NCBI GenBank assembly: GCA_030705925.1
Contig: JAUZPM010000013.1
Coordinates: 1 to 41,322, forward strand
Reading direction: 5' to 3'
From: Bacillota bacterium
GTDB taxonomy: Bacteria > Bacillota > Clostridia > Oscillospirales > Feifaniaceae
DNA length: 41,322 nt
Numbering within the stretch: the stretch's first letter is position 1; the number at the start of each line of letters is the position of its first letter. The position numbers and the translations under genes are program-made. Positions 1 to 41,322 of the stretch are shown in pieces. The notes beneath the pieces are model-generated. The model was given only the letters and a program-made list of their open reading frames with translations, had not been told where the DNA came from and made no database searches.

Positions 1-3000
1 AATGAGCAGAACAACGATGCATATGATTCTCTTGAGATCTATAATGCATCAGGGCATACGCTTAATTTGAAGGATTACAAGATTGGCGAAAAAGTTGATT
101 CAGGTAAAATGGACGACCCGTTATTTACAGGAGATACTGTTTTTACAAATATTAACGACATAACAAAAACTTCAACTATGTGGGGCAATACTGATAAAGA
201 GCCTTCAGAAATACCAATGAAGGCCGGAGAGGCATGGACGGTTTGGGTCAAATACCTTCCTAGTGTAGTAAATTATGATGTAGACAGTTTCAAAGCACTT
301 AATTATGATAATCTTGCAAATGTTGTGCTCTATGCGGATCCTAATAAATCGGTTCTCGCAGAGTGGCCGGCAGACAAGGGACCTACAGCAGCCCCGTCTG
401 ATAAATATGATCCTAACAGAAGCAATTTTTATTTGACGAATTTCGGGATTTACGGCACCAGCGATTCAAAACGTATCTTTTTGTATGTATTAAAAAAGAC
501 GGCAGAAATTGACGGCTCAAATATTCAGTCAGTCGTCAAAAATCCTGATGATATAGTGTCATATGCTAAATACTATCGTACAAGCTCCGTCGACAGCGGT
601 GCGTCAAATCTGTTAACATATGCGGGCGACGGCTGCATGAAAATGTCGAACAGCAATGTTGATAACAGCATGGGCAAGATTTACAACTGGCAAAAGCCCG
701 TTTATTCTTTTGACAAAGAAGCACCGCAAATCACTTTTAACCCACCGGCTGTTTTATCACCCGGAAGTGCCAATATTACCGCATCAGTTAAAGATGACTA
801 TGATCTAAGGGTCGGACGTGTATATTATAAGACTGATTCGATGAGCGATTGGATGTCTGTTGAAGATGATTTTACATTTGACGATTCTAGAGATAAAACT
901 GCTGCGACTTTAACAACAAAGATTCCTCAGGTGAAACTTGATGGCACATCAAAAGTTGAATATTATATCGAGGTTTCAGATGGCGGCGGCAATAAAACGT
1001 ATGCCGGATCGAGGGATAACCCTTACACTGCTAAAGTAAGTGACCAGGTAGCACCTGTAGTCAGTGATATTTACCCCGCAGACGGAAAGGCGATTTCCGG
1101 AATGTTTACCGGCTATGTCTCGGCAAAACTGTCTGATGATTTTGGGATTGATCCGTCTTCCGGAGTTGTTACGATTAAGCAGGGTGACACGGTAGTCCTT
1201 AACAGACAAGTTCCGGCCAAGGGCGTGTCTGATATTGGCCTTTGGTGTAATATAAATGACAAGTACTTTTTGCCCGGCAGTTACAAATTAACCGTTTCTG
1301 TTAAAGATAAATCCGGAAATATTGCTGAGAATACGACCTCATTTACCTTTAAGGCACCCGAGGCAGGACATATTTATCACATGTCACCCAAGGTGACAAA
1401 CCTCGGCGAAAATACTACACTATCTGCTGCTATAGGCGAAAGTGCAGATACAATGACACTGCACTATGGACTTGCGGGAAGCGGTAAGTTTGATACGATT
1501 GATATGAGTGCAGCAGAAAAAAATGACGGGTATTCTGTATTTACTGCTGACGCGGCTTCGGATAAATTCGCATCTCTTGGGCGTATCGATTACTATTTTA
1601 CATCCGGTGATGTAACATCTGATACTTACACAGTTTCGACTGACGGTAAGTCTTTCTCTGAATTACTTTCTTCAGATAAACCTTTACGCTGGCTGTTTAT
1701 AGGGGATAGTATAACGCATAACTTCTCACATACTGGGGCTATGAATAACTATGTTGAGATGCTCGAACAGCGGGTAAAAGTTGAGATGGGCAGATCGAAT
1801 GACGTATTTGTCAACTCTGGTGTCAGCGGTCAAAAAACTAATGACGTTTTAGTAGGTATTGAGCAGCAAGCTTTGCAGTTTGAGCCGGACGTCATATTTA
1901 TAAATATCGGCATGAATGACAGAGGGGCAATCAAACCTGATGACATTGCACTATTCAAGTCAAGACTCAACACAATCGTAGACAAGCTTCGCAATATCAA
2001 CGGAAAAGTTCCGAAAATATGCCTTTTGACTGTTGTTCCCAGAGGCTCAACATACACAATGGATTATATGGCGAATTATGAAACTGTAAATCAGATCTAC
2101 TATACTCATCTGGATATTGTTCGCGAACAGGGACTTCAGTATGTTGATCTTTTCAAACCGTTTATGTTGGAGCGTGACGTTGACCCGATAAATAACGTAG
2201 CTAATTTCCATACAGACCCTACCCATCCGAACCGCAGAGGTCACCTGCTTATGGCAACAAGCATTATGAAGGGCATTGGCATTTACGATCCCAAAAACAG
2301 CGCAGTTTGCAGTCTTAACGGGGAAGATTATTTAAACAATGTTGATATAAGACCTGCTGCGAAAATCGATTATTCTTCTGATGGATCAGTAAGCGGAACA
2401 TTCAAAAAACTTGTAGGCGGATCAATAGACTGGGGTATCATAGGAGCAAATCAAATGCTCGGCATGAGCACCTATACCGGTGGCAGAAGCCTTTCAAGGC
2501 AGTTGGAAAACGGCATTAGAAACCGCACATCGACTGCTTCTGTATATGAAAACCGTGTGCTGAACTTCTCGACGGCCGACGCCACGCCAGGATATTTTGC
2601 CGAAAATCTTAATACTTTAATCGGACCAAATACTCCAGACAGCAGTCATCCTATTAAATATTACATCATAATGCCGGAAGTTCCGGACGTTTATAAGGAT
2701 GGATATCAGCATTCGGCCGACAAGGTTGCACAGTATAAGGCAGATGTTACGGCTCTGCTAAGCAAAACTAAAGCTGATCTAAATATTATTGTGACGCCTC
2801 CCGCATCCTCTGATGCGAAAATAAATGGCTATCTCGCCGATTATGTTAAGGCGTTGCATGAGATAACTCTTGATGATTCGTCTGCACTTATTGATGTATA
2901 TAAAACAATGAATGATAATATGAACAATATCCCGTGGCTGTCACGCAACTGGTTCTTACAGGATGGAACAATCAACTATGTTGCTGCACGTGATATTGCG

Positions 3001-3936
3001 ATGATGATTCTTACATCAATAAACGAAAATGGCGGCGATATTTTATATTCTGACCTTTCAACCACATCTTTCAGAGATACCGGAAGCGGAACCCGTTATG
3101 ATAATATAGCGCCAAGTTACACAACAGACGGTCTTAATACGGTAATCGATGTTTCAAATATTTTAAGCGATAAACTTTACAGCGGAAAAGACTTAACCTT
3201 TGCGGTAAGCAGGGAACCAGCAGTTAATACTCATTTTAACAGCGGTGATGACAAACAGATCGCGTATGCAAAAGCAAATGATGGGAAAATAACGATCCGT
3301 GAAGGAAAAGCCGGGACATATACCTATCGTGTGTTAGTACAGGATAAAGGACTAACGACAGAACTTAAAGATATTACCGTTACACTTTCAGGGGGGACAG
3401 CCGTTACCGATATTGCTCCTGAACATTGGGCATATGATTATGCAATGGGACTTTTGAACGTGGGAATTATAAGCGGTGAGTCAGCAGATAACGGCATATC
3501 ATTAAGACCTTCCTCTAATATTACCAGAGAGGAAACTGCAAAGATCCTGACCGGCGTGTTTAACCTTCCGGTTGTGACAGGAGAAATTGCAAACGGTGAT
3601 AATTCATCCGACTGGGCAAAAGATTATCTTGCGACAGTTAATGCAAAAGGCATCATGCTAGGAACAGACGGCATGATGAACGGCCGAAATACAGCGACAA
3701 GAGCTGAGGTTGTCGCAATGCTCGGCAGGGCAATGGGTAACTCTGATGCGGATCTTTCTAAGCTTGAGGGATATGCCGATAAAGGAAGTATTCCTGATTG
3801 GGCTAAAAGCGGCGCTGCTGTATTAATTAAAGCAGGCGTCATAGGCGGGTATGATGACGGTTGTCTGCATCTTGAACGCAGCATAACACGTGCTGAACTA
3901 TTTGCAATGGTTTCACGTATCCTAGCCTCTAAATAA
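1..3936 (+). CDS. Surface protein: LTD, Ig-like, SGNH hydrolase and three SLH domains (5' end outside window)
   Basis: The reading frame is open from base 1, so the N-terminus lies upstream. An in-frame TTG at 67 is probably not the start, because coding-like sequence (DAYDSLEIYNASG) precedes it. Module order, numbered from base 1: lamin-tail-like domain (about residues 1-215), Ig-like modules beginning near EAPQITF and APVVSDIYP, then an SGNH/GDSL hydrolase. The hydrolase shows GDSIT with Ser at 1708-1710, an SGVSG block, GMND with Asn at 1915-1917, and DPTHPN with Asp 2215 and His 2224. A second domain of similar size (about 2330-3040) has GAN where GDS is expected and no G-x-N-D. Three SLH repeats follow from about 3400 (HWAYDYA, SDWAKDY, PDWAKSG). 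It should sit on the cell wall through SLH and deacylate a carbohydrate or ester substrate. The substrate is unknown. Confidence 0.88.
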   Translation, partial: NEQNNDAYDSLEIYNASGHTLNLKDYKIGEKVDSGKMDDPLFTGDTVFTNINDITKTSTMWGNTDKEPSEIPMKAGEAWTVWVKYLPSVVNYDVDSFKALNYDNLANVVLYADPNKSVLAEWPADKGPTAAPSDKYDPNRSNFYLTNFGIYGTSDSKRIFLYVLKKTAEIDGSNIQSVVKNPDDIVSYAKYYRTSSVDSGASNLLTYAGDGCMKMSNSNVDNSMGKIYNWQKPVYSFDKEAPQITFNPPAVLSPGSANITASVKDDYDLRVGRVYYKTDSMSDWMSVEDDFTFDDSRDKTAATLTTKIPQVKLDGTSKVEYYIEVSDGGGNKTYAGSRDNPYTAKVSDQVAPVVSDIYPADGKAISGMFTGYVSAKLSDDFGIDPSSGVVTIKQGDTVVLNRQVPAKGVSDIGLWCNINDKYFLPGSYKLTVSVKDKSGNIAENTTSFTFKAPEAGHIYHMSPKVTNLGENTTLSAAIGESADTMTLHYGLAGSGKFDTIDMSAAEKNDGYSVFTADAASDKFASLGRIDYYFTSGDVTSDTYTVSTDGKSFSELLSSDKPLRWLFIGDSITHNFSHTGAMNNYVEMLEQRVKVEMGRSNDVFVNSGVSGQKTNDVLVGIEQQALQFEPDVIFINIGMNDRGAIKPDDIALFKSRLNTIVDKLRNINGKVPKICLLTVVPRGSTYTMDYMANYETVNQIYYTHLDIVREQGLQYVDLFKPFMLERDVDPINNVANFHTDPTHPNRRGHLLMATSIMKGIGIYDPKNSAVCSLNGEDYLNNVDIRPAAKIDYSSDGSVSGTFKKLVGGSIDWGIIGANQMLGMSTYTGGRSLSRQLENGIRNRTSTASVYENRVLNFSTADATPGYFAENLNTLIGPNTPDSSHPIKYYIIMPEVPDVYKDGYQHSADKVAQYKADVTALLSKTKADLNIIVTPPASSDAKINGYLADYVKALHEITLDDSSALIDVYKTMNDNMNNIPWLSRNWFLQDGTINYVAARDIAMMILTSINENGGDILYSDLSTTSFRDTGSGTRYDNIAPSYTTDGLNTVIDVSNILSDKLYSGKDLTFAVSREPAVNTHFNSGDDKQIAYAKANDGKITIREGKAGTYTYRVLVQDKGLTTELKDITVTLSGGTAVTDIAPEHWAYDYAMGLLNVGIISGESADNGISLRPSSNITREETAKILTGVFNLPVVTGEIANGDNSSDWAKDYLATVNAKGIMLGTDGMMNGRNTATRAEVVAMLGRAMGNSDADLSKLEGYADKGSIPDWAKSGAAVLIKAGVIGGYDDGCLHLERSITRAELFAMVSRILASK

Positions 3937-3947
3937 TAGCTGACATC

Positions 3948-3980
3948 AAAAGCGGGAGTTAAAAAACTCCCGCTTTTTTG
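3948..3980 (+). terminator. Intrinsic terminator of the SLH/SGNH surface gene
   Basis: A 13-bp perfect stem (3948-3960 with 3965-3977) with loop AAAA runs into a T tract, 12 bases after the TAA stop. It separates the surface-protein gene from the downstream polysaccharide operon. Confidence 0.9.
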
Positions 3981-3995
3981 ATGCATTAATGCTTA

Positions 3996-4024
3996 TTGTG
4001 ATTATCAAAAAATTACTATATAAT
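3996..4024 (+). promoter_or_regulatory. Promoter of the polysaccharide operon
   Basis: TTGTGA (3996-4001), 17-bp spacer, TATAAT (4019-4024), about 30 bases before the flippase start. A GAGG ribosome binding site follows at about 4044-4047. This fits a housekeeping sigma-A promoter. Confidence 0.7.
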
Positions 4025-4053
4025 AAATTTAAAGTTTTTAAATTGAGGTCGCT

Positions 4054-5580
4054 ATGAGCAAAAAATACATGCCGTTAAATCTTGCCTCGAATATTATAAT
4101 GTTTTCGGTCAGCTTTGGTATAAGTTTCTTTTTATCTCCGTTTATTATAGACAGACTGGGAAGGGAAGCTTATGGTTTTATCGGGCTAATTGGAAACTTT
4201 ATCAGCTATGCCTCAATAGTGACTATAGCGTTAAATTCAATGGCTGGAAGATTTATAACTATAAAAATACACGAAGACGATATGAAATCCGCAAATATTT
4301 ATTTTAATTCAGTGCTTATAGGAAATTTATTTTTATCTTTGGTCTTTTTAATTATATCTGCAGTGCTTTTAATTAATCTGCAGCTGATATTGCACATCCC
4401 GGAACATTTGACTTCTGACGTTAAAACCGCTTTTTTCCTTGCTACAATCGAGTTTATAATCTCGCTAATATCATCTGTTTTTGGAGTTGCAACATTCGTC
4501 AGGAATAAACTATACCTCTCATCATGGCGCAGTATTCAGTCGAATATTATTAGGGTTACAGTAATCATTATTTTGTTCACATTGATGCCAGCTAGGATAT
4601 CATTTTTAAACATAGCTACGTTAACTGCAGCTGTGTTTGTTTTATTCACGAACATACATTTTACTAGAACACTTACGCCAGATATAAAAATCAGTAAAAT
4701 ATACTATAATGCTTGTGCTGTTATTGAACTTTTAAAATGTGGTGTCTGGAATACATTCAGTCGCTTAAGCCAGATTTTAAATACAGGTTTGGATCTGCTT
4801 TTAACAAATATTTTCCTTGGCGCTTCTTTAATGGGTACTCTTAATATATCAAAAACACTTCCGACTTATTTCATTACCTTTACCGCGACAATCGTTTCGG
4901 TTTTTGCCCCTGAGCTTACAATAGCATATGCGCACAAAAATACCGAACAAATAATAAAAACGACAAAACAGTCGGTAAAGATAATGACTTTCTTCACCAG
5001 CCTGTTTTTCGCATTTATTATCATATATTCGAAGCAGTTTTACAAGCTGTGGCTGCCGTCTCAGGATGCGAATTTAATTTATATCCTTACAGTTTTATCC
5101 GTGATACATATGCCTTTATCGAGCGGAGTAAACTCACTTTATAATATATTTACTATAACGAATAAAGTTAAAACAAGCTCGCTGGTGCTTTTATCAAGCA
5201 GTATATTAAATGTTATAATTGTTGTGACATGTGTTAAAATATTACCTCAAAATGTAGCAATATATGCTGTCGCGGGGATAAGCTCGATGCTTGCGCTGCT
5301 TGTGGTTTTATTTTTTACCGTGCCGTTTGCCTCTGCATGTCTTAAAATTTCGTTAAAAACTTTTTACCACGACTTGATTTTGTGTATTATAGGCAATGTA
5401 ATTGCGTCGCTTATATTTTTAAGCGTGAAATATTTTATTCCGGCAACAAGTTGGACACTGCTGCTCGCAGCGCTTGCAGTAAGCGGAATATTAACTGTAA
5501 CTGTGAATTTCTTTGTGCTTCTAAATTCAAATGAACGGGCGTTTTTAATAGACAGGTTGCTGAAAAGAGGGCAGGTATGA
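4054..5580 (+). CDS. Polysaccharide flippase, Wzx/MATE-like (MOP superfamily)
   Basis: A 508-residue, almost wholly hydrophobic protein with about 12-14 predicted membrane segments. The N-terminal pattern (FSVSFGISFFLSPFIIDRLG) and the first-half motif REAYGFIGLIGNF are typical of the polysaccharide biosynthesis export family. It probably flips lipid-linked oligosaccharide repeat units across the membrane. The ATG has a GAGG site 6 bases upstream. The stop overlaps the next gene's start by 4 bp (ATGA), so the genes are co-transcribed and translationally coupled. The gene is visibly more AT-rich than the purine genes downstream. A specific substrate cannot be read from the sequence. Confidence 0.88.
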   Translation: MSKKYMPLNLASNIIMFSVSFGISFFLSPFIIDRLGREAYGFIGLIGNFISYASIVTIALNSMAGRFITIKIHEDDMKSANIYFNSVLIGNLFLSLVFLIISAVLLINLQLILHIPEHLTSDVKTAFFLATIEFIISLISSVFGVATFVRNKLYLSSWRSIQSNIIRVTVIIILFTLMPARISFLNIATLTAAVFVLFTNIHFTRTLTPDIKISKIYYNACAVIELLKCGVWNTFSRLSQILNTGLDLLLTNIFLGASLMGTLNISKTLPTYFITFTATIVSVFAPELTIAYAHKNTEQIIKTTKQSVKIMTFFTSLFFAFIIIYSKQFYKLWLPSQDANLIYILTVLSVIHMPLSSGVNSLYNIFTITNKVKTSSLVLLSSSILNVIIVVTCVKILPQNVAIYAVAGISSMLALLVVLFFTVPFASACLKISLKTFYHDLILCIIGNVIASLIFLSVKYFIPATSWTLLLAALAVSGILTVTVNFFVLLNSNERAFLIDRLLKRGQV

Positions 5581-6662
5581 AGAAGGTTTTATTTATTAAT
5601 GACTTTCTCAGCGGTGGAGGGACAGAAAATAGCCTTGGTGCTTTAACGGAAGCACTTGCAGACAAGTTTGATATTACAGTTTTAACGATCTACAGGCATA
5701 AAGATCCGTACTTAATTTTAGACAGAAGGATAAAATACAAATATTTATTTTTAAAAAGAGAGTGTCCCGATTTTTTATTAAGGCAGTTAAGGAGAGTTAG
5801 ACGCAGATTATTTATTGCGTTTCATAGATATGATATTGCGGTTTCATATAAAGAGGGACCTTGCGCTAAACTTTGCTCAAAAATAAAATCTTCTAGAAAG
5901 TTTGCGTGGATTCACGCTGACTTTTCTACATTTCACTGGACTGATGGCTATTTTAAAAAAGGTGAAGAAAAGCGTTTACTTGAAAGCTTTGATAAAGTAA
6001 TTGCTGTGTCTGAAAAATCAAAAGACGGGTTAGTTTCAGCAGTTAGAATAGAAAAAGAAAAAATATCGGTAATTCCCAATATTATCGATAAAGAAAAAAT
6101 CGAAAAGTTATCTAAAGAAAAAGTCAACATAAAAAAGCCTGAAATGCTGCTATTAAGCATAGGAAGACTCGATAGTATTAAGTGCTATGACGGGTACCTT
6201 GAAATTTGCAGAAAGCTTTGGAATGAAGGATATCACTTTGAGGTATGGCTAGTGGGCGACGGACCTATGCGCAGCTTGCTAAAGTCATATATTGATAAAT
6301 TTGGTCTTATAAATGTAAAACTTATAGGTAATATTGAGAATCCATATCCGTATTTAAAAATGGCTGACTGGTTTGTTCATCCTTCGCATAGTGAAGGCTT
6401 TGGCATTGTACTTGCTGAAAGTGCTGTGCTCCACGTCCCAATATTATCGACTGATTGCGGTATAGCACGGGAGGTTATAGGTGAAAACGGGGGAATTGTA
6501 GTTAATGATGACGCGGCGCTGGAAATGGGGCTGCGCAGGGTTTTGCAAAATAAAGAACTGAAAAAAGATGCTGAAACATATCTGAAAGAACATGAGCCTA
6601 CTTACGATAAGAATTATGTTGCAGGTATGGTAAAGAAGTTATTTGAGGCGGAAGATATATGA
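5577..6662 (+). CDS. Glycosyltransferase family 4 (GT-B fold)
   Basis: 361 residues. The N-terminal loop FLSGGGTENSLGAL and the C-terminal LLSIGRLDSIKCYDGYLEI (start of the second Rossmann domain) are typical of retaining GT4 enzymes. So is the donor-binding signature HPSHSEGFGIVLAES, which holds the E-x7-E pair near residues 272-280. It would add a sugar from a nucleotide donor to the repeat unit exported by the upstream flippase. It overlaps the flippase stop by 4 bp and the next start by 4 bp. No signal peptide is seen, so it is cytoplasmic or peripheral. Donor and acceptor are unknown. Confidence 0.9.
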   Translation: MKKVLFINDFLSGGGTENSLGALTEALADKFDITVLTIYRHKDPYLILDRRIKYKYLFLKRECPDFLLRQLRRVRRRLFIAFHRYDIAVSYKEGPCAKLCSKIKSSRKFAWIHADFSTFHWTDGYFKKGEEKRLLESFDKVIAVSEKSKDGLVSAVRIEKEKISVIPNIIDKEKIEKLSKEKVNIKKPEMLLLSIGRLDSIKCYDGYLEICRKLWNEGYHFEVWLVGDGPMRSLLKSYIDKFGLINVKLIGNIENPYPYLKMADWFVHPSHSEGFGIVLAESAVLHVPILSTDCGIAREVIGENGGIVVNDDAALEMGLRRVLQNKELKKDAETYLKEHEPTYDKNYVAGMVKKLFEAEDI

Positions 6663-7771
6663 GAGTAGGAATTTTAACTTTTCATATGGCTCATAATTAC
6701 GGCGCAATGCTTCAGGCGTATGCGCTTTGCCGGACTGTCCGGAGTCTGGGGGTTAAATGCGAGGTCATTGATTATCGTTTGCCTGAGATATACGAATATT
6801 ATAGAAAAGAAAATCTGGAAGACGCAATAATAAAAAACGGATACCTGATTGGATTGCTGAAGTTTATAAAATGGCATATTACCGGTTACTACAGACGCGA
6901 TAAAAGGTGGCTTTTATTTCATAGATTTATGACGAATGATATAGGCATATCGGGTAAATGTTTAAGCAAAAAGGAAGATCTATTAAAGCTAGATTATGAT
7001 GCATACATTTGCGGAAGCGATCAGATATGGAATAAAGACTTGACCGGTGGAATCAAAGGAGAATACTATTGTGATTTTGCAAAAGAATCCGCACTAAAAA
7101 TCTCTTATGCTGCAAGCCGTGGAGTCAATTTTTTAACTGATGATGAAAAGAATGAGATATTAAAACTATTAAGCAATTTTGATTTTATAAGTGTCAGGGA
7201 GGCAGAATTTCAAAAATATTTGTCTGAAAACACAGATTTAGATGTCCGGCTTGTTTTAGACCCGAGTTTGCTTATAACATGCGAGGATTGGAAACAAATT
7301 GCTAAGCCGTCAAAATTAAATGATTATGTGCTTATTTACAAAGTTGAAAAAAATGATTTAATATATGAGTTGGCAAGACGCATAGCTAAAGAAAAGAGGC
7401 TTGAGATTGTTGAAATTACATATCAAAACGATACAAGCCTTATTGATGTTATACAGCTTGAGAATGTAGGGCCTAAAGAGTTTGTTGGTTTGATTGAGTC
7501 TGCTGAATTTGTCATAACAAATTCTTTTCATGGAACCGGTTTTTCGATTTTATTTAATAAGGATTTTTATTGCATACCGCATTCAAAGTTCAGAAGCCGG
7601 ACAGATTCTCTGCTTTCAGAGCTGGGACTCGGCTCACGCTGTATTACGGATGCTGAAAAATATAATGTAAATGAGCATATAGATTATACGGTCGCTTATA
7701 AAAAACTTAATGATTTAAGAAAAATATCTATCAAATTCCTTAAAAATGCTTTATTTAACAGGGAGCAATAG
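6659..7771 (+). CDS. Polysaccharide pyruvyl transferase family protein
   Basis: 370 residues with the PF04230 hallmarks: N-terminal YGAMLQAYAL, central ICGSDQIWN, SVREAEFQKYL, and C-terminal ITNSFHGTGFSILFNKDF. The family includes enzymes that put pyruvate ketals on cell-surface sugars (CsaB, ExoV-like), and the same fold is found in other sugar-modifying enzymes, so the exact reaction is inferred. The ATG overlaps the GT4 stop, with GAGGCGG upstream. It is paired with an iron-sulfur F420-hydrogenase-beta-like gene, an arrangement seen repeatedly in clostridial polysaccharide clusters. It could help decorate a wall polymer that SLH domains, such as those of the protein at 1-3936, can bind. 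Confidence 0.85.
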   Translation: MRVGILTFHMAHNYGAMLQAYALCRTVRSLGVKCEVIDYRLPEIYEYYRKENLEDAIIKNGYLIGLLKFIKWHITGYYRRDKRWLLFHRFMTNDIGISGKCLSKKEDLLKLDYDAYICGSDQIWNKDLTGGIKGEYYCDFAKESALKISYAASRGVNFLTDDEKNEILKLLSNFDFISVREAEFQKYLSENTDLDVRLVLDPSLLITCEDWKQIAKPSKLNDYVLIYKVEKNDLIYELARRIAKEKRLEIVEITYQNDTSLIDVIQLENVGPKEFVGLIESAEFVITNSFHGTGFSILFNKDFYCIPHSKFRSRTDSLLSELGLGSRCITDAEKYNVNEHIDYTVAYKKLNDLRKISIKFLKNALFNREQ

Positions 7772-7772
7772 A

Positions 7773-8945
7773 ATGCCGGACTTTTATCTTGATTCTAAAA
7801 ACAAATCCCAATGTTATGGCTGCGGGGCATGTGCAAATATTTGTCCTAAAGACAGTATAAAGATGAAACAGGACGATGAAGGATTTTTATATCCATCTGT
7901 TAACAAGAAAAACTGTATCGAATGCGGGCTTTGCCGAAAAGTTTGTCCTTTCAAAAATACTTTTAGACAAGATATGTTAACTTTTCCTGAGTTTTATGCC
8001 GCTTGGGCTTTAGACGAGAATATCCTCATGGATAGCAGCTCAGGGGGTATGTTTCATATAATTTCAGAGCAGTTTTTAAACCGCGGAGGAGTTATAGTTG
8101 GGGCAAAATTTGATGATGATTTTAATGTAATACACGATGTGGCAGAAACAAGAAAAGAAAGAGATCTGTTTAAAAGGTCTAAGTACGTCCAGAGCGAAAA
8201 AAAAGACATATACAAGGAAGTTCGCAGATATTTAAAAAACGGTGTTCCTGTTTTATTTACAGGAACACCATGTGAAGTTCAGGGACTTTACGGTTTTCTA
8301 GGCGGCGATGACGAAAATCTTTGCACTATTGATTTTGTTTGCAGCGGCGTTCCAAGCCCATTAATATTTGATAAATTTAAGAAAGAACTTGAAAACAGAA
8401 ATGCTTCTAAAATTAAGAGCATCAATTTTAGAAGCAAGAAAAACGGTTGGGATAAGGCAACATTCGAAGCTGAGTTTGAAAATAATAGTAAAATTAGTTT
8501 GCCGCTTAAAGATACTTCTTTTGGAAGGCTGTTTTCAAACGGACTTTCCATTCGTCCTTGTTGTTATGAATGCAACTTTTCTACAAAAGAAAGGAAATCT
8601 GACATAACTATAGGCGATTTTTGGGGTATACAAAATATAGATGAATCACTGCTTAATAACAACAGGGGAGTTTCGCTTTTGATAATTAACAGCGGAAAGG
8701 GGATTGACATTCTTTCAGGGATAAAAGAACAGTTGTTTTTAAGAAAATGCAGTATAAATGAGGCTATGCAGCCAAGGCTGCATACTCCTCCCGCATATTA
8801 CGGTGATCGTGAAAGCCTATTTGATTGTATTAAAAAGTTTGACTGCTCAAGGTCGGCGGATTTTGCCATCAGTGGGAAATGCAGATTGGTTTTTAAAATA
8901 AAAAGAAAAATAAAGTATTTATACAATAAAGCGAGGGCAATATAA
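7773..8945 (+). CDS. Ferredoxin / coenzyme F420 hydrogenase-beta-like protein of a polysaccharide cluster
   Basis: 390 residues. Two N-terminal 4Fe-4S motifs (CYGCGACANICP and CIECGLCRKVCP) are followed by the FrhB-type domains: SSGGMFHIISEQF, LFTGTPCEVQGL, DFVCSGVPSP, RPCCYECNFS and TIGDFWG. I chose the ATG at 7773 because GGGAG lies 7 bases upstream and the preceding gene stops at 7771. The in-frame ATG at 7746 would overlap that gene and has no such site. Homologues beside pyruvyl-transferase-family genes probably deliver or take electrons in sugar modification. The actual reaction is not established. F420 need not be involved. Confidence 0.85.
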   Translation: MPDFYLDSKNKSQCYGCGACANICPKDSIKMKQDDEGFLYPSVNKKNCIECGLCRKVCPFKNTFRQDMLTFPEFYAAWALDENILMDSSSGGMFHIISEQFLNRGGVIVGAKFDDDFNVIHDVAETRKERDLFKRSKYVQSEKKDIYKEVRRYLKNGVPVLFTGTPCEVQGLYGFLGGDDENLCTIDFVCSGVPSPLIFDKFKKELENRNASKIKSINFRSKKNGWDKATFEAEFENNSKISLPLKDTSFGRLFSNGLSIRPCCYECNFSTKERKSDITIGDFWGIQNIDESLLNNNRGVSLLIINSGKGIDILSGIKEQLFLRKCSINEAMQPRLHTPPAYYGDRESLFDCIKKFDCSRSADFAISGKCRLVFKIKRKIKYLYNKARAI

Positions 8946-9427
8946 TGGCACAGGCAGTAAAAACAAATGCGATGAGAATTTTAGAAAAAGCTAAAATCGA
9001 TTATTCTGTATTTACATACGATTCTGATGAATTTTTAGACGGCGTAACGGTTGCAGGAATGGTAAATAAACCTGTTGAAACTGTATTCAAAACGCTTTTA
9101 ACAGTTGGCGCCGGCAACAATGTGTATGTTTTTGTTATCCCTGTCGCGGCGACACTTGACATGAAAGCCGCCGCTCGTGCGGTTTCTGAAAAATCTGTTT
9201 CCATGCTGCCTGTTGCAAAAATTACTGCTGTCAGTGGGTACATCAAAGGAGGCTGTTCTCCAATTGGAATGAAAAAACAGTATGCTACTGTTATTGATGA
9301 ATCCGCGCGTGACTTGAAACTTATTACATTCAGCGCCGGAAAACGAGGTATGCAGCTTGAAACATCGCCTGAGGATCTTGCAAAAGTCGTAGGTGCAACT
9401 TTTACAGCTGTAATAGAAAAGGATTGA
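8945..9427 (+). CDS. ybaK: Cys-tRNA(Pro) deacylase, YbaK/EbsC family
   Basis: 160 residues, the usual length for the family. It shows the YbaK signatures: MRILEKAKIDYSVFTYD at the N-terminus, VFKTLLT, FVIPVAATLDMKAAA, and the active-site region YIKGGCSPIGMKKQY. It hydrolyses mischarged Cys-tRNA(Pro) in the cytoplasm. The start overlaps the previous stop by one base (TAATG), so it is translated from the end of the polysaccharide operon although its job is unrelated. No terminator is seen between the two. Confidence 0.92.
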   Translation: MAQAVKTNAMRILEKAKIDYSVFTYDSDEFLDGVTVAGMVNKPVETVFKTLLTVGAGNNVYVFVIPVAATLDMKAAARAVSEKSVSMLPVAKITAVSGYIKGGCSPIGMKKQYATVIDESARDLKLITFSAGKRGMQLETSPEDLAKVVGATFTAVIEKD

Positions 9428-9457
9428 TTTTCGCATAATAACACTGAGGTGATAAAT

Positions 9458-9592
9458 ATGCCTAAAGACAGTCAGCCAGACAACAAAAAGGCACGTATAG
9501 AAAAAGCTGATGGAAAAACGCCTATTACTGCTGAAAGCAAAAATAACAGCAGAAACGCCAAAAAACAATCTATAAAACACAACGATGTGTAA
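9458..9592 (+). CDS. Small basic hydrophilic protein, 44 residues
   Basis: ATG preceded by a good GAGGTGAT ribosome binding site, ending in TAA just before the next gene's AAAGGAGC site. The product begins MPKDSQPDNKKARIEKA and is rich in Lys, Asn, Ser and Asp with no hydrophobic core, so it is likely disordered. I do not recognise a family. Evidence for translation is the ribosome binding site and the tight spacing to a second small ORF of similar character. Existence as a protein is likely but unproven. Confidence 0.55.
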   Translation: MPKDSQPDNKKARIEKADGKTPITAESKNNSRNAKKQSIKHNDV

Positions 9593-9601
9593 AGGAGCAT
9601 T

Positions 9602-9754
9602 ATGGCTAAAGCAGGAATGCGCAGACCCGATCCCAGAGAACCTCATGGAACGGAATCAGATATAAGAATGAATATCCCTAAAAATGATGTAAAACCGGTT
9701 CCTGAAATAAAGGGAAAATCTAAGCGCGGGCATGAAAAAGCAAAACCAATGTAA
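9602..9754 (+). CDS. Small basic hydrophilic protein, 50 residues
   Basis: ATG with AAAGGAGC 4 bases upstream. The product starts MAKAGMRRPDPREPHGTESD and ends KGKSKRGHEKAKPM. It has no membrane segment or cysteine and is rich in Pro, Lys and Arg. It forms a pair with the 44-residue ORF 9 bases upstream, and its stop abuts a terminator hairpin. The sequence resembles short uncharacterised proteins I associate with clostridial genomes, but I cannot name the family. The role is unknown. Confidence 0.6.
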   Translation: MAKAGMRRPDPREPHGTESDIRMNIPKNDVKPVPEIKGKSKRGHEKAKPM

Positions 9755-9755
9755 A

Positions 9756-9782
9756 AAGCCGTGAGATTAACCCTCACGGCTT
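9756..9782. terminator. Bidirectional terminator between convergent genes
   Basis: A 10-bp perfect stem (9756-9765 with 9773-9782) with a 7-base loop ATTAACC. On the minus strand it is followed by TTTTTAC, making it a good terminator for the HPr-like gene. On + it follows directly after the 50-residue ORF's stop, with a weaker T run. Confidence 0.85.
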
Positions 9783-9832
9783 CAAGCTTTACAGACACAT
9801 TAATGCATAAGAGAAATTGAACTTCCCTGTTT

Positions 9833-10063
9833 TTATTTTATTTCAAATTGTTTAATATCTTCAAAGAAAGTATCAACATTATCTCCATATGCAGTAAGCT
9901 TTATTGGCTTTGTAAGGTCTAAACTAAATATGCCCATAATGGATTTTGCATCAACGACATATCTGCCGGAAGTAAGGTCAATATCAAAGTCATATTTCGA
10001 TACAATAGCAACAAACGCCTTGACGTCAATTATTGAATTGAGCAATACGTTAGTAGTTTTCAT
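9833..10063 (-). CDS. HPr-like protein lacking the phosphorylatable histidine
   Basis: 76 residues, HPr-sized. The second half VDAKSIMGIFSLDLTKPIKLTAYG matches the HPr core, including the regulatory-serine motif KSIMG (Ser41). The N-terminal GLHARPA active-site loop is replaced by SIIDVKAFVA, and the protein has no histidine at all. I start at ATG 10063 because AGGGGG lies 9 bases upstream. An ATG 9 bases earlier abuts that site and is too close. It cannot carry phosphate in the classical PTS relay. By analogy with Crh of Bacillus, which also lacks His15 but keeps Ser46, a purely regulatory role is possible. It stands alone, divergent from mtaB. Confidence 0.82.
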   Translation of the reverse strand: MKTTNVLLNSIIDVKAFVAIVSKYDFDIDLTSGRYVVDAKSIMGIFSLDLTKPIKLTAYGDNVDTFFEDIKQFEIK

Positions 10064-10183
10064 GCTAATCATCCCCCTAAAAATAAAATGGTTATTTATT
10101 TGTGGCATTTATACTGTTATAATATCAGAGAAACAAACAAAAAACAAGGGTAAATGTAAATTTCCTAATGCGGAGGGAAATTA

Positions 10184-11488
10184 ATGAAAGCAGCAGTTTT
10201 GACTTTGGGTTGCAAGGTCAACCAGTATGAGTCTGACGTAATAATGCAAAGGCTTGTAGATGAAGGATTTAAAATAGTAGATTTTGATGATTTGGCCGAT
10301 GTTTATATTGTAAATACATGTTCGGTTACCGCGGTCAGTGATAAAAAGTCGAGACAGGCGTTAAGAAGAGCGAAAAAACAAAATCCTGAGGCAGTCGTTA
10401 TAGCAGCGGGATGCTATCCCCAGATTGCTAAACAGGAACTTGCTTCAATGGAAGAAATTGATATCTGTGTTGGAACTGAAAATAAATACGATCTTGTAAA
10501 ACTTGCGAAAGAAGAACTTAAGAACCGCAGAAAAATAATTGATATTCCAGACAATAGAGATTATATTCCGTATGAAATCGATTTTATTACAGAAACTTAC
10601 TCGCATACCCGTGCACATATCAAAATTGAAGACGGATGCAACAACTTTTGCTCTTACTGCATAATACCATACACCCGCGGCAGAGTAAGGTCAAAGCTCA
10701 TAAGCGATGCGGTGAGTGAATTTTACGGACTTGCTGAAAAAGGATATAAAGAGATAGTGCTGACCGGCATTGAGGTTTCTTCTTACGGACACGATACGGG
10801 TGAACAACTTATAGACCTGCTTGAAGGACTAAATACAGCCGCAAGGAATTATCCTGACCTTAGGGTAAGGCTTTCTTCACTTGAGCCCCGTATCGTTACA
10901 GAAGAATTTACAGAAAAATTATCTGCGCTCGAGCGGATATGTCCCCAGTATCATCTATCCCTTCAAAGCGGAAGCGATGCGGTTTTAAAGCGTATGAACC
11001 GAAAATACAGCGTTTCAGATTATTACCGCGCACTCATTATGCTGCGAGAGGCAAGAGAAGAGGCAATGTTTACAACAGACGTTATCGTAGGCTTTCCGGG
11101 TGAAACAGGGGAGGAATTTTTAGAGACATGCTCTTTTGTGCGTGAAGCGGAATTTCTGAAAGTGCACGTTTTTCCATACTCAGTGAGACCGGGCACAAAA
11201 GCTGCGGAAATGGATGGACAAATCACAAAAGAACAAAAAGAAAAAAGGGTTCATTTTTTAGATAATGTATCTAAAAGCATACGTGCTGAAATTATTGAGA
11301 AGCAAAAAGGAAAAACATTTGATGTTTTGTTTGAAAGCGAAATCGGGACAGATATGTATGAAGGATTTTCCGAGAATTATATTCCGATAAGAGCCGCAAG
11401 CAAAACTGATATCCGGGGAAAGGTTCTTAAAGTACGCATTTCAAAGTCGGAAGATGACTTTTGTTATGGAGTTATAGAAACCGTTTAA
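10184..11488 (+). CDS. mtaB: tRNA t6A37 methylthiotransferase MtaB (radical SAM)
   Basis: 434 residues. The N-terminal UPF0004 domain has TLGCKVNQYESD, VNTCSVTAVSDKKSRQ and AAGCYPQ, which supply the cysteines of one 4Fe-4S cluster. The radical-SAM domain carries CNNFCSYC (Cys152, 156, 159) and IIPYTRGRVRSK, followed by LTGIEVSSYG, RLSSLEP and LSLQSGSDAVLKRMNRKY. The last ~60 residues fit a TRAM domain. It converts t6A37 of tRNAs reading ANN codons to ms2t6A. The GCGGAGGGAAATTA before the ATG is a strong ribosome binding site. Confidence 0.93.
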   Translation: MKAAVLTLGCKVNQYESDVIMQRLVDEGFKIVDFDDLADVYIVNTCSVTAVSDKKSRQALRRAKKQNPEAVVIAAGCYPQIAKQELASMEEIDICVGTENKYDLVKLAKEELKNRRKIIDIPDNRDYIPYEIDFITETYSHTRAHIKIEDGCNNFCSYCIIPYTRGRVRSKLISDAVSEFYGLAEKGYKEIVLTGIEVSSYGHDTGEQLIDLLEGLNTAARNYPDLRVRLSSLEPRIVTEEFTEKLSALERICPQYHLSLQSGSDAVLKRMNRKYSVSDYYRALIMLREAREEAMFTTDVIVGFPGETGEEFLETCSFVREAEFLKVHVFPYSVRPGTKAAEMDGQITKEQKEKRVHFLDNVSKSIRAEIIEKQKGKTFDVLFESEIGTDMYEGFSENYIPIRAASKTDIRGKVLKVRISKSEDDFCYGVIETV

Positions 11489-11530
11489 TTAAGCTTCTAT
11501 TTTTATAAAGATTTTACATTGTTTTTAACC

Positions 11531-11558
11531 TTAATATTTGATATTCTATATATATAAT
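11531..11558 (+). promoter_or_regulatory. Probable promoter of purL
   Basis: In a very AT-rich stretch, TTAATA (11531-11536), 16-bp spacer and TATAAT (11553-11558) give a start near 11565, ahead of the AAGGGG ribosome binding site at 11572-11577. The surrounding alternating A/T makes the exact hexamers uncertain. No purine riboswitch is visible here. Confidence 0.4.
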
Positions 11559-11585
11559 TATATATTAAATATAAGGGGTAGCTTT

Positions 11586-14500
11586 ATGGTTTATCGGATA
11601 TACTCTGAAAAAAAGGCCGGATATAACGTTGAAGCACAGGCAATCTGTAAGGATTTAAACCAAAATCTTCAGATTGCTTCTGTTATTTCTGTACGTATCT
11701 TTAACCGCTATGATGTCGAGGGCATTTCAGCCGAAGTTTTTGAACTTGCTAAAAATTCCGTATTCAGTGAGCCGCCTGTAGACGATACATACGCTGAATT
11801 GCCGGAAATCATCGGTTCGCACAGGATCTTTGCATCGGAATATCTGCCCGGTCAGTTTGACCAACGCGCTGCATCAGCGGCAGAATGTATCGAGCTTATT
11901 ACGTGTGAGGAACGCCCGATTGTCAGGACTGCACGTATTTACGTACTGAAAGGTGAAATCAGCGACAGTGATTTCATTGCAATAAAGGATTATCTTATTA
12001 ACAAGGTTGAAAGCCGCGAGGCTTCGCTTTCCACATATGAAACACTAAAGCAAAAACTGGACATTCCAAGCGAAGTTGAGACCCTGACTGGATTTAATTC
12101 ATTAAATGAAACCAAAATAGAGGAATTTTTATCTTCTCATGGTCTTGCTATGGATAAGCAGGACCTTTTATTCTGTCAGAAATATTTCAGAGATACAGAA
12201 CACAGAGATCCAACCATTACAGAGATACGCGTCCTTGATACTTATTGGTCTGATCACTGCCGTCATACGACCTTTCTGACTGAAATCGAAAATATAGATA
12301 TCAAGGCTCAGTACATCAAAAAAGCTTTTGAAAAATATGAAAACATCCGCAAAACGTTATATGTCAGCCGCAAAAAGCCTATGACATTAATGGATATTGC
12401 AACGATCGGTGCTAAAGAACTGAAGCGTCAAGGTATCTTAAAGAACCTTGATGAAAGCGATGAAATAAACGCCTGCTCAGTAAAAGTTAAAGTTAACATT
12501 GATGGGAAGCCGCAGGATTATGTGTTGATGTTTAAAAACGAAACACACAATCATCCGACGGAAATAGAGCCGTTCGGCGGCGCGGCAACCTGTCTTGGCG
12601 GCGCTATACGAGATCCTCTGTCCGGGCGTTCATACGTATACCACGCAATGCGCATAACAGGCGCGGGCGATCCAAGAGAAGCTGTTTCAGAGACGCTTCC
12701 AGGCAAGCTTCCTCAGAAAAAGCTTACAACAACCGCGGCGGCAGGCTTTTCATCTTATGGCAATCAAATCGGGCTTGCGACGGGATATGTTAATGAGGTT
12801 TATCACGACGGTTATATCGCAAAACGTCTTGAGACAGGAGCAGTAATAGGAGCTGCACCGATAGACAATATTAGGCGTGAGGAACCTGTAAAAGGCGACA
12901 TTATAATTTTGCTTGGCGGCAGGACAGGCCGTGACGGCTGCGGCGGCGCAACCGGCTCGTCAAAATCTCATACCGCTGAATCCCTTGCTACATGCGGAGC
13001 TGAGGTTCAAAAGGGCAATCCGCCTGTTGAACGTAAAATTCAAAGATTGTTCAGAAAAAAAGAAGTTACATCTTTAATCAAACGCTGTAACGATTTCGGC
13101 GCCGGCGGTGTATCCGTCGCTATAGGCGAACTTGCCGACGGGCTTATTATCGATCTATCAAAGGTGCCAAAAAAGTATGACGGACTTGATGGAACTGAAC
13201 TTGCTATTTCAGAATCGCAGGAGAGAATGGCGGTTGTCGTCTCATCCGAAGATGCTGACAGATTTATAGATCTTGCAAACTTTGAAAATCTCGAGGCTAC
13301 AAAGGTTGCGGAAGTTACCGACGATGAACGGCTTACAATGCTTTGGAACGGCAAGGAAATCGTCAGCATTTCAAGGGAGTTCATAAATACTAATGGTGCG
13401 CCTAAGTATACAGATGTTGTTATAGACAATCCTAAGATCGATAAACTGTTTGAAGAAAAATCAAACGGTTCTATTAAAGACAAATGGATATCAACTCTAA
13501 CTGACCTTAACGTTTGCTCACAGAAAGGGCTTGTTGAGCGTTTTGATTCAACTATCGGTGCCGGAAGCGTCACATTGCCTTATGGCGGCAAATACCAGCT
13601 CACACCGTCACCGTTTATGGCTGCCAAGTTTCCTGCCTTAAAAGGAGAGAGCACAACAGCTTCCGTAATGGCATACGGTTTTAATCCAAATGTAAGCTCT
13701 CAGAGCCCATATCATGGTGCGCTTTATGCAGTAGTTGAATCTGTCTCACGTCTTGTCGCGGCTGGCTGCTCATATGAACAGGCTTACCTTACACTCCAGG
13801 AATTCTTCCCACGCACAAATGGGGTTCCGTCAAGATGGGGGCTGCCTTTTGCGGCTCTTCTAGGAGCATTGACTGCCCAGCTCGAACTTGGCACAGGCGC
13901 AATCGGCGGAAAAGACAGCATGTCGGGTACCTTTGAGCATATTGATGTGCCACCGACGCTGATATCATTTGCTGTATCAACATTAGAGGCAGATAAGATA
14001 ATAACCGCTGAATTTAAAAAAGCGGGAAGCAGCGTTTATTTGATAAGTCCTTCATACGATCAAGACAAATTAATAGACTTTGAAAGCCTTAAAACTAATT
14101 TCAAATATATAAATAAACTTGCAGGTTCTGGCGACATTAGTGCCGCCTACGCATTATCCACAGGCGGAATCGCTGAAGCTGTGTCTAAAATGGCTTTTGG
14201 TAATAAATTCGGTTTTGTGTTTGACAAGGGCTTTGATACCTCATTACTGTTTAAGCAGAATTATGGTGCAATCCTTGTTGAGTCGGATAAGGAAATTAAC
14301 GGTGTAAAGGTAGGAACCGTTACAGAAACAGGGCATATTGCTGTTGAAAATGAAGATATCGATCTCGAAGAAATACTGAGTAAATACGAAAACGTATTTG
14401 AAAAAGTGTTCCCAACTAGGGCAAAACAGGACTTAAACAGTGCCAAGGATTATACCTTTACAGGCAGAAGCACTGCCGTGCCGTCTAACAAAGTCGCAGA

Positions 14501-15296
14501 GCCGCGTGTTGTTATTCCTGTATTCCCCGGAACAAACTGCGAATATGACAGTGCTAAAGCTTTTGAGAGGGCAGGCGGAAAAGCTGATATTTTTGTAATA
14601 AATACTCTTTCGCCCGAAAGGCTTGCAGAATCAATTAAAGAACTTGAAAAACTCATCCGTCAAAGCCAGATAGTTATGCTTCCGGGTGGATTTTCGGGCG
14701 GTGACGAGCCTGAGGGCAGTGCGAAATTTATTGCCGCAATATTCAGAAACGAACGCATCCGCGACGCGGTCACCGAACTGCTTGAACAACGTGACGGTCT
14801 CATGCTTGGTATCTGCAACGGATTTCAGGCGCTTATAAAACTTGGACTTGTACCTTTCGGCCGCATAACAGAGCTAAAATCCGATTCTCCAACATTAACA
14901 TTCAATAATATCGGTCGTCATCAGTCGATGATGGTAAATACGAAAGTGTCTTCAGTAAAATCGCCGTGGCTTTCACTATGCAATGCGGGCGATATTCATA
15001 CAATCGCCATTTCACACGGCGAGGGCAGATTTGTTGCGCCTGCAGAGACAATACGCAAGCTTGCCGAAAATGGTCAAATTGCAACCCAATATGTCGGTCT
15101 TGACGGTAAGCCGACAATGGATATGCCGTTCAATCCTAATGGCTCGATAGACGCAATCGAAGGCATAACAAGTCCTGACGGAAGGGTATTCGGCAAAATG
15201 GCTCACAGTGAGCGTGTGGGCAGTTATGTTGCCAAGAACATTATTGGAAATAAAGATCAGAAAATATTTGAAGCGGGGATACAATATTTCAAATAA
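11586..15296 (+). CDS. purL: Phosphoribosylformylglycinamidine synthase, large single-chain type
   Basis: 1236 residues, combining the FGAM-synthase and glutaminase domains in one chain, as in the clade II enzyme of some Clostridia. It is longer than the PurLQS small type. The synthase region shows YWSDHCRHTTF, FKNETHNHPTEIEPFGGAATCLGG and GGKDSMSGTFEHID. The C-terminal class-I amidotransferase has VFPGTNCEYDS, nucleophile Cys1077 in GICNGFQ, and the His1144/Glu1146 pair in SHGEGRF. It makes FGAM from FGAR, Gln and ATP. I place the start at ATG 11586, with AAGGGG 8 bases upstream. An upstream in-frame TTG is in promoter-like DNA. It stands apart from, and converges on, the other pur genes. 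Confidence 0.95.
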   Translation: MVYRIYSEKKAGYNVEAQAICKDLNQNLQIASVISVRIFNRYDVEGISAEVFELAKNSVFSEPPVDDTYAELPEIIGSHRIFASEYLPGQFDQRAASAAECIELITCEERPIVRTARIYVLKGEISDSDFIAIKDYLINKVESREASLSTYETLKQKLDIPSEVETLTGFNSLNETKIEEFLSSHGLAMDKQDLLFCQKYFRDTEHRDPTITEIRVLDTYWSDHCRHTTFLTEIENIDIKAQYIKKAFEKYENIRKTLYVSRKKPMTLMDIATIGAKELKRQGILKNLDESDEINACSVKVKVNIDGKPQDYVLMFKNETHNHPTEIEPFGGAATCLGGAIRDPLSGRSYVYHAMRITGAGDPREAVSETLPGKLPQKKLTTTAAAGFSSYGNQIGLATGYVNEVYHDGYIAKRLETGAVIGAAPIDNIRREEPVKGDIIILLGGRTGRDGCGGATGSSKSHTAESLATCGAEVQKGNPPVERKIQRLFRKKEVTSLIKRCNDFGAGGVSVAIGELADGLIIDLSKVPKKYDGLDGTELAISESQERMAVVVSSEDADRFIDLANFENLEATKVAEVTDDERLTMLWNGKEIVSISREFINTNGAPKYTDVVIDNPKIDKLFEEKSNGSIKDKWISTLTDLNVCSQKGLVERFDSTIGAGSVTLPYGGKYQLTPSPFMAAKFPALKGESTTASVMAYGFNPNVSSQSPYHGALYAVVESVSRLVAAGCSYEQAYLTLQEFFPRTNGVPSRWGLPFAALLGALTAQLELGTGAIGGKDSMSGTFEHIDVPPTLISFAVSTLEADKIITAEFKKAGSSVYLISPSYDQDKLIDFESLKTNFKYINKLAGSGDISAAYALSTGGIAEAVSKMAFGNKFGFVFDKGFDTSLLFKQNYGAILVESDKEINGVKVGTVTETGHIAVENEDIDLEEILSKYENVFEKVFPTRAKQDLNSAKDYTFTGRSTAVPSNKVAEPRVVIPVFPGTNCEYDSAKAFERAGGKADIFVINTLSPERLAESIKELEKLIRQSQIVMLPGGFSGGDEPEGSAKFIAAIFRNERIRDAVTELLEQRDGLMLGICNGFQALIKLGLVPFGRITELKSDSPTLTFNNIGRHQSMMVNTKVSSVKSPWLSLCNAGDIHTIAISHGEGRFVAPAETIRKLAENGQIATQYVGLDGKPTMDMPFNPNGSIDAIEGITSPDGRVFGKMAHSERVGSYVAKNIIGNKDQKIFEAGIQYFK

Positions 15297-15310
15297 GGGA
15301 GAGAGAGTTA

Positions 15311-16237
15311 ATGGCTAGACAATATCTTATTAGAAGTGAGGGTAATTGGTATAAATCCAATCTTCACTGTCACACAACCTGTTCTGACGGGAAGCTGACC
15401 CCGGAAGAGGTAAAAGAGCTTTATAAATCTCACGGGTACAGCATTGTCGCATACACTGATCATAATAAGCTTATCAACCATAAGGAACTTAATGACGATA
15501 AATTTCTCGCTCTATGCGGCTATGAAATTGATGTTATCGATCATTCAAAGCCATATCAGCGTTGCTGTCATTTAAACGCAATTGCAAAAAATCCTGAAAC
15601 AGCTGAGTTTCAGGGTTCGCTTGAAGAATACTCTGCAGATCATATTAATAAAATGATTGAAAAATTAATTTCATCGGGGTTTATTGTAAACTATAATCAT
15701 CCGTCTTGGTCGATGGTGGAATCTGAAGAAATATCAAAGCTTCATGGGTTTACGGCTATAGAAGTTTATAATCACAGTGCACAGATGCATTTAAATTCAG
15801 GTTGTTCCTCAACGCAATACGGACTGTTTATAAGAAACGGCGGAAAAGCATATTCTATAGCGGCCGATGATAATCATAATTTTGATAAAATCAGAAGCAC
15901 AAGTTCTGACTCACTTGGAGGTTTTACTGTTTTAAAAGCCACCGATTTATCATACAAATCGATCATTGATTCGTTTGAAACAGGTAATTTCTACTGTTCA
16001 TCAGGGCCTGAAATATATGACTATTATATAGAAGACGGCAAACTTTGTTTGCACTGTTCGCCAATTGCAAGCGCCCTTCATAGAAATGAAAAGATCATCG
16101 GCGGGCATATCTCTTCCTCGGAGAACGACATTACATATGTAGAGTTTCCTATACGCGAAGAACAGCCATTCGGTTATATTGAAATTTCAGATTTAAACGG
16201 AAAAACAGCATTTACTAATCCAGTTTATTTTAAATAA
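15311..16237 (+). CDS. PHP-domain metallohydrolase
   Basis: 308 residues. The metal-binding PHP motifs are clear: NLHCHTTCSDG near residue 18, AYTDHN, CGYEIDV, NYNHPSWS and AADDNHNF. PHP proteins use two or three metal ions to hydrolyse phosphoesters. The exact substrate is not deducible, but this stand-alone type resembles 3',5'-nucleotide bisphosphate or phosphoesterase-like members. It begins 14 bases after purL's stop, with GGGAGAGAGAG before the ATG, and is therefore co-transcribed with purL. A strong terminator follows. Confidence 0.85.
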   Translation: MARQYLIRSEGNWYKSNLHCHTTCSDGKLTPEEVKELYKSHGYSIVAYTDHNKLINHKELNDDKFLALCGYEIDVIDHSKPYQRCCHLNAIAKNPETAEFQGSLEEYSADHINKMIEKLISSGFIVNYNHPSWSMVESEEISKLHGFTAIEVYNHSAQMHLNSGCSSTQYGLFIRNGGKAYSIAADDNHNFDKIRSTSSDSLGGFTVLKATDLSYKSIIDSFETGNFYCSSGPEIYDYYIEDGKLCLHCSPIASALHRNEKIIGGHISSSENDITYVEFPIREEQPFGYIEISDLNGKTAFTNPVYFK

Positions 16238-16268
16238 AGTTTATTCTTAAATTCAGAAGTTGTAAAAG

Positions 16269-16312
16269 AGAACCTCCTATTGCAGGTATTCTACAATAGG
16301 AGGTTCTTTTCT
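16269..16312. terminator. Strong terminator between the PHP gene and thiT
   Basis: A 14-bp perfect stem (16269-16282 with 16294-16307) with an 11-base loop, extended by a G-U pair and followed on + by TTTCTTTAATTTTTT. The T-rich sequence on the minus side suggests it also ends the convergent thiT transcript. Confidence 0.92.
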
Positions 16313-16341
16313 TTAATTTTTTAAGTTGTTTTAATAAATTT

Positions 16342-16938
16342 CTATTTTGCTTGAATCAGTTTCTTTACTGCGGGGATAGATGCCAGAACAAAGCATTCTA
16401 CTGCAGCTATTATTGTTTCAGGCAACATATATGAAATATTATATACGAATGAATAAATTACTGTTGCTAAAAAAGTATCTTTCTGACCGCCTGTCCAGTA
16501 ACCCCAGATAATGATACCGGCAACAAATAGGCATAAAAAGCGTAAGAATAAACCCAAAACCGCACCTGTTGCAAGTGATACTGAAACTGATTTTTTTGAC
16601 CATTTTGAGCATAGACCAGCAGCGTAACCTATAAGTGCACTTGCAAAAAGGTATTCAAGAATTACGCTTGCAGTTACAGCCTGCCACGAAACACCATAGC
16701 TTAGAAGCTCTGCGAATCCGCTTATAAGCAAATTCAGTACACTAAGTGCAAAACCGGTAAATGCGCCCCACTTGGGTCCGTATTTGTATCCGATTATTAT
16801 AATGGGGACAAAACGTCCGAAAGAGACAGAGCCGCCCATTGCCCACAGACCCTTAAATTTCAGCATTGGTAATGATAGGATTACTGCGACTGCAAGCATT
16901 ACGGCTGTCTCTGCCAGTCTTCTGGTTTTTTGATTCAT
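16342..16938 (-). CDS. thiT: Thiamine-specific ECF transporter S component
   Basis: 198 residues with about six membrane segments. Family-like blocks are GGSVSFGRFVPIIIIGYKYGPKWG, FLRFLCLFVAGIIIWGYW and, near the end, YNISYMLPE. It should bind thiamine outside the cell and work with a shared ECF A/A'/T module encoded elsewhere. A TPP riboswitch in its leader independently supports thiamine as substrate. The ATG at 16938 has GGAGG 8 bases upstream. The frame stays open 10 codons further up, but only into the leader after the terminator hairpin. Confidence 0.92.
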   Translation of the reverse strand: MNQKTRRLAETAVMLAVAVILSLPMLKFKGLWAMGGSVSFGRFVPIIIIGYKYGPKWGAFTGFALSVLNLLISGFAELLSYGVSWQAVTASVILEYLFASALIGYAAGLCSKWSKKSVSVSLATGAVLGLFLRFLCLFVAGIIIWGYWTGGQKDTFLATVIYSFVYNISYMLPETIIAAVECFVLASIPAVKKLIQAK

Positions 16939-16968
16939 TTTATATTCCTCCAAATAATTAATATACAT

Positions 16969-17002
16969 AAAAAGTCCGCTTATGGATAGCCATAAGCGGA
17001 CT
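16969..17002 (-). terminator. Riboswitch expression-platform terminator ahead of thiT
   Basis: Reading on the minus strand, a perfect 13-bp stem (17002-16990 with 16985-16973) with loop CTAT is followed by TTTT. It lies between the TPP aptamer and the thiT ribosome binding site, as expected for a transcriptional OFF switch. Confidence 0.9.
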
Positions 17003-17059
17003 AAAATTCTTATAATACGTTATGCCCATATTGAAGGCGCACCTGGTATTCTAAAAATC

Positions 17060-17142
17060 TCCCTACGCTGGCATTATCCATCTCAGGTTATAGGGTTTGA
17101 AACCTTAATGGTTTCCTCTCAGCCGAGTTCACTCAGCACCCC
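17060..17142 (-). ncRNA. TPP riboswitch (THI-box) controlling thiT
   Basis: On the minus strand the aptamer core elements occur in order: GGGGTGC, GGCTGAGAGGAAACC, AACCCTATAACCTGA, then GGATAATGCCAGCGTAGGGA. These are the conserved THI-box blocks, including CTGAGA. TPP binding should favour the downstream terminator hairpin (16973-17002) and shut off thiT. The aptamer begins only about 45 bases after the purD stop. Confidence 0.97.
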
Positions 17143-17154
17143 TGATTCTTTTAA

Positions 17155-17184
17155 ATTATAACATTATAGAATATTACAAGTCAA
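17155..17184 (-). promoter_or_regulatory. Promoter of the TPP-riboswitch/thiT transcript
   Basis: On the minus strand: TTGACT (17184-17179), 18-bp spacer, TATAAT (17160-17155). The predicted start is just before the GGGGTGC of the aptamer, which is ideal placement. The -35 lies immediately after the purD stop codon. Confidence 0.85.
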
Positions 17185-17187
17185 GGT

Positions 17188-18447
17188 TTAACGCGTTTTT
17201 CCGATATCATGTCTGAAATAACTGCCTTCAAAATGTATGCTTTCACAGGCTTTATACGCTTTATCGAGGGCAGTATCAAGGTTTTCACCCATAGCTGTTA
17301 TACCAAGAACACGTCCGCCTGATGTAACGATTTTGCCGCCAGTTATTTTTGTCCCGGCATGGAAAACGGTAATATCCTCAGCGACGCTGTCAAGTCCAGT
17401 GATAGGATAACCTGTCTGGTATTTACCCGGATAACCGCCCGAAGCCATTACAACACATGCGGCGGCTTTTTTATCCCATTCTATTTTTATTTTATCAAGA
17501 CTGCCGTCTATGACAGCATTCATGACTGTAAGAAGATTGGTTTTAAGCCGAGGCAGCACAACCTGCGTTTCAGGATCTCCGAAACGTGCGTTATATTCGA
17601 TCACATACGGTTCATTGTTGCAAACCATCAGCCCGAAGAATATAACGCCTTTGAAAGTCCGACCTTCTTTGTTCATAGCGTCTACAGTGGGTAAAAAGAT
17701 CTTATTCATACACTTTTCTGCAATTTCATCCGTGTATAGGGGGTTGGGTGAAATGTTGCCCATACCGCCGGTATTAAGCCCCTTATCGCCATCGAGCGCA
17801 CGCTTGTAATCCCGTGCACTTACCATAGGAACAATAGTCTTGCCATCTGTGAAAGAAAGAACGGAAACTTCAAATCCGCTTAAGAATTGTTCAATAACGA
17901 CATGATTGCCCGATGATCCGAATTTGCCGTCGCACATTATTTCTTTAACAGCTTGTTCAGCCTCTTCAAGGTTTTGTGCTATAATTACGCCTTTACCGAG
18001 AGCAAGCCCATCTGCCTTTATAACGGCTGGGAAACTGTTTTCTTTTTTAATGTAATTAACTGCGTCTTCGGCACTAGCAAAAGTCTCATAACGTGCGGTA
18101 GGAATGCCGTATTTTTTCATAAGGTTTTTTGAAAAAACCTTGCTGCCCTCAAGGATGGCCGCAGCTTTTGAAGGCCCGAATGCCCGTATCCCTTCGGCAT
18201 TAAGTGCATCAACCATGCCGAGAACGAGCGGATCATCAGGTGTAACTACGACAAGGTCGACCTTTTTTTCTTTTGTGAAGGCAACTATAGAATCTATGTC
18301 AGTTGCTTTTATATCTACACACTCACACAGCTTACGTATTCCGCCGTTGCCGGGCGCGCAGTATATCTTTAAGTCTTTGTTATCTTTAAGAAGCTTCCAG
18401 ATGACGGCATGTTCTCTTCCGCCGCCCCCAACAACCAAAACCGTCAT
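17188..18447 (-). CDS. purD: Phosphoribosylamine-glycine ligase (GAR synthetase)
   Basis: 419 residues. An N-terminal ATP-grasp family start (VLVVGGGGREHAVIWKL) is followed by KADGLALGKGVIIA, GFEVSVLSFTDG, NTGGMGNISP and EYNARFGDPETQ, all PurD signatures. It joins phosphoribosylamine and glycine to give GAR. I start at ATG 18447 because GGAGG lies 5 bases upstream. The in-frame ATG 12 bases earlier overlaps that site. It is the last gene of the pur operon. No terminator follows before the thiT riboswitch. Confidence 0.95.
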   Translation of the reverse strand: MTVLVVGGGGREHAVIWKLLKDNKDLKIYCAPGNGGIRKLCECVDIKATDIDSIVAFTKEKKVDLVVVTPDDPLVLGMVDALNAEGIRAFGPSKAAAILEGSKVFSKNLMKKYGIPTARYETFASAEDAVNYIKKENSFPAVIKADGLALGKGVIIAQNLEEAEQAVKEIMCDGKFGSSGNHVVIEQFLSGFEVSVLSFTDGKTIVPMVSARDYKRALDGDKGLNTGGMGNISPNPLYTDEIAEKCMNKIFLPTVDAMNKEGRTFKGVIFFGLMVCNNEPYVIEYNARFGDPETQVVLPRLKTNLLTVMNAVIDGSLDKIKIEWDKKAAACVVMASGGYPGKYQTGYPITGLDSVAEDITVFHAGTKITGGKIVTSGGRVLGITAMGENLDTALDKAYKACESIHFEGSYFRHDIGKTR

Positions 18448-18458
18448 AGCATCCTCCA

Positions 18459-20003
18459 TTAATGTTTGAAATGGCGCATACCTGTAAACACCATTGCAAT
18501 ACCGTATTTGTTGGCAGCTTCGATAGAGTCGTTGTCGCGGATAGATCCGCCGGGCTGGATTATTGCTGTGATGCCCGCCTTGTGAGCAGCTTCAACACAG
18601 TCTGAGAACGGAAAGAATGCGTCACTGCCCATAACCGAACCTTCGGCGTTATCGGCGGCATACTTAATTGCAAGTTCAAGTGCTGTGATGCGGTTTGTCT
18701 GTCCAGGCCCTACACCTACAGTTTTATCGCCCTTAACAAGAACGATTCCGTTTGATTTTGTGTGCTTTACAACACGCCATGCAAACATGAGCTGCTTCAT
18801 TTCTTCGTCCGTTGGCACTCTGTCAGTAACAACCTTTAAGTCTTCATCGTTTAACAGCTTTGTATCAAGTTCCTGAACCAAAAGCCCGCCTGCGACTTTT
18901 TTCATGTCAAGGAAAGAAGACTTATTTGGCTTTGAGATTTCAGGCAGTTCGAGCAGTCTGATATTCTTTTTCTGGGTGAGGATATCGAGCGCCTCCTTTG
19001 TGTATGAAGGCGCAATAAAGATTTCAATAAAAATTTTCTGTATCTCAGCCGCGGTTTCTGCGTCTATTTCTCTGTTTGAAGCTATGATTCCGCCGAAGAT
19101 AGAAATAGGATCGGCGGTATAGGCGTTCTTATAAGCCTCAACAACAGTATTTCCAAGTCCTACTCCGCAAGGATTTGCGTGTTTTACTGCAACGATGCAG
19201 GTTGTGTCAAACTCTTTTAAGAGATCAAGCGCGCCGTTTGTATCGTTGATATTATTATAAGATAGCTCTTTCCCATGAAGCTGTTTTGCACTTGCAAGAG
19301 TTCCACCGAAATCCTTTCCTACTTCCTTATAAAAAGCGGCTTTCTGATGTGGATTCTCGCCATAGCGCATGTCCTGAACCTTTTCATATGTCATCGTGAA
19401 GGTATCGCCTAGTGCGCTGTCGCCGGCTTCTTTTGCAAGATAGCGGGAAATCATTGCATCGTAGTTTGCAGTGTGATTGAAAACTTTGCGGGCAAGGCGA
19501 GCTTTGGTTTCAAGCTTTACACCGCCTGCTTTGAGCTCATCGACAACTAAAGAATAATCAGCAGGGTCTACTACAACCGCAACATCTTGCCAGTTCTTTG
19601 CCGCCGCCCTTATCATTGTCGGCCCGCCTATATCTATATTTTCGATTGCCTCTGCGAAAGTAACTCCATCTTTAAGGATCGTAGCCTTGAAAGGATACAG
19701 GTTGATGGCAACGATATCAATTGTATTGATTTTTAATTCTTCAAGCTGGCGCATATGGTTTGGATTGCTGCGCATTGCAAGCACTCCGGCGTGAATCGCT
19801 GGGTGAAGGGTTTTCACACGCCCGTCGAGGCATTCTGGGAAACCAGTGATTTCACTGACTTCGATAGCAGGAACGCCAGCCTCTTTTAAAGCCCTGAATG
19901 TGCCGCCTGTCGAAATGATTTCAAAGCCGAGACCTACAAGCTCTTTTGCAAAGTCGGAAACGCCAGCCTTATCTGAAACGCTGATTAATGCACGTTTTTT
20001 CAT
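18459..20003 (-). CDS. purH: Bifunctional AICAR formyltransferase / IMP cyclohydrolase
   Basis: 514 residues, the usual length. The N-terminal MGS-like IMP cyclohydrolase begins [10 protein letters not shown] and has [13 protein letters not shown] and DGRVKTLHP. The C-terminal formyltransferase has the [12 protein letters not shown] catalytic block, [14 protein letters not shown] and ending [11 protein letters not shown]. It carries out the last two steps to IMP. The chosen ATG at 20003 is 4 bases after the purN stop. Its GGAGG is 12 bases away, a little long, so an ATG 21 bases upstream overlapping purN is possible. Confidence 0.95.
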
Positions 20004-20007
20004 TTTT

Positions 20008-20616
20008 CTATTTATCCTCCACATTTAATTTTCCATCACAGAACATAGAGACAGCCGCCGGAAGCAACTGCCATTCCGCCTCTTCCATCACTCGGCGCTG
20101 CAAAGTTTCCGGGGTATCACCATCAAAAACGTTTACAGCCTTTTGCAGGATTATTGAACCGCCGTCTGTTATCTCGTTAACAAAATGGACTGTCGCCCCC
20201 GTTACTTTGACGCCGCGCTCAAGTGCAGCTTTGTGGACACGAAGACCGTAGTATCCGTCCCCGCAGAAAGACGGAATCAGCGACGGGTGAACGTTGATTA
20301 TACTATTATGAAATAGTGACACGAATTTTGAAGTAAGTACGACTAGAAAACCGGCCAGTACAACCAACCCGATATCGTTCTGCTTTAATATATCCGCAAG
20401 GTTATCACAATAGCTGTCCTTAGTTGCAAAATCCTTTGGCAGGATTACTTCGGTTTTTATGCCGGCATCTTCTGCTCTTTTCAAAGCAAAAACGCCTGCT
20501 TTATTGCTCACGACAAGAGTGATATGACCGTTTTTTATTTCACCGCGCTTCTCGGCATCGATAAGCGCCTGCAGATTCGTGCCGCCGCCCGACACCAGAA
20601 CAGCTATATTTACCAC
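20008..20616 (-). CDS. purN: Phosphoribosylglycinamide formyltransferase
   Basis: 202 residues. [17 protein letters not shown] marks the GAR-binding N-terminus. The catalytic triad is Asn108 and His110 in [10 protein letters not shown] plus Asp151 in [11 protein letters not shown]. It formylates GAR using 10-formyl-tetrahydrofolate. It starts with GTG inside the last codons of purM (7-bp overlap), with GAGGG 9 bases upstream. This indicates translational coupling in the operon. Confidence 0.95.
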
Positions 20617-21650
20617 AGGATCACGCCCTCGTCACTTTCAACAACTCCACCCGCAATATATGCTTCTTCTCCGTTTTCTCTAAGTACGGAAACAGCTGCA
20701 TCAGCTTTGTCTGCGGAAACTGCAAGCATCATGCCGACACCCATGTTGAAGGTATTGAACATATCGCGGGCATTTATATCTCCTACCCTTGCGATAAGCT
20801 CAAATATAAGTGGTATGTTTATATCGTCTGTGTTTATGCTTGCTGAAAGTCCTTTTGGAAGCATGCGCGGTATGTTTTCGTAGAATCCGCCCCCTGTGAT
20901 ATGGCAGACAGCGTTGATGCCGACCTTTTTCATTGCGGCGAGTACAGGTTTTACATATATTTTAGTAGGCGCAAGGAGAACTTCACCAAGCGGTGCCCCA
21001 AGATCTTCTGTATACTGTTTTAATACTTCTGGATTGTTGTCAATGTCAAAAACCCGTCTGACAAGGGAAAAACCGTTGCTGTGCACGCCGGACGAAGGAA
21101 GCGCGATAAGCTTGTCACCGGCTGAAACACGGCTTCCGTCTAAAATCTCGCTTTTTTCAACAGCGCCGACCGCAAAACCCGCAAGATCATAATCGCTCTC
21201 TTTATACATGCCGGGCATCTCGGCAGTCTCGCCGCCGACAAGAGCACAGCCGGCTTTGACGCAGCCGTCAGCCACGCCGCGGACGATTGATGCGACATTT
21301 TCGGGGTAGTTTTTGCCTACAGCGATATAATCGAGGAAAACGAGGGGCTCAGCGCCGCTGCAGACTATATCGTTGACACACATAGCGACACAGTCTTGAC
21401 CGACTGTATCATGCTTGTCCATCAAAATCGCAAGCTTTAATTTTGTTCCGACACCGTCAGTTCCTGAGACAAGAACCGGATGATTAAACTTTTCGGTGTC
21501 AAGCTCAAACAAACCGCCAAAGCCTCCGATTCCGGTAAGAACACCTTTGGTAAATGTGTTTTCCACGCTGCTTTTCATGAGCCTGACCGCTTCATATCCG
21601 GCGGTTACGTCAACGCCGGCTTTTTTATAGCTTTCACTATGGCTTTTCAT
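20610..21650 (-). CDS. purM: Phosphoribosylformylglycinamidine cyclo-ligase (AIR synthetase)
   Basis: 346 residues, standard length. Motifs: [10 protein letters not shown] at the N-terminus, [36 protein letters not shown] and [13 protein letters not shown]. It makes AIR, the last intermediate shared with thiamine (HMP) synthesis. ATG 21650 has TGGAG 5 bases upstream and gives the family's normal N-terminus. The open frame upstream is intergenic. It is preceded by an 89-base gap, the largest in the operon, which holds the loose inverted repeat CACTGT...ACAGTG. Confidence 0.95.
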
Positions 21651-21739
21651 ATTAACTCCAAATTTCACTGTATAGTAAAAAGAATTAACGTCTAAACAGT
21701 GACCGCCGCCTTTTACGGTGAACGGCACACCGAATTTAA

Positions 21740-23149
21740 TTACTTTTCAAGCATGTGTTTTCCATACTCTTCGTATGGAGCAACATCCATAGGATACTTG
21801 CCGGTGAAGCATCCGTCGCAAAAATCGCAGTTTGCACCAACCGGGATCTTGTGGAGATTTTCGATGGAAAGATAGCCTAGACTGTCAGCACCAAGCTCTT
21901 TGCAAATCTCCTCGTTTGACATTATGCACGCAATAAGCTTGTCGCGTGAGTCAATATCAGTTCCGAAGTAACAGGGATTGAGAAACGGGGGGGATGATAT
22001 ACGCATATGAACCTCAGTCGCCCCAGCAGCCCGGAGTTCTGAAACAATGCGCTTAGAAGTCGTTCCACGGACTATCGAGTCGTCAACAAGCACAACTCTT
22101 TTCCCTTTTACCGTCGATTTTAAAACATTCAGCTTGATTTTTACTGCAACGTCACGCTGACCCTGAGTCGGCTGAATGAAAGTCCTCCCGACGTAACGGT
22201 TCTTAATAAATCCTATTCCATAAGGTATGCCCGATTCACGTGAGTAGCCAAGCGCTGCGTCGAGCCCTGAATCCGGAACACCGACGACAACATCGGCCTC
22301 AACAGGGTATTCGAGGGCAAGATACTTTCCGGCCTCTTGTCTAGCGGTATGGACACTTGCGCCTTCAATAAAAGAATCCGGACGGGCAAAATAAACAAAT
22401 TCAAAAATGCAGAGCTTTGCCTTGCCGGTGCAGTTTTCGCGAATACTTTGAAGTCCTTTTTTGCCGACGACTACGACCTCTCCCGGCTCGACATCACGCA
22501 CAAATTCAGCGCCGATTGCGTCTAGTGCACAGGTTTCTGATGCAAAAACATATGAATTTTTGATCTTTCCGATGCAAAGCGGGCGAAAACCATATGGGTC
22601 TCGAGCGGCAATCAGCTTTTCGGGGCTCATTACAACAATCGAATAGGCACCCTTTAAAGATGCCATGCTGCGCAGAACCGCCTCTTCAATAGAGGATGAG
22701 CGCAGGCGTTCACGCGCAAGTATATACATTATTACTTCACTGTCATTAGTAGTTTGAAATATAGCGCCGTTCATTTCGAGTTCGCTGCGCAGCTGATGAC
22801 TGTTTATCAGATTACCGTTGTGGGCAAGCGCAAGCATTCCCTTTATATATTTCGAAACCAACGGCTGTGCGTTCTCAATAGTAGAATTTCCTGTAGTTGA
22901 ATAACGACAGTGCCCTATAGCCATTTTACCCTTTAAATGATTAAGCATTACAGAATTAAAAACGTCAGGCACAAGCCCGATGCCTTTATGAGCAAAAATC
23001 GTTCTGTTATCATTTACAGCGATGCCGCAGCTCTCCTGTCCGCGGTGCTGAAGAGCATACAGAGCGTAATAGGTTAGGCGAGATGCATCAAGGTCGTCGT
23101 TATCATATATTCCGAATATCCCGCATTCCTCATGGATATTATCAAACAT
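21740..23149 (-). CDS. purF: Amidophosphoribosyltransferase
   Basis: 469 residues. The chain begins MFDNIHEE before CGIFGIY, so Cys9 would become the N-terminal glutaminase nucleophile after removal of a short propeptide, as in Bacillus PurF. The phosphoribosyltransferase PRPP loop is [14 protein letters not shown]. The cysteines expected to hold a structural 4Fe-4S cluster are in [14 protein letters not shown] and [10 protein letters not shown]. It is the committed first step, PRPP to phosphoribosylamine. It overlaps the purC stop by 8 bases, with GGAG upstream of the ATG. Confidence 0.96.
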
Positions 23150-23873
23150 TACTGTTCTCCTTTGACCTTCCGGTCAGTCTCTTTAAGATTTCCTGATACG
23201 CTTCCTCAACATCGCCGAGGTCGCGTCTGAATCTATCTTTATCGAGCTTCTCTTTTGTGACGCTGTCCCAAAAACGGCATGTATCCGGCGAAATTTCATC
23301 TGCCAAGATGATTTTTCCTCTGCTGTCCTTGCCAAATTCGAGCTTGAAATCTATAAGTTCGATGTTTAGATCTTTTAAATAATCTGCTAAGAACTTATCA
23401 ATAGCAAGAGCCGTATCCTCAAGATATTTTATCTCTTCATCATTTGCAAGCCCAAGTGCTTTGATGTGGAAGTTATTAACCATAGGATCGCCGAGTTCAT
23501 CGTTTTTATAAGACATTTCTACAACGGTGACAGGCAGTTTTGTTCCTTCCGGCAACCCCAAACGCTTTGAAAGAGAGCCTGCCGCAATATTTCTCACTAT
23601 AACCTCAAGAGGAATGATTTTAACTTTCTTCACAAGCGTTTCATTATCTGAAAGTTCTTTTACAAGATGAGTTTCAATGCCCTTTTTTTCGAGCATCTTC
23701 ATCAAATGATTAGAAACAACATTATTTATAGCGCCTTTTCCTGCGATAGTTCCTTTTTTGAGACCGTTGAATGCTGTCGCATCGTCCTTGTATTCAACAA
23801 TGTATAGATCGGGATCGTCTGTTTTGAAAACCTTCTTTGCTTTTCCTTCGTATAACTGCTCCAACTTATTCAT
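23142..23873 (-). CDS. purC: SAICAR synthetase
   Basis: 243 residues, as expected. [44 protein letters not shown], and [14 protein letters not shown] with [11 protein letters not shown] are diagnostic. It joins CAIR and aspartate using ATP. Its ATG lies inside the end of purE (8-bp overlap), with GGAGG 9 bases upstream within purE. Confidence 0.96.
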
Positions 23874-24375
23874 ATTTTTCTACCTCCGACTGTATTTTTT
23901 GATCTTTTTCAATAACTTCGAGTTCCATTGACTTTTTAAATGCCTTCAGCTTTGTTTTAAGATCTGTGTCTGAAAGCGCAAGCATCTGTACTGCGAGAAG
24001 CGCCGCATTGTCAGATCCGTCAACTGCAACTGTTGCAACTGGAATACCTTTTGGCATCTGAACCGTGGATAACAGCGAGTCCAGCCCGTCCAGCGTCGAT
24101 GATTTAATTGGAATGCCTATAACGGGAAGTGTTGTAAGGGAGGCAAGAACACCCGCAAGATGAGCGGCTTTCCCGGCTGCAGCTATGATAACACCAAAAC
24201 CGTTTGCCTCTGCATTTTTTGAAAATTCCTCTGCCTGCCGCGGCGTTCTGTGGGCCGAAATCACTCGGACCTCAAACGGCACTTCAAACTGCTTAAGCAC
24301 TTTGAATGCCCCTTTTAAAACTGGCAGGTCACTGTCACTCCCCATGATAATTGCAACTTTCTTTTTTACATCCAT
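23866..24375 (-). CDS. purE: N5-CAIR mutase / AIR carboxylase catalytic subunit
   Basis: 169 residues. Motifs: [13 protein letters not shown] at the N-terminus, [57 protein letters not shown] and [10 protein letters not shown]. It acts on AIR or N5-CAIR to give CAIR. No purK is present in the window, so whether it uses CO2 directly or a distant PurK cannot be decided. It is the first gene of the operon. I start at 24375, with GAGGAG upstream. The frame continues upstream through the terminator hairpin, which argues against a longer protein. Confidence 0.95.
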
Positions 24376-24416
24376 ATAGCTCTCCTCATTCTCTGTGATA
24401 TTGTGTTTTAAAACAG

Positions 24417-24443
24417 AAAAAAGGCGCACTCTGCGCCTTTTTA
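24417..24443 (-). terminator. Leader terminator before purE
   Basis: On the minus strand, AAAAAGGCGCA, loop GAG, then TGCGCCTTTTTT forms a classic terminator about 45 bases before the purE ATG and after the predicted promoter. It is therefore a leader attenuator. The symmetric A and T flanks would let it act on + too. What senses purine or amino-acid status is not evident. Confidence 0.85.
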
Positions 24444-24449
24444 TTGCAC

Positions 24450-24551
24450 TTATTTTGTTGCACCTAGAGCCGCGCTCCCGAATCCGCATTTCATGCGGGT
24501 GGAACCGCGGGATGGAAAATTCAAATTCATTATTGAAAGAAGATGTAACAT
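24450..24551 (-). CDS. Possible leader peptide of the pur operon (33 residues)
   Basis: On the minus strand, GGAG then AATTAAT precedes ATG 24551. The ORF reads MLHLLSIMNLNFPSRGSTRM and ends GFGSAALGATK with TAA at 24450-24452, seven bases before the terminator hairpin. The position between promoter and attenuator suits translational attenuation. It may instead be accidental, since its middle is the reverse complement of a T-box-like motif and encodes the SRGSTR stretch. It has four glycines but no striking codon run. Confidence 0.3.
   Translation of the reverse strand: MLHLLSIMNLNFPSRGSTRMKCGFGSAALGATK
24462..24515. promoter_or_regulatory. Structured leader segment with antisense T-box-like core
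   Basis: On + the 13-mer GGGTGGAACCGCG (from 24497) matches the conserved T-box core GGGUGGNACCGCG. The transcribed leader of purE is the opposite strand, and no gene follows on +. On the minus strand the segment folds as TCCCG...CGGGA around a perfect CCGCAT-GAA-ATGCGG hairpin, leaving CGGTTCCAC in a bulge. It is either a decayed or rearranged T-box, a new element, or chance. No stem I or specifier loop is visible. Confidence 0.4.
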
Positions 24552-24585
24552 ATTAATTCTCCAATACTGAAATCATAACATATTT

Positions 24586-24614
24586 ATTCTAATGCATTTT
24601 ACCCATCTATTCAA
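24586..24614 (-). promoter_or_regulatory. Promoter of the purECFMNHD operon
   Basis: Minus strand: TTGAAT (24614-24609), 17-bp spacer, TAGAAT (24591-24586). The predicted start near 24579 gives a leader of about 200 bases that contains the leader ORF and terminator. Confidence 0.65.
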
Positions 24615-24651
24615 GGCTTCTTTTCTAGAAAAATAAACAAACTTATACAAT

Positions 24652-24687
24652 AAAAAATGTGGGGAAGTACACACTCCCCACAATTTT
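24652..24687. terminator. Terminator of the SPFH operon (bidirectional)
   Basis: An 8-bp perfect stem (24658-24665 with 24675-24682) with AAAAAA on one side and ATTTTTA on the other. It ends the minus-strand SPFH transcript 12 bases after its stop and insulates the pur promoter. Confidence 0.88.
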
Positions 24688-24699
24688 TATGTTACAATT

Positions 24700-25620
24700 T
24701 TATTCTTTATCAACAATCCCTGTCAAAGCAGAGGCAAGACCTGCGATACTTTGTATTTCAGATGGAATGATAATCTTAGTTGCCTTGCCGTCCGCTGCCT
24801 TGGCAAATGCTTCAAGACTTTTTAGCGCAAGAACCTGTTTTGTAGGCTCAGCCTCATTTAACATTTTCAATCCCTGAGCAAGAGCCTCCTGAACCTTTAC
24901 GATAGCAGCAGCTTCACCTTCTGCCTGCCGTATACGCGATTCCTTTTCACCTTCTGCATGAAGGATAGCAGCTTGTTTTTGTGCTTCTGCTGTTAAAATC
25001 GCGCTTTCCTTCTGTCCTTCTGCAACCAGTATAGCGGAACTCTTTTCACCTTCTGCGCGAAGGATACTTTGACGTCTTTCACGCTCTGCTTTCATCTGTT
25101 TTTCCATGGCGTCCTGGATCTCACGGGGCGGCAATATATTTTTGAGTTCTACACGGTTAACCTTAATGCCCCACGGGTCGGTCGCTTCGTCCAATATCAT
25201 ACGAAGCCTTGTATTGATGATATCCCTTGAAGTAAGGGTTTCGTCGAGTTCCAAATCGCCGATGATGTTTCTAAGTGTGGTCGCTGTAAGTACTTCAATT
25301 GCCTGCATTGGGCGCTCGACACCGTACGTATACATTTTTGGGTCAGTGATCTGAAAGTAAACGACCGTGTCGATCTGCATGGTAACGTTATCTTTTGTGA
25401 TAACCGGCTGGGGCGGAAAATCAACAACCTGTTCTTTTAATGAAACCTTTCTTACGATCCTGTCAAAAAACGGGATTTTCACGTGAAGACCTGTTTGCCA
25501 TGTCGCGTAATATGCACCAAGACGTTCAACAACCATTGCGTATGCCTGAGGTACTATACGGATGTTAGTAATTACGATGAGTATAATAAGTATTGCTATG
25601 CCTAGGAAAACGTAAAGCAT
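24700..25620 (-). CDS. SPFH/band-7 membrane protein (stomatin/QmcA-like)
   Basis: 306 residues. One N-terminal membrane segment (VFLGIAILIILIVITNI) is followed by a band-7 domain: VPQAYAMVVERLGAY, KIPFFDRIVRKVSLKEQV, VITKDNVTMQIDTVVYFQI and IIGDLELDETLTSRD. A long Glu/Ala-rich coiled coil of repeated AEGEKESAI-type units spans roughly residues 185-250. Such proteins form membrane-associated oligomeric cages or scaffolds. They are usually paired with NfeD, as here. AAGGAGG lies 7 bases before the ATG. Confidence 0.93.
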   Translation of the reverse strand: MLYVFLGIAILIILIVITNIRIVPQAYAMVVERLGAYYATWQTGLHVKIPFFDRIVRKVSLKEQVVDFPPQPVITKDNVTMQIDTVVYFQITDPKMYTYGVERPMQAIEVLTATTLRNIIGDLELDETLTSRDIINTRLRMILDEATDPWGIKVNRVELKNILPPREIQDAMEKQMKAERERRQSILRAEGEKSSAILVAEGQKESAILTAEAQKQAAILHAEGEKESRIRQAEGEAAAIVKVQEALAQGLKMLNEAEPTKQVLALKSLEAFAKAADGKATKIIIPSEIQSIAGLASALTGIVDKE

Positions 25621-25647
25621 TTCTTTTCCTCCTTATAAAAATTATAA

Positions 25648-26079
25648 TTAAATTTTTTCAACAAATAGACGGACTCCCTGAATCTTTTTTATCAGAACTT
25701 TTTCACCGGTGCTTATTGGGTCGCCATTTTCTGAGCATGCAGACCATATTTGACCCTTTACTTTGACCTGTCCAACTGCTTCAAGATTATTAATATCGGC
25801 AATTACTATTCCGGTCTGACCGATAAGACTATCTGCATTTGTTGGAGTAATTGTTTTTGCTAAGAATTTTTTATATAACGGCCTTGTCAGGAAAACAAGA
25901 ATTCCTGAAATAATAACAAATACGGTGAGCTGCATCCAAAGGGGCAAGCCAACAGCTGCCAAAATAAGTGCAACAACTGAGCCAAAAGCAAACCAAATGC
26001 TTATAAACTGAGGCGTTATTAATTCTATAACCAAAAATATGACCATTGCAGCGAACCATGCATAAATAATAGGTGTCAA
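25648..26079 (-). CDS. NfeD family membrane protein (short type)
   Basis: 143 residues. Three or four N-terminal membrane segments (AWFAAMVIFLVIELIT, IWFAFGSVVALILAAVGL, VFVIISGILVFLTRPLY) are followed by a soluble OB-fold with SLIGQTGIVIADI and GQVKVKGQIWSA. This is the NfeD1b layout without the protease domain. It starts with TTG, supported by GGAGGG about 7 bases upstream. The gene is 27 bases ahead of the SPFH gene and is the expected partner of it. Confidence 0.9.
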   Translation of the reverse strand: MTPIIYAWFAAMVIFLVIELITPQFISIWFAFGSVVALILAAVGLPLWMQLTVFVIISGILVFLTRPLYKKFLAKTITPTNADSLIGQTGIVIADINNLEAVGQVKVKGQIWSACSENGDPISTGEKVLIKKIQGVRLFVEKI

Positions 26080-26124
26080 GTTTTTCCCTCCTTCTTTAAT
26101 ATTAATTTATTTATAATTATTTGT

Positions 26125-26691
26125 TTATATAACTCCAGCAGAAATAAGTGAGCTATCTGCCATTTTTTTATACTGCGCTGAAAGAAAAGCGGCCGTCATT
26201 ACTTTTAGCACATTAAACAACCTAAGTCGGCTTTCTTCATTTGGCTCATTATATCTGGAAAGAGCGTCACGTACTGCAGTATCTATATTGTCAAAAGTCA
26301 ATAATTTATCTGACGCAAGAGCCGAAGCAATATGCACAAACAGGTTATAAAGTATGCTGTCATCTATTATGTCGTCAGACTCATCGTCGAGCTCGCCGTT
26401 AATATAACTTATTAGTTTTGTGATCGTGTCGATTTGAAGACTGTCTTTAAGCATATTGATGATAACTATGCGGCAAAACTGCCTTTTGGAGTATTTTTTT
26501 GATACAGGTGATGAAACAAAACCACGCTTTACCCAGTTTTGAATAACATGTGATTTTAATCCTGTCATCTGTGATACTTGTGATAATACTACTCCTCCGG
26601 TTAAAAAAATTGAGTTCAGTATTCTTTCTGCACTTTCTGGGATAGACAGATCAGCCACAATCGTCATACCCGGAAGTTGCATTTCTCTCAT
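26125..26691 (-). CDS. DUF1836 protein, putative MerR-like regulator
   Basis: 188 residues. The region VLSQVSQMTGLKSHVIQNWVKRGFVSSPVSKKYSKRQ reads as a MerR-type winged helix-turn-helix. It is followed by the helical DUF1836 part (RIVIINMLKDSLQIDTITKLISYING). It is probably DNA-binding, and its target is unknown. AAAGGAGG lies 8 bases before the ATG. Its promoter is flanked by direct repeats that could be an autoregulatory operator. It precedes nfeD-SPFH by 45 bases, so it may be co-transcribed with and control them. Confidence 0.85.
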   Translation of the reverse strand: MREMQLPGMTIVADLSIPESAERILNSIFLTGGVVLSQVSQMTGLKSHVIQNWVKRGFVSSPVSKKYSKRQFCRIVIINMLKDSLQIDTITKLISYINGELDDESDDIIDDSILYNLFVHIASALASDKLLTFDNIDTAVRDALSRYNEPNEESRLRLFNVLKVMTAAFLSAQYKKMADSSLISAGVI

Positions 26692-26712
26692 GCTCTTTTC
26701 CTCCTTTAATAA

Positions 26713-26750
26713 AGTGACTTAATTATATCACGTGGTCGAGTGACTGTCAA
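26713..26750 (-). promoter_or_regulatory. Consensus promoter with direct repeats ahead of the DUF1836 gene
   Basis: Minus strand: TTGACA (26750-26745), 17-bp spacer, TATAAT (26727-26722). The heptamer AGTGACT (on +) occurs at 26713-26719 and 26739-26745, one copy on each side of the -10 box and 26 bp apart, which suggests an operator. Confidence 0.82.
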
Positions 26751-26770
26751 TAGCAATCTTAAGATTTTTT

Positions 26771-26957
26771 AAAATGAATATTTTAACTTTTTAGGAATTA
26801 TGATATAATCAATAAGTATGATAATGGGAGGGGTAATCACAATTTTATACAGTTTAAAGGTAGAATTCGATTCTGCTGATAAATAAATCGGCGCGCCGCC
26901 CGCTGAAAATGACGGCAGCCGCGGCAACTATCCTGTCTCGGCATAACGGAGCTTAAT
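26771..26957 (+). promoter_or_regulatory. pyk promoter and long leader
   Basis: TATAAT near 26804-26809 with a weak -35 (TTTTAA) 17 bp upstream gives a leader of about 140 bases before pyk. It contains GGGAGG at 26827-26832 and an unusually GC-rich second half (about 26888-26930, including CGGCGCGCCG). The frame from 26818 reads like coding sequence through an in-frame TAA at 26884 to a second TAA at 26944. No known riboswitch was recognised. Confidence 0.5.
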
Positions 26958-28709
26958 ATGCGTAAAACCAAAATCATTTGTACACTCGGTCCCGCCACTG
27001 ATGATCCAGAGATATTACGAGAATTGATGCTTGGCGGCATGAACGTAGCTCGTCTCAACTTTTCCCACGGAACACACGAAGATCATGCAATACGTGTTGA
27101 AATGGTAAAAAAGATGAGGGAAGAGCTAGGGCTGCACGTTGCATTGATGCTGGATACGAAGGGCCCCGAAATCAGACTAGGTCGTTTTGAACACGATAGT
27201 ATTACATTAAATGAAGGTGATTTTTTTACACTAACACCAGAAGACTTTTTAGGAACAGAAACAAAGGCTCATATTTCAACAGATAAGCTTGCCGATTGCA
27301 TGCATCCAGGTCAATCCCTGCTCATTGATGACGGGCTTTTGCGTTTAAAGCTGGATCATATTGATGGTAGAGATCTTTGCTGCAAGGTTGTTGTTGGCGG
27401 CCCACTGTCAAACAATAAAAGTGTTAATGTTCCGGGCATACATCTTGACATCCCATATCTATCGGACAAGGATGTTAGCGACATACTTTTTGCAATAAAG
27501 TATGACTTTGATTTTATTGCGGCATCTTTTACACGCTCTGTTGAAGACGTATTTGATGTGCTGCGTATACTTGAGGAAAATGGCGGATCTCATATACAAG
27601 TCATTGCGAAAATCGAGAACGCCGAAGGCGTTGACAATGTCGAGGATATAATAAAGGTATCTGACGGCATTATGGTGGCTCGTGGTGATATGGGTGTTGA
27701 AATTGATTTTGAAGAGCTGCCGCGTATACAAAAACTCTTAATCAAAAAAACACATCTAGCAGGAAAGAAATGTATAACTGCAACTCAAATGTTGGACTCA
27801 ATGATAAAAAACCCGCGGCCTACGCGTGCTGAAACGACTGATGTCGCAAATGCTATTTATGACGGTACCAGTGCGATTATGCTTTCAGGGGAAACGTCAA
27901 TTGGTAAATATCCGGTTGAAAGCCTTCAAACTATGTGCAAAATAGCCGAGAGAACTGAAGCAGATATAAACTATAAGAAACGTTTTTCAACGTTTGAAAA
28001 TGAAAGCTCATTAAATGTTACTGATGCGATTAGTCTTGCAACATGTGCAACTGCCCACGGATTGGGAGCCGCTGCAATAATTACAGTTACAAAAACAGGA
28101 AAAACAGCCCGCCTTATTTCAAGGTACAGACCGGCTGCTCCAATAATAGGATGTACACCGGATCCAAGAGTGGCTCGTCAGCTTTCTATGTCATGGGGCG
28201 TTACTCCGCTTATTGTTGAGGAAATGATGAGCACAGACGAACTTTTCGACCATGCGGTCGATCTTGCAATGAAGTCTGGTTATGTTAAACTCGGTGATCT
28301 TGTTGTCCTGACTGCAGGAGTTCCATTAGGTGTTGCAGGCACAACAAATCTTATAAAGGTCCATACAGTTGGGCATGTACTTGTAAAGGGTTTGGGAATT
28401 TCGAAAAAATCAGTTATTGGCAAACTTTGTGTTTGCAACTCTGAGGAAGAGGCTGTAATGCGTTTTTCCGACGGGGATATTCTAGTTATACCAGAAACTT
28501 CAAATGCTATTATGAAAATACTTAAACGTGCAGGCGGAATAATCACGGAGAAGGGCGGCGCCGCATCACATGCTGCGACTGTGGGCTTAGTTCTTGATAT
28601 TCCTGTTATCTGCGGGGCTGAAGGAGCTGTGAGTATTTTGAAAAACGGGGCGACTGCAACTGTTGATGCTTCTCACGGACTTGTTTATAATGGAGAAACC
28701 AAAGTTTAA
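26958..28709 (+). CDS. pyk: Pyruvate kinase with C-terminal PEP-utilizer domain
   Basis: 583 residues, the long Bacillus-type form. The catalytic barrel has TKIICTLGPA, NVARLNFSHG, LDTKGPEIRLG, IIKVSDGIMVARGDMGVEI, and the signature TATQMLDSMIKNPRPTRAE. The regulatory C domain follows (ITVTKTGKTARLISRYRP). From about residue 470 comes an extra domain with KGGAASHAATVGL (His538), like the phosphohistidine domain of PPDK and PEP synthase. It converts PEP and ADP to pyruvate and ATP. GGAG lies close upstream of the ATG. Confidence 0.96.
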   Translation: MRKTKIICTLGPATDDPEILRELMLGGMNVARLNFSHGTHEDHAIRVEMVKKMREELGLHVALMLDTKGPEIRLGRFEHDSITLNEGDFFTLTPEDFLGTETKAHISTDKLADCMHPGQSLLIDDGLLRLKLDHIDGRDLCCKVVVGGPLSNNKSVNVPGIHLDIPYLSDKDVSDILFAIKYDFDFIAASFTRSVEDVFDVLRILEENGGSHIQVIAKIENAEGVDNVEDIIKVSDGIMVARGDMGVEIDFEELPRIQKLLIKKTHLAGKKCITATQMLDSMIKNPRPTRAETTDVANAIYDGTSAIMLSGETSIGKYPVESLQTMCKIAERTEADINYKKRFSTFENESSLNVTDAISLATCATAHGLGAAAIITVTKTGKTARLISRYRPAAPIIGCTPDPRVARQLSMSWGVTPLIVEEMMSTDELFDHAVDLAMKSGYVKLGDLVVLTAGVPLGVAGTTNLIKVHTVGHVLVKGLGISKKSVIGKLCVCNSEEEAVMRFSDGDILVIPETSNAIMKILKRAGGIITEKGGAASHAATVGLVLDIPVICGAEGAVSILKNGATATVDASHGLVYNGETKV

Positions 28710-28728
28710 TAATTTTACATTATACAAA

Positions 28729-28751
28729 GAAGCGCGGTTTAACCGCGCTTC
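28729..28751. terminator. Hairpin after pyk
   Basis: A near-perfect palindrome: 9-bp GAAGCGCGG stem (28729-28737 with 28743-28751) around TTTAA. It is 20 bases after the pyk stop and lacks a T tract. Confidence 0.6.
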
Positions 28752-28762
28752 AGCCTGAAGAC

Positions 28763-28810
28763 AAAAGCACCGGGTTTATGGCAAAATAGAGCCATAAACC
28801 CGGTGCTTTT
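28763..28810. terminator. 20-bp perfect hairpin downstream of pyk
   Basis: The arms at 28763-28782 and 28791-28810 are perfectly complementary, with an 8-base loop AAAATAGA. They end AAAA/TTTT, so the element can terminate in both directions. It is unusually long for a terminator and sits at the border of the insertion-sequence remnant. Confidence 0.7.
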
Positions 28811-28821
28811 AATGTAGGTAA

Positions 28822-29102
28822 AACGGGATAAAAAAGGCTGAAGCAGGTACACTTTATGTGTCTGGAGGATTTATTACCGGAGAATCACCTTATGCGAAGA
28901 CTATTGAGATTGCCGATGCCTATCGGTACACGCCGGAGTACAGGAAATATATGAGCGCCGCAAGGAGACGATAGAGCGCATTTTTGCCGATGCCAAGGAA
29001 AAGCACGGTATGCGCTATACAAGACTGCGTGGACTGCAAAAAGTGAAGATGCAGGTCACGCTTACTTTTGCATACATGAATCTGAAAAAGCTGACGAAAT
29101 GA
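28822..29102 (+). pseudogene. IS1182-type transposase C-terminal remnant (frameshifted)
   Basis: The frame ending TGA at 29100-29102 encodes IYERRKETIERIFADAKEK, HGMRYTRLRGLQKVKMQVTL and FAYMNLKKL, which is the C-terminal end of IS1182-family DDE transposases. Just upstream, ADAYRYTPE continues the same protein in another frame. Restoring one G after 28938 (GAG-GTA-CAG) would rejoin TPE to VQEIYE. Further upstream the open frame (from 28822: GTLYVSGGFITGESPYAKTI) does not look like transposase to me and may come from another source. There is no intact start. Nothing of the element's 5' part remains. Confidence 0.82.
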
Positions 29103-29215
29103 AAGCGAAAGAACTCTCCAAAATCGGCTTTTTCTAGTTTCCTGTTCTCGTTTTTTCCACAATATGTTCAAAAAAGCGCCCCATGCATTGATGAAACGCT
29201 TTTTGTATGCAGTCT

Positions 29216-29245
29216 GAAACAGAGCCGTTCAGGCTCTGTTTTTGC
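29216..29245. terminator. Terminator shared by the IS remnant and the Cys-rich gene
   Basis: AACAGAGCC, loop GTTCA, GGCTCTGTT, then TTTG (about 29218-29243). On the minus strand the stop codon of the small Cys-rich ORF (29229-29231) lies in the loop. Confidence 0.8.
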
Positions 29246-29405
29246 AGTAGCTGTTTTGACAGCCACCAAATTCTTTATTACATATATGACTATTCAAACA
29301 ATTTTCCTCGCTGCAGGAATCACCGTTTCGAGCGGTTTGAAACAGTACATTGCTTTTGATTACCGGGCAGTAGCGCTGTGTAACTTCTGAAATATTAAAA
29401 TTCAT
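29229..29405 (-). CDS. Small cysteine-rich protein, 58 residues
   Basis: Minus-strand ORF with GGAGG 9 bases before ATG 29405. It reads MNFNISEVTQRYCPVIKSN, then CSEENCLNSHICNKEFGGCQNSYCKN, seven cysteines in 58 residues. The pattern CPVIK near the N-terminus and GGC-x-N near the end resembles short metal- or disulfide-binding proteins common in Clostridia. I cannot name the family. It has no signal peptide, so metal binding (zinc or Fe-S) is likelier than disulfides. It ends in a terminator hairpin. Confidence 0.65.
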   Translation of the reverse strand: MNFNISEVTQRYCPVIKSNVLFQTARNGDSCSEENCLNSHICNKEFGGCQNSYCKNRA

Positions 29406-29557
29406 CCATGCTCTCCTCCCACAATATTTTTGCTAATACACTTTTATTTTATTCTTTGATTCAAATTTGGTGATGGAATTTCTTAAAAAGGTATAAATTT
29501 GTAAAAAAGGAATAATAATAATAACGGGTGTTTTAATAAATATTATTGGAGGATAGG

Positions 29558-29839
29558 ATGTACGCAGTTTTAAAAAATGACCGTCTTGAAAGTATGCCGG
29601 TTACAAAGGAAAGTTTAACAGAGGAGCTTCGTGAAATAAATGGAAGAATAGCGGCCGTCAACCGTGAATTTAATCTTGTAACGGATGAAAAGTTAATTGA
29701 TGGCCTTATTTACGAAATGCTTTCGTTAACTGAACGTCAGGGGTATTTAATTAAGACACTGAAGAAAATTATAGCTGAGAGTGAAAATGAAAGTTTATCT
29801 CATTTTGAGGCAGTTGATGAATTGCCAAGCGGGGCTTAA
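29558..29839 (+). CDS. yaaL: YaaL/DUF2508 family protein
   Basis: 93 residues. The core LREINGRIAAVNREFNLVTDEKLIDGLIYEMLSLTERQGYLIKTLK matches DUF2508, whose Bacillus member YaaL sits between recR and bofA. It is helical and acidic at the C-terminus. ATG 29558 follows GGAGG by 4-5 bases. The in-frame ATG 12 bases earlier overlaps that site. The gene order yaaL-bofA supports the call. recR is not found next to it here. The function is unknown in the family. Confidence 0.85.
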   Translation: MYAVLKNDRLESMPVTKESLTEELREINGRIAAVNREFNLVTDEKLIDGLIYEMLSLTERQGYLIKTLKKIIAESENESLSHFEAVDELPSGA

Positions 29840-29862
29840 TGCTATAAGAGAGGGGACATAGC

Positions 29863-30132
29863 ATGGAGTTATATGGAAATTATATGCTTGGGGCAATGGG
29901 AGTTGCCGCAGTCATGATAGGTATTGGACTATTTTTAGGACCTATTCGAAAAATAATAAAGTTTCTTCTGAATAGTCTGCTTGGCCTTCTCATTTTATTA
30001 ATAATAAATTACGTGGGAAAATACATAGGTGTTACAATAGCATTAAACTGGATCACAATATTAACGACCGGAATATTAGGAATACCTGGCATAGCAGCTT
30101 TATTGCTTTTAAAATTGATATTTGGAGTTTAA
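29863..30132 (+). CDS. bofA: Pro-sigma-K processing inhibitor BofA family protein
   Basis: 89 residues with two or three membrane segments. The C-terminal half (LLNSLLGLLILLIINYVGKYIGVTI, then ILTTGILGIPGIAALLLLKL) carries the family's N-x-GIPG pattern. In Bacillus BofA holds the sigma-K processing protease SpoIVFB inactive in the outer forespore membrane during sporulation. In Clostridia the family is widespread but not always tied to sigma-K. It starts 23 bases after yaaL, with GAGAGGGGAC before the ATG. Confidence 0.9.
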   Translation: MELYGNYMLGAMGVAAVMIGIGLFLGPIRKIIKFLLNSLLGLLILLIINYVGKYIGVTIALNWITILTTGILGIPGIAALLLLKLIFGV

Positions 30133-30141
30133 TAAAAAAAG

Positions 30142-30166
30142 AATCCGGTATAACCCGGATTTTTTT
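30142..30166 (+). terminator. Terminator of yaaL-bofA
   Basis: A 7-bp stem, AATCCGG (30142-30148) with CCGGATT (30155-30161), followed by a T run. It starts 10 bases after the bofA stop. Confidence 0.88.
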
Positions 30167-30183
30167 ATTGCTAAATTACAGAA

Positions 30184-30212
30184 AAGAACCTCAGTGTATT
30201 ACTGAGGTTCTT
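30184..30212 (-). terminator. Terminator of the YabE-like gene
   Basis: A 12-bp perfect stem (30184-30195 with 30201-30212) with a 5-base loop. On the minus strand it comes directly after the YabE-like stop and leads into TTTTC. Confidence 0.82.
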
Positions 30213-30217
30213 TAAAT

Positions 30218-31216
30218 TTAATTATCAAGAATATAAACTCTTACGGTACGTCTCCCAAAGCTTCTACATTCATTTTCAGAGTTTAAAAATAAGTCTATCC
30301 GCTTGCCTTTGATTGCGCCGCCCGTATCCTCTGCAACTGCATACCCGTAAGACCACTTGCCGTTTGGGTAGGATATATATAACCTTGTTCCAAGCGGAAT
30401 AACCGTTGGATCCACTGCGACCCGGCCTACTGATGCTCTTTTGCCGGTGGCAGTAATGTTGGACCCATTATTATAAGTGTAGGCTGTCGCTTCCATATCT
30501 ACATAATAATTATAACGGAAAGCATCGCCGCGGCTTGTTACCTGCTCTCCACCAGTTCCAATTTGCAGGACTGCTGTTACTGGCTGAGTAACAATGCTTT
30601 TTTCTAAAACCTGTGAAGTAGATAATGCATCATTAACATAAATGTTCTTTACAACTGAACGCGAAATACCGTTTTTCCCCTGTACTAATTCCTGAATTTT
30701 GCCTCTCGGAATTTCCGTGCTTTCAAGGCGTTTTACATCATATGGTATTTCAGTGTCGGTTTTAACTGTTTCAACCCTAACACGGCTTACTTGAATATTA
30801 ATATTAGGGTATAGAGAGTCATACATTTTTTTATCGGTATAATCATACTCAGTCAGTGTAATGCCGGCTTTTTTAAGCGCTGAATCAACTGTTCCTTCAA
30901 CCATGTTGATTACGTTGTCTTTTCCGTCACATAAAATATGGATCGGATAAGCCCTTTTGATTACAATTTCTTTTATAAATCCTTTATTATTGCTGTCGTC
31001 AACCAAGTCGTTTTCGGAAACCTTAATTCCAGCAGCGCTTAAAATCTGTTGCGTTTTGTGTTGCATGGTTTTTACTGTGGTCGTTTTGCCGTCGTCCGTA
31101 ATTCTTACGATACTTGTTTGGTTTATGATAAGCGTAAGTGCTAATAGGTTTATTATTGCTAAAAATAAGAGTGCACTATTTCGCTTAAACAAAACCTCCC
31201 TCAATCTTTTTTTCAT
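30218..31216 (-). CDS. YabE-like cell-wall protein: DUF348, G5 and 3D domains
   Basis: 332 residues. A signal-anchor (ALLFLAIINLLALTLII) is followed by two DUF348 repeats (TVKTMQHKTQQILSAAGIKV and NVINMVEGTVDSALKKAGIT). A G5 domain comes next (VKTDTEIPYDVKRLESTEIPRGK to VTQPVTAVLQIG). The C-terminal 3D domain has its aspartates in VAVDPTVIPLGT, AVAEDTGGAIKG and KRIDLFL. The 3D fold is shared with MltA-type and Rpf-like muralytic enzymes, so it probably remodels peptidoglycan outside the cell. I start at ATG 31216, 5 bases after GGAGG. Confidence 0.92.
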   Translation of the reverse strand: MKKRLREVLFKRNSALLFLAIINLLALTLIINQTSIVRITDDGKTTTVKTMQHKTQQILSAAGIKVSENDLVDDSNNKGFIKEIVIKRAYPIHILCDGKDNVINMVEGTVDSALKKAGITLTEYDYTDKKMYDSLYPNINIQVSRVRVETVKTDTEIPYDVKRLESTEIPRGKIQELVQGKNGISRSVVKNIYVNDALSTSQVLEKSIVTQPVTAVLQIGTGGEQVTSRGDAFRYNYYVDMEATAYTYNNGSNITATGKRASVGRVAVDPTVIPLGTRLYISYPNGKWSYGYAVAEDTGGAIKGKRIDLFLNSENECRSFGRRTVRVYILDN

Positions 31217-31228
31217 TTTAACCTCCAT

Positions 31229-31608
31229 GCGTGCGCAAAAAAACAGCGCATCACTCGGTAATTAGTTTATACCTTGCTGTAGTGTATTTGTCGACTCCGT
31301 ATACATAGTATTTCCATTTGTTTGCCATATTATACATATGGGTTAGTATTTAAGCCCTTAGTAAATATATAGTATAAACTATTTTATTTTATGCAATTTT
31401 ACAATGCTCTGTGAGTTGGAACAAGTGATATTTTACCATAAGAAAACTGAAATGTATAGTGAAAATGAGTAAATTTGTGCATTTTTACATGTTGCGTGGC
31501 GAACACAACCCAAAATATTGCAAAAAGTGGCGTGAATTGCCCATTTTCGCATATCGGCTTTGTACAATACATACAAAGTATAGATTTATAAATCTGTGTA
31601 TAAAAAAA
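31229..31608. other. 380-base AT-rich intergenic region with YabE-like promoter and possible mini-ORF
   Basis: On the minus strand, TTGCAT (31396-31391), 16-bp spacer and TACTAT (31374-31369) could drive the YabE-like gene with a leader of about 145 bases. Within it, ATG 31328 to TGA 31251 encodes MANKWKYYVYGVDKYTTARY plus five residues. It reads like protein but has no clear ribosome binding site. A palindrome AGATTTATAAATCT is at about 31582-31595. The longer open frames across 31400-31680 on both strands look non-coding. No c-di-AMP riboswitch was recognised. Confidence 0.4.
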
Positions 31609-31630
31609 GACTTGGCTCTTAAGCCAAGTC
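31602..31630 (-). terminator. Terminator overlapping the methyltransferase stop
   Basis: A 9-bp stem (31609-31617 with 31622-31630) followed on the minus strand by TTTTTTT. The TAA stop of the methyltransferase (31621-31619) forms the loop, so the last codons are in the stem. Confidence 0.88.
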
Positions 31631-32377
31631 CTTCTCAAATATCATATTCAAAACCTGCTCTGTTATGTATATTTCGTCATTAATAACGTTTATATGATAT
31701 CCATCTGTGATTTCCTTACTGTGCTTATTCAGTAAATACTCATATGATTTTGCATTTTTTCGGGGGAATGTTATTTCTGAACAAGTATTTGATATAAATT
31801 TGAAATTTGCCTCTTTTGCCAGCAAAACATATTCCTGCAAAGAGTAAAACTGAATATGCCCATCTTCTTTCATTTGCATAAACTCGTCAACAAATTTACT
31901 TGAATCATTACTATTTGGCGTTGGATCTGAAATAACAAGCTTTCCATTAGCCTTTAATACCCTATTCATTTCGCTAAATGTAACATTTAATTTAGGAAAA
32001 TGGTGTAATGCATAACGGGAGATTATATAGTCGAACTCATTATCTTTAAATGGGAATGTGACACCATCGTAAGCACAAAATTTTAAATTGCCAATTCCCA
32101 TCATTTCGGCTTTGCTTCTATTTTTTGAAAGTGTCTGTTCAACGATGTCTAACCCAATTACTTCAACACCGGGATTGGATACGGCTATCGGAAATGCCAT
32201 ATACCCGTTGCCTGTTCCAAGATCTAATATTTTCATTCCATTTGTGAGCTTTAGACTATCCAAAATCAGTTTAAGATGTTTCTCATCCTGTGTTTGTTTA
32301 TTATAAAACTGTTCTTCACCAAAACTTAATTCAAAACTTTTTTTAGTTGTCTCTATACTTCTTTTAATTGAGTCCAT
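31619..32377 (-). CDS. Class I SAM-dependent methyltransferase
   Basis: 252 residues. The SAM-binding motif I is MKILDLGTGNGYMAFP, the acidic motif II end is VEVIGLDIVEQ, and FDYIISRYALHHFPKLNVTFSEMNRVLKANGKLVISDP matches the UbiE/Methyltransf_11 group. The substrate cannot be inferred. AAAGGAC precedes the ATG. It lies 36 bases downstream of the broken alpha/beta hydrolase on the same strand, so they may share a transcript. Confidence 0.88.
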   Translation of the reverse strand: MDSIKRSIETTKKSFELSFGEEQFYNKQTQDEKHLKLILDSLKLTNGMKILDLGTGNGYMAFPIAVSNPGVEVIGLDIVEQTLSKNRSKAEMMGIGNLKFCAYDGVTFPFKDNEFDYIISRYALHHFPKLNVTFSEMNRVLKANGKLVISDPTPNSNDSSKFVDEFMQMKEDGHIQFYSLQEYVLLAKEANFKFISNTCSEITFPRKNAKSYEYLLNKHSKEITDGYHINVINDEIYITEQVLNMIFEKDLA

Positions 32378-32413
32378 TGCTATGTCCTTTCACTAAGATT
32401 ATGAGAAATGAAT

Positions 32414-33166
32414 CTATTTTGCAGTTACTTCTATTATAAAGTCATTCAAGGTATTAATAATTTGTTCTTTTGCCTCTTGCGGGTAATAATAATGTCCCGA
32501 GTTATTTATTTTAATCACGCGGATGTTTTGCTTATTTTCAGCATATGTTAAAGACTTATTACTAACGATTTCATCATTTATCGACTGTTCAAGAACTACT
32601 GGCAGCTGCAGTTGCATTAAAAGCTCCCGCGTTGATTAACTTTTTTTTAATAGCTCAATATATCGCGGTATACATGCCACATATTCAAAAGGATTAGATG
32701 TGGAAACGCTGTTTCCTTTTCTAGCTGCAGCAACAATTTCATTCTTATCAGTTTTACAGAAGGCCGCCAATAAATTATTTTTAATATAAGAATATTTAAT
32801 ATGAATATTGAGTGGCATTGCTATCAAAAATAGCCCTCGTATTTGATTGGGATAGGAAATTCCTGATTGGACAGAAAGAAGGCATCCCATTGAATGACCA
32901 ACTAAAATAATGTTTTTATATTCGCTTTGTAATTTCTTGACACTTTCATCGACATAATTCTGCCATTGTGCCATGCTGCTTTTTCTAAAATCATACGCTG
33001 TCTTGCCATGCCCTGGCAAGAGAAGGTTCTCAATTGAATATAATCCATTGAGCATTTGAATCAAATAGTCAAGCTGCAAAGGGCTTCCTTGAATACCATG
33101 AATAAAAACTATGACAGTATCTGACTTTTCTAATTTGTAATGATATTCGATATGTTTGTATTCCAT
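32414..33166 (-). pseudogene. Alpha/beta hydrolase interrupted by an in-frame TAA
   Basis: The frame from ATG 33166 shows an alpha/beta hydrolase: VFIHGIQGSPLQLDYL (oxyanion loop), LLPGHGKTAYDF, the nucleophile elbow LVGHSMGCLLS, and GLFLIAMPL. It stops at TAA 32638-32636. After that stop the same frame continues (STRELLMQLQLPVVLEQS) with INDEIVS as the acid-residue region and GHYYYPQEAKE as the catalytic-His region, to a normal stop at 32414. A single base change restores a 250-residue enzyme. As it stands the shorter product lacks the Asp/His part of the triad. Sequencing error or readthrough remains possible. Confidence 0.85.
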
Positions 33167-33240
33167 ACGAGGCTCTCCATATTCTCTGGATTATTTATAC
33201 ATTATAATAGCATTAATTGTTGGGGGAGTAAACCATTAAA

Positions 33241-33276
33241 AAAATAAAGCTCGACACTATAGAACAGTGTCGAGCT
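33241..33276 (-). terminator. Terminator of rplM-rpsI
   Basis: An 11-bp perfect stem (33248-33258 with 33266-33276), 7-base loop, then TTTATTTTTTT on the minus strand, 38 bases after the rpsI stop. Confidence 0.9.
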
Positions 33277-33313
33277 CTTTTGCTTGATTGAATATCGTTG
33301 AATATTGTGCAAA

Positions 33314-33718
33314 TTATCTCTTTGAGAACTGTGGAGCACGTCTTGCAGCTTTTAAGCCGTACTTCTTTCTTTCTTTCATTCTTGGATCGCGGGTTAAGAA
33401 ACCTGCTTTTTTCAGAGCGAGACGAAGAGATTCATCTGACTGAAGAAGAGCCCTAGCAAGTCCATGACGGATGGCGCCGGCCTGACCGGATACACCGCCA
33501 CCTATAACTTTGCATATGATATCAAATTTTCCGATAAAACCGGTGAGCTCAAGCGGCTGTCTTACTATCAGCTTTAAAGTCTCAAGACCGAAATAATCGT
33601 CAATGTCTCTGCCGTTAATTGTTATATTACCTGTACCCGGAAGAAGTCTAACACTTGCAACAGATTTTTTTCTTCTGCCGGTTCCGTAAAAATATGGTTT
33701 ATTATCTGTATTTGCCAT
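33314..33718 (-). CDS. rpsI: 30S ribosomal protein S9
   Basis: 134 residues. [20 protein letters not shown] at the N-terminus, [20 protein letters not shown] in the middle and the conserved basic tail [14 protein letters not shown] at the end identify S9. That C-terminal tail reaches toward P-site tRNA in the 30S subunit. It is 14 bases after rplM, the standard pairing, with GGAGG before the ATG. Confidence 0.98.
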
Positions 33719-33732
33719 TTCTAACTTCCTCC

Positions 33733-34161
33733 TTACTTATTATACACTTCGGGCATCTGAGCCTGATGATTGTGTTCTGCGCCATTGAATATATGCAGGC
33801 GGGTTAAACTGTTTCTGCCAATAGAATTCTTCGGCAGCATACCGCGGACAGCTATTTTAATAGCAAATTCCGGCTTGGTTGCTAGAATTCTCGAATACTG
33901 GACTTCTTTAAGTCCCCCCGGATAACCGGAATGTGTGCGGTAATACTTTTGCTCTGGCTTTTTACCAGTAAGCTTGACTTTAGCAGCGTTTAAAACAATA
34001 ACATTATCGCCACAATCGACATGGCTTGTGTATGTTGTTTTATGTTTACCGTTTAATAAAACAGATATTTCAGCCGCAAGTCTTCCAAGGGTTTTCCCAT
34101 TGGCGTCAACAATATACCATTTACGCTCAACAGTCTGTGGATTAGCCATAAATGTTGACAT
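33733..34161 (-). CDS. rplM: 50S ribosomal protein L13
   Basis: 142 residues, the usual size. The blocks are [53 protein letters not shown] and [13 protein letters not shown]. It is a 50S assembly protein. ATG 34161 has AGGAGG 8 bases upstream. The open frame 12 codons upstream runs through that site and is not expected to be translated. Confidence 0.98.
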
Positions 34162-34202
34162 TTTATATTCCTCCTGATTAATTAAAATTCCATGCAAAAA
34201 AT

Positions 34203-34231
34203 ATTATAACCACACTCAAATAATTTGTCAA
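34203..34231 (-). promoter_or_regulatory. Consensus promoter of rplM-rpsI
   Basis: Minus strand: TTGACA (34231-34226), exactly 17 bp, TATAAT (34208-34203). The predicted start near 34196 leaves a leader of only about 35 bases, too short for a ribosomal-protein leader structure. Confidence 0.93.
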
Positions 34232-34305
34232 CAGTAAATTTGATTTATATTTATAACACTTTAAAATGCTCACTATATCTTCAATTTGCTCGTTAATGCT
34301 AACGT

Positions 34306-34335
34306 TTGATTTTTATTTTTCTGTTCAAGTATAAT
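34306..34335 (+). promoter_or_regulatory. Promoter of the ttcA-family gene
   Basis: TTGATT (34306-34311), 18-bp spacer, TATAAT (34330-34335), about 23 bases before the ATG. The imperfect palindrome CGTTAATGCTAACG at 34291-34304 abuts the -35 and might be an operator. Confidence 0.75.
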
Positions 34336-34358
34336 AAAATGTAACGGGAGGGTTTATT

Positions 34359-35111
34359 ATGAGGCAACTATTAAGCAAAGTCCGCCGTGCGGTGGATGAT
34401 TATAATATGATAAATGATGGAGACAAAGTCGCGGTAGGATTGTCGGGTGGGAAGGATTCGCTCACGCTTCTATCGGCATTAGCAGAGCTTAGAAAGTTTT
34501 ATCCGCAAAATTTTGAAGTTATAGCTATTACACTTGATATGGGTTTCCCCGATTCTGATTTTTCCGCGCTCTCAGAATACTGCAAAAGTTTGAATATACA
34601 ATTTATTTTAGTTAAAACTGAAATTGCCCCTGTTGTCTTTGATATTAGGAAAGAAAAAAATCCATGCTCGTTATGTGCGAAGATGAGGAGGGGCGCGCTT
34701 CATGATGCGGCAAAGTCTGCGGGGTGCAATAAAATAGCACTGGGTCATCATTTTGATGATGCTGTTGAAACTTTCTTTCTTTCATTATTTTATGAAGGCA
34801 GAATATCATGTTTTTCACCAGTAACATACCTTGACCGTAAAGATATTACATTAATTAGACCTCTTATATATATGCATGAGAAAGATATAAGGGGATTTGC
34901 AAGGAAAAATGAACTTCCCATTTATAAAAATCCATGTCTGGCGAACGGAAACACACAGAGACAATTTGTTAAAGATCTTTTATTTCAGCTTGAAAAATCA
35001 AACCGCGGTTTGAGGGAACGAATATTCGGGGCAATGTGCCGGTCAGGCGTTGGAGGGTTTATCCAACCTCAGATTGGAAGAAAGGTTTATAAAACTAAAG
35101 ATAATGAATAA
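34359..35111 (+). CDS. TtcA-family tRNA 2-thiolation protein
   Basis: 250 residues. The PP-loop SGGKDS is at residues 29-34, the CxxC motif is in NPCSLCAKMRRG, and the third cluster cysteine is in KNPCLANGNTQR. ALGHHFDDAVETFFLSLFYEGR and TLIRPLIYMHEKDI are family-typical. TtcA proteins use a 4Fe-4S cluster and ATP to thiolate cytidine-32 of tRNA. In Clostridia, related members may act on other sites, so the target is inferred. GGGAGG lies close to the ATG. Confidence 0.88.
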   Translation: MRQLLSKVRRAVDDYNMINDGDKVAVGLSGGKDSLTLLSALAELRKFYPQNFEVIAITLDMGFPDSDFSALSEYCKSLNIQFILVKTEIAPVVFDIRKEKNPCSLCAKMRRGALHDAAKSAGCNKIALGHHFDDAVETFFLSLFYEGRISCFSPVTYLDRKDITLIRPLIYMHEKDIRGFARKNELPIYKNPCLANGNTQRQFVKDLLFQLEKSNRGLRERIFGAMCRSGVGGFIQPQIGRKVYKTKDNE

Positions 35112-35140
35112 AAAAATCAGCCCTAGGGCTGATTTTTTTA
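35109..35140. terminator. Bidirectional terminator between ttcA-like and C_GCAxxG_C_C genes
   Basis: A perfect palindrome centred between 35124 and 35125 (AAATCAGCCCT/AGGGCTGATTT, with long A and T flanks). The TAA stop of the minus-strand gene (35140-35138) is inside it. Confidence 0.9.
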
Positions 35141-35581
35141 TTTTAACAGAATTTTTTCTGCAATTCGAGCGGCCTCTTCAACAAACACAGCACAAGGGCG
35201 TTCTTTATAATATTGCTCAGATCTAAGCGAAGGTAAGGGAAGCGCAGCACATTCTGATTTTTCTAATAGCTCTTTACAGATGCAGGTTCCGAATTTTTCT
35301 TTAAAAGCTTTATCAAGTTCTTTGATAAGATTATATAATTCTGCTTTTGCCTCTCTGTCACTCGGATCATAATTGCCATATTTAAGACCGGCAGCCATAA
35401 ACATACCTGTTACAGCGCCGCACTTTTCGCGCAATCCGCCCATTCCACCACCAAAACCCGCTGAAATATGTAAGGCAGTTTCGCGGGGCAAACCTAGTTC
35501 TTCGGCAAGCGCGGAAAATACCGATTGCGCACAGTTGTAACCGCTGTAGAAATTATTCGATGCTCTTTCTGCTATATCCAT
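35138..35581 (-). CDS. C_GCAxxG_C_C family redox protein
   Basis: 147 residues. The conserved cysteine pattern is visible: GYNCAQSVF, LREKCGAVTGMFMAAGLKYG, then KFGTCICKELL and later ALPLP preceded by SEC, with a final RPCAVFVEEAA. It also has the Gly-rich HISAGFGGGMGG. The family (PF09719) is predicted to be redox-active. No partner electron carrier is adjacent. I start at ATG 35581, 6 bases after GGAGG, rather than 13 codons upstream. Confidence 0.88.
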   Translation of the reverse strand: MDIAERASNNFYSGYNCAQSVFSALAEELGLPRETALHISAGFGGGMGGLREKCGAVTGMFMAAGLKYGNYDPSDREAKAELYNLIKELDKAFKEKFGTCICKELLEKSECAALPLPSLRSEQYYKERPCAVFVEEAARIAEKILLK

Positions 35582-35732
35582 TTTATTCCTCCGTATAATA
35601 CTTATATTATTATAACTCAAAGTAACTCTATTGCCATGATAAATTTGGTATACGAACTAAGTATATTAACCAAAAAAACAGTTAATTAATAGTACAAAAT
35701 TCACAATTTTTGTATAATAAACATTAAGTTTA

Positions 35733-35761
35733 TTGACATTGTATATATTACTAATTACACT
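35733..35761 (+). promoter_or_regulatory. Promoter of the giant LTD-repeat protein
   Basis: TTGACA (35733-35738), 17-bp spacer, TACACT (35756-35761), about 48 bases before the ATG. A GAGGAGAGG ribosome binding site precedes the start. A second AT-rich candidate, TATAAT at about 35713-35718, lies upstream. Confidence 0.65.
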
Positions 35762-35809
35762 TAACCTGTAGCAAAATAGTATATTTTGATTTTTGAGAGG
35801 AGAGGTAAA

Positions 35810-38800
35810 ATGAAAAAAACCAACAGATTGCTGTCTATTCTTCTTGTGTTTGGCATGATAGCGGGGCTATTACCTGTTTCCGTATTTGCTGACGGGGAGA
35901 CTGGTACTACGATTAATCCGATTCCGGAAATCATAGTAACAAAGGTAGTAATAAACGGCGCAAACTACACTGCTAGTGACGGCACAAGTATTGCTCAAGA
36001 TGCTTATGATGTACTGGAGATTTATAATGCATCAGGCAAAACGTTAGATCTTAGACAATATGGAGTAGCATTTAAAAAAGATACTCCTACAGATTTGCTG
36101 ACAGGAAACTCTACTTTTTCATCATTTGTAGGAACTACTACAGGGACGCAGATCAACCGTTTTACAGCAGGGTCAAGTTATTGGACAGGTTATACTGAGG
36201 ACACAAGTAAACCTATACCATTTGCTCCTGGTGAAAGCAGACTCGTGTGGGTCAGATATATACAGTCTGGATACCTTGCAGGAGGCACATATAATAAATA
36301 CTTGGATGAGTATTTGAACTTAGGTCTTGAAAAAGTCGCTAAGGCTTACAAATATGATCCTAGTAAGGTCGTTGTGGCGGAATATCCAGAACAGAACGGA
36401 CAGATTGTAGCTCCGCCAACTACAAATACTGCTGGCACTAACTTTTATCTCGATATGAAAACGACCGAGAGAAGCTGGTTCTACATAGTAAAACAAGATT
36501 CTAGCGGTAATATAACAGCGTCACAAAATACCAATGAGGTATTAAGCGCCGGAACAGTAGTTAGTACTAACTCTTGCATGAGACCTAATACGAGTGACAA
36601 CGGCGCATCGTGTTCCCTTGCATATGATGCGAATACAGGCGTTTCTCATGTATCATATACTGACGCCACTACAAACCGTTACAATGTTGCAATTTCTTTA
36701 AATGATTATTTTGGTGCGTTAAACTATAATGAATATCCGGTTTATATTTCAGAGACAAATGCGCCAACCATAACGAATAAAACCTCTGAACCTCTTAGCG
36801 ATTCGACAATTTCAGCAGATTTTGCTGACGATCAAAGTATTAAATATATTGAAGTTGACTATAAAAATCCAAGTGACACAGCTTACACCGTATATAAGAA
36901 AGATTTTGTTGAAGACGGCGACGTTTTTTATGACGCTACCGGCGCAACTGGATCTGTAAAGAATTATTCTTTAAATTTAAAATTATCGGCTGACTTTATT
37001 AAATCACCAACAATCCAGTATACAATAAAGGTTATTGATACCGCTAATAATACTACGATATTAGATAACAGCGGGTCTCCGCTTACTGCAACAGCTATTA
37101 CAACCGACGATACAGCAGCAGCGGCAACTTTAGACACTGCGATTGACGGACTTGGCGCAACGCCAACAATCGACGCTGTAAAGGCTGTTCGTTCTCAGTT
37201 CGAACTTCTTACCCCAATACAAAAAACATTGGTAACGAAATACAGTGCTTTAGTGGCGCTTGAATCATCACTATATACTTACGGTCTTAGAATAACAGAA
37301 ATTGCTCCTGATCCTAATTCGCCTTTGAAAAAAGCTTCCGCTGATGGTGCTGACCACACAGAATTTATTGAAGCGACGGTAATTGGCAGCGATCCAATTC
37401 CTCTCTCGGATCTTAAAATCGATATGGTTATGGGCACTTCGTATACTGCTTATACAGATTCAGTTTTCCTGACAGAAGACGGAGCTCCTAAAGTATTGAT
37501 GCCGGGTAAGACCTATCTATTCGGAGTTTATCAAACGGATTCATATAGCTCAGGCTATAAGTATAAATCATATACAGAGAGACAGGCATATTGGCAGTCG
37601 TTTACTGATATTTACGGTATTTCAGCTGAACCGGGATGCCGCATTATTGTTCCGGCTAAGAGTGATATCGATAATTCAACTTATGATACTACCTGCACAA
37701 ACCTATGGAACAGCGGTGACAAAAACGTCATTACATTCACAAAGATTTCTACAAGTACGGCTGTTGCAACTGCAGGATATAGTACAACAGCAGTTGGCTA
37801 CGGCGGTAATGGCACTTCATTAGTTTATGTGTATTATCCAGGCTGTGCCACAAATCCAGTTGAGAGCTTGCTTTATAATCAGGCTGGCGGGATGACGCCA
37901 GGAACAATTTATCCGTTCCAGATATCTGCGGATCAAGATTCATTTAATGCTGCTGTGGCTCCTTATAATGCTGCAGTTGTTGTAGATGCTCAGATTGCAG
38001 CGCTAAATTCTGCATCTGCCACATATAAAGATGATGTGAAAGCAGCACGTGCAGCATATGATGCTCTTACTGCAGATCAAAAAGCATACGTATCCAAGTA
38101 TGCGCTTTTAAGAGCAGCAGAGAAAGCTGTTTATGATTATAAACTTGCTGTAACCGAGATTTTATTCAATGCTGAATATCTGGCGAAAGGAACGGCAACT
38201 CTTGGAAATGAACACTCTGAGTATGTTGAAGTAACTGTAAAAGGTACAGATCCAGTTTTACTTGATGATCTAACCATGAATCTTATAATGGGCGCAGATG
38301 ATAAGCAGCTTACAAACCCCAGTGCGTCTTTTGTGACACAGTCAACTGTAAGCAGATGGCTGCAGCCGGGACAGACTTACGTTTTCAGCAACTACAACGG
38401 GGATTCTTATAAGTGTGGTTATAAATACTCGTCAGATGCTGATCTTGAAACGATCCGTACAGATTTCAATACTTTCTATAGCTCCAACGTGGCTAAAGAA
38501 AACTTTATAGTTGTAGTAATGAATACTGAAACTGATGGATCAAGCATCGATCTAAGAGGCGGACTTTATAACAGCGGAACTGATGATATAGTAGAATTTT
38601 TATCAACGTTGCATGACAACAAGACAATAGCACATGCGGAATATGATCCTGAAGGTTTATATCCGGATGCACAAAGCAACTCAGCAATTTCTTACGGATA
38701 CTTTGATAACCAAGTCAATGATATGATAGTTGACACTTCAGCATATCCGACTCCGGGTACAATCAAGGCCGTTCAGAATAATCCAAATGCAACAACAATT

Positions 38801-41322
38801 GATGCATATATTGATTCGATTGTAAACGAAATTCCAAGTCCTAAAATGCTTGGTATTCTTAAGAGCCTGATTGACACTTTAACGCCTGAACAACAGGCAA
38901 CTCTTACTAATTTAAATGAATACAATACGTGGATTAATAAGTATAAATCTCTAGGCGCGGCAACTAATAATTCAGTTGTTGTAACCGGCATTTCTTCAAA
39001 TCCTGCAGGTACAAACAACCAATTTGGTTATGTTGAAGTGCTTAATAACGGAAATACTGCTGTTGATTTGAGAAACTATAAACTTGCATATACTAAGTCT
39101 ACAATTAACTATGTAATGTTTAACGAGATCCAGAAGTATGCATCAGGCGACGCTATGGCAGAGCCAGGAACAGATGATACAAATCACGATAACCCTGCTT
39201 TCTTAGAGCCAGGTGAAGTTGGGGTAATTTGGATTAAGAATGATACATCTACTACAATAAAGAATTATACAACTGCACAATTCCTTACTGAATATGGCGC
39301 AAAAGCAAAGATATTTGTTGTAAAGCCTATGGCTGTTGGAACCAGTGCCGGTCAAACACCAGCGGCAGCAGGAACGAATTTCTATATTGACAACTATAGT
39401 GCGACTACAGGCGGTTTCGTCTATCTGATTGATAAGGCGGCAGATAACACAACGCTCTCCATAAAGCCACGCAGTGATGAATCTACAAGCTTTGATACAT
39501 TATACTTAAAGAATTATCCTAATGGATTTATAAGCGGCGTAGCTGCATACGGTCCTGACCTTGGCGGAGGACTTACCTCAACTGCCGGACATCTTGATGG
39601 AACATACGCAAATTTCAGATATGACGCTAATAACGATGCTTCTTTATTCGTTGATGCGGAATACTTGATAACAGGCAGTACCATAGCGGCAAGTGGAATC
39701 AACGCTGTTACAGTTGCATCGTCAACTGAATCTCATAAACAGTCTAATCTTGGAATTTTGAAATACACTTATATTCCTTATGATTTAGGCGATGTTACAG
39801 CCCCTAAAGCGGATGATTTTAAAGCAACTGGCAATAATACAACAATTTCATTTACTGGTACTGTAACAGATGATACTGATGTAAGATATGTTGAATTTGG
39901 TTATAAACTGCCAGGCGATACTGCCTATACAAAGACCACTCTTGACCTTGTACAGCAGCAATGTCTTGCAGAAAAAAATGATTCAGCTAAGACTTCAATA
40001 TCTGTCGCTAATACAACATCTTATCCATTCTCTAAAGATGTTACCGGTACTTTTACAGATGGAACGGTTGTCTCTTATTACCTAAAAGCTATTGACGGTA
40101 ATAACAATACATTAAGCAGCGGAACTGAAGAAGCTCCTTTAACTCTAACAGTGAGTACGTCAGGAACTTCACAGGCAGTAACTGATACAATTAATCTTAT
40201 TAATGCAATTGGATCTACGCCGACTGAGACAACAGTCGATGCTGCACTAAGTGCCTATACTGCACTTTCACCGACAGACCAAGCTCTGGTTACAAACTAT
40301 TCCACACTTACTGCTGCGATGGATACACTGGCTGTAAGCATTGCAAAAGCAGCTGTTACGATTCCATCTACAACCATAACTGGAGATTTTAAAGTTTCTA
40401 CAAGCTATTCAACGAAGTATGGCCTTGTATTTCTGTCATGGAACTCAACAAATGCTGCAATCGTTTTCGAAAATGACAGCGGTAATGCTTATGTAACACG
40501 CCCTGCATATGGGCAGCAGGATGCGGCGTTTACTGTAGCTGTAGGATTTGCCAAGGGCGCAGCGAACGATTCAAATTCGTTTAACGTTACTGTTCCCGCC
40601 GAAACTGCTACATTATCAACGGATGCAACATTATCAAACATAACGCTTGACGGAACGCCAGTAGAAGGATTTAGTTCTACAAAATACACCTATGATGTTG
40701 TACTTCCATATGCGGCGACCCAAGCTCCATTAGTCGCATTTACTACAACAGATAAAAACGCTAATGCTGTTACTTCACAAGATCAAACCATCCCGAGCTC
40801 TGTTGTTATTAACGTAACTGCGCAGGATGGAGCGACAAAACTTGCGTATACAGTAAACTTCACACGAGGCTTACCATCAACGAATGCAAACTTATCGAAT
40901 ATAGAACCGTCAATGGGAACACTTGATAAGACATTCGATACCAACACAACGGATTACACAGTTGTTCTTCCAACCGGAACTACAACAGTTCCGAATATAA
41001 CGGTAACACCGGAAGACACAACAGCGACTGTTGTACCTATTTCGGATAGCCCAATAGTGCCGGCGACAATAACAATAACAGTAACAGCGCAAGACGGCAC
41101 AACAACAAAACAGTATTTCGTTCACTATGTAATAGGCAAATCGAAAGATGCGACACTGAAGGATCTGCAGGTCAACGGTACAACAGTAAGCGGCTTTAGT
41201 TCCTCAGTAGATACCTACAATGTGACGCTTCCATACGGAACATCAGTTATCCCGTCAGTAACGGCAACAACTAACAGCACACTTGCAAACGCAGTTGTAA
41301 CGCCAGCTGATAAAATTGACGG
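35810..41322 (+). CDS. Giant secreted LTD-repeat surface protein (3' end outside window)
   Basis: Open from ATG 35810 to the window end, at least 1837 residues. A signal peptide (KKTNRLLSILLVFGMIAGLL, cleavage likely after VFA) is followed by four lamin-tail-like modules starting near residues 35, 491, 780 and 1055 (LEIYNASGKTLDLRQY, HTEFIEATV, HSEYVEVTV, FGYVEVLNNG). Four helical spacers of one pattern, ALTADQKAYVSKY-like, lie near 434, 721, 990 and 1454. Ig-like modules lie near 313 and 1332. At least three cadherin-like beta-sandwich repeats run from about 1605 (DATLSNITLDGT, NANLSNIEP, DATLKDLQVNG). The first LTD plus Ig part is homologous to the protein at 1-3936. It is probably wall-anchored, but the anchor is beyond the window. 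No catalytic motif is seen. Confidence 0.9.
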   Translation, partial: MKKTNRLLSILLVFGMIAGLLPVSVFADGETGTTINPIPEIIVTKVVINGANYTASDGTSIAQDAYDVLEIYNASGKTLDLRQYGVAFKKDTPTDLLTGNSTFSSFVGTTTGTQINRFTAGSSYWTGYTEDTSKPIPFAPGESRLVWVRYIQSGYLAGGTYNKYLDEYLNLGLEKVAKAYKYDPSKVVVAEYPEQNGQIVAPPTTNTAGTNFYLDMKTTERSWFYIVKQDSSGNITASQNTNEVLSAGTVVSTNSCMRPNTSDNGASCSLAYDANTGVSHVSYTDATTNRYNVAISLNDYFGALNYNEYPVYISETNAPTITNKTSEPLSDSTISADFADDQSIKYIEVDYKNPSDTAYTVYKKDFVEDGDVFYDATGATGSVKNYSLNLKLSADFIKSPTIQYTIKVIDTANNTTILDNSGSPLTATAITTDDTAAAATLDTAIDGLGATPTIDAVKAVRSQFELLTPIQKTLVTKYSALVALESSLYTYGLRITEIAPDPNSPLKKASADGADHTEFIEATVIGSDPIPLSDLKIDMVMGTSYTAYTDSVFLTEDGAPKVLMPGKTYLFGVYQTDSYSSGYKYKSYTERQAYWQSFTDIYGISAEPGCRIIVPAKSDIDNSTYDTTCTNLWNSGDKNVITFTKISTSTAVATAGYSTTAVGYGGNGTSLVYVYYPGCATNPVESLLYNQAGGMTPGTIYPFQISADQDSFNAAVAPYNAAVVVDAQIAALNSASATYKDDVKAARAAYDALTADQKAYVSKYALLRAAEKAVYDYKLAVTEILFNAEYLAKGTATLGNEHSEYVEVTVKGTDPVLLDDLTMNLIMGADDKQLTNPSASFVTQSTVSRWLQPGQTYVFSNYNGDSYKCGYKYSSDADLETIRTDFNTFYSSNVAKENFIVVVMNTETDGSSIDLRGGLYNSGTDDIVEFLSTLHDNKTIAHAEYDPEGLYPDAQSNSAISYGYFDNQVNDMIVDTSAYPTPGTIKAVQNNPNATTIDAYIDSIVNEIPSPKMLGILKSLIDTLTPEQQATLTNLNEYNTWINKYKSLGAATNNSVVVTGISSNPAGTNNQFGYVEVLNNGNTAVDLRNYKLAYTKSTINYVMFNEIQKYASGDAMAEPGTDDTNHDNPAFLEPGEVGVIWIKNDTSTTIKNYTTAQFLTEYGAKAKIFVVKPMAVGTSAGQTPAAAGTNFYIDNYSATTGGFVYLIDKAADNTTLSIKPRSDESTSFDTLYLKNYPNGFISGVAAYGPDLGGGLTSTAGHLDGTYANFRYDANNDASLFVDAEYLITGSTIAASGINAVTVASSTESHKQSNLGILKYTYIPYDLGDVTAPKADDFKATGNNTTISFTGTVTDDTDVRYVEFGYKLPGDTAYTKTTLDLVQQQCLAEKNDSAKTSISVANTTSYPFSKDVTGTFTDGTVVSYYLKAIDGNNNTLSSGTEEAPLTLTVSTSGTSQAVTDTINLINAIGSTPTETTVDAALSAYTALSPTDQALVTNYSTLTAAMDTLAVSIAKAAVTIPSTTITGDFKVSTSYSTKYGLVFLSWNSTNAAIVFENDSGNAYVTRPAYGQQDAAFTVAVGFAKGAANDSNSFNVTVPAETATLSTDATLSNITLDGTPVEGFSSTKYTYDVVLPYAATQAPLVAFTTTDKNANAVTSQDQTIPSSVVINVTAQDGATKLAYTVNFTRGLPSTNANLSNIEPSMGTLDKTFDTNTTDYTVVLPTGTTTVPNITVTPEDTTATVVPISDSPIVPATITITVTAQDGTTTKQYFVHYVIGKSKDATLKDLQVNGTTVSGFSSSVDTYNVTLPYGTSVIPSVTATTNSTLANAVVTPADKID
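40622..41322 (+). repeat. Tandem cadherin-like beta-sandwich repeats in the LTD-repeat protein
   Basis: Three consecutive units starting near 40622, 40880 and 41144, each opening with (D/N)A(T/N)LS(N/D)-x-(I/L) and ending in VTAQDG-T-K-x-Y-x-V. The third is cut by the window end. They are about 85 residues each, diverged in DNA sequence, and likely extend further. Confidence 0.75.

Follow-up and report, generated by a model that had tools for sequence, protein, structure and literature searches.

Gene and domain order at the contig end

The window, meaning the whole stretch of DNA analysed, is contig C13 at its full length of exactly 41322 bases, and the end of the window is the end of the contig. 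A giant surface-protein gene lies there on the forward strand (35810..41322). Its frame is open from the ATG at 35810 through the last base of C13; 1837 aa are seen, and the 3' end is missing. A purine-rich ribosome-binding site, GAGAGGAGAGG (35795..35805), and a signal peptide, MKKTNRLLSILLVFGMIAGLLPVSVFA-D (35810..35893), were read directly on the same strand. The promoter-like site TTGACA-17-TACACT (35733..35761, forward strand) is a consensus match only, and such sites were no more numerous than in shuffled sequence. No overlap was found between the last 150 bases of C13 and another contig of the genome. The start of contig C21 was considered as a continuation of the gene and rejected: nothing joins the C21 frame to the window frame. 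Elsewhere in the window, an ORF open at the window start (1-3936) carries GDSL lipase and SLH domains and represents a second surface protein, of the SLH kind. A stand-alone PHP / CehA-McbA-like protein (15311-16237) adjoins a single-chain FGAM synthase.

The 1837 aa are ordered LTD1-Ig1-S1-LTD2-S2-LTD3-S3-LTD4-Ig2-S4-aBig_2-cadherin-like x3, with every module on the forward strand; S1 to S4 are short helical spacers. LTD1 (35912..36784) and LTD4 (38966..39799) belong to subtype A, and LTD2 (37286..37957) and LTD3 (38147..38776) to subtype B. Over the whole protein the lamin-tail domain (LTD, PF00932) scored 50.3 bits against the curated Pfam cut-off of 34.3. Taken singly, the modules fell below that cut-off: LTD1 scored 18.8 bits, LTD2 17.0 and LTD4 31.1, and LTD3 had no Pfam match. 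Profiles built from paralogs on other contigs detected LTD1 (E 1e-40), LTD2 (5e-35) and LTD3 (3e-23); LTD3 is homologous to LTD2 and to the paralogs' LTD-B modules. LTD4 was found with E 4e-7 when the profile included LTD1 and weakly, with 0.02, when it did not. As a control, the best of 2000 shuffles of the modules' residues reached at most 12 bits. The sequence-only reading had proposed four lamin-tail-like modules, and all four are of LTD type by profiles; support from fold prediction is confined to LTD2.

A model of S1-LTD2-S2, obtained from three window rows, had a mean pLDDT of 58, with about 82-90 in S1 and mostly 60-80 in the LTD2 core. The best 15 PDB matches of the LTD2 model in Foldseek were all lamin tails (top E 2.5e-5), and alignment to lamin A/C with VIA-align gave Z 8.6 over 107 residues at 3.2 A. 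LTD2 is thus predicted to have the lamin-tail fold. The model of LTD4-Ig2-S4 was poor: LTD4 remained under pLDDT 50, and the usable parts were the spacer and part of Ig2, which gave weak matches to diverse beta sandwiches only. The modular reading passed the structure check in those modules amenable to folding, with LTD2 modelled as a lamin tail and S1 and S4 as helical bundles of the same kind.

Ig1 (36785..37108) was detected by a paralog profile (E 2e-8) and has no Pfam match; it is homologous to Ig2 (39800..40159; E 2e-9). The two Ig-like domains stand inside the LTD-spacer part, one between LTD1 and S1 and the other between LTD4 and S4, and the strict LTD-spacer alternation first described does not hold. 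Ig-like units had also been placed after that part. There, an atrophied Ig domain of the aBig_2 family (40343..40600; 33.7 bits, cut-off 27) does precede the cadherin-like units. These, PF12733, were confirmed in tandem as three stretches (40613..41320; 40.4 bits, cut-off 24.2), the last one truncated where the contig stops. In the 1837 aa available, domain-profile search recognised no family of enzymes. In the same part there was neither a PHP domain nor a calcineurin-like phosphoesterase of the ShfP type, nor SLH (PF00395); the C-terminus, where paralogs carry SLH, is missing.

Helical spacer and its distribution

The four spacers had been read as copies of one element. When left out of the profile, S1 (37109..37288), S2 (37958..38146) and S4 (40160..40342) were each recovered with E 1e-8 or better, and these three are clearly homologous at the sequence level. 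S3 (38774..38968) is divergent and its homology marginal: left out, it scored 11.2 bits, where the top one of 2000 shuffles reached 10.6, and 3.9 with a paralog-only profile; its position and the pattern DxxI..LTPEQQ agree with the other copies. The motif AxxAYxALTxxQKxxV, proposed for all spacers, fits literally in S2 only. S1 was predicted as a small bundle of four helices, and S4 showed the same pattern (pLDDT 75-90) in the second, mostly poor model.

Searches of Pfam and the PDB gave no significant match or family for the spacer. The helical part of Cry1Ca (VIA Z 7.3) was set aside, its score being in the range of chance helical-bundle matches. Within the order, the spacer was present in 44 genomes and LTD in 69, each out of 295. 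The spacer occurs in unrelated proteins and is widespread in large surface proteins. Six copies were seen in a Bacteroidales giant (L102, 5336-11809) and five in a membrane-fusion-like protein of Lachnospiraceae (L103, 8909-11815). Naming the spacer would aid annotation, since it is widespread and has neither a Pfam family nor a solved structure that we could find.

In the lists for the order, one further protein (G015) combined LTD and spacer; it carries laminin G, metallophosphatase, fn3 and LTD, with the spacer about 170 residues further on. A search with the composite profile in 391 genomes from the class and 398 from the phylum found no full-length spacer-LTD composite elsewhere, the other matches being spacer alone or LTD alone; these are overlapping draws and samples, so that absence from them is not proof. 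Seven further genomes from the organism's own family gave no LTD match.

LTD paralogs in the genome

Across the genome, 38 LTD matches fell in ten long ORFs, and there were 99 SLH matches; the SLH proteins and the overall gene content suggest a Clostridia-like Bacillota. Three of the ten ORFs are cut by contig ends, namely those on C46 and C56 and the window gene. The other seven are named here by contig as C1, C4, C10, C38, C17a, C17b and C17c. C1, C4, C10 and C38 are complete, putative phosphoesterases with S-layer anchors: each combines a CehA/McbA-type PHP domain with three C-terminal SLH domains. C17c carries PHP but lacks SLH. A PHP hydrolase is therefore present in five of the seven paralogs uncut by contig ends, four of these five with SLH. 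The motifs HSH, DH, NHP and EDNH were all read in C1, C4, C38 and C17c; for C10, where reading covered the N-terminal part only, HSH and DH were seen. Judged by these motifs, the PHP sites look intact. Like the window protein, C1, C4, C10 and C38 have LTD, Ig-like and cadherin-like modules and a signal peptide. They differ from it in having PHP and SLH and no spacer, whereas the window protein has spacers and lacks its C-terminus.

C17c (L012, 11377-18615) is a single frame of 2412 aa with six tandem LTDs and one more around the PHP hydrolase. Further Pfam names for this protein were disregarded; no matched stretch passes alone. At the start of the contigs in the pairs C38/C109 (53-184) and C4/C94 (4-111), ends of SLH genes have the same coordinates within each pair and equal or near-equal scores, which suggests that near-identical SLH tails break the assembly at those pairs.

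The closest paralogs of the window protein are C17a and C17b: identity is about 31% across residues 1-705 of C17a and 39-42% for the cadherin/aBig_2 region. Among the complete paralogs C17a is nearest; it contains LTD, cadherin-like and aBig_2 domains along with InlB-type repeats, and lacks both an enzyme and SLH. Number and order of modules differ from those of the window protein, and C17a has two consecutive spacers before its aBig_2 and InlB-type repeats. Past the TAA of C17b there is a cadherin-like remnant in another frame with an internal stop (L011, 13286-13915, contig C17); from its sequence, C17b resembles a gene whose 3' end has decayed, located between tandem paralogs.

A composite of LTD-A, Ig, spacer and LTD-B, which makes up part of the alternation, is common to the window protein and the tandem paralogs C17a and C17b. 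Within the window protein the LTD-Ig-spacer unit is present in duplicate (28% over 461 aa), and the C17 paralogs likewise have a duplicated spacer-LTD-B unit. LTD-B modules retain a conserved core across paralogs. Because the composite recurs in C17a and C17b and its LTD-Ig-spacer unit is duplicated within the window protein, the alternation is best seen as the probable outcome of duplication and shuffling of composite modules.

Proposed role and relation to known proteins

Mosaics of LTD with Ig, cadherin and SLH modules and phosphoesterases have already been described (PMC11488536), and several tandem LTDs in one bacterial protein are reported by Mans 2004, as cited in PMC6085458. Secreted calcineurin-like phosphoesterases of the ShfP type (Bacillus subtilis ShfP radiation, PMC11488536) likewise are large and have an N-terminal LTD followed by Ig-like domains; their relatives carry SLH, cadherin, FN3 and laminin G modules. 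The window protein differs from ShfP in having no phosphoesterase in the part seen, four LTDs rather than one, and helical spacers between LTDs. ExeM of Shewanella oneidensis (PMC6085458) is also a secreted protein with an LTD, but it has a single copy together with two nuclease regions; no nuclease domain occurs in the part of the window protein seen. The remark that no described bacterial protein is known to alternate in this way is borne out for the composite in so far as the other genomes sampled lack it; the spacer, however, is common, and LTD mosaics and tandem LTDs are published. Judged by the literature consulted and the genomes sampled, what is new in detail is the spacer-LTD composite and how far the family has expanded. 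The window protein arranges its domains in an unusual way but is of a known kind, not a new one.

An adhesin or scaffold is favoured by its signal peptide, by the string of binding-type domains and by the absence of any recognised enzyme from the 1837 aa seen. We consider it about an even chance that the protein is secreted, probably non-catalytic, and binds an anionic surface polymer as a member of a lineage-expanded LTD family. The domain order, the homologies, the family and, by prediction, the lamin-tail fold of LTD2 are direct results; secretion, ligand, lack of an enzyme and mode of attachment are inferred. The LTDs would probably be the heads that bind the ligand, with Ig-like domains and short helical bundles keeping them apart, and the cadherin-like units would form a stalk toward the missing C-terminus. 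The ligand may be an anionic polymer of the cell surface such as extracellular DNA, teichoic acid or a similar polysaccharide. For the LTD and Ig domains of ShfP-like proteins, binding to eDNA or surface polysaccharide has been predicted (PMC11488536); no ligand is shown for bacterial LTDs in the work cited, and cells can largely dispense with the LTD of ExeM in degrading DNA (PMC6085458). In a family of about ten giants expanded in this lineage, SLH-anchored PHP hydrolases and enzyme-free members share LTD, Ig and cadherin-like modules, and domain duplication and shuffling among them may have produced the LTD-spacer alternation.

Since the C-terminus is missing, the main rival is an SLH-anchored ectoenzyme. 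The part beyond the contig end would then hold a CehA/McbA-type PHP hydrolase and three SLH domains, with the LTD, Ig and cadherin-like modules presenting substrate. This is the arrangement of C1, C4, C10 and C38, which combine LTDs, a PHP domain, cadherin-like modules and three SLH, and bacterial LTDs often accompany phosphoesterases (PMC6085458, PMC11488536). With a PHP hydrolase in so many of the uncut paralogs, the window protein may be catalytic too. The order of modules argues against it: the PHP-SLH paralogs have a single cadherin-like unit after PHP, whereas three cadherin-like units come first in the window protein, with no PHP, and C17a, the nearest of the paralogs, lacks both enzyme and SLH. 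We regard an anchored hydrolase as somewhat unlikely. The earlier observation that no enzyme is visible is true of the 1837 aa seen, but absence of an enzyme from the protein is not inferable from it, because the protein is incomplete while five paralogs have a PHP hydrolase.

Serial Ig-type folds, the divergence of the LTD copies and generic spacers that separate modules in unrelated proteins too would also suit a mainly passive spacing rod within the S-layer or cell wall, its LTDs being Ig-like building blocks that have no specific ligand. Against such a rod are the conserved core of LTD-B across paralogs and the lack of SLH in the 1837 aa of the window protein, and we consider it improbable. 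An alternation produced by misjoined repeats is hardly credible. The draft genome is fragmented (115 contigs), and several contig ends fall within giant repeat genes; the repeat copies, however, at ~25-40% identity are far too divergent for misassembly to have created them, and the composite is also found on another contig, in the C17 paralogs. The scaffold or adhesin role suggested by the sequence-only reading remains the best guess from the sequence, for a protein with its C-terminus missing.

More speculatively, and with only a slim chance of being right, the roughly ten giants with shuffled LTDs might act jointly as a surface system specific to the lineage, SLH-bearing enzymes and spacer-bearing non-enzymatic members capturing and degrading a phosphate-rich polymer in a cellulosome-like division of labour. 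What lamin-tail domains do in bacteria is not established in the field, and a genome with 38 LTD matches, in hydrolase-bearing and hydrolase-free versions, is a good test ground for LTD binding to DNA, teichoic acid or glycan.
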